This document shows, in pieces, positions 1 to 64,000 of a DNA stretch of 64,000 bases. Every line of letters starts with the position of its first letter. Position 1 is the stretch's first letter. A program made the translations under genes and the position numbers. The stretch is from NCBI GenBank assembly GCA_010356995.1, contig ML996698.1, positions 493,923 to 557,922 on the forward strand, in the 5' to 3' direction. The DNA is from Trichodelitschia bisporula. Its lineage: Eukaryota; Ascomycota; Dothideomycetes; Phaeotrichales; Phaeotrichaceae. Under the pieces are notes generated by a model that had not been told where the DNA came from, ran no database searches, and saw only the letters and a list, made by a program, of their open reading frames with translations.

Positions 1-210
1 AATATAGCCTACAATTCTACAAATCATTCTCCCCGGAGAACTCCTGCCGCACTGAGTGCATCGTAAATCCGTGAACGCATTCAATCCCCAAGCTACGCCG
101 GAAACCAAGAAGCTAACAACAGCCAATTGCCAGCTCGACACCCGCTACGGTAAATACAATGGCTATCAATTCCAGCTCCCAAACGCCACCACCCCAGCCG
201 ATAAACCGCA

Positions 211-2012
211 TCAGAAATCAGTCTTCAGCCTCTTGGCATCAGGTCCAGTTCCAGCTCCACCACCACCACCGTCATTTGTAGTGGCATTACTGACATCGGC
301 GAGTGGCGCTCTGTTTTGCTGCATCTCCGGACCGCGCTTGACACCAATGGTTGGCGGGCGGTAAGCTGTCCGGTTGCCCATCGGGCTCTGAACCCCACCG
401 CCAGGCAAGCCGATTCTGCGATTGGTGTCGGACTGCGGGTTTACGAAGTTCGGGTTGGGTCGGTTTGACGTAGTGGCTCCAGCAGGCCCGCTGGGACCGC
501 TTGGGGGGTTCCCCGGATTGGCCGCCGTACCAAGTGCCGACCGGGTGATGGGGACAGACTTTCCGCCGTGCACCCCAGCAGTGCGCCGCAGGGATGGACT
601 TTCAGCATGTGGATTGAAGGTAGGCACATTCGCAGGCAGGACATCACTCTTTTGAACTAGTTCAGCAGCCCGGCCCGCGACGAAGCCTATGGCCACGTTG
701 GCCGTTGTAGGTCCCGCTCCGGCCACTATCGAAGGGCGCGGAGTCTGCGGAGTCTGTGGAGTCTGGTTCCCTTTGGTTCCTTCGGGCATTGAGACAGTAC
801 GAGACTGTTGGTTGGGGTTGTGTTGCTGGGGCGGTTGTAGATTCCGTTGACCCTGTGGACGGTACTGCTGAGGGGTGTATTGTGGAGGGGGCATCTGACC
901 AGCGGCGTTTGACCTGGGGTTGGCATTAGTCTGCCCGTTGGCAGATTGCTGTGGCTGCTGTGGATGCTGTCTTCCGGCGAATTGGTTTGGGGATTGAGCT
1001 TCCTGGCGCAGCTGAGGTAAAGACTGAATCCTCGGAAGCTGCTGTCGTGATTGGTTTTGCGGCTGTAACTGGGGCGGTGCGAGAAGGGCATCTAAAGCGG
1101 CTGTATCTGAATTGTTGGTTTCCAGATCCAGAAAATCGCTGCCATACTCGTCCTCATACTCCACCGTCTCCGACGTTGGATTGCTGGAAGGTTCCGTGAC
1201 CGCCTTTTCGGCGACTCCAGCAGGGATAGGAGGCTCGAGTCCAGCTTTCATGGAGGCTTCTTCGATAGGAAGGCTCTGTTTGGGTGGTATGAAATCAGGA
1301 TGTCGGTGAAGGTTGTCCTCATCCCATTTGGCCGGAAGTGTTTTCATCCTCGATACTTTAGACACATAGTCCTTGTCGTAGATGCAGTTTCCGAGAACGT
1401 TGCCGAAACTGCGCAGGGCCCGCTTGAGCGCATCTGTCGACGCTTCTTTTTTTATCTTTTCGAAAGCTTGCCCTTTGCCGGGCATGTTGGAAGTTTCACC
1501 GTATCCGATATCCTGTTCGAGTAAGCATCCATATCGCCGGAAAGATCCCCCGGGTACATACCTCGTGGTAGGTCCCATCCTTCAGGGTGACCCGTACAAT
1601 TGTGGAGCAACCCATGGAGACTTTGCCACTTTTGTCGATATCGACCTTGGTAGATTAGCATCGGGTAATCCGACAGCATTGTAGAACTAACATAGTCTAT
1701 GGTGACATTCTGTATGGCACTCGACCATCCGTTGAAACCAAACACCTCGTTCGCGATACCAATGACCTTCTCTGCAGCGACGTAGTGGAACGACTTGCCG
1801 CCAGGCCCTTTGCGCGATGATATGAACTCCGGACCTAGCTGGCGGTCGAGTTTGGCTTGTAAGGTGGCGATCTCCTCCGCTGTGTACTCCGACATGCGAG
1901 GGATGGGGGGGATGAACGGGTTGTGGATGTCGCCCGCCATCCGCTTGAGGTCTTCTGTCCTGCGTCTGTTAGCTTTGTAACTTTCCTAAGGGGTTTACAC
2001 TCACGAAGGCAT
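211..2012 (-). CDS. RAD52: RAD52 homologous-recombination mediator
   Basis: Mediator of homologous recombination that anneals single strands and loads Rad51. Four exons: 2012-2005, 1959-1692, 1645-1562, 1512-211; introns 2004-1960, 1691-1646 and 1561-1513, all GT..AG. The product is about 553 aa. The conserved N-terminal Rad52/22 domain covers roughly residues 25-200, with hallmark strings NEVFGFNGWSS, DALKRALRSFGNVLGNCIYD and KDYVSKV. The C-terminal half is Gln/Pro-rich and low complexity. FVAGRAAEL near residue 399 resembles the yeast Rad51-contact motif FVTAKQATEL, and the tail (DAKRLKTDF) looks like a nuclear signal. I chose the start at 2012 because an 8-nt exon (ATGCCTTC, donor gtgagt) splices in frame and gives an N-terminus beginning MPSTEDLKRMAGD. 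A start at 1940 without that exon is the alternative. The family assignment is secure; the first exon is inferred. Confidence 0.95.
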
Positions 2013-2360
2013 CTCGCAAATTGGTTCGAAGGTGCGGAGGTAAGTTAATGGCGAATGAGTTGGTGCTGGACGTAAGAAGTGACGCGACCGAGATCGCCAA
2101 GACGACGCGGTTGACGCAGCGCGACCGGAGGACTGAATCACGTGACTATTGAGCTCAAGCTACGAGGGTCGAGTGCCAGGAGACATTGAGGGCAAGAAGA
2201 CAATCAATTTGAATTTGTACAGTAGCAATAGTGATGCCATATTTTATGGCATTGAATATCGTGGCAGCCAGCAACCATTTACTCGTACAGATATCCGCCA
2301 CAAACTTCCAAAAACGCTCTCAATTTACGGTACGGGAATGCCTCATGCCTTCGAAATCTC

Positions 2361-2711
2361 TCATCGTCTTGGGAGCTTGCTCCGGTCCGACGGTAAATCC
2401 CTATCAACCCATATAGGTGTTTGAATGTGCTTCTTCATGGCCTCATCTAGTTCGGATTCGGAGTCTTGCGCATCGGCGGACAGGGCACCTTTGATTTTGA
2501 TCTCGTCATTGGTATCCTTCACGTTCCTGTTGAAGACACTGCCTTCGCGGTAGCAGCAGAGTATGACGGTTATGGCGACGAAGACGGCAAATACTACTCC
2601 CAAGCAGATAGCCAGTGTCCTGAAGAATCCCGGGTCTTTCGTCGGATTGTTTGGTTCCAGGTCCAAAGAGATATCTCGGGCTCTGTTCATGATGAAAGTG
2701 ATGGGTGCCAT
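2361..2711 (-). CDS. Small single-pass membrane protein, unknown
   Basis: Uninterrupted frame of about 116 aa. One hydrophobic stretch (LAICLGVVFAVFVAITVILC, about residues 34-53) is followed by a Cys-Cys-Tyr-Arg boundary and a highly charged acidic/basic tail, as in a single-pass membrane protein with a cytosolic tail. There is no clear cleavable signal peptide, because an amphipathic segment of about 30 residues precedes the membrane span. I do not recognise the family. It lies tail-to-head behind RAD52 on the same strand. The membrane segment and charge pattern argue against a chance frame, but expression is unproven. Confidence 0.5.
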   Translation of the reverse strand: MAPITFIMNRARDISLDLEPNNPTKDPGFFRTLAICLGVVFAVFVAITVILCCYREGSVFNRNVKDTNDEIKIKGALSADAQDSESELDEAMKKHIQTPIWVDRDLPSDRSKLPRR

Positions 2712-3314
2712 CAAGATGTTGAGGTCGGTAGGATAGCTTTGTGACGCAAGCGGAGATAGATCGGGCTGCGACTAGGAGTCCGGAGGTCGATGAAGTGAGC
2801 GAAAGTCGAGCTGGATGAATGTGTAAACATCTGCTATTGAGCGGTAAGCTCAGCCATGAAGAAAGCTTGGGAGATGAGGGAAAGTACTATCTGTGCGTAC
2901 ACTTGTTCTAACTTCCACGCAGAGTATGCTCCTTTATCCAGATAAGTGGAACTGAGCTCCAAAGGCTTTCATGGAACTAGGTGGCCAAATTCGACGCAGG
3001 TGTTCCAGAAATATACTGGCTAAGATTTGTGAAGGCGCCAACGGTAGGTGGTATCACATCGGTGACGTTCCTTTATGAGAACCTTCACCCGGATGTGACC
3101 CGCAGTGAAAGTGGCCCTTGTAACGCGAACAAAGCCCTAGCAAAACAAAGGAACACGCCGTTCTTACCAGCTAAGGCTTTTTGGGCACACTTTTGGAAAC
3201 TAGATGGCAAAACAGTTCCCCTCAAATTTCCAGTGTCCCCGTCACTAAGTGATTACCTGGCGCCCAGTGGAACTGAAGCTGTGTATACCGGTGACATATT
3301 CCGTCTGTGAGCGT
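2712..3314. other. Intergenic, no gene seen
   Basis: About 600 bases between two minus-strand small-protein genes. A plus-strand frame at 2981-3310 shows no family resemblance, and I treat it as chance. The stretch probably holds the promoter of the 2361-2711 gene and the 3' end of the 3315-3638 gene. Confidence 0.5.
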
Positions 3315-3638
3315 TCAAGAATCGTCATCTCGTCCAGAGCGCTGTCTCCTTTTGTAGTCCTTTATGACTTTTGATGCTTCGCTCTCATGGACATCGCCCT
3401 CGACTCGCTTTGTTTCAGACGATTCAGTCTGCCGTTGACCGAGCAGAGTCTCCCTTAGTACTGCCTGCTCGTCCACCCCCTCCAGTTGACCACGTCGGCG
3501 CAAAGACTCTTTTCTCCAGTCAAGCTGTCCACCGTCCATTTCGCGATGCCGTTTGGCGCTCAGCTTGGCGTTTTGTATGCTCGAGCGTGTGTACACAAAG
3601 ACCAGGCAAGCCATCGTAAAGGCAGCAAGCGGCGCCAT
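3315..3638 (-). CDS. Small conserved fungal membrane protein
   Basis: 107 aa. A short N-terminal hydrophobic segment (about residues 2-16, LAAFTMACLVFVYTRSSI) is followed by the block AKRHREMDGGQLDWRKESLR and a charged tail rich in Lys, Arg, Glu and Ser. From memory, small ascomycete proteins with an N-terminal membrane anchor and an 'xHRxxDGGQ..W..ESLR' block are widespread and uncharacterised, and this looks like one of them. The start at 3638 is the first Met of the membrane segment. A tiny upstream exon (Met followed by donor gtgagg near 3670 and acceptor ttttcag) would also be in frame and add a few residues, but that intron would be only about 34 nt. No function is claimed. Confidence 0.65.
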   Translation of the reverse strand: MAPLAAFTMACLVFVYTRSSIQNAKLSAKRHREMDGGQLDWRKESLRRRGQLEGVDEQAVLRETLLGQRQTESSETKRVEGDVHESEASKVIKDYKRRQRSGRDDDS

Positions 3639-4368
3639 GAGGGTCTGAAAATACTGAATTAGACTCTAAGTACCTCACCATGACATCGAATGACTCACTC
3701 GGCCATTGATGGTTCGCGACCGTCCGGGTCTGGAGGTCTCAGACAATTTGTCAGGCGACCTTGGGACGGATACCCGGCCCCCCATTCTTACTGGAAAGGT
3801 GGCAGTAGTCACGGTCGCTCAGCAACTATCAGTGCAAGGAAATTGGAGCAGAAATGCAAAAGAGCCTCATGTAGAGCTGTAAGCACGCCTTAATGGAAGC
3901 TGTTGGATGTGATGAAACGGAGGTGATGTCGAGCCCATGTCCACCAGGCAACAAGGCAACCACGGCAACATGGCACGCCTGTGCTAACCCACTGGACGAT
4001 TATTGTGGGGAGGGCGGAGACGGAGGGTCTCGGGAGTGGCACGTACTTGTGGCTTGTCTCCGTCACGAACTTTTGCTAGTTCTTCGGTTACACTCTGCTG
4101 GAATATTTATCATCCATCATCCGTTCACGACGTTCTAGCCCAGCCGACACACACAGTCCTGTACTAAGCATCATCAGTAATCGCCGGGATCTTTCACTGG
4201 GTGCTGCAGTCGGCTTATATGGGACACTTTCTCACAAAGCACTCCTCTTGTCCTTATCCGCGCCCTCCGAACTTTCGACCATCCTGGACGTTTGAATAAG
4301 GTTCTCGAACCCGCTTACTAAAGTGTGCCCAGTGACGCTGCCAGAATCTTGCGCCATTTCCGGAGCCC
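3639..4368. other. Intergenic, divergent promoter region
   Basis: About 730 bases between a minus-strand gene and glutathione reductase on the plus strand. It should contain both promoters. I saw no further gene; short frames here show no family features. Confidence 0.5.
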
Positions 4369-5984
4369 ATGATTCACCTAAGACCTGTGCCATATTCGTC
4401 TCTGACAGCGAATTCAAACCCTTTCAGCCAGCTTCTGTTTATATTCTCGAGATCTCCGAGACCAACCTCCATTCTGGCGACATCACGACTCTCCTCACTC
4501 TCACGCCAGTTTTCATCCACGTCGGTCCGCATGGCTCCTCTCCCGAAGGAATGTGAACTGCTTGTGGTGGGGGGTGGAAGCGGCGGGGTAGCTTCCGCTC
4601 GCCGCGCAGCTGGTGTTTATGGTATCAAAACCATTATTATTGAAGGCAAGGCTCTTGGTGGGACTTGCGTGAATGTGGGGTAAATGCACCCAACGACGTT
4701 TTATTATCTAGATAGCCAATAACGTCTTGCAGATGTGTGCCCAAGAAGGTCACCTGGAATGCTGCGACCATGGCGGAAGCTGTTCGCTCTGATGCCAAGG
4801 CATATGGCTTCAATGTCAAGGAAATAACACCGTTTGACTGGACCACCTTCAAGCATAAGCGTGATGCATACGTCAAACGCCTGAATGGAATCTACGAGCG
4901 AAATCTTGCCAATGAGAAAGTCGAGTACGTCTACGGCCAGGCCAGCTTCCTTAGCAAGAACGAAGTTGAGGTCGCATTGCACGACGGAGGCAAGCAGCTG
5001 ATCAAGGCGAAAAAACTGCTCATCGCCGTTGGTGGCCGTCCTCACTACCCGGAGGAGGTTCCGGGCGCCCATCTGGGAATCGACAGCGATGGCTTTTTTG
5101 ACCTTGAGACGCAGCCAAGGAAGGTGGCTATCATCGGTGCCGGTTACATCGCCATTGAGTTTGCTGGCATGTTCAATGCCTTGGGTACCGAAACCCACCT
5201 GTTCATCCGCGGCGAGAAGTTTCTGCGCAGCTTCGACCCGATGATCCAGGATAAGCTTGGAGCGGAGTATGAACGGGTGGGTATCCAAATCCACAAGCAG
5301 TTCGCCGCTCTCAAAATCGAGGAAGTCGATGGAGGTCGGAAGCGGCTTCATTACAAGGGTCCCTCGGGGAATCATAATGATGATTTCGACGTTGTTATTT
5401 GGGCCATTGGTCGGACGCCTGAAACAGACCGCATCGGCCTGGAAAATACTGGTGTCGCCACGGACGCAAAGGGTCACATCATCGTCGACGAATATCAAAA
5501 CACGAATGTGGATAACATCTATGCACTGGGCGACGTTTCCAATAGTGGCCACGAACTTACTCCTGTTGCTATTGCTGCGGGCCGTCGGCTCGGGGATCGT
5601 CTCTTTGGCGGCAAGAAGGATTCCCATTTGGACTACACCAACATCCCGTCCGTCGTTTTCGCACACCCTGAAGTCGGTACCATTGGCTTGACTGAGCCAC
5701 AGGCGAGAGAGAAGTACGGCGACGCTGTCAAGGTGTACACGAGCAACTTTGTCGGAATGTACTACGCCATGATGGATGCGGAACACAAGGCGCCCTCGTC
5801 GTACAAGATCGTCTGCGCGGGACCGGAGGAGCGCGTTGTTGGGCTGCATATCCTAGGCCAAGGCAGCGCTGAGATGCTGCAGGGCTTCGGGGTGGCCATC
5901 AAAATGGGCGCGACGAAGGCTGATTTCGATAACTGTGTTGCTATCCACCCGACCAGTGCCGAGGAGCTGGTGACGATGAAGTGA
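4369..5984 (+). CDS. GLR1: Glutathione reductase (NADPH)
   Basis: FAD- and NADPH-dependent enzyme that reduces GSSG to GSH. Two exons (to 4679, then 4733-5984) around a 53-nt intron that falls inside the redox-active disulfide motif, which reads CVNVGCVPKK once joined. Other hallmarks are the N-terminal FAD Rossmann motif [14 protein letters not shown], the NADPH-binding [32 protein letters not shown] in the second FAD-contacting motif, and the C-terminal catalytic [10 protein letters not shown] with the active-site His. From the internal Met at 4531 ([14 protein letters not shown]) the enzyme is 466 aa, matching the cytosolic family length. From the upstream in-frame ATG at 4369 it is 520 aa, with an Arg/Ser-rich, acid-poor extension ending in [10 protein letters not shown], typical of a mitochondrial presequence. 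Dual targeting from two starts is therefore likely. The family call is very secure; which start is used is inference. Confidence 0.96.
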
Positions 5985-6464
5985 AATTGTTGGGTTGGTG
6001 TAGGGCTTGGCACCGGGTTTCCTATTGAGGTATGTAGTTCTAGACGATAAGGAACAATACTGCCGTGCATTGATAGCTGTCTGGCCCCACGTGAGCCCCG
6101 TGCTTGGTGAATGGCAGAATTTCTGGTATGTGCTTCCGACAATAGCAAGGCAAGAATATCAGACACAATTACGCTAGCGCCTCAAACACAATGGGAGCCT
6201 CAATGAGAACCAGAGATGCGAATGACAATGACATCATCAATAGCATTGTCGAACAGCTCCATAAGATGGCTCTACCGACAGCTGAATATTCTCCTCTTCG
6301 TTGCATCTTCACCGTCACTCCACAGCAACTCCTCACTTCAAGTTCGTCAAATAACCACATCTCGGTGCAACTTGCCAGAGCCTTGTCGCCACCACTGCGC
6401 TACCCCTTACGAACTCGACACCAGACACATAATTCGTTCACGATATTCTCGGACGACATCCAAC
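5985..6464. other. Intergenic between GLR1 and unknown gene
   Basis: 480 bases in tandem orientation: the 3' end of the reductase gene and the promoter/5' leader of the next plus-strand gene. The open frame extends upstream of the chosen start to 6216, but I saw no conserved features in that extension. Confidence 0.45.
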
Positions 6465-7955
6465 ATGAGTTACCCGTCGGCTTCTCCTCCCACCCAGGCG
6501 ATGGGCCGGAACGGGACTTCAAAGCGCCAGGACAGACTGGTAGCGGATGACACCGACATCCTCATCGACAGACTTCTCCAAGATCTTCTCAAAGTTCCAG
6601 CCCCCTCAGAAACAGCCGAGTTCCAATGCAACAACTTTGCCTCTGAGCACAGTCTATCGGACGCAAGCACCCACGACATGCCTCATCAGCAGATCGATTC
6701 TTCTACCGGCAATCCAGAGACCCATTCGATTTCGTTCGTGTCTCCTCCTGAGCCCTATGCGTTCGAAGCTGAAGCAGCCCCTGGAATTCAGACGACTCCT
6801 CTCCATCTGGCACTGGATGCTTCGACCTGCCGAGAGAATCGATCAAACCCCCCTGAACAAGCAGACACGGCCTCCATTTCCCAGTCGACCCTCTCCTACG
6901 TCAGTCTCACGCCTTCCGACTCGATCAGCCAAGTCATGGACCGTCTTTACCCCAGCCCGATTCCGGAGCCACCAGCGTTTCTTCCAGCGGCTCAGGCGCC
7001 AGTGCCTCAAGTTTGTGCTGACACTGCACAATCCGCTTTCGAGTCGCAAGTTTCTCAAAACAACGCCATGCTCGAGATACCGGATCATCGCGATGGCGCA
7101 TCTCTGCTTACTCGTTGCCGCTCCAAATCAGTTTCCACTGTCTATTCATACCAGACTATCGTTCCGGACGATTCGGTCAGCCGAGTTATGGACCGCAACT
7201 GGGCCAGAGAACGGAAGCCGCAGTACCGAAGCGTATCATCCCCGAATTTCCCGGTTGTTGTGAGCCTGCCTAGGGTTGCGACACCTTCGAGTTTACCTCT
7301 GGGTGCAGTATCTCCGAGCGAACTCAGAGAGCAAGCTGCCATACATGCAGAAAAGGCTGCTACGTATGCACTGGCGGCAAAGCACGCAGAGGAAGCGGAA
7401 ATGCTTGCAAAACAGGCCGAGATGATAGAAACTGCTCAGCGCCAACGCACTTCAGTAGCACTTCTTCCGGCCCCCGCACAGCCCGCTTCTTTGTCCTCGA
7501 AACGGGCCTCTCTCTACACATCTGGGAAGAGTGTCCGGGTTTGCGATGCTCCATCGTCTGTCAATGCTTCTTGGACCAATTCCTCTTCCAAAGGGTCTGG
7601 CTCTTCCGGCACTCTTAACAGCAGTCGCATGTCCGGCTTCAAGCGCTCGGTCGACACCTCCCGCGTGAGAGTTAGTGGACTGTTCAAGAAGTTGCCCCAT
7701 TCTGTGAGTATTTTAACCCGTTTTATTCTCTGATCAGTTTCTAACCTGCTGAAGTCACCCAACACACCATTCACCACGCCTCCCACCTCTCCGCGTGTGG
7801 TGTCTGCTAGCTTTTCGCAGCAACCCAATGCATCAACACCTCCGAAGTCCAGTCAAGTCGGCAGAACTCCCGTCGACTCGGTGATTATGGCATCACCTCG
7901 TGAACCCAAGTCCAAAAAGCGGATCACCTTCGCCGGTCTTGAGCTCCACTTCTAG
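6465..7955 (+). CDS. Ser/Pro-rich unknown with duplicated VMDR motif
   Basis: Two exons (6465-7703 and 7755-7955, 51-nt intron) giving 479 aa. The start was chosen at 6465 (MSYPSASPPT) in an AAC-ATG context. The protein is mostly low-complexity Ser/Pro/Thr. Two related segments stand out: TPSDSISQVMDRLYP (about residue 155) and PDDSVSRVMDRNW (about residue 236). A short Ala/Glu-rich helix or coiled coil (HAEKAATYALAAKHAEEAE region, about 292-315) precedes a basic Ser-rich C-terminal half. The second exon ends KSKKRITFAGLELHF. It resembles fungal cytoskeletal or signalling scaffolds in composition only. I do not recognise a family and assign no function. Confidence 0.72.
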
Positions 7956-8410
7956 GATGCTTCTACGGATCTGCCAATGTTGTGATTCTTCACATCACAT
8001 CTATTGACGGGTTTACCCTTTCTCTCCTCCTGTTTGTGGAAGGCCAGGGAGGAAATGCGAATTCGGTATCTGATGGAGGTGGTGGTTTACGGATACTGTA
8101 AAAAAAGTACGAGTATCATGTGTTATGGGGTCGACTCTCATGTGCTTCATTTTGTAATTGTAGTTCACTTTTTTGTTGTTTTCTATAGCTTGCCGTTTTG
8201 CTTCCTCAGTACAGTAGATAGACCACGATTTCTTTATGCACATTCAACCCCCATCTCGCCTCGTCATGTGATAATCAGTCATCACGTGCAGACATGAGAC
8301 GCCATATCTCAACATCGCAATCCAGGCCGTGTCTTCCAAAAGCAATCGACACCTCGCTTGTTGACACGATATCCAGTGTCTTCTCCTCCCACTTCCATAG
8401 CCCCCACGCC
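7956..8410. other. Intergenic, no gene seen
   Basis: 455 bases between two plus-strand genes, relatively AT-rich, with a T-rich run around 8120-8200. It probably contains the 3' end of the Ser/Pro-rich gene and the VFA1 promoter. Confidence 0.45.
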
Positions 8411-9205
8411 ATGTCGCTTGCCAACATCTGGCACCACCGGCGCGTCGCCAACGCCTCGTCTAAAGCATGTTGGGTTTGCTTCAAGCCGTCAACCAGCGTT
8501 CTGATCACACCAGACAACAAGGTACGGCGCCTAGCCGGCTCACGGCACATCTTCCGTGCACCAGACTTCTAAATTACATCTCCGCTAAGGATTTCTTCTA
8601 CATTTGTCCTGGACACCTCAAGGATCGCGGATTTTGCACGCCTGATACCGCTGAGGTAGCTGCAGTGGCGGCGAAGCGCAAGACGGCGGAAGAGGAGGCG
8701 GCGTTGAAAGCTGAGGTTGAGCGCGTGAAGAAGGAGTACGAAGAAAAGCGCAAGGCGAAGGCCAAGGATGGGAAGAGTAAGGCGGAGACTGACGGCGAGA
8801 AGGAGGTGAAGAATGCCGGGGAGACGTCTACCGCTGCCGATGCCGCCAAACCGCAAGACTCTGCAAAGCACTCCGCAAATCCAGATGACGATGGCCCTCG
8901 TATATTCACTCTCTCGAAGTAAGTCCGTACGATTTCGTAACAATCCCCACACCACAGGTCACAGTGCCTGTCACTGAGCCGAGAGCATTCCGATTGCCAT
9001 GCTGGCATTTCTCATAGCCCATATGGCCCAGCGCAAGATATTTTAGCAGCGTGCTGCTCAAACTCTTCTTTGGCTGTTGACGCTGCGCAGAAGCTTTTAC
9101 CAGCAGCGCGTGGACCGCCTGCGCGCTGCCGAACTTGCGCGGCGCAACCGTGAGCGACTAAAGAACCCATCATTATTCCCATCCGTCCCGACGGGTGGCC
9201 CCTGA
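8411..9205 (+). CDS. VFA1: VFA1-like Vps4-associated protein
   Basis: Homologue of yeast Vfa1, an endosomal partner of the Vps4 AAA-ATPase that recycles ESCRT-III. Three exons: 8411-8521, 8590-8918, 9091-9205; product 184 aa. The N-terminus carries the conserved Cys-rich block with SKACWVCFKPSTSVLITPDN, then DFFYICPGHLKDRGFC once the first intron is removed. The middle is a long Lys/Glu-rich helix (VERVKKEYEEKRKAKAK). The third exon supplies the family's C-terminal signature (SFYQQRVDRLR, RRNRERLKNPSLFPSVP). Stopping at the in-frame stop at 8922 would remove that tail; the 172-nt second intron (8919-9090, donor gtaagt, acceptor gcgcag) restores the expected end in phase. Confidence in family and structure is high. 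Confidence 0.92.
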
Positions 9206-10669
9206 GGACAAGTTGGAATTAGCTACTCGCATCTACAAGGGTGAACGGGTCTGAGTTACTCAGAATATCAAGGCCAGAAACCCAAGGAAGCTTTCCTCAT
9301 GCCGAGAAAGCCTTACTTAACAAATCTCTTGCTCCCAAGAACTCCTTGCATTCTCCTTATGCAGTCAGCATTTAGTTACGCAACGCCATTCAGAACCCCA
9401 CCACTCCACCTCACACCGACACAACTATACCTTACGAGCCATGAACCCGAGCTCGTCTCCCTTGCGCCTAGAACCGACAGCGTCAAACTCCGTTCCTGAC
9501 AAGCTTCTGACCCTTTCCGGCCTGCTCCGCCCGCCGCCCCTGTTATCGGCCGATCTGTATCTAGACCGTAAGGCTTAGCTAGTGGCAAGCTAATACGAGA
9601 CCGAAGGTATTATTATCATGTGTCGCCAAGTCCTCTACCTAGACATGCATCGCGTGCTCCACATCCTCCGACGTCCCCTCATAAACTAACAGGCAGATAC
9701 TGCACAGCTAGAACCCACATGGCCTGGATGACTTAGCCTGCCACTGCGTGGCGCTTGCTCACACGGCTTAAACGCCGCAAAATAGCCCCGCACGCATGGC
9801 TGGAACCTCCTCGCGCAGCAGGGCGGAGGGTTGATATCGCCGGTTCGCATACGGGCATACGTCTAGACGCCTATGTTGACAATAGCTCCTTCTGCGTATC
9901 CCATACTGTACACCGGATACGCACCGCATCAGTATCTTACTCCTATCCACTCTCCCACCGCTGCGGACCTACGTCCGCCCGCCCCCCACCCCCGCCCAGC
10001 AACGCCGCGGCTGACTGAGCCTCCCCGGATTGCAGAAATGGCATCACCGCGGACCACACGCGCCGCTCGCCAAGTCTCCCACCCCGCACTCGGAGGTGAG
10101 CATTGTCCGGAAGCGTAGCTGTATGCGCATATCAACGTCATGTCAGAAGTATGATCGAGAACTGGCATCGTCGTCGAAGTTACGATCGTCTTACGGGGCG
10201 ATTTGAGGTCTACCCTGGTCGGAGCCCACGGACGGTAGAGGCAAGGGAGGATTGGAGGGGGCGGGACGGCTAGCCGTGTGTCGGCCTGGGGATCGGCGAG
10301 ATGCATATGCGAGTTCGGCGAGGCAGGTGCGATGCAGGTCTGGCTTCGGCGAGGGGAGGTGCGATGCATGCCTGACTTCGGCTAGGGGAAGTGCGATGCT
10401 GCTGGTTCCACTGAGTGGGTTTGGTCTTGCTATTGCTAGATACCCCGCATCTCACTCTGCTCACAACTGGGGGTTGGCCTGCGGGCTGACAGGCGCGGGA
10501 CTTGGTCGGGAGGTTCGTGGTAACATCACGGGGAGTGAGCGATGACGACAGGGGTTGACTCTAGCATAGGTTACTCTATAGCAAGATCCTAGCGTCAGAC
10601 AACGCTCGATGACATTTCCCACAGCCATCATAATGCCAACTCACGCTCGGGAAGCACCCCTTCACAGAT
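9206..10669. other. Intergenic between convergent VFA1 and YVH1
   Basis: About 1.46 kb between the 3' ends of two convergent genes. No coding region is supported. It contains a short degenerate tandem repeat at 10314-10405. Frames up to 146 aa here look like chance in GC-rich sequence. Confidence 0.5.
10314..10405. repeat. Degenerate ~32-bp tandem repeat, ~3 copies
   Basis: Three successive units begin with ttcggc(g/t)agg and contain (g)gaggtgcgatgc. Unit length is about 31-32 bases with substitutions between copies. It lies downstream of both convergent genes. It looks like a minisatellite; no function is apparent. Confidence 0.6.
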
Positions 10670-12362
10670 CTACAACAACCCCCTCCCCGTCGCACTCGTT
10701 GCCGGCATCCCCACCCCAGGCCCACGTCTAATCTTCCCCTCCACCGCCCCCTTGCTCCTAACCTCATCAACCCGTCCCCTTGCCAACGTAATCGCCGGCA
10801 CAACCCACGCACCACACGAGCAACGCATCCCCTGCCACGCATACTTCCCAACCTGCGCCCCACACTTCGGCTGCGGACACTCGAGGCGGCCCTCGAGGCG
10901 CGCATGCTCCAGCTCGGACCGCATCCAGCTCAGCGGGTCGAGGAAGTAGTGCGCGCAGGTTAGGGTTTGGGGGAAGGGGGCGTTATGCGGCGGAGGTGTA
11001 TGGGGGATTAGGTGGGTTGATGTTGCGAGTTTGCGCCTGCGGGTTACGTTAGTTTGTGTGGTGCGGGGTGTGGTGGGGGACGCACCGGCACTTCTTACAC
11101 TTGAGCTCGAACTCTGCGGTTTCAGGGGAGTCGGGAGAGACGTGCTCATCCTCGAAGCGGATGTTCTCGATTTCTGGGGCCTGGCCGCATTCGGCGCTCA
11201 TTTGCACTTGGCGCTGGTAGAGCCAGCGTTGGTAGACGGGGTGGGAGTCTATGTCCGTGGGCATGTTCATTTGGTGGTACAGTTCTAGTTGCTGCCAGAA
11301 GCCCTCGTTGGGCTCAACGAGTGGTCGGCTTTGGCGTACTTGCGCGAGAGCTTCGCTGGGTGTGATGCCGTACTTGTGGATGAGGTAGGCTAGCACGCAG
11401 GTGGCCGAACGCGACTTGCCCATTGCACTGAGACGATGTTAATACTTAGTCCATGGTAAGGATAACTGGGTACACGAAGAGGAATGATTGGAGCAGGATG
11501 ATTACACGACGACATAGCATATAGTCCGGGATATGGAGTAGGCAGCAGGGGATCAAACCCATGCAACGAAACCCAAGTAAACTGAGAGGGAGACAGCAGT
11601 CGACCCATCAGCCTGAGCCCTAGGTAAGCTGAAGCCTTCGAAAGGCATCTTGGTTCGCATGTAGCAGCATGATCACAGCGATGATCAAAACTGTCCAGAA
11701 AGAGAGAGGAGAAGCGAGGTGGCACTTTTGAGGCTGACATGAAGTCTGAAAAGAGTAACCCTGCCACGCCTCATAAAAAGGAGATCGGTTGCCATGTGCG
11801 CCAAGTCATCAGAAGAAGAAACAGTCAGGAGTGCGCAATTCCAAATCTGGCTGCGGGTGGCTGATATCGAGGCGCGTTTCCGATGGCAGATTCGATCCGT
11901 TCCACTGCCGATCTTCATGACGCAAGACCGAGGGAAAAAAAGAAACACCAACTCCCAAATTCGATGCTTATGCGCCTTAATGATATAACGGGATTTAACA
12001 TACCAGTGGACGAACACACCGCCTCCGCCGTCCAGGCCCTCCTGGACGAAGGCGTTCGTGGCGGCAAAGTGCTCGAGCAGATTCTCATCTTCGACGTCAT
12101 CGACTTCAACGTGCATGTGCTTGTACGACTCAAAAAGCTTCTTGTCGAGCGGTTGCCGAAGTACAGAGAGCACGTGGGTGATGTTCGCCTCCTGCATCTG
12201 CTCTTTGCGCCGCAGGGTGAACAGACTGGTAAGGCGACGGTTAGCCTGGTGACCACATGTAGATCGCAAGCCATCAGGCCCCCAGATGCATGTGGGCGGT
12301 GGTTCAGGTACTCACCCGCCGATGTAGAGCTTAAGATCTCCGGGAACCTTGTCCAACAACAT
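10670..12362 (-). CDS. YVH1: YVH1 dual-specificity phosphatase
   Basis: Homologue of Yvh1, a dual-specificity phosphatase whose C-terminal zinc domain works in late 60S ribosome assembly (release of Mrt4). Four exons: 12362-12316, 12225-12004, 11427-11086, 11036-10670; 325 aa. The N-terminus reads MLLDKVPGDLKLYIGG then LFTLRRKEQM after the first splice. The catalytic loop HCAMGKSRSAT (CX5R) forms only after splicing, with the Cys codon split TG|T across a 576-nt intron (12003-11428), about ten times the local intron size. The zinc domain is clear: LKCKKCRRKLA, CAHYFLDPLSWM, LECPQPKCGAQVGKYAWQG and CSCGAWVVPA. The general acid Asp lies in the VDDVEDENLLEHF segment. The assignment is secure; the long intron is inferred from the two conserved flanks. 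Confidence 0.93.
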
Positions 12363-15300
12363 GGTGTCTTTGATACTGGCGCCGGTGGCGGTGACACTGT
12401 TTAGGGACTCGAGAATTTAATTGGAGAGGCCAGAGATGAGCAGGCGTCGACGCTAAATGTTGCCAGAATGCGATGATTTCCGAATACAGAGATGATGCGA
12501 TTTAATGGTGAACCACAAGTAGCTATGGCTGCTTATTGTTGCTGCCTGTGGTCGAGTGGGGTTGTTGTAAATATTTCGGTTGTCGGCCGGGGGTCTGGCC
12601 GACGTTTGTCGGCGGGCGGGGTGGCAATTGGCCGCGGCCCTTTCATCGGGTCATCGTCAAGAGTAGCGGCTGAGACACATAACCAAACATCGATCCTCGG
12701 GCCGTTGATCATTTCTTCGGGCCAGATGGAACGGAGCTCCAAAATCCCATTCCAAAACTGATGCTCCGTGCGAGCAACTAAACTGACGCTACAACGCAGG
12801 CGAATCTCACGATGTGGGGAAATAGTATCTAGTATCGCTAGCCAAGGCGGTCTTGGAGTGTATTATCGTAGGGTGTGGCCTTAAATCGGTTAAAGCACGC
12901 GCGGAAGCGAAATGCCACTAAGCTAGAGAGTTGCCGTGACAGTCGGAGGGCCCCGCTTTGCATCTCGACCGCCGGCATGGATAGCAATCTGCACAGCTTC
13001 GCTTCCGTCTCGGAATCGCGCCGAACAGCAATCGGGCTATCGAGCGAGAGCACCGGCTCCGGTATGTAAGCGCAGCTTGCACGGCGCTACTGTACTATGT
13101 GACCGGCAGCGGCTCTCAATCCAGACTGCAGAACCTTCCCCACTATCTACCACCTCAAACATGACTCGTCCTCTTCCGCGGCCATGTACGTAACATGTTC
13201 CGGACCGCGGAGATCAGATATGCAGATGGAACAGGCTGATGTGCGCGCATGCTCTCCCCGCAATATCCACTCGATGATCATTGGTAACCTCGATGCTACC
13301 CCGCCTCTCCTTCCCCCTCCCCCGTCCCGTGGTCCGTTCCTGCAGTATGCCGGTCCGTCCACTCAAGAGTCGCTTGGTACTGTGACAGACGCGCGCCTGG
13401 CAAGTAGACATTCAGCCGAGCAGCCCGGCCACGCAATATTCGCAGTGGCAGAACAGCAAGCAAGCAAAGTCATAGCACAGAGGACCTAACGCCCTTCCCG
13501 CAGAAGCAATATCCGTAATGGCGAGGCTGGCCCAAGACTTTAAAATGACAGTTAACAGCCTAGCTCCATGCCGTGCCGCCGCGGAAAGTCACAGACCCAC
13601 AGCCCTATCCGCGACAGCACGACCCCTCCAACGACCCCTCCCTACACAGCCCTAATTTCTGCATCGCGCGGTTGGCGTTGAACAAGTGGGGTCTGGGCGC
13701 TGGGCTCAAAGCAAGGCGAAGTCGGGATACTTCGCGAAAAGGTAGAGACGGGCGGGGGATGGAAGTTGCTCCTTCCCCAGTGTGTAACGACTATCGTGCG
13801 TGACGCAAGGGACGCGTAAAGTGCAGGAGGTTATAAAAATACGAGCACCCTGTACCGCGGGAGAATGGCCTTGAGGGCTAAGGTCGGCATGAGGGCGGAG
13901 TAGAAAGGGCTGAAACTTGAGAGTGCGGAGAAGGCACGCCTGGTCTGGGGTGTATGTCCTGGGGATGGGGAACGGGTTTATTTTCTGCTGCGCCGGGGTT
14001 CTGAGCTCGTGTGAACGACGTGCAGAGGCGAGAGGAAGGAGGCCTGGACTGATTAGTGTTGAATGATGAGTCTTCAATTTTCGGCTGCCGCAGTGATGGT
14101 TGGGGAGAAGAGTAAAGGCTAAAGCTTAGTGCGACACGGAGAGTTGCGGGCAATACACACGGTACAGCGTGTCCGAATAATCTTGTTCTTCGAAGTCAGA
14201 GTAGGTACAGCGCAACCGGCTTGGGTTGCCTCGTCGGCTCTCAATGCATTGGCCGGGGCCGAGAGGTCGGGAGTGCTGCGAGTTCCGGTGGCACACGCCT
14301 CGATCACGAGCGAGCCATGTTGCTACCCCCCGGTCGGAGATCCTAGCCGCGTGTGGTGTACGGAGGAGGGTTGCCCACTGAAGCGTGGTTACAGCACAAC
14401 AGGGACTGAGACGAGGTCGCCCTAAAGCCAGGAGCCGATAGACACTCCGGGAGAGGGAAGAGCAGGTAGCACGAATATGGTGATTCGTAGCGTCTTCTCA
14501 AGCCGCTGGTCCGTCGATATTTAGGCTTCAACGCCAAGGCAGGGCAGGGCGAGGCGACCAGGTGAATAGTGGGAGCGGAACTTTGGCCACTCTCCCTCAC
14601 TGAAATATCTGATGGCCTTGAGAAATGTGGGCAGACGGTGGGCGAGAGGGCGAAGCTGCTCGCTTGTGTGCGTCGGCCATGGTTTGTGGTCGCTCACGGA
14701 GACTTATCCTGTTACCCTACGACGGTCTGCCACACGTCCTACACGCTTGCCTTTGCCTCAATGCGTGCTCTGTAGCCCCAAACCTTTGGGTTACCGGCTG
14801 CTAGGGTTGGCGCGTAGCGCGGAGCTCTGATCTGATGAGTTGCCCTGACGTAGTACTGTGCGTAATATGAATGTATGATAGAGAGCAGCATCCTTCCCAC
14901 CGATTCCTTTGCTTAGGTTGCTTGAGACATGTCGTTGCTCGGCGCCTGAGCAGAACCAATCCGAAATAGGCAAAACGGAAACAGCAATGCCGCCACCTAA
15001 CCGCTAGAATCTGCGCGTCGCTGAAGAAGATAGATTAGCCGCGAGCCATACATGCGTCCTCGTCACTTCGAGCGATGGAACTGCGCGCAAGCCGCAGAAG
15101 CAGCCATCAGGCATGAGATAAAATCAAGGGATCATGGCAAAGCCAGTCGAATTTCAGTGGCGGAACGAGGACGAGCTGACATTGGCGGGCCCTACTTCAC
15201 CCTACGGGAGCACAAAGTGCGAAACGCCCAACTCTTTACGAGGGCAATCCCCGTCGAACCGGGGGGGAAGCGGGCAGAGTTGCGCACCTGTTGCCGAGTG

Positions 15301-17769
15301 TCGCAAAGCCGTTGCGGGAAGAGGAGGGGGGTTGAGAGTTGGTGCGAGTTGGCAATGCTTGTGGACATGGTTGGGAAGTCGAAGCTCCCCAGCTCCCGTC
15401 GATTTTGACGTGCGCCAACAAAGCACTGCCTACTCCGCGCCAGGCTGGCTGCTTGTCAAGGTCAGTTGCCGCTCTACTCTATGCCTCAACTGGCTGCTTG
15501 TCCGATGAGCACGTCTAGCCTGGTCGATGATGATGTCCTGGTCGTACTATGGGTTTGCGCGCGCGTGTGGTTGTCCAGCTCGACCGTTCCCTCGGTCGGC
15601 AGCGATGTCCAGCTCCGCGCTCCATGCAGCCATTCGTCATGGCTGGCGGCGCCAGGTGCGATTTCGCAAGTCTCAGCCATCTCATGAGCGAACAGCGAGC
15701 CACTAGATCCCCAAGGTCTCCGATGAGCAATGCCGTTGGACAAGTGGGTTAGGCATATAGCGCCACCAGTCTTCGCGTATCACCGTTTTATCGAGGCTGA
15801 TGATGGAGGGGTCCGATTTTGCCTTGGGAGGACGGCCCGGTCTAGTGCGCGACAAAGTCCCCTTACCAGTGCCTTGCTGCGTGGCCTTCGCGAGGCGTAT
15901 CCGAAGAAAGGTACCACGATCGTGACAGAACGCTCCCCCTCATCCATCCCCGCATCCAACTAGTAACTCCCATGCCCTAGAGCCGAGCCAGTGTGATCTC
16001 TCAAAAGCAATGCAGCATAGAACGCGAAGTGGATACTTGGTACAGAGCGCAGACATACGTCATGAAGGCAGGTTGGCTGGCTGGCCTCCTTTCCGCGCCG
16101 TTTCGCATCCGCATCCCAGCTCTCAAGCAGCAGCCGGGAGGATGGAGGGCGAGTGTGGCACAGTGTGGCGCAGGAGGGTAAAGAGTTCACCCTAAGTAGT
16201 CTAGCGGGGGGGGGGCTGGCTGGACCATGCCGCTAGGCACAAGCCCCCTCCGTTGTTACAAGGGCACGACGGGCGGGCGTTGCGCAGTGCGAGCTGCAAT
16301 AATAATGGCTGCATTTCCTGCCACACACCAACTGGCCATGTCTCTCCTTGTGCGGCTGCGGGCGGTAACTGGCTAGGGAGGGGATGTGCCGGTGGTCGGT
16401 TACAAAGTGGGTGTGCCACTCAGCGGAAGTCCATGTTCTCGGGGCCCGTACGGTACGGTATCGTGCCCGCATACACCCGCCCATTGCCCATGCTGATTCA
16501 TCCCTCGAAGATGGAGAAGCTTGAACTGCTTGCTCAAAGGTATAGTAATCAGGATAAAGGCATACGTCTTGCTAGCATTGCAGATGGAGCGAATGAGAAG
16601 TAGAGTTTAAGGGGGGTTTGGGGACTGCAGTGTGGCGGTGCCACATGGAGGTTCCTCCGCACGGGGATTGACTGGTCGCCCTGAGGGTGGCAGTGGGCGT
16701 CAGTGTGGCAGGCTGGGGGGGGGGGGAAGCGGAGACAACCGCGACCCGGCTGAAAGTTTTTATGGGCAGTGGTGCGGAGGAGGGAGACGACGAACTGATG
16801 AACATGCGATATTGAGGAACGGGACTGGGTCACGATCATTGTGTCGCCGCGTTTCCGTGTGCTGGATGGCTAGCTACTCAAACTTCCAACAATGCCAGCT
16901 GCCAGCGACTTGGTCAATCTCCTACCAAACACATATCCAAGCTCATCGTGCCCTGTGGCCCTACGGTTAACTGCCTACCAACGAACCTACGTAACTGGCC
17001 CTACCTGAAAGGCGGGTCAAGGTTCCAGCCAGCAGTACATCCGTAATCAGTAACGCAGCTTTTGCACAATCCGCCCATTTTGCTTCCAACTCCTGGTTGA
17101 CGAAGTCCATTGCCGTATGTTATCCTACAGTGCTACCGTTCTTCTACGTCTCGCTCACTTCGTTCCTTGTCCTCATCATTCCCATCCTCCGCCTCCCTTT
17201 CCTCTTCCGGACCCATATCTTTCCGTCTTCCCCACCCCCTCACCGTTTCCCCTCCCCCTCCTCTACCCTCCCCCCACTCTCTCCACCACCACCTCTTCCT
17301 TCCTCCCCCAGGCTCCCAAGCCCGCTGGCGGCTGCACAACGCGACAAGGATAGCCGTCGCGCCGTCGCCTTGCGCCCCACAAACTACCCCCCCCTCCCCC
17401 GGTCTGGGAGTCGGTGGGTAATTTTCTTTCGTCAAGACGTTTCCTAGTAGGGCTGAGAAATAGAGGAGGGCAAAGTAAATGCCACCAAAGGGCCAATGCA
17501 CCTGCAGCCAACGGGACGGGTGATCCCAGTAGACCAGTACTATTTTGTAGTCAGAAAATTGAAGCTGCGGACCAAGCAGCAGGTAGCAAGCAGTAGCAAC
17601 AGCGGGCAGCAGAGGAAGACAAAAACGCGTTAAGCCCTCCTGCGATGCATAAGTGCTAGCTTGCACCCCCCCAAAATACAGTACGCAGATGTGGAAGTGA
17701 GATGAGGAGTATCAACTAGTTCTAGTTTTAGTTCTACGGAGTAGTCGGCCTACCCTACCCCGGCCCACC
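12363..17769. other. Long gene-free stretch
   Basis: About 5.4 kb in which I could support no gene. Six-frame translations give only short frames without domains, no splice-joined series and no recognisable tRNA. Composition is mixed, with homopolymer G/C runs (for example near 16725). The stretch lies between the divergent starts of YVH1 (minus) and the C2H2 factor (plus), so at least its ends should be promoters. It may contain long non-coding transcripts, but nothing in the sequence demonstrates them. Confidence 0.45.
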
Positions 17770-18991
17770 AGATCCAGCGGTGTTTTTTCCATCCTTGGGA
17801 GGCTATCCTCCGCATTACCACTCTTTTGCTTCGCGCGCGCCCACAAACGCACCGCACGCCGTCTTCGCATCACCCTCTCACCCGCAAAACTCGCACCTCT
17901 CATATTCTCACCCTTCTCACCCTCTCATACTCTCCCCTCCCCCTACCAACTCCCCACCTCCCCACTTCTTCCCTCTCTCCCTTGTTTTCGAACCCTCAAG
18001 GGAAAACACACACTGCTACCTCGCTCTCCCACCCTTACATACTTACCGCTTCTCTCTCTCCCTCCCTCTCTCTCTCTCTCGCTTTCTTCTCTCTCCTCAT
18101 CACTCCCACGTTGTTGTACCCGCTCATCACCTTCTCATCGCCTTACGCGGTTCGGCTTACTTCAACTCTTCAGCCTGCAAAATCCTGCAAAAGGCCTGAC
18201 CTTTTCTCGCTCGCCTTCTCACCTCACTCCATCCTCATCCCACTCTAACTCGTACTGCCATTGCCATACGTCTCTACTCCCGCAAGAAGACGGTTCCTCG
18301 CTCACTCAAGCCATCACCGTCTCCACCATCACCACTACCACTATCAGCATTAGCACCCTTCTCCATTTCAATACTGCTCTTGCTCCACACCCCGCCTAAC
18401 ACGGTACGTATCCTTGTGCACTCTCACCCCCTGCTACCCACCCTCCAATCCCCTAAAACCGCCGGTTTCGATAATCCTTCTCCAGCCTGAAAAAAAAACT
18501 GCCCTCTTCCTCTGTCTTCTGAAAGTCGCGCTTGCCCCTCCTGCGCTCCCTCACCCTCTCGAACTCTCTCCCCATCGTCGCGAAGCTCCGCTATACCTTT
18601 CCGAACACTTCGAAAATGCCCTATTAAATACAACCCCAGCTAGCCTTGCACTTTCACCTTCTTGTTGCCCTCCTTTACCCTGTTAGAACCACTCGGTTCT
18701 CTTATTTCTCCCTTCCCTTCCCTTCCCACACCCCCCCATTCCTTCTTTTCCCTCGAGCTCACCGCTGTTGTTGCTCCACCCCACCACCACCACCACCACC
18801 GCGACCCACCCCCTCCTCACGCTCCATTTTCCGCCAGCCTTACCCTTGTTTTCTGCGCCCTGTGGCTGGCTGCCACCCGAAAGCAGTTGAAGCGCCCGCC
18901 CAAAGCTGTTGCTGATAATCGCCACAGACAATAAAGTGCGGCTTCGCTCAGCTGGTGGCAACCGCGAATTGCTTCAGCTTTGAACTACACC
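17770..18991 (+). promoter_or_regulatory. Pyrimidine-rich leader of C2H2 gene
   Basis: About 1.2 kb of strongly C/T-biased plus-strand sequence (runs of tccctccctctctctc, ccaccaccaccac) immediately upstream of the ATG at 18992. Long CT-rich tracts upstream of start codons are common in filamentous-fungal promoters and 5' UTRs of regulated genes. Several short upstream frames occur (for example at 18414). Whether this is transcribed leader, promoter or both cannot be told from sequence alone. Confidence 0.55.
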
Positions 18992-20985
18992 ATGGCTCCT
19001 CTGCCTCTGTCGGTTCCAATATCATATGGAACTAACAGGAATGATACCCACAATGGCTCGTCCTTGTCGGTGCCTATGGCTATACCCAACGCCCGTGAGG
19101 CTGTACCGCCGCCTTTGCCGCCACCACGGTACATTGAAGAGCTCGGCCAAGGCCAAGATGCTGCCTGGGCTTTTCAAAACCGTCACCAGGTCGAAAGGTA
19201 CAACGCGCCGGTGAAGGGCAGCTTGCTAGGCGGTAGCAGCGACAGCGGCATATCCATGAACGCCGACCGTTATGGTCACCACGACTCGCGCAAGAACAGC
19301 TACGCCACTCAGGACGACGATGCTGACGGCACGGACAGCCAGGACGCTGACCGCCGTGATTTCAGGTACGCCTTACTTCTCGCACTTGTGGTTCAATTGC
19401 TGACAGGTCATTCACAGGCTGCAAAACAAGCTGCGAGGCGAACTTCAGCTCGGCGCGCGCAACCTCAACACGTCATCGCAGGCATATGACAAACAACTCC
19501 TCTCAAAGATTGGTGGGCCTGCTGCGGACCGAACTCCAGGCTTTTACTACAGTGGTGCATCCCCTTCAGAGGCCCAGCGTCACAGCCACCGTCTGCCACC
19601 TCAACTGGCGCCACTCAACGTACCCGAGAACCGGTACGCTTCTCTCGATTCGCCCCACAATCACTGGGGAGCTTCGTCGGCCGGTCTGTCGCCTGCGTCT
19701 TACGTGCGCAGCCCCATCATCGACAACAACTCGCTAGAAAACGCGTATGCTCGGCGCAAGCACGGCTCGTCGACCCCAGACGGGTTCGAAGACACGACTT
19801 CGGGACACCGTTCGCAGCGGAACAGCGAAGACCATGGTGTTTTCCTTGATCCTGAACTAGGCGTAGAGGACCATGAACGGAGCCCTTCCACGGGTACGGA
19901 TCAAGGCAAGGGTCGCAAGCGGAGGGCGTCCTCGCCACTGGCAGACAGCGTCCGCGATGACCGTGCCGTGGGGCCTGGCAACGACCTTTATCGGCGCCGT
20001 TCCCAACAGAGGCTTGCCATCCGAGGCGCCCCCCCGCCGCGCTTCCCCGCCGCCCATGGTTCGTTGGCCTCTACCGCTTCTCTTGCTACCCGCGCTGGAT
20101 CGTCTTGGGCCTCTGAATATAATTTCTCCGTGGCTAGCGCCGCTACAAGCTACAATGGAGACCGGCTGTCACCGAGCGCGCTCTCCCCTTCGGCTCCGGA
20201 AATGGAATATCCGGCTTCGCCTTTTGGACGTAGGATGGATCGCAGCCCTCGCGGATCAATCTCTCAGATGGTCCACCACCGCCGTCCGTCCGAAGCCGAA
20301 TCTCATGCCCGTCAGCCTGCGTCTCGGCAGAATAGCATTTCGGGGCTGCATATCCATCATCAGTACATCTGCGAGTGCTGCCCGAAAAAGCCAAAGAAGT
20401 TCGAGACGGAAAAGGAACTTGCGTTAGTGATTACTGTTCACGTTATGATTTGACATCGCTGACAACAATAGTGATCACCAGGCAGAAAAGCAATACCGCT
20501 GCGCCTACTGCAACAACCGCTTCAAGAACAAGAATGAGGCGGAGCGTCACCAAAATTCCCTCCACCTTCGCCGGTATTCGTGGTCGTGTAATTCGCTCAA
20601 GAGTGTGCAAGCCGCCTTCCACAATTCGACCATCCACCCGACCACGGCGGACGTTTGCGGCTACTGCGGCCAAGAGTTTCCCAACCCCGCCGACTGGGAA
20701 GCGCGCGCGGAGCACCTCTGCCAGGTTCACAAGTACGGCGAATGTAATCAAGGCAAGAAGTTTTACCGCGCCGACCATTTCCGTCAGCATCTGAAGCACA
20801 GCCACTCAGGCACGAGTGGCAAGTGGACCAATCAACTGGAGACGGCTTGCATGCAGGATGAACCCCCGCAGCCGATGCTCGCCGACCGCTTGCCGTCCGT
20901 AATTCCCGCGGGCCTTTCGCTGCTCCCGCCGCCGCCGATGATTCCGCCTCCCGGGGTCCTGGGCGAAGTGCGCGAGGAAATGTGA
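18992..20985 (+). CDS. C2H2 zinc-finger transcription factor
   Basis: Three exons (18992-19365, 19418-20422, 20472-20985; introns of 52 and 49 nt) give 630 aa. The first 430 residues are low-complexity apart from short blocks: DSGISMNADRYGHHDSRKNS, then DADRRDFR joined by the first splice to LQNKLRGELQLGARNLNTS. The C-terminal quarter is zinc-binding. It has YICECCPKKPKKF (about residue 440), a classical finger YRC-x2-C with a His pair in ERHQNSLH, and a further module DVCGYCGQEFPNPADW with HLCQVH and FRQHLKHSH. The second intron cuts between ELA and DHQAEKQ within the zinc region. It is a nuclear DNA-binding regulator by family; the target genes and a gene name are unknown to me. The start lies in ACACC-ATG context after a long CT-rich leader. 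Confidence 0.88.
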
Positions 20986-23900
20986 AGAGTAAGGGGTGCG
21001 ATAGGCACAAAAAAATGGCATAGGAAAAAAGCTGATGGCTCTACAAGCTAAGAGGGCATAATCATTGCATACTCCTGGTATGTTTGTCACGGAATCAGCT
21101 GCAGGGTGTGGGCGTTGTCGACTGATCATCTGTTACTACGAGAGCGGGCCTTTTCGTTTCTGGCCTTGGGGATGATGGGAACGGTGGAGGCGTATTGCTT
21201 GCTGACCAGGCTGGTGTCTCTTTGATTTTGCCTTTGAGCGGCGCTTGCATGGGAAGCTCTCACAAGAGATGCGAATATTTACTGCTTGTATCTGGCGCTT
21301 GGAGTCGCATGTTGCTGGGCAGGACGGGGTGTCGAAAAAGGACGGGGGCGCGAATTGAATGGTAATGGCGGATGGCGTACTGGCTTTTGTCCTTGCGTTG
21401 TCGTCGACAGGTCATAACCCCCGTCGACGTCATTGCCATTGTCGGCGGTATGATGGTCATTCACATACACCCGGCCTGGTGATGTCTAGTGTATAACTTG
21501 TGGTAGCCAGCAGCTCTCTCTCGCAGTCTGGCGTTCAAAAAATGGGACAAGAGTGGAATGAAAAAGCAAGTTTTGTGAATTTCATGGTTGTGCGAGACAT
21601 GGGCCCAGGCCGGTGGCAGGCGTGGACAGTGCTGCTGACGACGTGTGTAGCGTCGATGCGATTGGTGCGAGGAGGGAGGTGTAATGCTGATGGGATGGGA
21701 GCGGGTGGAGCATGTGGTTTGCTCGGGCGACGTATTAAGCAGTGCGTATCCGTATTCACGGTTTATCTGAACGGGGAAATTCCCGCGCCCAACGGTCTGA
21801 TCGGAGGCGCCAGGTCTGATTCATAATGCGGAAGCTGGGCTGGTGGCTTGCTGGGTGCGCTGCTCGGAGGCGTAGCCCGTTGGCGCTCTGGATCTGTACC
21901 GCATGTCTCGTGATATGACGAAGATAATCGGGGTCGCGCGGGCCAGCCTTGCGCGCAGCACGTTGGACTTGGGCAGCAGGCGCGCGGGTTAGAAGCTCTA
22001 CCCCTACTGTCATGGCCAGCTGATGAGAGATCGGGTATTGTAGTCGGGTGAAGGGGATTGGAGATCGCCGGTGGGGGCGGGGTTGTGAGGAGCTGAGATG
22101 CATGTACCGGTACATTGCAGCCTCAACTTCTGCAGGATTGAGCAGGCTTGCTTGCTGGAGAATCTGTGCAACGACTAATCATTTGGCAAGTCTCATGTGG
22201 TACTGTGCGGTACACTGACCTTTCCGATCTCGGTCCCGTTCCGCCCACTCAATGCACGCCATTTCGGCCCCGCTGGCAATTCACCGCAACCCCGTTAATT
22301 CTCCACATCCCCCGTTGCCCCACCGCGAACGAGGCGGCGATATCGCTCGCAGCGCTTCGGCTCGGCAACCCCATCTCCTCCGTCGGGCCGGCCGTCCTCG
22401 GAGCGACGGGCGAGATTGCAATTGCGAACGCGGCGGCAAGCCCGCTGGCCCCCACCATCGAGCCTTAAACACCCCGCCCCGCAAAAGTGGGTCTGCGCAC
22501 GCACCCCGACGCACGCCACTGCGCGCGCACCAACAGCCAATCGCGGGAGGCAGATTAGTGAGCACCCCATCCCCATCAACCACTGCCCTCGACAGACGGA
22601 AAACGGGGTACACCATCACCCTCGGGATTTCCAATGAAGACAGGACCGACTCTACCCTCACAGCATATCACAGCAAGCCGCCAACCATTCTTCGAATGCA
22701 TGCCTACCCCCACCCACCCACAGTCGCACATCCCCAGCCTTACAGCCCCCCAACCGACGTCCGCCCTACGCGCCAAGACCGCCCCGCATGACGTGCTAGC
22801 CGCGGTGCGGGAGGGCGGAGAGGCGCGCGGCTGCCAAGGCGGGGAGCGGGCGGGCGGGCGACAAGCGGGGTTGGCATCGACGTCGCTGCCTGCGCGCCGC
22901 GCCGCCGCCTGTGGTCTGCCTTGCCGCTCGACTCACTGGGCTCGACTCGGCTTGCTGGGCGAGTTGCGGCAAGCTCACCCCACTGCCGACAGTCGGTGTG
23001 TGCCCATGTCCCGCGCCGCCGCCACGCCACGCCGCATGCGGTAATCGCTCCTCGCAGGGCGCGGTATGCACGTTCCTGCGGGCGGGATGTCCCGCCCGCG
23101 TGGCGGGTGGGGGGAGGCGTTGCGGATTGGGTTCCGGGGTGTGGGGACCGAGGTTTGGCTTGTCACTGTTACTGCTGCTGGGGCCGCTGCTGTTGATGTC
23201 ACCTGGTGGGGTGGGGTCGGTGGTCAGCACTGGGCCCGGGAGCGCGGGCGAGTACGTAGCGGAATGGGCGTGGTGATCGAGGGTGGCGGGAATAGAGGGG
23301 ATCATGGGGGGTAAGCGCGGCAAGATGGGTTTAGATTTAGGAGGGCTGTTTGATGACGGGATGTGATGACGGGATGTTGGAAGCTCGTGTGTGAGCTTAG
23401 TCACCCGCCGCAACTTCTCCATCGTCGCTGTATATACTGTACCGCCGCGGCATGATATTAGCCCGCAAGCCCGGCTCCTGCATCCCTTTCTGCGCTATTT
23501 CTCCCCGTCCTCCGCCCCACTATGCGCCCTCGCTTCTTGCGCCTGCTCCCGCACGCCATTGGCCGTCGCGCGCGTCAGTCAGCCTTGCTAATCGGGCGCC
23601 CGGGCCCAGGGCCGACGGCGTGGAACGGGCCGGTTGACGGTTTCATTGGTAGGAAATACGGAGTTTATTCGATCAGCCTTCGGGCTATGCAGGTCGGCGA
23701 TTGCATCGAAGGAGGCGGTCCATGGCGGAGATTATGGGCTGGGCGAGCCTAAACTCCAATTCCGCGCCGGCCCCGAGTCCGTCGCCATGCGCCCTGACTC
23801 TATTGGCCTCTGACATATGCTTAGAGGCTGGTGGGCGGTTCAGGCTGGCCAAGGTACGGTCCAGGACTGCCAAGGGTTGCCAGGTGCTTGATGGCGAGGT

Positions 23901-24843
23901 GAGAGTGGGGAAGGCGGGTGGTGAGGGGAGCTTATCGAGTCTCGTGGTGGATGAGGAAGGCTTGGTACCCCGCATGTATGCATCGTTAAGTGATAGGTGC
24001 CGTCGAGGAGTTTCCAGAAGCCGCATGTTATGATTACTTATGCCGGTGGACAGAATGATGTCTGAGGCAGCTCAACTATAAATGTTCACTCATCATTTTG
24101 CGACCCGAGATTGCCAAGTGCTCAGATTGCCTATGTATCAGGATCGATGGCAGCCGCGAGCCAGCAAGCAGGTTATAGACACAGAATGGCCAAGCAGGAG
24201 GAGATACAGTGGATGCTAAACAGTGTAAGCTTTGGGAGCATAGCGTCAGTATGCTTCAGTGTCCATAAGCCGAAACCCCATCCGGTTGAGACTTATTGCC
24301 ATCGTTCGAAGAAATTTCTGCGCAAGCGCCGTAGCAGGCTGATGGCTTGTTACGAAGACGTTTTGAGTCCGGTTCCGGCGCTCAATTGGGGAATCCACTG
24401 GATGTGGTCACGGATATGAGTGACAGGTGGTTCGTGCCTGTTTGGTGAGAGCAAGACGATCGTGGCCTGCGGGCAACGCGGCACCCGTTTCAACAATGCC
24501 GTTATAAGGCCGATGAAGGACATGCCTGCCGTCCAGCTGCTTGAACGTCGTGCGGATGATCCCTATGTGCTTCGCAAAGCTGCACTCCTGGGAAACACTA
24601 CACTCAACCCGCGCGGCCAAACGACTCCAGCCTCCTTCCCTTCAAACTGAATACCTTGGGGCCGTTGCGAGGACCTATCCCACAACATGACAGAAGCCTT
24701 GCAGGCAAATCTGTCCATGACCAGGAATCGATCGGGCACGACGGCTATTCGGAGTGTAAAATGTCGCTGAGGGCCGTAAAAGCCGAAATAGTTCAATAAG
24801 GTCAATGTCGAGTTGAGTCCTGCACATTGTGGCTGTGGATCTT
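20986..24843. other. Gene-free stretch, GC-rich in part
   Basis: About 3.9 kb downstream of the C2H2 gene. Section 22200-23700 is notably GC-rich and yields many overlapping long frames on both strands with Arg/Pro/Ala-rich, featureless translations. I regard these as composition artefacts. No RNA gene or repeat was recognised. Confidence 0.45.
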
Positions 24844-24996
24844 CTACTCGTGCGGCAGGGAGTGGCTTTCGGACACGAAGTCGAACCTTCCTGCCAGGTC
24901 TTTGGCGAAATCGCTGACCACTTCATAACCTGACGCGTAGATGCAGCGCTCAAACTCCTTGATCGTTGTTCCTGGGAAGCAAGTGCTGCGGTTGAG
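24844..24996 (-). pseudogene. Isolated terminal exon or gene remnant
   Basis: A 50-codon frame ending in a stop at 24844 has a convincing 3' splice context upstream (branch-like gctaat, then cgttgcccag, ending at 24997). The translation is protein-like: LNRSTCFPGTTIKEF, then CIYASGYEVVSDFAKDLAGR, then FDFVSESHSLPHE. I could not find an in-frame upstream exon with a start codon before the U2 gene, so it is either a relic or the last exon of a gene whose 5' part I cannot see. The family is not recognised. Confidence 0.3.
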
Positions 24997-25209
24997 CTGG
25001 GCAACGAATTAGCAACGATGCAATCCGGTATGTCCTTTCTTTGTGAACAACGCGTTGATAGACTGTTTGGCTCATGTGGTAGATCTTTCCGCAGAAGAAG
25101 GCGCTTTTGCGAGTGCCAAAGGCAAGGGATTCTCTTCTTCAAGACCCCGGGCAAGCCGGGAACGATGATGAAAAAAAATTGTTCGCGTCAGCTCCAGGTA
25201 GTGTAATAG

Positions 25210-25372
25210 GAGCGACACAGTGCCAGTCGACATGCGCAAGCACAGAGGCCGACCAGCGGGGTGACAAAAATAAGATCAATCTTGAAGTGACTCCGTAGAG
25301 TCGTTTCAGAGATTAAACTGAAAAGAACAGATACTACACTTGATCTAAGCCAAAGGCAAAGAGAGCTAGAGA
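25210..25372 (-). ncRNA. U2 spliceosomal snRNA
   Basis: Read on the minus strand, the sequence contains the near-invariant U2 core: stem-loop I (TTTGCCTTTGGC), TTAGATCAAG, then the branch-point recognition element GTGTAGTATCTGTTC (GTAGTA at 25337-25332), then TTTTCAGTTTAATCTCTG. This is followed by a U2-type Sm site (TTATTTTTGTC, about 25276-25266) and a terminal hairpin in which CTGGTCG can pair with CGACTGG around a TGTGC/GCGCA stem. The 5' end is estimated from the usual spacing of about 33 nt to GTAGTA. The 3' end is placed just after the terminal hairpin. Both ends are approximate by several nucleotides. U2 base-pairs with intron branch sites in the spliceosome. Confidence in identity is very high. 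Confidence 0.95.
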
Positions 25373-25406
25373 AAAGAAGAAGAGGTTTGGAAGGGGGGAA
25401 GTCGAA

Positions 25407-25414
25407 CCTTTATA
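25407..25414 (-). promoter_or_regulatory. TATA box of U2 snRNA gene
   Basis: Minus-strand TATAAAGG lies about 35-42 nt upstream of the estimated U2 5' end. The spacing suits a Pol II snRNA promoter with a TATA element, as in other fungal snRNA genes. The assignment rests on position and match only. Confidence 0.65.
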
Positions 25415-26259
25415 CCCTGGGGGAGCGGGTGCACGGGCCATGGTACCTTGCCAAGCCCTATGCTCCCGCCGTGGGTTAGGGGTCCGGAGTGATATTTGAA
25501 ACAACACACTTCCCAATAACCCCGAGATGGGTGCGGAGTCATTGTGTGTTAAGACTTGACATTGCTTGCGCTGCTTTATCCCCCGATAGGAAAAGATGTC
25601 TGGCCATAGCAAGCGGAAACTTAGACATGTGGCTCTCCGCGCAACCATTAGCAACGCATGCTCCCAGGTTTGGAGCTTCCTCACTCATACCGCCTTAGGA
25701 CTGTAGTCGTTTGGCTTCTCTCAAGGTGACCGATAGTGGAAGCTGAGCATAACCGGGCTTTACGGCCACTACGATCAACCTATCCCCATTGTTATCTCTA
25801 CTCGCATCGACCCGCCCGCATAAACCATCTAACCCCCACCCTATCGTTGTAATGTACACCCATCGGCGACACCACCCATGCAGGATAACGGTCCACGACC
25901 GAAGACATAGCTTCCCAAGGCCCATAGGCACAGCCACTATCCAGCAAGAAAGGCTCAGCAGTCGAAATGAAGCCCAAATATAACGCAAAGTCTCCGCACA
26001 AACAAGCGCCAGGCACCGTGCCACTCGTCACAAGAACCCGTGCCCTGGATTTATCCGCATCAGTATTCCCACATTGTGTATGTACATAATAGCAGGATGC
26101 GAAAAGGCTGACGAAAATAAGAAAATAAGAGACCAAATGACCTGCCCGCACGATCCTCCCAATGCCGACTCTGTGTTGGGGAATATCATGCTGGTACCTC
26201 GCCGCACGCCTACATAAACAAATATCGAAAACGAGAATAATTGCAGCCCGCCATCCCAC
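25415..26259. other. Intergenic between U2 and NAD+ carrier
   Basis: About 850 bases holding the upstream promoter region of U2 and the 3' flank of the carrier gene. Minus-strand frames here look like read-through of carrier 3' sequence and have no family features. Confidence 0.5.
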
Positions 26260-27517
26260 TCACTGGTGTTCGGAAAGCTGGTGACCCTCCGCTTGCAGCC
26301 GATGGAAATACGTCTTGAGGGTCTCATAGGTGAGCATCGTTGTCATGGCCGCCGGCACCGCGCGGACCATGTTCGTACCCATCCCGGCGTAGAAAGCACG
26401 CCAGCCCTCTTCTGCAAGAATGGCACGAACCGTCCGTACCATGCCTCGATAGCGGGGGAGATTGATCATGCCGTCCGACGAAGAAGTACCAGCCCCTCGA
26501 GGCATGTGACTGGAGCCCAAGGAGCCACGGAAGGAAACATCTTCATGTGAGCCACTCGGAGGAAAGCGCTGTTGCGTCTGAAGCCGAGTGCGCAGCACCT
26601 CGTGGGGATACGTGGCCGATGTGGCACACATTTTGGACAGAAATGTAGCCGCAAGTATGGCGGCCTTATGGTTTTCCTGGTCCGATTCGGATGTGTTTTC
26701 GCCCATTCCGACTCCGGTAAACTTCTGCTTGAAATATTCGTACAGCGGGAACTGAATGGCGACATGTGACAGTCCAAGAAGCGCGGGCGAGAGACCAGAG
26801 TAAAAGGCCCGAATTCCTTCTGCCCTGTACATCTTACGCGCCGCGTCCCATGTCGAGCGATAGAACCAGGGTGGCCGAGCCTCATCCGGTGCTGACAAGC
26901 TCACTTGTGACATTAACCGCGTTTTGATCACCCAGATGGGATTCGTGACCAGTGTCGAACATCCTCCGGCTGTTACCGAGGCGTAAACGCGAGCAACCCA
27001 CTTGTTCTCTGCTTCTGTTAATATGATTCGTACGAGATAGCAGAAACGAACCTATGTGCGATTGATAATACTCCTTCGAGGCATCATACACGCTCATGTA
27101 CACAGCCCACGTCGGGAGATACCCCAACAGCATCGGGCTCAGGCCGCGATACATACCACGTATGCCGTCCTGACGCCAAATCACCTGAGCCGTGCCTATC
27201 AAACCATTGTACAGCGCCGCACTCGAGTGATGTGGATTGCGGCGAAAGGATGTCTGGCCTTGCAGACGGGTCTTGATGACATCGAGAGGACATGTCACAA
27301 TTCCAGAAGCGACGCCGGCTGCAGCACCACATATGCTGTTGATGCTGGAGTTAGGGAGCCGCGTGCTCCATACCGCGAGTCCGGACAGTGGCCCGGTAAG
27401 CGGGGCTGGCACGTGGCTGTGGGGATGCGTGCTCTGGCCTCCAATGCGCGTCGGCGAGCTGTTGTCTGGCGACACGAGTTCGGTGTCTTTGCTTGATATT
27501 GTGGAGGGGTCCTCCAT
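26260..27517 (-). CDS. Mitochondrial NAD+ carrier (YIA6/NDT1-like)
   Basis: SLC25-family inner-membrane carrier that imports NAD+ into the matrix. Two exons: 27517-27052 and 27014-26260, separated by a very short 37-nt intron; 406 aa. Three carrier repeats show the PX(D/E)XX(K/R) signature: PLDVIKTRLQ, PIWVIKTRL and PHEVLRTRLQ. Substitution of Trp in the second signature (TNPIWV-KTRLM) and the segments LPTWAVYMSVYD and HVAIQFPLYEYFK match yeast Yia6/Yea6 as I remember them, and distinguish it from the Rim2 pyrimidine carrier. The third repeat has a hydrophilic Ser/Gly-rich insertion (about residues 310-345). The N-terminal ~60 residues are a hydrophilic extension. It is transcribed divergently from QCR7. 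An alternative call is a related nucleotide or folate/FAD carrier. Confidence 0.88.
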
Positions 27518-28260
27518 TGTGAATCGGTCGCCGATATGGCGGAAGGCATACGCTCACGGAAGTGGTGGAGGGGTTGTGAACAAGGATGCCGGTGTGCGGG
27601 GTTTTGCGGGCAAAAGGCGTGCTGGCTTGGTGAATCTGCTGTAGTCACGACCGTGTGAAGCTTTAATGTGCGCGGAAGGCCCCCGCAGGCCGCAGCACTC
27701 TGGTCAAATTCGTCCTAGCGATTTAGCGGCTCCATTGACGACGGAAGAGAGCGGGGCAGTCTTTTGCGTGATTCGGAGAGCGTTGGCGGGAAGGCGAGAG
27801 GTTGGGACAGGTGTTACACTGGGCGGTTACTAGAGGAGGGACAGCAGGTGTGACGAACTGCGTACAAGAGACGGGATGAAAGGAAGTTGGTAGAGGGATA
27901 CGAAGGTCGTTAGGAAGAAGAATGAACTGGGAAGGTTGATCAGAGAGCTTGGCTTGGGGCTTGTAGAGTGGAGCGGGGAGAACTGGCCGGGGGCATCAAT
28001 GGCTGTTTGACGTCGATGCCTTAATAAACGATCTTCAGGCCTAAGGCGCCATTAACATCATTGCTGCCTGAGGCAGCTAAAACGTCTATTCCTTAATGCC
28101 CCAGGTATCCTTTTAAGGCTTGTCCCGACGGCGCCCGAATCGCCAATCGAATCTGCTGACTAACCTCCGCCAACCGACGCAGAACTGCACCACCAAACCC
28201 GCATCTCGAACGACCAGCAAGCTCAATAGCTCCACCCCACCGTGCTCCCAGTCACCAGCC
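27518..28260. other. Divergent promoter, NAD+ carrier / QCR7
   Basis: 743 bases between the start codons of two divergently transcribed genes for mitochondrial proteins, so a shared control region is possible. I saw no extra gene and could not assign specific factor sites with confidence. Confidence 0.5.
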
Positions 28261-28785
28261 ATGTCTCAACCCTCGCTCACCAACTTTATCGTCAAGCGGC
28301 CGTGGCTCAAGGCCTGGATGCGCCCATTGGCCGGCTGGTACGCCGACCTTTCCGGTTACCGGAAGCTGGGTCTGCGGTATGCGACAACACCGTCTGGAGT
28401 CAATTGAACACTGCTGATGAGGATGCTGTAGGGCCGATGACCTGCTCCACGAGGAAAACGAGACTGTCGGTCTTGCCCTCAAGCGCCTGTCGCCCAAGGA
28501 GTCCTACGACAGAGTGTTCCGCATGCGGAGGGCGTTCCAGGTTCGCGACTCAGAAATGGTATCAACGAATGCCGGCTAACGGTCTGCAGCTCTCCTTGTC
28601 CCATCAGCTGCTCCCCCCGCATGAGCAGACTAAACCCTCCGAGGTAGGAACCTATCCGTTGTATGTGCTTGTCCTTGTGCTAACACGCTCAGGATATCCC
28701 ATACCTGTCGCCCATCATCAGGGAGATCGAGGCTGAAATCAACGAGCGGGAAAACCTTGATTCACTGGTTATTCAGAAGAAGTAG
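28261..28785 (+). CDS. QCR7: Cytochrome bc1 complex subunit 7
   Basis: Small matrix-side subunit of complex III, needed for assembly around cytochrome b. Four exons: 28261-28376, 28432-28540, 28590-28643, 28693-28785; introns 55, 49 and 49 nt; product 123 aa, close to yeast Qcr7 (127 aa). After splicing the protein contains the family blocks GWYADLSGYRKLGLR, ADDLLHEENETVGLALKRL, SYDRVFRMRRAFQ, LSHQLLPPHEQTKPSEDIPY and LSPIIREIEAEINERENLD. All splice junctions keep phase and have GT..AG ends. There is no cleavable presequence, as expected for this subunit. The first exon alone looks like a 48-aa frame that reads into the first intron. Confidence 0.95.
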
Positions 28786-29101
28786 ATTAGGGACTCCGGA
28801 GTTGAATTTTGGCGTGAGCGAGGCTCGTGTACAAGTCACAAAATTCAAGCAATGACACGCGAATAGACTGTAAATTATCTGGTGGAGGCGTCTCGTGCTT
28901 CCTGCTCGGTCCTGTGCTGTCACAGTTGCGATCTTCAATCACCATCTCTTGTTCATATAAACTTGCAACAATTACGGGAATGGAGCGTGTGAATATGGAG
29001 ATTGACTGATGAACTAGGGGTTTATCAAACCAACCTCCGGCACTCGATAGTATCAGCAACCGCCATTCAACTCAGCCAGCCACCACTTCGCGGAAGGGTC
29101 C
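28786..29101. other. Convergent 3' intergenic
   Basis: 316 bases between the ends of QCR7 and the minus-strand unknown gene. No feature recognised. Confidence 0.45.
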
Positions 29102-30286
29102 CTATATTTCATCCCACTCCACCTCCACATTCTCCGACCAGTCATCCACTCCGCCGCCAACATTTTCAATGTGAAATACAAGGCTCATGCCCAACGCCCT
29201 CATAAAGTCCATGGACGTGGGGCGGGGAACCTCGCCGTAGTATGATATCTTTGGGGCCTGGAGAGCGCACGACGGGGTTCGGGCAAAGATTTCCACGAGG
29301 GATACGCGTTTGTTTCCGTACTGTGGCTTATGGCTGAGCAATATCCTTGCGACGCACTTTCCCTGAGCCGTCCCAAGGAGCGCTTTTCCACCCTCCTTGT
29401 CCGTTGGGAACCGCAATGGGCTCTCCCATGAAGCCACCCAATGTGTCAGGTCATAAATAATATGAAGTGTCGCTTCATTGTCGATTTGGCCAAAGATGAC
29501 GCGCTGGGGTGCGACAACGCGGTCACCCGGGTTGAAGTTGAAAGCCTCGTACGCACAGTGAAGGAAAAATTGGTCCGAGAACTCGCACAGCGCCAACTGG
29601 TGTCCTCCGCAATATATCTCCTCCAGGGTCACTATGTTAGGGTGGATGACGGTGAGTTGGTTTTTACCATCAAGGACGTAGAAAAAAAAGCCTGCGGCAT
29701 GAGTTGCCTGTCATGACCCAAGTTAGCATATGAGGGTAGACATGGGAACCGGATAAATCGGATTGGCGCGAGTTAAAATGATTGACAAACTTGCCAGTCC
29801 TTCGCCTCCCCAAAAATTATTCGCATGCTCAATCTTCGCATATAGAACCCTCAATGGGTTCTTCATCCCCAGTGCTTGAACGAGCCGCTTCCAGTGCTGC
29901 CTCTCCGGCTTCGGGAATAGGACTCTAGATGATCGCCACCCCTACTTGTGCAGGTCTCCCGGATCGATGAGTTTGCTTGGCGGATAGATTTCGTCGAAGA
30001 GGTCCAGGTCAATATAGAGACCAGGGTGGCTCTTCTCCATCAGAGCTAGCAGCCTGATGCCATCGCTGGTACACTGGCGCAAATCACCGACTAACTCTGG
30101 CAGGCGTGGCCAATTGTTGCTGGAGGAAACATTAGGGACCTCGACGCTGGAGGAGACATTGGAGTCCTCGACGCTGGAGGAGACATTGGGGTCTTCGACA
30201 CTGGGTAGGATGAGGTTAAGCACACTGAAGATGGCATTGGTCATCAATTTGGCGAACGAGGTGCGGCTCAAGCGTAGGATCGTCAC
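29102..30286 (-). CDS. Uncharacterised gene, possibly disrupted
   Basis: The last exon (29691-29102) encodes a protein-like sequence (FFFYVLDGKNQLTVIHPNIV, ALCEFSDQFFLHCAYEAFNF, GKCVARILLSHKPQYG). It joins in phase, through a 99-nt GT..AG intron (29790-29692), to an exon containing HWKRLVQALGMKNP and LYAKIEHANNFWGGEG. Upstream, in the same frame, lies 29942-30286, encoding three 9-residue repeats (SVEDPNVSS-like) and ELVGDLRQCTSDGIRLLALM. That part ends in a TAG at 29944-29942, and I see no canonical intron of normal size that removes it. So this is two genes, one gene with an unseen intron, or a gene with a nonsense change. The true 5' end is unclear; coding-like sequence with an acceptor (aaaaatag, about 30341) extends above 30286. 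Family not recognised. Confidence 0.4.
30120..30200. repeat. 27-bp in-frame minisatellite, 3 copies
   Basis: Three adjacent 27-bp units, 30120-30146, 30147-30173 and 30174-30200, each beginning ctggagga(a/g)acatt. Read on the minus strand they encode near-identical nonapeptides of the type SVE(D/V)(P/S)NVSS. The unit length is a multiple of three and the frame is kept, consistent with a coding repeat. Confidence 0.8.
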
Positions 30287-31129
30287 GCGGGGGTAGGCCG
30301 ATGATATACAGGAAGGTTCGAAGAACGAAAATTTCTGCTGCTATTTTTCCTAGTTGCTTGCGTAGGCCTGTTCAGAGTAATACCGAAGTTGATGGTATCA
30401 GTAGCTGTGCTTGGTATGGTGACCAACACAATATTGAAAGACTTGAAGACGATGGAAAACAAAGCATGGGAATGAGGAATGATATAACAACCATCCATTT
30501 CAAGTAGGCAGGTGTGATTAGAAGGCAATGTTCTGAACCTGGTTCTGAGAATTGGAAGGTCCACGTTGGCGACCGACGATGGGTTACTTCCGGATTTTGG
30601 TAGCCGATATGGAGATGATGAGCTGCTTCTCGCCCCGGCATTCAGGAAGGTAGCATCATATGAAGAGACTGTTCATCGTGATTGTCTGCCGTTGTAATTC
30701 GTCATCATAAAAATGCGCTCAAAGGACATCTGAGCCGAATCTCCACGACAAGATGCCGTCGATCTCCATAGAATTGTAATAGACTGACCTAGCAAGAAGT
30801 CAATACACAGCAGACGATGCATTCAGAAACTTAGCATTCTGTCGTTTGGCCCTTTGCAGACCTGAACTGGCCAGTACCAGATGGTTAAGTTAGTAGGATG
30901 CCAAGTGTAGTTGATCAAGGTTATGTCATCCCCAGGCCAAACCAAGCAATACTCATCACGGGATCACGTATTCCCTCGACACCCCCACGTCAGACGGAAC
31001 CTTACACGCGTCTGCTGCCTATCCAACGAGGAGCGTCTGATGTGAAAAGCAGGATTTATTCAGTCTGTACCATACTCTGCGTCGAAATCACGACACTGCC
31101 CAATTTCACCAGTACTTCCTCTGGCGACA
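30287..31129. other. Intergenic or unresolved 5' part
   Basis: About 840 bases upstream of the MAG1 start. The first ~350 bases carry minus-strand frames (up to 30641) that might be earlier exons of the preceding unknown gene, but I could not link them. The remainder should hold the MAG1 promoter. Confidence 0.35.
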
Positions 31130-32474
31130 ATGGCAACAAGACGCACGACACGCTCGCAGACGAAGGCCGCGGCTGACGACGTCAGCGCCCACGTAGCCCC
31201 AGTCGCACCCGTAAGTACCAACGTAGCGTCGAAACGCGTCGTGACAGACTCACAGCTTACTCTAGAAGCCGAAGGCAAAGCGGGCGGCGAGCAAGGCCAC
31301 CAACTCTGCTGCGAATGGCGGTAATGCAACGAAGAAGCCCAGGAAAGAGAAAGATGGGGCTGCCGTTACCGAGGCTGTGGAGTCCAAGTTTAAAACTCCT
31401 GAAGTTCCCAAGACGCCCGTAAAGGGCGGGAAAGCCGCGCCTACTGTAGCGTTGAAGACACCTCCGCCTGTTGAAAATAACTTCATAACGTCAACAGCGA
31501 AGTTGAAGGCCAGAGCACCGGCGTCTGCGCGTAGAGTAGATCCGCATAGCACCAATGCTTTACTGTCGACGCCCAGGGGTTCGCGTCTTACGACATATCC
31601 TACTGAGCTCTTCGAGGAGACCTCGAAACTGTCTACGGGGACGGTAACTACAACCGAGAATCTACTCGAGGTTGCGTGTGCACACCTGATAAACGTTGAC
31701 CCAAGGCTGAAGCCATTGGTCGAGAAGTATCACTGCGAAATGTTTAGCCCCGAGGGACTAGCAGAAGAAGTTGATCCTTTTGTTGCTCTTTGTAGCAGCA
31801 TCATGTCGCAACAGGTGCGCTTTCAGCTATCCTAGATGACCGTCGCTGACCAACTAGGTCTCCGGAGCTGCTGCGTCGTCGATCAAGAAACGCTTCATTG
31901 AGCTGTTTCCCACCAACGACCACGGTTTTCCCACTCCAGTCGAAGTGGCGGCTACAAGCGTTGAGAAGCTGCGCACAGCTGGTCTCTCTCAGCGTAAGGC
32001 TGAATACATTCAGGGCCTAGCTGAGAAGTTTACTTCCGGCGAGCTGAGCGCGCGCATGCTCATCGAAGCGAGTGATGAGGAAATTATCGAGAAGCTGACG
32101 GCCGTGAGGGGACTCGGACGATGGAGCGTAGAGATGTTTTCGTGCTTTGCGCTCAAGCGCATGGATATCTTCTCCACGGGAGACCTTGGCGTGCAGTATG
32201 TTGTGTACCCGCCGGCTGTACAAAGCTAAACATCAGTAGGCGAGGTCTCGGAGCGTATCTCGGTAGGGATGTGAATAAGCTGAAGGGTAAAGGCGGGAAG
32301 TGGAAGTATGCCACCGAAGAAGAGATGCTCACGCATTCAGCCAAGTTCGCACCCTACCGGTAGGGTGCAACAGCAACTTTCCTGGACTGAAGCTGACTTG
32401 CAAGTAGCTCCCTGTTCATGTGGTATATGTGGAGGATTGAAGACGTCAAAATCGATGCGCTCCAGGGCACTTGA
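31130..32474 (+). CDS. MAG1: DNA-3-methyladenine glycosylase (MAG1-like)
   Basis: Base-excision-repair glycosylase of the HhH-GPD superfamily that removes alkylated purines. Five exons: 31130-31210, 31266-31814, 31858-32195, 32240-32359, 32408-32474; about 384 aa. The first ~110 residues are a Lys/Ala/Thr-rich basic tail, probably nuclear targeting. The catalytic domain begins near the segment ending ALCSSIMSQQ, continues VSGAAASSIKKRF, has the helix-hairpin-helix LTAVRGLGRWSVEMF (about 290-304) and the catalytic Asp in FSTGDLGVQ (about 319), and ends PYRSLFMWYMWRIE. The fourth intron has two possible acceptors three bases apart (caag|tag|). I chose the downstream one because it gives PYRSLFMW without an extra Ser. 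Identity is secure. Confidence 0.93.
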
Positions 32475-35009
32475 CGGTATCGGCGTTCGTCAACATAAGA
32501 TCGCTGCGGGGTTTGAAACGAGCCTGTGACACAGATTAGGAGGATTCCATTACCTGATGTTGAGCTGTTTATAGTTTCTCTTGTCTTGCGGGTTGCGGAA
32601 TTGCGTGCAAATGGCCATTGACAAAAGCTCGATTTTGCAGAAACGGATATCTGTGCAATTGGGGTCGGGGTACGGTATCCTGCAGTTAGTGCTTTTGTCG
32701 CTTCCGGCGGCAGTCTGCGCGCAGGGCGGCATCCAGTATGCGGCTCGTCGCTGTAGTACGCAGGTTACAGGATGTCGGTTACACCAACACAAGCTGCTGC
32801 TCCGTACACCGCACTCGAAACCAGGTGGAGAACTGTCGTGCCCCCTTCCAGAGCGGTTAGGAGAAAATCCATATTTTTGTTGTGGAGTCCACATCGCTTC
32901 AGCGGGTATCTGGAGCGATATCCCCACGGTTGATCGGAACGGCGCTCGCCGCGTTTCAACCCTCCGCTCGGGTGGCTCATGATATTGCATGTGGCAAGGA
33001 GCGAAATTGCACTTCCGAAGAGCTGCCTGGCAGGGTTTCGTCATGTGATAGTCGATGGGCGCGCAACGAACGTGGCAGGGTTGCAGGAGAACAATATACA
33101 GCGCAATATGATCAATTTTGGCTTCGAGTGCAGGAAAGACGACCACCCTTTCACAGTCAACGATGACCAGCGAGGATAATGGCTGATAGTTGAATGGGAG
33201 ATGACTCCGGGGAGAGGGAAGGTAGTTTATTGTTCATGTCGTCTGATGCAACGTGCCAGAAGAACAGCGACAGAGCTACGTGCCTTCCTATTCCGAAAAG
33301 CGTTTAGCAGGAGGTGTCCGGCCCGTCCGGCAAATTGGGGCTAGCGCCTCCGCGCCGGGGGTTTAGAGGTCAACTGCGTCATCGTGAAAAATTATAAAGG
33401 ATGAAGGAAAGGGCAGGGCAGGACGGGTGCCGTGGATTATACGAAATAGTTGTGATCCAGGTTACGTGAATTGAGTTCGTCGATCCTAGTAGGCTCGCCG
33501 CGGTTCGTAAAATCCGCGTCAGGAATGCTCTCCGCGATAACCGCAAATGACGGCCAGACGTAAAGCGAGGCGGCCCGTTGGCGTGTGGCGCGGGGCGGGC
33601 GAGACGAACGCGCTTCGGCAGATGCGCCGCACTTGGCATCGACGCGTGGGGCGGCATCACAGGCAGGCGCCGCCTCCTTGACAGGCCGATGATTGCCCCG
33701 ATGAGCAAGCTCACTCTCCACTATCTATGGTGGGCGTTCAGAAATGGCATGGCAAGCGATAGCCAGCAACGGCGTGGGACCGGGCGTGTCAGGCGGTAAG
33801 AGGGGAGCTTCAGCGATGTCTTGTTTCCCTTTTTGCGGGGATGGATACACTGTCACGGGCGGAAGAAAGGGTGCAATACCGCTTCAAGTTCTAGCGACTC
33901 GACAACTTTGGAGGAAGAACAAGCAGGCTCAGCGATCGTACGCGGGGATTGAGCGATAGTCACGGTTTGCGCGGATCCGGCCTGGGAAGGAGACATGCAG
34001 GCCCAGCATGCAAGGCATGGGGTGGCTGCGCGGGCTCAACGCCAAAAACGCCTTTCCGAGGATCTTGCACTAGGGGGTTGGCGGAGAGATATGGAGCCCA
34101 GAGGAGCCAGGATACTTTTCAATGTACTATATTAGAGAGCGGAAGGGAGATGGAGTGGGTCCGTCTAGTTTTGCGTGATGATTTATGAATCCCGGGGCTT
34201 TATTGAGCGCGATAACATCAGATGCCGCCGACGAGCGATTCTTTGTATGGAGGTAGATGTCTGCAGAGTTGCAGCGGTGCTGGACATCTTTCACAAGCGA
34301 CTTTGTGGCTGCCGGGGACGGATGAGGGGGTGAAATGTAGGATTTCCGGATCCCCCATCAACCTGACGCGGCCCGTCAATTGCTGACTGCGGCGTGTCGC
34401 GCGATGCAGCGGGGCAAGTTGCATTGGGATTGTGATGGACAGGAGGAGGGGAATAAGGGCGACTGGATGAGCGGGCAATAGACGTCAAACTGCGCAGTGT
34501 TTGAACTTATTGATGCCAATGACTTTCTGTGAGCCGGGCAAGCTTGTGGAATGGGGAAGGCCGTTGAAGCAACTCGGTATGGTGGGATGGGGGATTGATG
34601 AAGTTCGTTTGATTCGCCGTTGGTCAAGAGTTCAGCGTCGTGTGTCGAGCTTCCGTCAGCTCTGTGCGATTCCTTGAATCTTGCCTTGACATGTGTGGAG
34701 TATTCTTCTGCACCTTAACATTGGAAGCGGCAAGCTAAGGCGAGTTGGCAGGATGCCGGTCCAGGTTCGGCCTCATGTTTTTGTTTGCGGGGGGGCGTTT
34801 TCTTTCAGGGCTGGTGTGGCATTGTGTGGCGAATGGTGCCTGTAACCTTGACGGTCTCCAAATTCCATCGGGTTGGCCGGCGCGGCCAGGGTGGGGCGGT
34901 TTGGCTGGTTTGGCTTGAAGTGGCTTGCTTAATGCCTGTCTCAATGGTAAATTTGGTTGGCCGATGCGTGAAGTGGAGCTTTGTGGTTGACCCTCCTTAA
35001 GGTTTAGCT
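32475..35009. other. Gene-free stretch
   Basis: About 2.5 kb between MAG1 and the ECM33 leader. Opposing frames of 198 aa (minus, 32550-33146) and 133 aa (plus, 32581-32982) overlap, and neither shows a recognised domain. The plus frame has a hydrophobic stretch (LQLVLLSLPAAVCAQG) reminiscent of a signal peptide, but it is too isolated to call. Otherwise nothing seen. Confidence 0.4.
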
Positions 35010-35775
35010 CGTGGCCCGAACCCCTCGCTCCCTCTCTCCTTCAAGCAGATCAGGCACTCTCCTTTTTCGCGTCTTCCCCCATCAAACTGCTTGATTCTCT
35101 CTCTTGCTTCTCTCACTCTTACGCTGCTTTTGGCTTGAATTTAATACGTAGTAGAACTGGTACGTTACTACGTCGGCTGTCCGTCGTTTCTCATCTCTGC
35201 TTTTCCTCCTTAGCGAGCCTAACAACCACCACCACCCCCTTCCCCTTCTCCACCCTACCGTCCCCCCTACTGTACCCGGCCAAACACGCCTTTCTTCCTC
35301 CCTAGCTTCGTCAAAAAGGCTAGTGCCGAGCCTCCGCCCAGTCCTGTTTCCTCACCCAATCGTCCACTCAATTGACCACTTCCCACTGCCCAGAAGCCCT
35401 CTTCCAACCCCCCTCCCCCCCCCAAACCAAAAAGCCTGCCCTCTCGTCTCTCTCCAACCTTCCGTTCTTTTCAGCCACGCCTTCCAAAACACTTCCTGCG
35501 GCAGACGACAGTATCGGTGCCCGGATCTTCTGCTTGCCCGTATTTCTTGACTTTCGTTTCTTGTCCTTCGTTCCAACTACATCATCTTAGCATCAACAAA
35601 CAACATCATCCCCAACTCCCCTTCCACCTGCATCTGCGCGCTCTAATTCATACTCCGCGTCGCAAGCAGCTCACTCGCCCCCAAAAGGTAATGCCCAAAC
35701 ACCGCGTCCGGTTTGCATCACTTGGCGGCTAACCCTCCTTTCCTCGACAGCTCATCCTTCTTTCACGCGACCGTC
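35010..35775 (+). promoter_or_regulatory. CT-rich ECM33 leader with probable 5'-UTR intron
   Basis: Strongly pyrimidine-rich sequence leads to the ATG at 35776. A good spliceosomal intron lies at 35688-35750: donor gtaatg, branch-like ggctaac, acceptor cgacag, 63 nt. It is followed by 25 nt of leader before the start codon. This suggests a spliced 5' UTR. CT-rich promoters are typical of highly expressed fungal cell-wall genes. Confidence 0.6.
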
Positions 35776-37059
35776 ATGTCGATGCTGAAGTTCGTGGCTA
35801 CGGCCCTCGCGACCGCCGCGAGCGTGAACGGTGAGTCTCTTTCGATGCCATTGGCCTTCTTTCATCTCTGACCCTCGTTCAATAGCTGCCTGCAGCGCGT
35901 CTGCCACCCTCACAGTCCAGAATGCTGGTGATGCCTCCGCTATCTCCAGCTGCTCGACCTACTCGGGTAGCATCGCCATTGCCACCGGTACGAGCGACCC
36001 CATCAACTTCCCTAGCGTGAAGAAGATTACGGGCGACCTGACCATCTCGAACGCTCCGAACCTGACGTCGGTGGGCGCGGACAGCCTGCAGGAGATTGGT
36101 GGCGCCTTCGAGGTCAATAATGATCAGATCCTCAACACGCTCAACTTCCCGCAGCTCACCGCGGCTGGCACCATCAACTTCCAGGCGCTGCCGAATCTTC
36201 CGCTCCTCGGCTTCTCGTCGAACGTGGCGAAGACGCGGTCGCTCAACATTCAGAACACCTTCCTGAACACGCTCGACGGGATCAACCTGCAGCAGGTGGA
36301 TGACATCTACATTGCCAACAACCGCCTGCTACAGGACATCAGCTTCCAAGTGTCGACGATCAAGCAGAGCCTTATCCTGGAGAGCAACGGTGACCGTCTG
36401 TCGGCTAGCTTCCCCAACCTGATCTCGGCGTCAAACCTGACGTTCCGCAACTGCCCCAGCGTCTCCATTCCTTCGCTGCACAACGTGACCGGATCGCTGG
36501 GCTTCTACGAGAACACATTTGAAAGCCTCGCTGCGCCTAACCTGACGACCATCGGGGGCACTCTTGCCGTCAACACCAACGACAACCTGAAGAACATCAC
36601 GTTCCCTGTCCTCAAGACGATTGGTGGTGGTTTCCAGGTCCAAAACAACACGCAGTTGAAGGATGGGACTTTCAGCAGTGTCGAGTCCATCGGTGGTGCT
36701 CTGGACTTCTACGGCGCCTTCTCTACGTAAGTCACATGACTGATAACTTGGCTAAACTAACCGTTTTCAGCGTGAGCTTGCCGGCCCTCAAGGACTGCCG
36801 CGGCGCCTTCAACCTGCAGAGCACCGACGACGTCACCGACTCTTGCAACGTCTTCGGCAAGGAGAAGGGCCCCAACAACGTTATCAAGGGCAAGTACCAG
36901 TGCGCAGGCAAGCTTGCCAAGGCTGGTAACGCTGGCACCACGCCCACGAACAGCGGCGCCTCGTCCACCAAGTCCGGTGACGCTGGCAACCTCCGGATTC
37001 CCGCCTCGGCCGCCGCCGGTCTCACCGGTGTTCTCGCCGCCATCTTCGGAATGTTGTAA
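35776..37059 (+). CDS. ECM33: GPI-anchored cell-wall protein Ecm33
   Basis: Ecm33/Sps2-family glycoprotein of the plasma membrane and cell wall, required for wall integrity. Three exons: 35776-35830, 35886-36726, 36771-37059; introns 55 and 44 nt; 394 aa, the usual family length. A signal peptide (MSMLKFVATALATAASVNAA) precedes the mature chain. The body is built of leucine-rich-repeat-like receptor-L modules (LTISNAPNLTSVGADSLQEI, LTFRNCPSVSIPSLHNVTGS, NLTTIGGTLAVNTNDNL) with several N-glycosylation sequons. The C-terminal region is Ser/Thr/Gly-rich and ends in a GPI signal: small residues around SGDAGN, then a hydrophobic tail (SAAAGLTGVLAAIFGML). All features agree with the family. Confidence 0.96.
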
Positions 37060-39608
37060 ATACGATCCGTGGGGAGGGGTACCGGCGTTTCTTCTAACAC
37101 CACGGCTTGCATAGACTTAATTGAGAAAACGACATTCTCGTGATACCTCTGGGGCCAGCTGGATTCGAGCGGAGGGGTTTGGTTCAGCAGTGACTGCGAG
37201 TGTTATCGGTTAGCGTGTCGTGCTCACGTTTGTTTTTTTATCCTGGCATCTTTTGCGAATGGGGAGCTGTGAAGGGCGGTTGAAGGATGGGCGATATTGT
37301 GACTTAATACCCGGCACTGACTGGGTGCTGGGGGAAGGTGTAGCGGGCTCTTGGGAACGAGAGGTTAATAGTTACTCCTAACCCCCCCGGTTCTTTGACG
37401 TTTTGTGGCATATGGTTTTGACGTCTTCTGTGTAAATGGTTACGTTGTGAGCACATTTGGCTGGATGGATAGTTTGGTACTTCCTAATGTCTTTGGCTTG
37501 TGCTGCTGTCTCTTCGTGGGTTTCGATCTGTGATTTTCATCCCCTCATGTTAACCTATCTCTTCCTGGTTCTGATCTGCGGCACTGATGATTATCAGGGC
37601 CTGGCATGGGACCGCCTCGAGTACCGGTTCATCTCGCCATCTCTTACCTTGGTCACCTCCACCCTGACCTACCTTACCATTCGCTTTCGTCCGTGTTGCA
37701 TCGAGGATTTCGAGCACTTGACCCTTGCACTCGATCCTTCCAGCTGAGCCGAGTGAACGGTTCCGCCAGCCTCGACAGCGGATCCCTGCAGCTGAGCAAG
37801 CGCTTGATGCGACAGATGGACTCGCTCTGCGAATCGCGAATTGCGGGACTTGTGTAACTCGAGCGTGCATCGCATCGTTGAAATATGGGATGGCTTGGAG
37901 AAGCTCTGGGCAGGAAGCCTTGCAAGGGTTGCATCAAACCCGCCTGTACGCCAGGTGGGGTGGCTGACGGGGAACCTCGCCTAAAGGAACGGACAGTAGG
38001 GGACGTGGAAGCGGAGTCGATTCCGGGGACTAGCCTGTTGTAAACGACGTTTTGCAGCCATGTCTACCACAGTACGATATGCATCAAGGATGGCCTGGAT
38101 GGGCCCATACAGTCGGTTGAAGGATCGTAGAGGAGCAAGAAGCAAAACCTACTCCCGCAACTCCACACGACGTCATGACGCCAAGATACTTCAACCCTAA
38201 ACCATGCCCCCCCCCCAGTCAGTTGCTGCTTCCCCCCAGCATGAGGCGCCAGACCGCATCGAGATACGGAGCCGCCCTCATCATCAATGACATGCTTCTA
38301 CTTTGCATCTCCATCCCCGAACCCACACCGCTGGCCGACCAACCACAACGCACTCTCCACTAACCCTCTCCCCACTCATTGTGTCCACCCCCATTGTTAA
38401 ACCCACTGATGGCTAACAGAGTTCCAGCCACAGGCGAAACGCAGCGCAGTCGTCAGAAAACACCTAAGCAGACAGGTGTACAGAACGGCAACGCCCACGA
38501 TTATGCAGGTAGCCGTAAGAGAGATGAAGAGCGTGCCGCCTGGAGGCAAACCGGACATGCTGCATGGCCTTTGGCGCACCCATCGTACTAGAAGATGCGC
38601 CTTGCGCGCGCCATCTCCGGTCGATCGCCAGTTGCCAGATCTCCGCGTCCCGTGTTTTGCGATGCTCGTGAAGTCCAGCCCCTCACGATCGAAATTACCC
38701 CGATAGACGCGGATGCACTCGCCTTCGGGGCCGCAGAGGCCGACCGCTACCGCTCTGCTTAACCGTTACTTGCACCACCACAGCGGCGTGTAGCTGTATT
38801 CAAGCAGGGAAGCTTTCTCGCCAATCCCGCCAACCTCTCCCCCGCTTTCCTCCCTTTCCTCTTGATGGAGAGGAGGAGCTGGTGTGTCCGAAATGCACGC
38901 CTTTGAGGCCGGGGGGGGGCTTGAAGGCGCGGCTCTCTGTCCTGCTTCCCCGAAGGGAATTGAACCAACTGTCTCAAATCACTTTCTGCAAGGGAGCCGC
39001 GGGTGGCCAACCAAATGTGGTGCTGGTGCATTGCTTGCGCGACCGCCGTGCTCGTTGCTTGTCGTCTCCCTAGCGGCCGTCTCGGGGTCTGGACGACGCG
39101 GTAGCATTGTAGCGCTAGATGCAGTTCTCCCTCCTCTCCTTCGCCCCCCTCCAGCCGCTTCTGGACGGCGGGGTTTGCCTCGAGAGTCTGGCAGATTTCT
39201 TAAGTGGGGCGTCTTGCGTCCGTTGCACTTTGTCTCTGGCATTCTATTGAGCTCATTGAATTTTGGAGTAGGCGGCTTCTGTGACTTTTCATATTGCTTT
39301 ACCATTCCTTGACTTGCCGGCCAAACCCATCCCTTGGGTGTCTCCTTTGTCTCTGTCTTAATTGTTTAATCATTGCCCCATATACTCTCCACCATGTCTC
39401 CTCGTCGATATCAATTCTTAGCCAGCCACAGGTGAGTTAGCCACAGCAACTCGTCGTAACATGTACTGACAACACAGCTTACCACCATGTTCGGAGATGG
39501 TCAGTATTGCCGAAGGGTACAAACCGCCCCTCGACCTGGCCGAATGGCCCATCACCGCTCTCGACGCGGGATCTGTCGGCCCATCGCCAAGTAGAAGCTG
39601 CTCGGCAA
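37060..39608. other. Intergenic, weak candidate 5' exon only
   Basis: About 2.5 kb. No complete gene is supported. A possible small exon (ATG at 39394, MSPRRYQFLASH, donor gtgagt, acceptor acacag at 39478) may belong to the following gene, but I could not join it in frame. A short B-box-like sequence near 38949 does not fold as a tRNA. Confidence 0.4.
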
Positions 39609-40388
39609 ATGTCCATCATCCCAAGCATGTATACATTAGCCTTCTCTTCCGTCCCATCTCCGCCTGGTTCGCATCATAATTCCGTGTCAGACTTCGCGTC
39701 TCCGTCATCCACGTCAGTTCCTACGAAGTTTGCTCATTCACAGGCTTCCCGGGACTCTTCTCCACACTGGCAGGCACACTCGCCAGATGTGAACCTCACT
39801 CTCCCTCCTTCATTCGACTCCCCGGCCGTGGCCTCGCCTATAACCGCCTCCTCACCACGGACTGTGGTACATGTCCCAAAGCAAGGCCTGAAACACCGCA
39901 GTCCTTCCGCGTTTGACGAGGACTTCGGCCCGGGGATCAAGTCATTGAGGAAAGATAGGGAGCTTATCAAGAAATCAACGAGCGGGAGCGTTGAGCTGGG
40001 CAAACGCAGTTGATCGGAGAGATGGAGAAGATTTTGACAGGAAGGTTGGATCCCCGGGGAGGGGTGGAAACTCAGCGAACCCAATCGCAAGAATAGTAAC
40101 CTGACGGTTACTAAAAGGAATACGATGGGCGAGTTCATTGGGCGGTACAGGCGGTACAGGCTTTACAACACTAGATACAGGAACATGCTTTCGCAACATA
40201 CGGTCTCAAGATGGAGACTCGTAGTTGCGTTGGCAGTGGGAAAGAGACGGGCCGAGAAGGCCGAGGCGGAGACACAAAAATTGCAGCAGAAGATTAAGGT
40301 GTTGATACAAGAGAAGGGGACATTGATGGAGGCGAGTATGGCATTGACGAAGGAGATCGAGGTACCAAAGGCTGGGGCTATGGCATGA
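39609..40388 (+). CDS. Unknown protein with C-terminal coiled coil
   Basis: Two exons, 39609-39989 and 40041-40388, joined by a 51-nt intron (donor gttgag, acceptor ttgacag), give about 242 aa. The N-terminal half is Ser/Pro-rich and ends with an acidic-to-basic patch (FDEDFGPGIKSLRKDRELIK). After the splice comes EGWIPGEGWKLSEPNRKNSN, a Tyr/Arg-rich stretch (IGRYRRYRLYNTRYR), and an amphipathic Glu/Lys/Gln helix (RRAEKAEAETQKLQQKIKVL) that should form a coiled coil. The basic-plus-coiled arrangement could suggest DNA binding or self-association, but no family is recognised. Further upstream coding sequence is possible, since the frame is open from 39507. Confidence 0.5.
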
Positions 40389-42757
40389 GCAACGTCGATC
40401 TACCTTACAAGCAGCGGACAACATTTTTCAGTTTTGCCTTTCAGCATCCGACAACGACCTTACCATGTCATCTCACTACGAGTTCCCTTGGACCAACGAG
40501 CAACAAAGAACAACACGAACGGCCTTTCCGGTATCTTTCCTATCATGCCATCCCCCTATTTCCATTCACGATGAGTGCACGCAACCTGGCGTCGCTCATC
40601 GGGCATCATCTTTCAGCTTCCACCGTCTTTTCCTTCCTCGTCTCGGCTTCCAGCATGGCATCGTGCGGCGTGGTACGCGCGGACGTGGGCGGCCGGTTTT
40701 GTTTTCGGTGCACAGGCAATGGCAGGAGCAACATGGTAATTCAAAAGTGTAATGTAGTCTGGTGTATCTGGCATATCGTCCCTCGCTGCAGATGTCCTTT
40801 CCTTCCTCGGGTCTATGCGAGAGGCCAAGTGCGCGCCTGCATATTGCATTCCGGCGATGGATGACCCATGGTCTTCATCCCCGAGCAATCGGGTTGATGC
40901 CGTGCATACGAGCAGTCTGCTGGTCGCCATTCGCGGTCGCTTCATCGTCGTGCATGTGGTAGGTGGGGGCGCTAGCGGCTAACGCCGGTGGTTGTGGGCT
41001 GTCACTTTATTTCAACGCCTGCGATCCGATGGCACGCCCGCGATTGCCGCCTCGTGGGGTTGAGGACGATGCGGTGGTAAGGCGGCTAGGGCTGGGCTCG
41101 ATGGGCTGCTGCAGGGGGCTTTTTTCTGGGTGGGGAGGTGGGAAGGTGTGGTCAGCGCCGCGGCGATGAGATGTTGGGTGTGGGGACGGCTGGGGGGAGT
41201 GCGTGAGGGAATATGGGGATTGTTCTTGAGTTGGTTTGATGCTTGTGGACACCGAAGTCTTCGATCGGTTTGCTTGATGAGGAATTCGCACAAGTGAACC
41301 CATTATCATTTCTCGAAAGGGAATATCAACTCGGAGCATATGTGAATTGAATGCTTCTGATTGGTCTGGGACTCGATATGCGCGCGATTGAAGTTGGTTA
41401 CTTCCCACGCTGGCCTGTGAAGAGCTGATCACTAAACAAGAGAGGCGTTCAGAGGTATCAACTTTCGACGCACTACAGCTGGATCGTGAACGCCATCATA
41501 ACGGAAAGGCGACAGGGTGCTCCGTGCTGTGATATGGTCTCCCGCCAGCTAAGTCATATGTGCATAGGCGAGCGCTTGCGGATGTGAGCGTTTGCGCGAA
41601 AGCGATCCACGATCTGCCATCTGAAACCTGCGATGATGCTGTAATTGGTCTCTACATGATGTTCTGTTCGTGCCCATAGCTTCATGGCCGTTAGGAGTGG
41701 AGAGGTATTCTTCGAACAGTTGACGTGTAGTTGACGTGTAGTTGACGTAGTTAACGTGACCAGCGACGCCACTTGGATAAATCATCGCAACATCATAAAG
41801 ATGCTCCACACTCCGCTTCATCCATAGCACGACGAAACATTCACAAGCGAAGTATATGCAGAGCCTCAAACCTCATAATGACCTGTCACGATGCACAGTG
41901 ACGCCATCTTCGCCACTGATGATGACAAGGACAAGGCTGTTGGATGGTTGATCGGACGTCGTGGCGACATGATCGTAGATCGGGCTTGACCAATGGCGGG
42001 CGCGAGGGGGAGCCACGAAAATGTGCCGGCTCCGGCTTTTCGGGCCTTTTTGGCTTTGAGTGATTGGAGCCGGGGTCGGGCGGGATGGGGATGCCGTCGG
42101 CTGTTGGATTCGGCCGGGTTCCTCGGCTTTACGGTGAGAGGGGAAGCGAGAGGAGGTGAAGAGGAGGAGGGGGATGATGGGGGGTGAAAGGAGTGGAGGA
42201 CACTCACACCGACTTTATCCTCTCGGCGAAAAGCATCAGCGGAATGCAGGACAAAGCGGGCGGTCAAGAAAGATTCGCCGGCATTGCATCAAGTCACAGG
42301 AGATGTGCAGCTGCCAAGCCCGTTAGCCACGGGGCTCGGCCACTCACTGTCAGGTCCGAAGTCACAAGTGTGGCGGCAAATAGGCAGGGAAAGCGGGAGA
42401 AGAGAAAGAAAAAGCAAAAGGGACCAGCGGCCGACAGCGCCTCGTTGCAAAAAAAAGGCCGCTAACCAAAACTCAAAGTCCATCCCACGCTTGTGATTCT
42501 CCGACATCCACAAACCTCCACTCCTATTTTCTCATCCACACTCCCTCATCTTCTCCCCACACTCATCAATCCGCTACACCTCTATCTCTAACGTCTGAAT
42601 TGGAGTTCGACTGCCGTCGTTAACTATCGTCGTCTGCGTTCTTCCCTCCTTTGCAAGGGACTGCCACACAGCGACCGCAGCCCTCGGCTTCGCGCCCTGC
42701 GCCTAACCCTCTGAACCGATAAGCCCCGCCACCCCACTCTCAACCACCACCCGCACA
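40389..42757. other. Intergenic, no gene seen
   Basis: About 2.4 kb between two plus-strand genes. It contains a small TGACGT-bearing tandem repeat at 41718-41759 and, in its last ~250 bases, a C/T-rich leader in front of the PRELI gene. Frames in this region show no domain. Confidence 0.45.
41718..41759. repeat. 11-bp tandem repeat containing TGACGT
   Basis: Two exact copies of agttgacgtgt are followed by a third, truncated copy (agttgacgt) and a diverged fourth (agttaacgtga). The core TGACGT is a bZIP (CRE/ATF-type) half-site. It lies about 1 kb upstream of the next plus-strand gene, so a regulatory role is possible but unproven. Confidence 0.6.
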
Positions 42758-43372
42758 ATGAAAGTCTTCAAGACGAGCGCCGAGTTCGACTACTCATGGG
42801 AGGAGGTGTCGACGGCCAACTGGCAAAAGTACTCGCCATGGAACAAGATGACGCCGCACGTCATCGGCGTAGACACCATCTCGCGGCACGTCGACGCCGC
42901 AACCGGCATCGTGAGTCCCGCGTCGAATCTCGTACGCGACCTGTTCTAACCGCAGCAGCTCCGCACTGAACGCCTCATCACATGCCGCCAGTCCGCGCCG
43001 CGCTGGATCCTCGCACTGCTCGGTGGGGATGACACGAGTCTGGTGTACGAGACGAGCTACGTCAATCCTGCGACACGCACCCTGACCATGGTCTCGCACA
43101 ACGTCACCTTGAACAACGTGCTCTCGGTCCGTGAAACGGTCACCTATTCGCCGTCAAGTCGCTCGCCTCGCGCCGCTACGCATTTTGAGCAGAAAGCTGA
43201 GATCACGGCGTTGTGTGGCGGGTGGCAGAAGGTCAAGAACAACATTGAGCAGTTTACTGTCGAGCGCTTCCGGGAGAATGCGCTTAAGGGCAAGGAGGGG
43301 TTTGAGATGGTCCTCGCCCGTGCCCGAGAGGTGTTTGCTCAGGAGCGCGAAAGACAGGTGATGAAGATGTGA
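42758..43372 (+). CDS. PRELI/MSF1-domain protein, Ups2-like
   Basis: Intermembrane-space phospholipid-transfer protein that works with Mdm35; the Ups2 branch moves phosphatidylserine for PE synthesis. Two exons, 42758-42910 and 42959-43372, give 188 aa made almost wholly of the PRELI domain. It starts MKVFKTSAEFDYSWEEV and contains HVIGVDTISRHVD, LRTERLITCRQSAPRW, LGGDDTSLVYETSYV, NNVLSVRETVTYSP and TVERFRENALKGKEGFEMVL. The last block resembles Ups2 (QRFCENAKKGKMGFDAVL) more than Ups1. The intron ends in cagcag, a tandem acceptor. I chose the second (exon from 42959) because it gives GI-LRTERL as in relatives; the first would insert one Gln. Ups2 versus Ups3 cannot be separated here. Confidence 0.9.
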
Positions 43373-44033
43373 GGAGGGGGCTGTGTTTGTGCTGCGGTTG
43401 CATGCGTGTGGTATGGTGCATCACTGGCGTTTTTAGCGGGCTTCTTTTCCCCTCCACCGTCAAGACGGCGGGTGCGAATACACCATAGAGCTTAAAAGTT
43501 ACGGAGTCATGGGCATGAGCGGGCGGGTTCTGTTTTACTTTGGTATGGGCGTTCAGACGACGATGATAGGATCTCTGCTTTTCTTTCTGCTCGCCGGAAT
43601 GGCTGGAGCGGCGGTGGGGGTACATCCCGATAGACTTGTGCGCTTTCTGAAGCCGTTTGCTCTCCTATTTGGGGGTGATGGCGTCGTTGTAGAATATGCA
43701 ATGACATCTGCTGTCCGATCTATGCACGTGAGGCGTGAACGTGCTTTCCATGTGTCGGCGGTTGTAGGTCCCTCGTTTTCCCTAGGAAGCGTGCTAACGG
43801 TGTTCAGGCTCGAGGACTACGTAGTATGCTATGTGTGTGGTATTCGTACATGTGCACTACACGGTCTTGATTATACAGCGTATCCTACAATCGTCCCTCT
43901 GCCAAATCATTAAACTCCTACACTTCCCTCTCGCTCAAGACCAATACATCCATCCGTCATATCCTACATTCACTCCAAGCGTCTGCCTCCCAAATCATGC
44001 AATCCCCACACTTCTCCCAATACACCTCACCAA
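43373..44033. other. Convergent 3' intergenic
   Basis: 661 bases between the ends of the PRELI gene and the Zn(II)2Cys6 gene. A plus-strand frame (43509-43913) includes a hydrophobic segment but no recognisable family, and it sits between two convergent 3' ends. Not called. Confidence 0.45.
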
Positions 44034-46994
44034 CTACCCATTCCCAAGAAAAAACTCCAACCCCCCCTCCTCCCCACCCAAACTCTCCAAAAACCCCATC
44101 CCCTCATACCAATCCCCCCTCCCACCCTCCCCACCTCGTCCCGACGCCGTGGCCTCAAGCCCGCCTTCCCCTCCCCCACCCGCAACCTCGGGCAACGAAC
44201 AAAACACCGGACTCACCGGCGTCAACGTACTCGGAAACCGTCCGGGCCCACTACTCCCCCCCGCCGAGTACGGCCCCCCATATCCCTGACCCCCCTCATC
44301 CCGCACCTCAAACCCGCCACTCTGACTCCCAGGACTCATCTGCACCCTCCCCGGCCCAAGGAGCGGCGTATGCGGCGACCCCTCCGTCCTCCGCCGTTTC
44401 CGTGGATTCGCAGCCCCAAGATGCGGCGGCAGGAAGTATCCCCCTTGTCCCCCTTGGGGCGTCGGATGTGCTAGCACCGGCGTGTGCAGCACAGCCGGAC
44501 TCCCCGGGTGCGGACTCCCCGCCTCCCACCCCTCCCCACCAGCCACGGGCCCAGACATAAACGGCAAGTAAGCGCCATCGAGTCCCCGCCCTGGATACCG
44601 GTCGAAGAAGTCGTCCTGTGCGAGGGCCGAGCCGGCGCTGCCGCGGTACGCGGGACTAGCGCTGCCGTACGGATATTCGGGGGGCGGGTACGAGGTCGGT
44701 CCGTGCGGCCCGCCCGGTCCGGTTCCTGACCCGGCCGTGCTACTTGTCGGAGAGGCGGATGTGAGTACGCTGACGTGTGCGGCGTACACGGCTTTGAGGA
44801 GTGCTGCGTGATGGGCTGCACATGCCCAGGCGCGGGATGCGGTGGCGAGGGCGCGCATTTCCCGGGCTAAGGCTTCGGCGGCGGTTGTGGGGGAGAATAG
44901 ATCGGCCGTGCTGGCGTCTAGCCTGTAGTGTGCGGCGTGGACGTGGATTGTGCCTGCTGTCGCCAAAGCGAACGATGCAAATGCTGGGATAGGGGCGGGT
45001 GGCCCCGCTGCCGGGCAGAGATGTGGTGCGAGGTCGGCGAGCAGGTTCGCGTGCCGGATGCACTCTGCCGTTGCGGCGATTTGCCATTGGTGGTGGGAGG
45101 TGGAGCGTAGTAGGGCGAGGTCGAGGGGGAGGAAGGGGCGGTAGATGAGAGCGTGGACGGTGTGAAAGGTCGCTTTGGCCAGGAGGAGGGTAGCATGAGT
45201 TTTTGAGCCGGGCGTGTGCGCGGGCAGGGCGGAGAGGGCTTCTGCGGTTGCGGCGTCCCAGAGGTCGAGGTCGCGCCGTATTTTGGAGAGGGTCGATTGC
45301 GCGTGCCACGGGAAGCGCGCGTCGCCTTTTACGCCCCCGGCCGCGAGGTACCGCGTTGCGAAGCCGAGGATGCGTACAATGCCGATTAGCATACCTGCTG
45401 CGTCCCGCAGGTGTTCGGAGGCTGCACCGCCGGGGACCGGGTGCAGGCCTGCGCCGTTGGCGAAGAAGTCGCCTTCGCCCTGCGGGGGGTGGTCGGGCGA
45501 GGAGACGGCGGGCAGGCGCAGTGCGATAGCGTCGTCGGGCACGAGGTGGGGCCGTTTGCTGCCCGTCGCGCTGAAGCGGTCGAGCAGGTAGACGGCCCAG
45601 AAGAGGCGTCGCCTTCCTTCGCGCTCGGGGGGTGGGATCCGGGGGTCCGGGGGGAGTTCGCGATGGAGGGAGAGGGCGTGGGACATTGTTGTTGCGAAGG
45701 CTGATTTGGGAGTTAGTTGAGGGGGGCTGGGGAATGGGGGTGGCTTACAGAGATACATGTACGCCTGCTTCCCACGGCCGGTTTGGAAGCTCGCTTGCGC
45801 GAGGAGCAGGAGCGTTTGCAGGCCCTCGATGCTCGGCTCGTCGACGTCGAGCTCCAGCCGTGCGCGTCGTCCGTACTCGATGCCTGCTTGCACGGCTGTG
45901 TCATAGGCGGCGTAGTACTGCGGTGCGTATCTAGGGATGTCAGCCTCGTGATCTCGTCTCTCGTCTCTCCCTTCACAGCCTCCTCCTCCTCCCACGCCTG
46001 CTAAGAAAAAAAAGGCACACAAAAACGCACCTCGCACTAACGGCAAAAATCGCAAACGCCAAATGGCCCGGTAACTGGCTCGTCTGCAGGCGCTGGCGCG
46101 TGCTCGCCTCGTCGAGGATGAAGTACGGCCGGCCGTGGAGACAGGCGAAATACGCGTCGAGCAGGGCCTCGAGATAAGGCGCTTGCGGCGTGCTCATGGC
46201 GTCGGCGGTCGTGAGCGGCGGGAGGAGGTGCGTGTCGTACGGTGAGGTCGCCTCGATGCTCTCGAGGGCTTGGATTCCGTTCGTCGGGCGATCGTGCTGC
46301 TGGTGGTGCTGGGCCTGGTGATGACTTTGCTGCGGCTGAACATGCTGGCTCTGCTGATGGTGCTGCTGGCCCTGGATTTGGTGATGATTCGGACCCGGTT
46401 GATGGTGTTGCTGCTGCTGCTGTTGATGGTGCTGGGGCATGGCGTTCATGGCGTTCAGGGCGCCGAGCAGCGGCTTCGTCTCCTCGAGGCCGGCCATGAC
46501 GGGCGTGCCCTCGCCCTCGTCGGTGAGAAAGGCGGCTACGTCGGCTGGCGAGCTGGATTTCTCCTCGTGCAGCTGCTTCTCCAGGAAGTCGACGCGTTTG
46601 ACCAGCGCTTCGAGGGCGTCGGTTTTGGGACCGCGCTTCTTGGGCACGGCATCTTGCGCGCGTAAGTTAAGGGGGTTAATTGGGGAGGTTGGGACAAACC
46701 GTAGATGCAGTCGCAGGCGAAGAGCTTGCATGAGTCGCATGCTGGGAGTAGGCGGTTGCATTTGATCTGCGCCGCTGGTCAGTCTGTGATCTTCGTTTCG
46801 TCTTCGTCTTCGTCTTCCGTCTTTTTCATTTCTCCTCGTCTTCGCCATCTTCGCCCCCATCTTCGCCAAGTCACGCTCATTTGACGACTTGCCTTCCTCT
46901 TTCTGCAGCTCTTGCAGTTCATCACCTCGCGCGGCTCATTGCTCAGATGCCGTGCCGGCAACCGATCGATTCCGATCTGCGGCCGCGACGCCAT
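44034..46994 (-). CDS. Zn(II)2Cys6 fungal transcription factor
   Basis: Five exons: 46994-46893, 46766-46700, 46652-46031, 45930-45749, 45700-44034; 879 aa. The zinc cluster is assembled across the first splice: NCKSCRKRK, then [20 protein letters not shown] (C27, C30, C37, C44, C47, C54). The first intron uses a GC donor (AAG|gcaagt) and ends gcgcag. A linker [19 protein letters not shown] leads into a predicted dimerisation coil ([12 protein letters not shown]), followed by a His/Gln-rich tract (CTG-repeat-like DNA, about 46300-46440). The fungal_trans middle homology region follows ([63 protein letters not shown]). The C-terminal ~250 residues are Gly/Pro/Ser-rich. It is a nuclear gene regulator; I cannot name the orthologue or its targets. 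The 48-nt fourth intron is in frame, so read-through would add 16 residues. Confidence 0.9.
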
Positions 46995-49900
46995 GCCGCC
47001 CTCCGTCGTCCCGTTCGCCGAGTGGACGAAGAGGCCTCCTGGCGGGCTAGGGAAGGGGGTGGGGAGGTGGGGGCTGTGCAGTTTGGGAAGGGAGGGAAGG
47101 AAGGATGGAGGGGGGGCAGTGGTGTCCAGTGGGACTGAGGGAAGGGACGAGGGAGGGGTGGATGCGGTACGGGGAGGCGCAGCAAGAGGCGATCTAGCGG
47201 CCGAGAGAATTGACGATCCGATTCCCAAGCGTGGGTGGAGCAGTGCCAGCCGAGACACTTGTGTCGTAACACGCGATCCGATCTGCGGTTCGCACGACTC
47301 AATTGGGACAAAGGCAGGCGTTAGGCGATGCTCGGTTGGCGGGGGCCGGATACGGATGAGAAGTGGCGATGGGTGGGTGAGAATGGTGATGGTGTTGGCA
47401 CTGGCAATGGCGTGGATGGGAATGGGATGGATCAGCCGGGTCAGGGAGTGGGGAGCGTCACNNNNNNNNNNNNNNNNNNNNNNNNNNNNNNNNNNNNNNN
47501 NNNNNNNNNNNNNNNNNNNNNNNNNNNNNNNNNNNNNNNNNNNNNNNNNNNNNNNNNNNNNNNNNNNNNNNNNNNNNNNNNNNNNNNNNNNNNNNNNNNN
47601 NNNNNNNNNNNNNNNNNNNNNNNNNNNNNNNNNNNNNNNNNNNNNNNNNNNNNNNNNNNNNNNNNNNNNNNNNNNNNNNNNGGATTGGAGGGTAGGGGGG
47701 GAAAGAGCGTTGGTCGAATGTCGTGAGTAGCCGAACAGACGGGCATTGACCATCAACACTGACACCGACAGCCTGCCTTCCCCTCACGTCCATCCCGCGC
47801 GCCGGGCCCTTTGATAGGCGACCATACCCGCCCTCGTTCGGGTAAGCTTCTAAGCCCAGTGAACCCGTCGGCCTTGCGCCCTTCGCTTTCGCAGCACCGC
47901 TCCGCTCTGGGACTGCCTTGTGCGTCCGCCGGTTTCTCAACTCTCTCGCTGTCGGCCGAGTAAAAATAGCATATAAAGAAGTGCGCCCGCGCCCGCCAGC
48001 ACCGTGTAGATGGCGCGCACGGCCCGCGGCTCGTCTGCCTCGTACGCGGCGGCTGGTGTGGGAAGGGGAAGGGGTGTATAACGTGGCGCACGGTCGGCGG
48101 GCCAGGGGTGGGAGCGGGCATGGGAAGGGACGTCGAGTCAGGTACGTAGAGCGGGGGGGAGGGGGAGGCGGATGGAGGTGCATCGCGCGCCGCTGCTAAC
48201 GGTTGCGATACCTTGCATTCTACTACCTCATCGCCATCTCGAGCCCGATGCTGCCCGCTCCTCCTCGTCCATATCAAGATCCTCATCCCCCTCTTACCGA
48301 ACAACCAGCCCACCCCTCCCTCTCCCTCTCCCATTATTCACCAAGTCAATAAACACCCACGGAGCGCTGTCCCCCGGGCCCAAACCAGCCTAGCCCGCAC
48401 CTCAAAATAGGTTCAGTCCAGGCAGGCATTCTAGAATACAGCCCTGAGCGCAGAGCACCCCCCATATGCCCGCCCGCCAACATCCAGTCGCAATATACCC
48501 ACCCGCGGTTGTGCTGTGGGTCGCACGCAACGCTACGCGCACCTGAGACATGCGCGAGGTGATGTTTGACACGCGCTGGCCCCTGGCATTGATGGGTTTG
48601 GCAGCGGGCGTGCAGCACTCACTGCCTCGCGTGGTGAGCTGCAGTTGCAACTGCAGACGGCCGTTGCCCGTCGTCTACCCGCTCGCTTGCTGTCAATCGG
48701 GGTGCAGAACGAATCCCGCGCGTAACCAATCGCAGACCACCGCGCCCATCGGGCCGAGGCTGACGTCCTGCACGTGGCCGCCACGGCGCAGCCCCGCGCC
48801 CCACCAACCGCTCCCGGCGGGAGTGGCGCGTGGCGCAAGGCGCAAGGCGGAGAAGTAACGACGGGGGACTTGCAGCAGCAGCGTAACGAGTTTGAGCATT
48901 GGAGTCGATTAAGGACAACGACGGGTAAAACTGCAAAGCCATAACCCACGCGGGAGCATATAAACATTCTGCCCCTCCCTCACCCCCCGTAATCAGCGAC
49001 CCGTTTCCCGCACCCCCGTCTCGCATCCGCAGTGTGAAACTGAGACGCGCGTGGCTGCGATCTGACGTCTTCTAGAAAAGCCAAAAAGTTTAATCGCATC
49101 CGAAGCGGCGCGGCGAACGCTCGACGCCCGCCAAAAAGGCCTCGAACCTCACGATCCACTCTCTTCATGAGCAGCCCTACTCGATCTCCCCGCCCCCTCG
49201 CACCCGCCGCAAATAAAGCTCCTCATTCACCTCGGCGCCTCCTCATCCCAAAAATAGATAGACTTTGCGCTAGCTTGATCGCTACTCTTGAGAATTCAGG
49301 GCTGAAGAAATATGCACCCTCTTCTCCCGCTCTTCTGGGTGCGAGACAAGGCAGCGATTTACGTTCCATGTCCCACCCTATCCCCCGCCGATCTCTTTGC
49401 ACCCCAATCTCGCCCACCGCCATGACGGCGCGCCCGCTCAACCGGCGTCAATGCGGGATGCCGCCACAAGAGTCGCATGGGCGGCCTTACCGCATCGGGC
49501 GCGGGGGACGGTCTCCCGTTTGTCAGTCTCCCCAACGACGATTGATAGCAAACGAAATCACGCTCGACTGAATCGGTTCTCGCCGTTTGGGCCCGGAGAT
49601 GTGCATTTCCCACGGGGCGACTGCATAGGGAGAAGGGGGCGTAGGGCTTGCGCATGATAGCATTGTTGAGAGGAGTAGTTTGCGCCCGGTGGAACGAAGT
49701 GGAACGGGAGGCTATTTTAGGGGTATAGCGGGAGGGCGTATAGCTATGGCGAACAGTAGGCTGGAGCGGTGTGGAACGAGAAGGAGGAAAAGAGGGGGGT
49801 AGAAGTAGACTCGCACGCTTCGTTGCGCTGCGCTTCGTAGTTCCCCCTCCGCCGGCCTGCGGGCTCGCGAGCGTACCCGCTTCGCGTCGCCCAGTATGCT

Positions 49901-50376
49901 GGCCCCTCACCGTACGGCCCGATTCTCTTCTTCCGGCATGGCGATCCCCCGTACAGCTCGTATTCCACCCCGCCTGACATCCGGTAGTCTGGCATGCGAC
50001 ACAAGCGCCATCCTTCGCAGCCCCTCAACCGACGACCAGATTCATGCTTGCGCCCGCCAACCGGGAACCCGTCGACCGGGCGGCGGGTCATGACGACTAC
50101 AGACGGACGGACGGACACGCGCTGTCGCACCGGCGGTAAATCCGAGATCCTTGGTGCACCACACAAGACTCATGACGACATACGACACACAACGTACACG
50201 AACACACTGACGACGCGCGCGAGCGCCAGTGCAAAGCAACAGAAATAGACATGACGAACTGGATATTAGAGACGCCAAAAGCAGGCCGCACGACGCTTGC
50301 TCTACAACCATGACCAGGATATCACCACCGGTCATCACCGGATATCATCACGGCATGTCACCCATTCCGACCACCT
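46995..50376. other. Intergenic with assembly gap
   Basis: About 3.4 kb between two minus-strand genes: the promoter region of the Zn(II)2Cys6 gene, interrupted by 220 Ns, then GC-rich sequence up to the 3' end of the QUTR-like gene. Overlapping long frames (for example 47753-48334 and 49359-49910, minus) are Arg/Pro-rich and featureless. No gene supported. Confidence 0.45.
47462..47681. other. Assembly gap (220 N)
   Basis: Unresolved bases about 470 nt upstream of the Zn(II)2Cys6 start codon. The run length may be an estimate rather than the true gap size. Flanks are G-rich with simple-sequence character (tggatgggaatgggatgg on the left; gagggtagggggg on the right), which may explain the failed assembly. 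Confidence 0.99.
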
Positions 50377-52692
50377 CTAAAACCCCCCTCTCCTCCTTCC
50401 ACCCCCACCAGCCAACCTGACAAAATCATACGGCACATTCTGCCCCACAAGCAGCCTCAACGTCTCCACCGTCGTCCAAGCATCCACCTCCTCCGCATCA
50501 ACCCCGCGCCACCCCCACCCCACCGCCCGGGACACCAACCCTCCCTTTCCACCAAGATCAACGAAAACCCCCCCAGAACCACTACCCCCAGCCCCCCTCA
50601 GCACCCCCTCCACAAACGCCCGCTCTCCGTTCCCAACACCTGCACAGCAAACCACCGCCCCCACGCCGCCCGGCACACTCACATCCTCAACCCCCCTCAC
50701 CCCCCTAACCGCCGCCCCCACCCCACCAACAACCCCCTCAAACCCGTACACAAAAAGAGGTCCCGCGCCCAACTGCGCAAGCGCAAACAGCGCCGCACCC
50801 GCCGCACCGGTACTACCCCCAACCACCACCGCCGCGCGGCCAGAAAACGCGCTCGGTACGGACCCCGCAACAAGCGCCCCGCGCACACCTTTCCACGCCG
50901 CATTATCCGCCACACACACCCCGTCCCGCCCACCAGCGATAAGCGTATCTACCAGACCAATTGCACGGGCCGCGGGCGTCGGTTCCGCGGCGACACCCGC
51001 ACATGGTGCAGGGGGCGCGAGGACGGCGCCGCCGAAATCGGGAGCCGCGAGGAGGGCAGCTAGAGCTGCGGGACCGCGCGCGTCGAGCTGCGTGAATGCA
51101 TGCGGGAGGCTGAGCTCGTTGAAACACTGCTCATAGAAGGGAGCTTGGGCGCCGAGGCCGAGGCCGAAGAACGAAAGGCGCGGAAGAGCACCCATGGTGT
51201 GCAGCGCCGCATTAATCTCCGCGGCCGACAACTGCCCCGGGGCGGCGATCATAGGGAGGAGGGGATGGGTTATCGGGGTGAAGATTTTGTTGAGCGAACG
51301 GGAGAGTTGGCCCACTGGGCCCATGTTGAGGCCCGAGAAGGGCGGCGAGGGAGACGAGGCGGCGAGGTGGGCGCGGAAGTGTTCGAGCGCCCAGTTTTCG
51401 TGCGGCGAGTCCACCAGTGCGATCATCTTGATGACGTCGCCGTAGACAGCGCCCTGGGTGAACAGTTCCATGGCGCGGGGCGCGGCCCACGTCCACGCGC
51501 GGCTGAAGTCGTGGAACGCAGAGATGATCTTGCTGTGCCCCTTTTCGGTAGCCAGCGCCGCGCGGATCGGTTCTGGAAGCCAGAGTTCTACGTCGATGTA
51601 CTCGCAGCCCCACTGAATAGCTTTGGACAGGTACGTGTAGAACAGGCCCGGGTCGTGCATGGGGAAGCGCCCGTTTTCCGCCGTGCATCGTGTCGTGTAG
51701 ATAATAGGCAGCTCGGTACGCTGCCGCAGGAGCATTAGTTGCTCGCCTACGTATGCGAGGCTGGGCACCGGCGCGACGCTCCCGTCCGGCAGCGTCTCCT
51801 TAAGCAGATCCACCCGCAACTCCACGGCATCCGCGCCAACGGACAAGATCTCAAGATTTGGAAGCGCAGCATGAACATCCGGAAAGGTGGTGCTAATAAA
51901 CGTCGTCCTTGCCTTGCGCGCCAGCTGTCGATGCGGCCGCACCTGCCCGAGCACGAACGAGAGAAACCGTGCCAGATCCCGTCGATAAAACGGTGCGCTG
52001 GCGAATAGGTACTCGTAGTCGACTACCGAGCCGAGCCAGTCTGCCTCGTCCTCCTCGTCCACGCAGCGGAGCCGAATCAGCGTGCGACTTGCGCCTGAAC
52101 GTTTACGACTCTGAGTCCGCTGGGCCCAGTCTGAGGGCCGGCAGTCGGATGCGGCGAGCCCGGCGATGGTGCTGGGCGGTAGGGAATCAGCATCGGTGGT
52201 ACGCTCGATAGGTGCCCATGGCTGGCCGAGAACGTCGGCGACCAGGGGGAGAATGTGTCGTCGCCGGGCGGGGAAGATGATGAGTAGGGAGGGCTTTTCG
52301 GAGTTGAGAAGCGCAGGGATGGCGACGGGCCGCCGGCGGGGAGGGGTGGAGGAAGAAGATGTCGAAGGTGGGGAGGCGGAGGGATGACGGTGCGTGTGGT
52401 TGGTGGTCGAGGCGTAGGCTGGATAGATTCCCGTGTAGCCAGTGCTACTGCCATCGCCATTCCGCCCGTCCCAGTCCTCCGCACGGTGTGGTGAGACGGG
52501 TGGTGAGACGCCAGTGCTACGGCTCGTCGAACGCGATGTTATGGGACGGGCGGTATGGTTTGGTGAACGGGTTGCGTGTGTGGAGGATGGAGGAGTGGGG
52601 ATGGGTGAGGGGGAGTAGGAATGGGTTCGTGAGGGACCGGAAAGGAGGGTGCTAAGTGGGGGAAGGAGCGGGTGTGCTGGGTGTGGGAGCAT
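50377..52692 (-). CDS. QUTR-like repressor (AROM-derived)
   Basis: 771 aa, resembling the quinate repressor QUTR/QA-1S, which descends from the C-terminal part of the AROM pentafunctional enzyme. Residues 1-120 are low complexity. About 125-255 corresponds to the shikimate-kinase-like region, but no P-loop GxxGxGKS/T is visible. About 262-485 is a type I dehydroquinase domain: VELRVDLL, PIIYTTRCTAENGRFP, EYIDVEL, SAFHDFS (His394) and DVIKMIAL (Lys422), so the catalytic His and Schiff-base Lys positions appear kept. About 500-750 is a shikimate-dehydrogenase-like domain (LSFFGLGLG, VVVGGSTGAAGAALFAL, ending GQNVPYDFVRLAGG). Its substrate-site Ser/Lys motif is replaced by GAQAPFYEQ, and the usual NTD motif reads NAA, so it is probably catalytically dead. 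The start is uncertain; an upstream exon near 53071 (MTEEPEALARARSG) is possible. Confidence 0.82.
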   Translation of the reverse strand: MLPHPAHPLLPPLSTLLSGPSRTHSYSPSPIPTPPSSTHATRSPNHTARPITSRSTSRSTGVSPPVSPHRAEDWDGRNGDGSSTGYTGIYPAYASTTNHTHRHPSASPPSTSSSSTPPRRRPVAIPALLNSEKPSLLIIFPARRRHILPLVADVLGQPWAPIERTTDADSLPPSTIAGLAASDCRPSDWAQRTQSRKRSGASRTLIRLRCVDEEDEADWLGSVVDYEYLFASAPFYRRDLARFLSFVLGQVRPHRQLARKARTTFISTTFPDVHAALPNLEILSVGADAVELRVDLLKETLPDGSVAPVPSLAYVGEQLMLLRQRTELPIIYTTRCTAENGRFPMHDPGLFYTYLSKAIQWGCEYIDVELWLPEPIRAALATEKGHSKIISAFHDFSRAWTWAAPRAMELFTQGAVYGDVIKMIALVDSPHENWALEHFRAHLAASSPSPPFSGLNMGPVGQLSRSLNKIFTPITHPLLPMIAAPGQLSAAEINAALHTMGALPRLSFFGLGLGAQAPFYEQCFNELSLPHAFTQLDARGPAALAALLAAPDFGGAVLAPPAPCAGVAAEPTPAARAIGLVDTLIAGGRDGVCVADNAAWKGVRGALVAGSVPSAFSGRAAVVVGGSTGAAGAALFALAQLGAGPLFVYGFEGVVGGVGAAVRGVRGVEDVSVPGGVGAVVCCAGVGNGERAFVEGVLRGAGGSGSGGVFVDLGGKGGLVSRAVGWGWRGVDAEEVDAWTTVETLRLLVGQNVPYDFVRLAGGGGRRRGGF

Positions 52693-55140
52693 GGCGACGT
52701 ATGATGGATGTGCGGTGTAAGGGAAGTAGCATTGGTGGTGATGATGACGGGTGAGGCGGTGTTAGACTGGCACTCGTGATCGTGATGGTGAGTCGCCTAG
52801 ATGGAGGGAGTCTCGGCCACGTCGATGGCGATGCCGAAACGTATGCAGCCCGAGATACGTGTTGCAATGTGTCGTGTCGCTTTGAGGCCGTGAAGTGTCG
52901 GTTCGTCGCCAGTGTTGCGGCCGCGATGTGGTGTCGAGTCGGCGACTGTAGTCGGTCAAGCAGCTGGAGATCTTGCAAGTCAGCCTCACTCTGCGTCTCC
53001 CTCATCCCCAATCTCGCAGCCGCCGATGGCCCGGACCGCGCGCGTGCCAGAGCTTCAGGCTCCTCGGTCATTGAGCGGGAAATTGAAGCTCCATCCTTCT
53101 CACCACACCGTTATGCCATGCCTAGCAGCATCGTAACATCTCCTCCCAACTAGGTCTCCCAAACCTCAACCGCGCAAAGAAAACCACACCACTCACCCAC
53201 AAAATCCCATATGCCCTCTCTCGACACACTCTCAAAACCTAGAGGATCCGCGATCAAGATCCGCACTTGACCCACGTCCACGCCCACTAGAACTACCACC
53301 CCAATCAACCGCCAAGCCCACGGGTCCCTTGAACGCTGCCGACGAATCCACGCACCCTTCCCGTGAATCCACGCTCAATCACTTCTGCTGGGCCCAGACG
53401 GGAAAAAGGTGGGAGAATCGCCGTCGCTTGGCGGGCGGGCTGGGATATTCGCCCCCCGGAGAGCGAGAGCACGAATCCGCCCGATAGAGAATTGAGCAAG
53501 AGAACCGTTGCGCGAAAGGCAGCAATCCGGTTTGGCTGTAGGGAGAGCGAGGAGCGAGATGGCGAGGCCGATGCCAGGGGAGGAGTATCGCGACCAGGGT
53601 GAGGAGTCGCAGTGCGGATCGCAGATGGGATGGACGAGAGAGCGATGCTGCGCGGAAAGGAGGGAAAGAGAGAAACAGGAAGCCAACCCACGCACCAGAC
53701 TGGAGATAGCCCAAGCAGGATAGAGTGCTTAGAGAGTAAGTATCTCGCGGGCAACGCACAATCACAAGCCTGTCGTCGCACCCACCACCACCACCACCCT
53801 ATCAAACCCGTAGAGTCTAGCCAAAATGACATGCCTATCAAACCCGCGCCGGGAACCGGGAGGAACGCCGCGGTACGTACCTACTGCACTATCCACGCCC
53901 CCCCCCCCCCCCATCCCGACGTGGGAGCCGATATCAATAATGTCGCCGAGCCCTGCCCCGCAAACTCCCCTCCATTCCCCGCCCGCTAGAACTAAACTTC
54001 CACCCCCTCCAATCACCACCGTGTTTCCACCCCCCCAAGTGTCCACCCACCACCACCAATACCCCACTGTACCCGCAACGGCCCCCACAGCCACCCGCCG
54101 CAAGCCCAGTAGAACTGTCCAGTAGAAGCAATCCGTACGTAACCCTAGAGGCTAGCGCAAGGCTCGCTGCCAGCCTCGAGCTCATCCCCTCCAAAACACC
54201 ACGCAATCTTGTCCGAAAAGCCGGTCGTAGCCCTGATCCCGTACCCTAGCGTAAACCCACCCCAAATCTCAAGATCCCATCTCCACGGCAGTTTCCTGCG
54301 GCCGGATGGCCGGCGTGGCCGAAACGTTGCACGCACCGACGGTACCACACACTGTAACGCATCCCGGCTTGTGGCATCGGCCTGGACTGTACAGCGAACC
54401 GTGTACTTTGTACTGTTGTTACGAACTACTTGTGATTTGCTTTACAGCGGCGGGCTGCGCCGAGGGCGCGAAAAGGCGCGAAAAACACACGGCGAACAAA
54501 GTTCAATATCAAGCGGTTGTTACTCCAACTATCAAAACAACGAACATCCCTAACACATACACAGACACTCCAGTACAATCCAACCCCATCCGTACGTAGT
54601 ACGTAGCCCCAGCTCCACCGCTCCACCGCCCGCAACGCGCGAAACGCAACGCACGAAACGCAACGCACCTAACGACAAGTCCAAGCATCACGACGAGTCC
54701 AAGCATAACGACGAGTCCAAGCATAACGACGAGTCCAAGCATAACGTTAACAACGACAAGCAAGAAGGGAAGATAATAAAAGGCACGAACCCGCCCGCAT
54801 CAGCCACCCCGCGTCCAGACCTCATCCACGCGCCCCACTCATAAAGTACGCACTATGTGCACACCCACGGAGAAAGCAGAGTAGCGTGCGGAATGACATT
54901 CCCCAACCTACCACTTGCACCGCCGCCAATCTGCCCAGATCCCACGGCAAACCGGCCATCCGCGCCGTCGTCCGTCCGTCTCAATCCCCGGCAAATCATC
55001 CACCAATCACCACCCCACGGCTCATCCCGAACTGAACCCGATCTAAGTTCCAGCCATGTGTCATGCCACGCGAGCGCCCGTCACGTCTTGCGTGCGGTAC
55101 GGCTCGGCAGCGGGCCGTTGGCCGGTTCTTCGGGCAGTGC
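52693..55140. other. Intergenic with tandem repeats
   Basis: About 2.4 kb upstream of the QUTR-like gene and downstream of the permease. Minus-strand sequence 52693-53071 may include an unrecognised first exon of the QUTR-like gene. The rest has simple-sequence character, including a poly-C run near 53900, Pro-rich or Ser-rich chance frames, and the tandem repeat at 54671-54746. No gene supported. Confidence 0.45.
54671..54746. repeat. 18-bp tandem repeat, ~4 copies
   Basis: Consecutive copies of cataacgacgagtccaag, two exact and the flanking ones with one or two changes. Just upstream (54635-54668) is a second short repeat, gcacgaaacgcaac, in two copies. Minus-strand translation gives a repeating MLGLVV peptide, which I consider chance. 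Confidence 0.85.
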
Positions 55141-57062
55141 CTAGCTTGCCGGCGGGGCCTTGCAGCTGAAAGGTTTGCCGGCAGCACCGTGGGATATGCG
55201 TTTCATTGACGCCCACATCCCTAGGATGCACTGCGGTGACTAGTTAGCATACATTCCCGGAGAGAAGTAGACGACATGATGGGAAGGTACGTACAATGAC
55301 AAGGCCAAGCAGAATCATCGCCGAATTGAACGCCGCGAGCGCGATTCTCCGCGCCGGACCTTGGAGCGTGAATCGACGTCTCGGAACAAGCAGCGTGCCC
55401 CGGTTGAGGCTGAGCCAGAGACACCCAGAGAAGCCGTCTACACCATTAGTACCGCTCATGAGTCTAAACGGGAGGACTCACAGCTAAACCATCCGCCAAA
55501 CAATGCGCTCACAAACGCGAGGATGAGCTCGAAGCTCGGTACTGCCTCAGCAATTGCCCACGCAATTACCCACGACCCGAAGACGATGGCGGCCCACGAC
55601 AAGGTCGCTCGCTTGCTCTGCTCGTCCGCGACCTTGGCGCCGGCCTTTGTCACGCCCCACAGCCGGGAGTGCATCATCTTACACACGACATGCCCGTTCA
55701 CAGCGCCACCAATGATGACGGTCGGCAGCGCAAGGCCTGACGCCACTTTCTTCAGTATCGGTGTTGTGGCACTGAGAGCCGGTGCTGGCACGCCAGGCCC
55801 CGCGAAGTGGTAGATGACCACGGCAGCGATGACGTAGATCGTGATGGCGGTGGACTGCAGCATCAGGACAGCCTTTTTGAAGTCCCTCGGGTCACGCAGT
55901 TCATCCGCGAAGCCGAAATAGGTTGAATGGCCGGTGTACGACAGGATGATGTTCAGCACGGCCGTCATGGCCTCAGCCAGTCCAGGCTTGGTCGTCAAGG
56001 CTGTGCCGAGGACGGGCGCAGGCCTCTTTGCGACGACGCTCATGATGAAGAGCACCGTGGTGAGGATCGAGAGACAGGCTGACGGGTTAGTCAGGTCGGG
56101 ATATTTGCTTTGGGGAGGGACACTCACATGCGACCGAAAAGTACGAAATGTGCTTAGACGATCGTGGCGCGGTAAGAAGGGCGCAGACGACAACGCCACA
56201 GGCTGAAAATACTATGGAGCAAAGGGCGGAGTTGCTCAGGGTGCTGAGGATTAGGCGGAAAGTGGTGACGTGTGCCGCCATGATGGTTATCAAAGCGAGT
56301 ATCTGGGCCATTCCGAGAATCTCTCTTCCCCAAACACCGCCGAGAATGAAGCCAGCGTCGCTCATGTTCGTGACTTCGGGATGAGCAACCTTGAAGTCAC
56401 CGTACACGAGGCCTGTATAGCCGGCGATGAGGCCCAGAGTGATTATGAGGATGATCGAGCTGTTCGAGTTAGGCACTGGTACTGATGGCATGCAGTATTT
56501 CTTACGGTATGAGGCCGATCACCGCGACGACGTGTGGCAGCGATAATATACCCAGCGATATACATCCCGCAATCATTACTTCTACATGTCAGCGTTATTC
56601 CGGCCCGGAGTAGTCAAGACATACACAGCCCACAGTGCCTAAGGAAAGACGGTCAGCTTCAGGGTGGCTACAACGACAACGACGATCCACTTACCTCCAC
56701 TCCATATTCTGATACCGCCCCAGACCAGGAGCTGTCGGAGGCGGTTTGTCGCCGACGAGTTTCTCGTCTGGAGCATCGAGAGGAATGTCCTTCCACGACA
56801 GTTCCTGACTACTTCGTAGCGGAACGAGGGTATTGCCGCTGTCGACCGACGGAAGAGAGGCGACTTCGCAAGAAGGGATTGTCGCTTCGAAGTGCTTGAG
56901 GTCTGGTTCGAGGGACGACGTCTCTGAAGCAGGGAGCGTGATGACCTCGCACGGAGGGTTTCCCGCTTTGAGCAGCTTGTCATCGTGCTCGGAAGTCGAC
57001 GACTCCGAATAGCGAACATCGTTGGGAGCAGGGGAAGAAGTTGGAGTAGTGTTATCCGCCAT
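55141..57062 (-). CDS. AAAP-family neutral amino-acid permease (mtr-like)
   Basis: Plasma-membrane amino-acid transporter of the AAAP/Aa_trans family, like Neurospora mtr. Seven exons: 57062-56695, 56638-56625 (only 14 nt), 56578-56506, 56459-56128, 56078-55482, 55437-55295, 55230-55141; 538 aa, about the family length. The first ~115 residues are an acidic Ser/Pro-rich cytosolic tail. The transporter core starts YQNMEWRHCGL, then LMIAGCISLGILSLPHVVAV, LIITLGLIAGYTGLVYGDFK, NIILSYTGHSTYFGFADEL, VIYHFAGPGVPAPAL and SYGFSGCLWLSLNRGTLL. It ends in a last membrane segment (AMILLGLVI-CILGMWAS) and the tail FSCKAPPAS. Every junction is GT..AG and in phase, and each was confirmed by recovering an expected membrane-segment motif. 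The substrate range cannot be read from sequence. Confidence 0.9.
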
Positions 57063-59149
57063 TGGAGGAGCTGAGGTATGTTCGTGCGGGGGAGAGTCGA
57101 GAGGGGGAGGATGGCTTTATGCGGGATGTAGTGGAGAGTGGGGAGGAGGGGAATGGGAAGGAAGGGCCCGACGTAGGAGCAGGCCACATACTGTGGGAGG
57201 ACCCGGGAGTGGATGGGAGTCAGCGATAAGGAAGATGTTCAAAGAATGGTTGACTAGTGGACCTGATCCAGGGATGGCCATTTGTTTTGGCGGGATATGC
57301 TCTACCCGATGCGGGGGAGCGACAGCTAGTTGGGGATGGAGGGAAGGGAGGACCTAGGGCAGGGCAAGCTGTGGGCGCGGTGTTGAGGGTACGGTGACGA
57401 CAGTGAGCCGGCGGAATAATGACTTAGCTTCACGGCCAAACACGGCTACCGGAACGTCTAGGGATGGGCAACGTGAGCGACGTGAGCGATCGTGGGCAAC
57501 GTGATAAGGCAGAGATAACACAGAAGAGAGTGGAAGGGGCATCGCATGAGAGAACACGGGGTAATGAATGGAACTGGAGTGGGAAGCAGCGGATACAATT
57601 CTTCTGCAGACGACGGTGATGTGAAGTATGGTAGAAGATTTGGAAGAGTATGGATGAGTTCGATAGACTACCATTTTTTTGAAGATGCGAAGCTGATTGA
57701 TGTTCCATGAGCAATGAGATTGTCACGATATCTCTGATAATGGACGCGGGTATTGACGGGGTAGATTGATGTTGCGTAGAAAACAGTTTGGCAGCTGTCG
57801 TGATGATGACGATGGAGGTTGGTGTTTTAGCCAGAGTCTGGGCGGTAACACATCCCCTTTGAGATCCCTCCCCCTCGCGTGGACCGTGGACCATACCAGA
57901 TATTGTAGTACTTACCGGTACAGTCCCGCTTATTAGGGGAAAGTGTTCGACTCCGCTCTGGAGCCAAGAGATATGCGGTTGGTGAAGATGTGGATGGGGA
58001 TGGAGATCTGTGGAGCTTGATTGTGTGGAGACGAAAGATGGGAGGTCCGTTGATTGAAGAAGGGGAAATACTGTAGTTCTAGTATATTAGACGCTTTCCC
58101 CATCCCTTCTCATCACCAGCATCACCTTATGTCCATCCCACCCCCATCTCTTCACTAATGCTCCTGCCACTCTGCCATTCTGCCACTCCAATTGGCACTC
58201 ATTCTCTTCGTTCCACGTCGAAGCTCACCGTCAAGCCTGGACTGGCCTGGCCCTCGGAGATGCATCATTCCGTTGTCTGCCGAGGGGGGGCACAGTTAAG
58301 CAGTCAGGCTCAAGGCGGCTGATCAGCAGCAAGCATACTACCTTCGTAGTTCTTCTATCCATCCCATCACAAACCCCATCCCATCCCATCCCATCACGTC
58401 CCCGTCTCCCCTTCTCCCTCCCTGCATCCCCGTAAACAACAGCGAAGCAAAAGGCTCGCAAGATGGCTCACAAGAAGACAGGGCTATGCCGCAACGTTGC
58501 GCCCGACATTACTATGGTAGTAGGCCTGTCAAACGCCCGAGGATATCTGCAGCATTCCGCATCTATCGGTCTGTCTACCTTGTCCTCGGTGCCCCCTCCC
58601 TTTCCCTTCTGCATCTTGCCTCCTGCAGTCTCTTTCGGCTGCAAGGCGTCGTCCTCGTCCTCGCATATCAATCAATCAATCAAAGTCATCTAGCGAAGGC
58701 AAGCAAAAAAGGCAATCGAAGGCACGCACTCAAGTCCCCCGTCCGCGTAACACCTCCGTTCTCAAATAAAAACTCACCTTCCCCATCTCCGCACCTCTCG
58801 CTTTTCCCCGTCACCCCGCAACCTCCTCCCGCAGCTCAATCTCCTCCCCTTTCCCTTCCCCTCCACAAAAAAAAAATAAGAACGAGGAATGAGGCGCCCA
58901 TCGCCTACCCACCCACGCCCTCCCGCTAGGAAAATAAGATAGGAAATAAACCTTCCATTGCACCACTGCCGCCCCCCCCCTCAGCCCAGCCCCCCTCCAA
59001 AAGTCCCAAACCCTGTCCGAATCGCGTACGCGTCCACCCGCCGAGTACATAAACCCCGAACGCGCCGCAAACAACCTCGTCCCCCCCCCCATTCCCCGAA
59101 AACCCACCCCAAAACCTAACCCAAAAACCACAACCCTTAAAACGCAACG
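57063..59149. other. Divergent intergenic, no gene seen
   Basis: About 2.1 kb between the permease start and the peroxiredoxin start; both promoters should be here. A short (CCCAT)n run lies at about 58375-58396. The last ~400 bases are C/A-rich leader. Overlapping frames have no domains. Confidence 0.45.
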
Positions 59150-59954
59150 ATGGTAGAGCTCCGCAAGCGCAAAACCCCACCTCCCGCGCCGACGCGCCCA
59201 ACCCGCACCAAGAAAACCGCCGCCCCGGCCGCCGCAAAAGCTGACGCAAAAGCTGACGCAAAGCCGCGCGCCGGCCGCGTCACCAAAGCTAAAGAGAAAG
59301 TATCCAAGGCTGCGAGCAAGGCCGCGGCCGCCGTGACAGGCAAGACCGACGGCAAGGAAGAAGAGGAGAAGGCTGCAGAGGCGGCCCCGGATGCCCCCGC
59401 GGCTGTGGCTTCGCCGACCGGCCCCCCGAAAGTCGGAGATGTGATCTCGCTCGAAAGCTTCGGCGGCGAGGTAGAAACGCATGAGGGTACAAAGGTCACG
59501 CTCGCGCAGCTGGTGGAGGAGAGCAAGGCGGGTGTTGTGCTGTTTACGTATCCGAAGGCGAGCACGCCGGGTTGTGAGTTTGCAACCCCCCTATGCTTCG
59601 AATGGTGAAAAATGCTAATCAAAGGTAGGCACGACACAAGCCTGCGCCTTCCGTGACCAGTACGAGCCGCTCACGGCGACGGGACTCGCCATTTACGGGC
59701 TCAGCGGGGATTCGCCCAAGGCGAACACAACCTTCAGGACGAAGCATGGGTTTCCGTACCCGTTGCTGTGTGATCCGGGGTATGGGCTTATTGGCGCCAT
59801 TGGGTTGCAGCAGGTTGGCGCGAAGAAGACGAAGAGGGGCGTTTTTGTCGTGGGTAAGGGGGGCAAGGTTCTTGCGGCTGAGCCGGGTGGCCCCCTGCCT
59901 ACGGTGGAGGTGGTGAAGAAGGTTGTGGCGGGGATGGAGAATGGGGAGGCTTAG
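59150..59954 (+). CDS. PrxQ/BCP-type thioredoxin peroxidase (Dot5-like)
   Basis: Thiol peroxidase of the BCP/PrxQ class that reduces hydroperoxides using thioredoxin. The yeast counterpart Dot5 is nuclear. Two exons, 59150-59573 and 59629-59954 (55-nt intron), give 249 aa. The first ~85 residues are Lys/Ala/Pro-rich and highly basic (LRKRKTPPPAPTRPTRTKK), like a nuclear or chromatin-associated tail. The catalytic domain reads [23 protein letters not shown]: the peroxidatic Cys codon is split by the intron (T|GC), and the resolving Cys lies five residues downstream, the atypical 2-Cys PrxQ arrangement. YGLSGDSPKANTTFRTKHG and the PLLCDPGYGLIGAIG block complete the fold. The acceptor was chosen at gtag (59628) because it alone restores PGCTTQAC. 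Confidence 0.93.
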
Positions 59955-60870
59955 AGGGTGGAGGTAGTGTCTGGTCATTGTACGGCGGATTAGGTTGGGT
60001 GGGTTCGGCTTTCGGGTTTGCGGTCTGATATGGTATGGCGAATGGATGGATGGATGGCTGCAAGGTGCTTGGCATGGGAGCGCGTGGAGTTGTCGGTAGT
60101 CAATGGGATCCATGGTCTCGAGCGGGTGTGTGTGCCTGCCGCTGGTGATAGTGCAGTGTGCGAGGCATGTCCCTCGCCGTTGCTGAGGGCGGACACAGGT
60201 GCTTTGGACGGCTTTTTACAATGCCCGGGCTAGCTCTACATGACCACCCGAAGCGTTGGCACTTCCAGATGCTAGTAGTACGCGCACGGCGCCTATTAGC
60301 ACCCGACGAGCCGTGCTTCGGACCCATTTGTCCCTCGGGCTTGCCCTGTGGGTAAGGCTTATCTGCGACCCGTCTTTTGAAGAGCCTGGACGCGTGGGCG
60401 CCGACACATGACGTCAATATCGGACTTTGTACTGTACCCTGGTGCTGGGTTAGGTGTCCTCTGGCGTTTATCTGCTGGCGCGTCTCTTGCCTTGCCTTTG
60501 GCAAGATATCCCTTTTGAAGGGTTGTTCGTTCGTGGCTACTCGCTGTCAAGGTGGAAGCTGCTTGCGAGACCGTTGGCTACCTGTCGGCTTCACGTCGAG
60601 GCCGACTGGCGGACAGGTTGCCGATGGTTAGCTGCCCAACACCTAGAACTAGAACTAGTACGGAGAGCAGGACGAGTATGGAGCACTTGTCGGCATATAT
60701 CCGCTGGTCCCTTCAATCGACCTTACTTGACGGATATCAACCCACCAATTCTAGGCCCGTTCCAGCTTCAAACTCACGCGCAACCGCCCATCAGCCAAAC
60801 AAAAAACCGGCTCCCCTTCCTCACGCCCCGTCAAACCCCCCACCTTCCTGCCCACCAAAAATCAGGCCCC
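59955..60870. other. Intergenic, no gene seen
   Basis: About 900 bases: the 3' flank of the peroxiredoxin and the downstream flank of the tRNA. A plus-strand frame running 60454-61269 crosses the tRNA antisense and is spurious. Confidence 0.5.
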
Positions 60871-60882
60871 AAAAATCAAAAA
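60871..60882 (-). terminator. Pol III T-run terminator
   Basis: Minus-strand TTTTTGATTTTT begins about 12 nt after the mature tRNA 3' end. Two runs of five T match RNA polymerase III termination. Confidence 0.7.
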
Positions 60883-60893
60883 GAAAGAATCTT

Positions 60894-60982
60894 ACCCGCA
60901 GCAGTGAGTCGAACACTGGACTTGGAGATAAGTCGCGCTATCAACGCTGCAATCTCCCACTCTACCACTGAGTTACTACGGG
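60894..60982 (-). tRNA. tRNA-Cys (GCA) with 17-nt intron
   Basis: The minus strand folds as a complete tRNA. The acceptor stem is CCCGTAG with CTGCGGG (one G-U pair). The D arm is ACTC/GAGT with loop AGTGGTA. The anticodon stem is GGAGA/TCTCC. The T arm is CAGTG/CACTG with loop TTCGACT, and the variable loop has 5 nt. The anticodon loop reads TT-GCA-G before a 17-nt insertion (60946-60930) and A after it, so the intron sits at the canonical 37/38 position. The discriminator base is T (60894), the identity element of tRNA-Cys. The internal promoter B box (GTTCGACTC) is good; the A box (TAACTCAGTGG) is slightly off consensus. Confidence 0.93.
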
Positions 60983-61702
60983 TTTTCGATGCCGCATATT
61001 GTGGGTCCACCATCGTGAACCCGGCGCCGGGGGTCCCCAGTCCATCCCGTCTGCCCGGCCCGGCCCGAGAATCAGTTCCTCGGCCCGGTGGATGCCAGAT
61101 ATGGCCGTACGGCGTCTGCTATACCCCTCCCCCCCCCATCTCATCGCGATCCCATCACCGGCCCGTCCTCCCGTCCGCCGCAAAACCATGCCACCTGAAA
61201 CCCGCCCTCAGCCTTATCGCATGCCCACCGTACCGCCTCGCCGCACCTCGCACCGGCCACTTGGATTGAGTTTTGGGCTAGAAATCCCTCGCGTGCTCTT
61301 TCCCGCCTTTGTTCGTCATGCCTGGTTCTGTGCCGTCGGTGGCGCGTTGCGTTTCCGGGTTGTGAAACGGGAGGCTTGTTGCGGGTAGATGGGACTAGGG
61401 CGGGGGTATGCGGTGGGGGTATAGTTGATCGTGATATTGGTGTGCGGCTGGGCTAGGTAGTTCGGGCATGTGGCTGCGATGTTGGAGTTGGCTTCATAGC
61501 TTGCAAGGCTAAGAAAAACGGAAATGATACTGGAAAGGCATGCTCAGAGTAGCATCAAACCGCATCGTCAATATTCAATATCAATTAACAATCTGCACCG
61601 CCCGCCCATCGTGGACGCCTGCCACCATCCGCCAGAAAAAGGGGGTATATCCAAAGCACCACCATTCCCAAACACCGAAAATGCACCAAACCCGCCCCCA
61701 AC
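60983..61702. other. Intergenic upstream of tRNA
   Basis: 720 bases between the tRNA 5' end and the 3' end of the membrane-protein gene, both on the minus strand. No feature recognised. Confidence 0.5.
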
Positions 61703-64000
61703 CTATGCATGCAATCGCGGACTCTCTACCACCCGACTCCCTCGCGACCCAGTCTCCACTCGACTCCCCGGCCTCGTCCCCGCCCCACTTCTCCTCCTCT
61801 CACTCCTAGAAGTTCGCTGCCAAAACCTCCAGGAACACCCCCCCTCCGCCTCAGGTGGCTCATCCACCGCCCTCCTCGCCCTCTTACTGAAATTGGTCCA
61901 CAAAGGAAAAACACACCCCACCGCCACCGTGGCAACTATAACCCCATAACTCCGCTCATACGCCGGCGGACTGCTCGAACTCGAAATCGCATACGTAATC
62001 GGCGGAAAAACAGCACCGCCACTAATCGCCGCCGCCAGCAGGGCACTTCCATCCTTCGTCCACCGCCCCAAGCCCCGCAAACTCGTCGCGTACAGGATGC
62101 TGAAGATCGGGCCCTCGGCCGCGTAGAGTAGCATGAGCACGACCTCGGTCTGCGGCCCCCGGGGCCGCGTCGCGAGGATAGAGAGGACGAGCAGCGCGGC
62201 GTAGGACGCGAATAGTACGTATCGTGGCTTGACAAGTGTGCATAGCGCGGCGGCGATGAAGCGGCCCCCCGTGAACACGCTGTGTCCGATGACGCCCGTG
62301 TCGGACTTTTCGCCGCGCTGGGTCCGCGGGCCGAGAAGATACGCGATGCCCGAGACCGAGACGCTCTCCTGCGCGCCGAGGTAGCAGAACTGCGCGATTA
62401 CGCCGAGAGCAAGCGTAACGAAGACGACGCGCGTGCGGTAGCCGCCCGGGAGAGTAATTCGCGCGAGATGGGCGTCGTCAGAGCGCGCGGAGAAGGCCTC
62501 GAGCTCGGCGTCCGTGGCTTCGGGTAGCGGGATATAGTAGTACAGCACAGCGAGGAGGACGACGATCAGTGCGATGCCGAGGTATGTCCACTGGACGTCG
62601 ACGAGGGAGGCGGTGTGCGGCTCCGCGGCGCGGAAGAGGACCTTTTGCGCGAGGAGGGGCGAGACCACGGAGCCGATTGCTTGGACGGCTTGAGCGAGTT
62701 GCAGCCGGGCTTCCATGTAGCGTGGCGGTCCGCAGAGGGCGACGAAGGGGTTGGCGGCGATTTCGAGGGAGGAGAGACCGAGACCGACGATGAAGTTGCT
62801 GACTACGAAGGCGGGAAAGGAGGTTAGGACTGCCGAGGGCCAGAAGATTAGCACGCCGCAGGCGTAGATGCAGAGCCCGATGATGAAACACGCCTTGAAG
62901 CCCCAGCGCTTGAAAACCAGCCGACCAAAGGACAGCGTGCCGGCGAAGTAAGCCGAAAAATAGGCTGAGTGGATCCCTAGTTTCTGTGCTGTGCCCATTT
63001 CCACTTTGCGCTGGAACTGCAAGTTTATCGCGTCGAGAAAGCCGTACGCAATTCCCCAGATGAAGAAGAGGATGGTGACACAGAGGTTTGGTAGTAGGCA
63101 TTCGCGCGCACTGAGCCCAATAATGCACTTCCGCCGCGGACTGATGTCCACAAAATCAAAGAATCGTTGCGGCGAGGAGCGCGATGGGGCGATATGGCTG
63201 CCACCTGTGCGCGTGCGTGCCAGCATATCCGGCGTCGTTAAGAAGTCAATCATGTCGACGGGCTCTTCTTCGACGGGCTCTTCGTCGGAGCGCTCCGCAT
63301 CGGCCTCAGTGGCCACGACGGGCCGCTTCGGCAGCTCCAGAGCGCGAGGCACTCCTGGTTGTGCATCTTGCGTAGTGACTTTCTCGCTCTCTCGCTGTGA
63401 GGAGTTTCCCGGATCGCGGAGGATGCGCGGCATGAAACGAGATACCAGTGGTTTCAATCCTGGGACGCAGGCGCACATGATGCCGACATTGACCTCGATG
63501 GCGGACCACATGTAACTCAGGGAAGCGTACCAAGCAACGTCGGTCTTGTTTCGTACGTCGGTGGCCAACTCTGGGTCTTTGCTCTGCATGTCCAAGCGGG
63601 CCGTAAGTGCTTCTTGCAGGTACGCGATGCGAATAACGTCGACAACCGCAACAAAGAAGCCGAAGCCGAAGGTAATGACAAGAATCGTTTTTTGCTTCTT
63701 GGGTAGCCGCATGCCGGTTAAAATCGGCATGGGTAAGAACAAGATGGCGAGGTCGGTGATGATGTTGACAGGTGCCGAAGATAAATACAATGTCACGATG
63801 TCCTGGCAGCGGTCCGTTTCCAGGACAGGTGTGGCAAAGGCGGCGCCCACTGGACGACACTGAAAGATGTTGAGGAAGGTGAGCGCCAGACCGGCGGCGT
63901 TGACAACCATCAGAGTTACGAGCGTGGCCCATCTGAAGATCTTTTCCGACTTGGACAAAGTCAAGTAAAAGAGGAGGATGGAGGTTTTGGTGGCCATGAG
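61703..64000 (-). CDS. Rhodopsin-like domain fused to MFS sugar transporter (5' partial)
   Basis: One open frame of at least 764 residues, cut by the window edge, so the N-terminus is missing. The first ~195 visible residues look like the fungal rhodopsin-like (SAT4/PTH11-type) integral membrane domain: ATKTSILLFYLTL, the Cys pair around FQCRP and DRCQD, TDLAILFLPMPILTGMRLPK and a span ending AIEVNVGIMCACVPGLKPL. A charged, acidic linker (about 196-300, with EEPVEEEPVD) follows. The rest is a 12-span major-facilitator domain of the FucP/glucose-galactose permease type (ILFFIWGIAYGFLDAINLQF, SAYFSAYFAGTLSFGRLVFK, LSSLEIAANPFVALCG, PIFSILYATSLRGLGRWTKD). The end is a basic tail. No intron is needed in the visible part. 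The linkage is continuous on DNA and is not an artefact of splicing choice, but RNA support for a single transcript is lacking. Confidence 0.82.
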   Translation of the reverse strand, partial: LMATKTSILLFYLTLSKSEKIFRWATLVTLMVVNAAGLALTFLNIFQCRPVGAAFATPVLETDRCQDIVTLYLSSAPVNIITDLAILFLPMPILTGMRLPKKQKTILVITFGFGFFVAVVDVIRIAYLQEALTARLDMQSKDPELATDVRNKTDVAWYASLSYMWSAIEVNVGIMCACVPGLKPLVSRFMPRILRDPGNSSQRESEKVTTQDAQPGVPRALELPKRPVVATEADAERSDEEPVEEEPVDMIDFLTTPDMLARTRTGGSHIAPSRSSPQRFFDFVDISPRRKCIIGLSARECLLPNLCVTILFFIWGIAYGFLDAINLQFQRKVEMGTAQKLGIHSAYFSAYFAGTLSFGRLVFKRWGFKACFIIGLCIYACGVLIFWPSAVLTSFPAFVVSNFIVGLGLSSLEIAANPFVALCGPPRYMEARLQLAQAVQAIGSVVSPLLAQKVLFRAAEPHTASLVDVQWTYLGIALIVVLLAVLYYYIPLPEATDAELEAFSARSDDAHLARITLPGGYRTRVVFVTLALGVIAQFCYLGAQESVSVSGIAYLLGPRTQRGEKSDTGVIGHSVFTGGRFIAAALCTLVKPRYVLFASYAALLVLSILATRPRGPQTEVVLMLLYAAEGPIFSILYATSLRGLGRWTKDGSALLAAAISGGAVFPPITYAISSSSSPPAYERSYGVIVATVAVGCVFPLWTNFSKRARRAVDEPPEAEGGCSWRFWQRTSRSERRRSGAGTRPGSRVETGSRGSRVVESPRLHA

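Follow-up and report, generated by a model that had tools for sequence, protein, structure and literature searches.

Does the end of this stretch of the Trichodelitschia bisporula genome encode one membrane protein, in which a receptor-like domain is joined to a sugar transporter, or two neighbouring genes that happen to share a reading frame? The DNA analysed, here called the window, comprises 64,000 nucleotides (C12:493923-557922), and the genome searched comprises 25.65 Mb in 30 contigs. An initial annotation had described a single frame linking a rhodopsin-like multi-span domain, through an acidic linker, to a complete major-facilitator (MFS) domain. One frame does span both domains: it runs free of stops on the minus strand, gives Pfam matches to both and extends past the window end, upstream to window position 64051 (L009:3052), for a total of 782 codons. 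The gene is truncated by the end of the window, and the exon encoding its first two helices lies outside. According to the PF20684 matches in the genome, the part of the first domain that the window lacks lies at C12:557975-558181. The predicted first exon starts at window 64352, the first ATG past an in-frame upstream stop; joined to the main frame over a 46-nt intron it reads ...SVLYNPALMATKTS..., and the PF20684 profile is thereby completed. The spliced model is 867 residues long. The features of the gene are collected in Table 1.

Table 1. Features of the gene and its standalone relative. Positions are those of the window unless a contig (C) or locus (L) is named; residues are those of the spliced model.
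Feature	Position	Strand	Basis or remark
Open frame: rhodopsin-like domain, linker and MFS domain	61703..64000	-	ORF and translation
Predicted exon 1	64352-64056	-	beyond window; precedes the 46-nt intron
Predicted 5' intron, 46 nt, GTAGGT / CTGAC / CAG	64055-64010	-	beyond window
Fungal rhodopsin (PF20684), in-window part, from inside helix 3 to end of helix 7, profile 68-237	63437..64000	-	
Interdomain linker, residues 291-402, roughly 112 residues (about 336 nt)	63101..63436	-	
Acidic core of linker, residues 334-351, 10/18 D or E	63254..63307	-	counted from translation
Complete FucP-type MFS domain, MFS_1 profile 3-344/347, residues 408-799	61910..63085	-	
Probable 3' intron, 71 nt, GTAAGA...CTGAG...CAG	61817..61887	-	prediction
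3' end of open frame (residues 808-867 plus stop), codons of non-coding character	61703..61885	-	
Standalone FHS paralogue	C9:243.8-245.4 kb, L045:4350-5927		

In the spliced model PF20684 (PTH11/SAT4) covers residues 32-290 over its full length (profile 1-237/237, E 8e-58, 196.2 bits against a Pfam cut-off of 27). The SAT4/PTH11-like identity proposed for this half is thus confirmed, but the domain is not complete inside the window, as profile positions 1-67 fall in the outside exon. The main PF20684 stretch of the gene ranks fourth among the 65 PF20684 stretches listed in the genome and, given also the full length, the receptor domain does not look decayed. Its identity to eight rhodopsin pieces from the same genome amounts to 19-26%, none of the columns of these pieces being invariant in that alignment, and it shares a cysteine pair (FQC...C) with 7 of the 8 aligned pieces. 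The top match in its own genome besides itself is C4:409297-409953, with 32% identity across 94-318. Six hydropathy segments in this half lie above the threshold of 1.25, and the missing helix 3 was placed within residues 69-126 by reading. PTH11-related receptors are described as the largest predicted GPCR class in filamentous fungi (PMC4683645), and Pth11 of M. oryzae is reported to carry a CFEM domain (PMC13308352). In the 867-residue model no Pfam match to CFEM was obtained at E 1 or better, and an unrecognised upstream exon could still hold one. In single-sequence scans, which reach close relatives only, none of 22 pattern matches between the PF20684 part and prokaryote genomes was confirmed, and the whole frame had no match among viral contigs.

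The other half contains a complete MFS domain, as first claimed, with MFS_1 matching the spliced model at E 1.6e-12 (47.5 bits against a Pfam cut-off of 33.4). The further claim of a FucP-type sugar transporter also stands up, both in sequence and in fold. TIGR00885 (fucP) is the best NCBIfam match (E 2e-45), yet falls below its equivalog cut-off (155.7 vs 280.4 bits); PRK10133 reaches 114.2 bits against a cut-off of 427, and gluP and NagP are weaker than fucP and likewise below their cut-offs. The best PDB sequence match is E. coli FucP (E 4e-31). A structure predicted for the 765-residue window fragment has a mean pLDDT of 61.6 and a pTM of 0.61; by block, pLDDT is mostly 60-90 in the MFS part and 41-65 in the receptor part, where the alignment held no relatives. 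In a fold search with this model MFS entries lead, and the top two are the FucP structures 3o7p and 3o7q (TM 0.76 by target length, rmsd 5.7-6.3, identity 26-27%). Matches in the PDB to galactokinase and SMUBP-2 (E 0.015 and worse), and one to Gemini_mov in the spliced model (E 0.05, below its own cut-off), were taken as chance.

Equivalents of FucP D46 and E135, which we take to be the residues for proton coupling, are kept at positions 323 and 413 of the window fragment and are also present in the standalone FHS paralogue. A two-row alignment of the MFS part, used as query, found 27 bacterial loci, of which 19 were aligned; these relatives have D (17) or P (2) at the first position and E (4) or Q (15) at the second. 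The equivalent of FucP N162 is N in 19/19 aligned bacterial relatives and Q in both the fused protein and the standalone paralogue, which leaves room for a substrate other than fucose. Eleven hydropathy segments of the MFS half lie above threshold, with helix 2 slightly under it; one helix was placed within residues 428-469, for 12 in all. In its FucP-like sequence, its fold and the D46/E135 equivalents, this half agrees with the FHS family (TC 2.A.1.7) of sugar:H+ symporters. The FucP domain structure is described as well represented among fungi, where RhtA of Aspergillus niger is an FHS-family transporter carrying L-rhamnose (PMC5161314). The conserved D and E equivalents, the FucP fold match and the fungal example of RhtA make it likely that the transporter half is a sugar:H+ symporter.

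The two halves could still be made as separate proteins, if the receptor came from a transcript spliced or terminated in the linker and the FHS transporter from an internal start at Met 352 or 361. The linker does contain such methionines, and the standalone paralogue begins shortly before its own first helix. However, a terminator and a promoter would then need to fit into about 336 nt, and a termination or splice site in the linker, which the initial annotation had named as the finding that would overturn a fusion, is hard to find. No stop codon lies in frame between the domains. For splicing the outcome is mixed: no strong intron was found, but 24 weak donor-acceptor pairs pass loose filters. 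A candidate combining a GTRNG donor with a loose branch site and YAG was not found entirely inside 63451-63062, while the looser scan of 63480-62900 yielded 3 pairs with GTRNG, 16 with GC and 5 with weaker GT donors, the three GTRNG pairs overrunning the linker on its helix 7 or its MFS side. Some of the pairs merely shorten the linker; others shift the frame, for example 63445-63355 (GTATCT, branch CTCAC), and these weak out-of-frame pairs would suit two separate products. As all 24 lack a strict CTRAY branch, such as the CTGAC of the accepted 5' intron, splicing within the linker is unlikely, although the weak donors carry some weight, since the standalone paralogue apparently uses a GC donor.

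Codon usage was compared over the same region with a score trained on the two domains. For the whole linker the true frame scores -0.083, better than any of the other five (-0.201 to -0.658); the six frames of five 3'-flank stretches gave values between -0.207 and -0.816. Coding support is weak in the first half of the linker, because one antisense frame (-0.067) outscores the coding frame (-0.264) there. Both linker segments examined for GC by codon position have a GC3 of 0.67, and in the first of them GC1 is higher (0.77). Random 336-nt stretches of the window, coding ones included, are open in a given frame in 1717 of 20000 cases, and stretches of the same length from the 3' flank in 37 of 1404. 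If a shared frame is given a probability of one in three, these rates leave about 1-3% for two separate genes being joined in frame by accident, the short spacing not yet considered. Linker residues 305-393 have themselves as their sole match in the genome, and two linker motifs scanned over L001-L045 occur only in loci containing the fused gene. The description of the linker as acidic applies to its core; over residues 291-402 the composition is only mildly so, with 20 D/E vs 16 K/R. Overall, a linker free of in-frame stops and of any strong intron that could be found supports the single-gene reading, and two separate proteins appear improbable.

The frame exists between 61703 and 64000 as claimed, but its stop at 61703 is doubtful, as the last 60 codons look non-coding. 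Residues 808-867 have a codon score of -1.53 in their own frame, the lowest among the segments tested, and the pattern of GC by codon position is lost over them. Splicing out 61887-61817 leads to the end ...WTNFTNF-stop and a protein of 809 amino acids; alternative donor-acceptor pairs lead to longer ends. This terminal stretch probably consists of intron, a brief final coding segment and 3' UTR, and 61703 is probably not the true stop; with the predicted 3' intron removed, the protein would have 809 residues.

Across the whole model 17 hydropathy segments lie above threshold, and two further helices placed by reading bring the count to 19. Stretches rich in K/R are found at residues 33-49 and 197-206 (four K/R each) and at 428-469 (six K/R). 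These charges fit a cytosolic location of both the receptor C-terminus and the MFS N-terminus, for which the 17-segment hydropathy alone is no proof, and the linker would then be cytosolic as well. The probable product of the gene is a single protein of 19 helices that includes a functional sugar/H+ symporter.

Within the genome, the combination was found once. The 65 PF20684 stretches are listed exon by exon, two of them from the fused gene; the scan covered the 30 that had loci. The scan was run with phmmer on 30 rhodopsin loci with about 1.5 kb flanks, giving 987 frames of at least 60 residues, against nine queries: the fused MFS domain plus, for each of eight MFS loci, its longest frame, presumed to be the MFS frame. 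No second PF20684-MFS locus was found in the 30 scanned rhodopsin loci, the MFS match occurring only at the fused gene's own locus, L013. The remaining FHS matches in the genome are the standalone gene on C9 and a single weak one on C1 (E 0.003). The standalone gene is 42% identical over the domain, has the same D, E and Q at the three FucP positions, and has no PF20684 nearby in the genome-wide list; it differs from the fused gene in having about four introns and a start codon slightly before helix 1. By eye these introns are short, and one apparently has a GC donor (GCAAGT...TAG).

Around the fused gene, a further PF20684 match (L023, C12:575128-576000) lies about 17 kb away on the same strand. 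A tRNA-Ile(GAT) was found just downstream at window 60894-60971 (-) with ARAGORN under bacterial settings, and a convergent AhpC/TSA-type gene lies at window 59141-59951 (+); it appears as two frames, only the second above the Pfam cut-off, and is probably split by an intron near 59600. Among the four flanking frames examined there was no sugar-gene neighbourhood, the two upstream frames being without a Pfam match.

The single copy found would suit a read-through fusion that arose recently in this species alone, or an assembly artefact, in either case without a selected function. We regard this as quite unlikely, however, given the intact and stop-free state of the two domains and the linker and the retained D46 and E135 equivalents. 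Entries with the PF20684-MFS domain pair may exist in the databases. The literature searched, of which coverage was partial, contained no report of such a fusion, in agreement with the earlier remark that no characterised example was known. A term search of the available text of a survey of Pth11-related receptors (PMC5526305) returned no occurrence of MFS, transporter or fusion, and one of the available text on N. crassa GPCRs (PMC4683645) returned none of MFS, one of transporter, for another protein, and four of fusion, in other senses.

The fusion is thus probably real at the gene level, and we consider it fairly probable, from what the sequence encodes, that one fungal gene specifies a natural fusion of a receptor-like domain, a linker and a FucP-type sugar:H+ symporter. 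Its product would cross the membrane with about 19 helices and be about 809 residues long, 867 at the most. The first part would be a PTH11/SAT4-type seven-helix domain with its N-terminus outside and its C-terminus in the cytosol, followed by a probably disordered, partly acidic, cytosolic linker that leads to a complete FHS (TC 2.A.1.7) symporter. Judged by its conserved residues and family, the transporter half would most likely import a monosaccharide or deoxysugar by proton symport. The most likely role of the seven-helix half would be to position or regulate the tethered transporter, or to bring an outside cue and sugar uptake together on a single protein.

What the seven-helix half contributes to such a fusion can be read in two ways. 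It may be a passive module for membrane targeting, stability or trafficking, the protein being simply a sugar transporter; we hold this tentatively, at somewhat below an even chance. The sequence carries no sign of coupling, and ligands of the PTH11 class are described as unknown and fungal GPCRs as mostly orphans (PMC13308352), which suits a passive role. On the other hand, the receptor domain is neither shortened nor a poor member of its family, and Pth11 of M. oryzae, although its ligand is unknown, is described as working through MagB and cAMP-PKA (PMC13308352). The second reading is a true transceptor, in which occupancy of, or transport by, the MFS half would alter what the seven-helix half signals, or vice versa, so that an outside cue might tune sugar uptake or transport might drive receptor signalling via the cytosolic acidic linker. 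The architecture makes this attractive, but we judge it unlikely. The topology, by our reading of the charges, permits coupling. Against this, the effector fusions cited below use retinal rhodopsins, a different family; rhodopsin-guanylyl cyclase, for one, contains a retinal rhodopsin and not a PF20684-type domain. Yeast transceptors are, to our knowledge, transporters that do without a fused receptor domain. Precedents in a wider sense do exist, as nutrient transceptors have been described in yeast (PMC5890159) and other seven-helix proteins have been described as fused to effectors (PMC4046227, PMC12291454).

A receptor fused to a transporter would, if true, be an unusual way to build nutrient sensing. 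Should a PTH11-type member indeed be linked covalently to such a transporter, the sugar carried would offer a direct and testable guess at the ligand or output of the receptor. Compared to the PTH11/SAT4 family (fungal GPCR class XIV), the protein has a full-length PF20684 domain, about seven predicted helices and the cysteine pair, and differs in having no CFEM match and a transporter attached at its C-terminus. Its likeness to E. coli FucP (3o7p/3o7q) lies in the best sequence and fold match and in the D46 and E135 equivalents; it differs in the Q for N162, in scores below the TIGR00885 and PRK10133 cut-offs and in the receptor-like domain fused on. Both it and RhtA of A. niger are fungal FucP-domain (FHS) transporters; compared by description, they differ in that none of the words rhodopsin, receptor and GPCR occurs in the main text of the RhtA paper, as available (PMC5161314). 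With yeast nutrient transceptors it may share transport and signalling in one protein, here a hypothesis drawn from the architecture (PMC5890159), and with rhodopsin-guanylyl cyclase the joining of a seven-helix sensor to an effector (PMC4046227).
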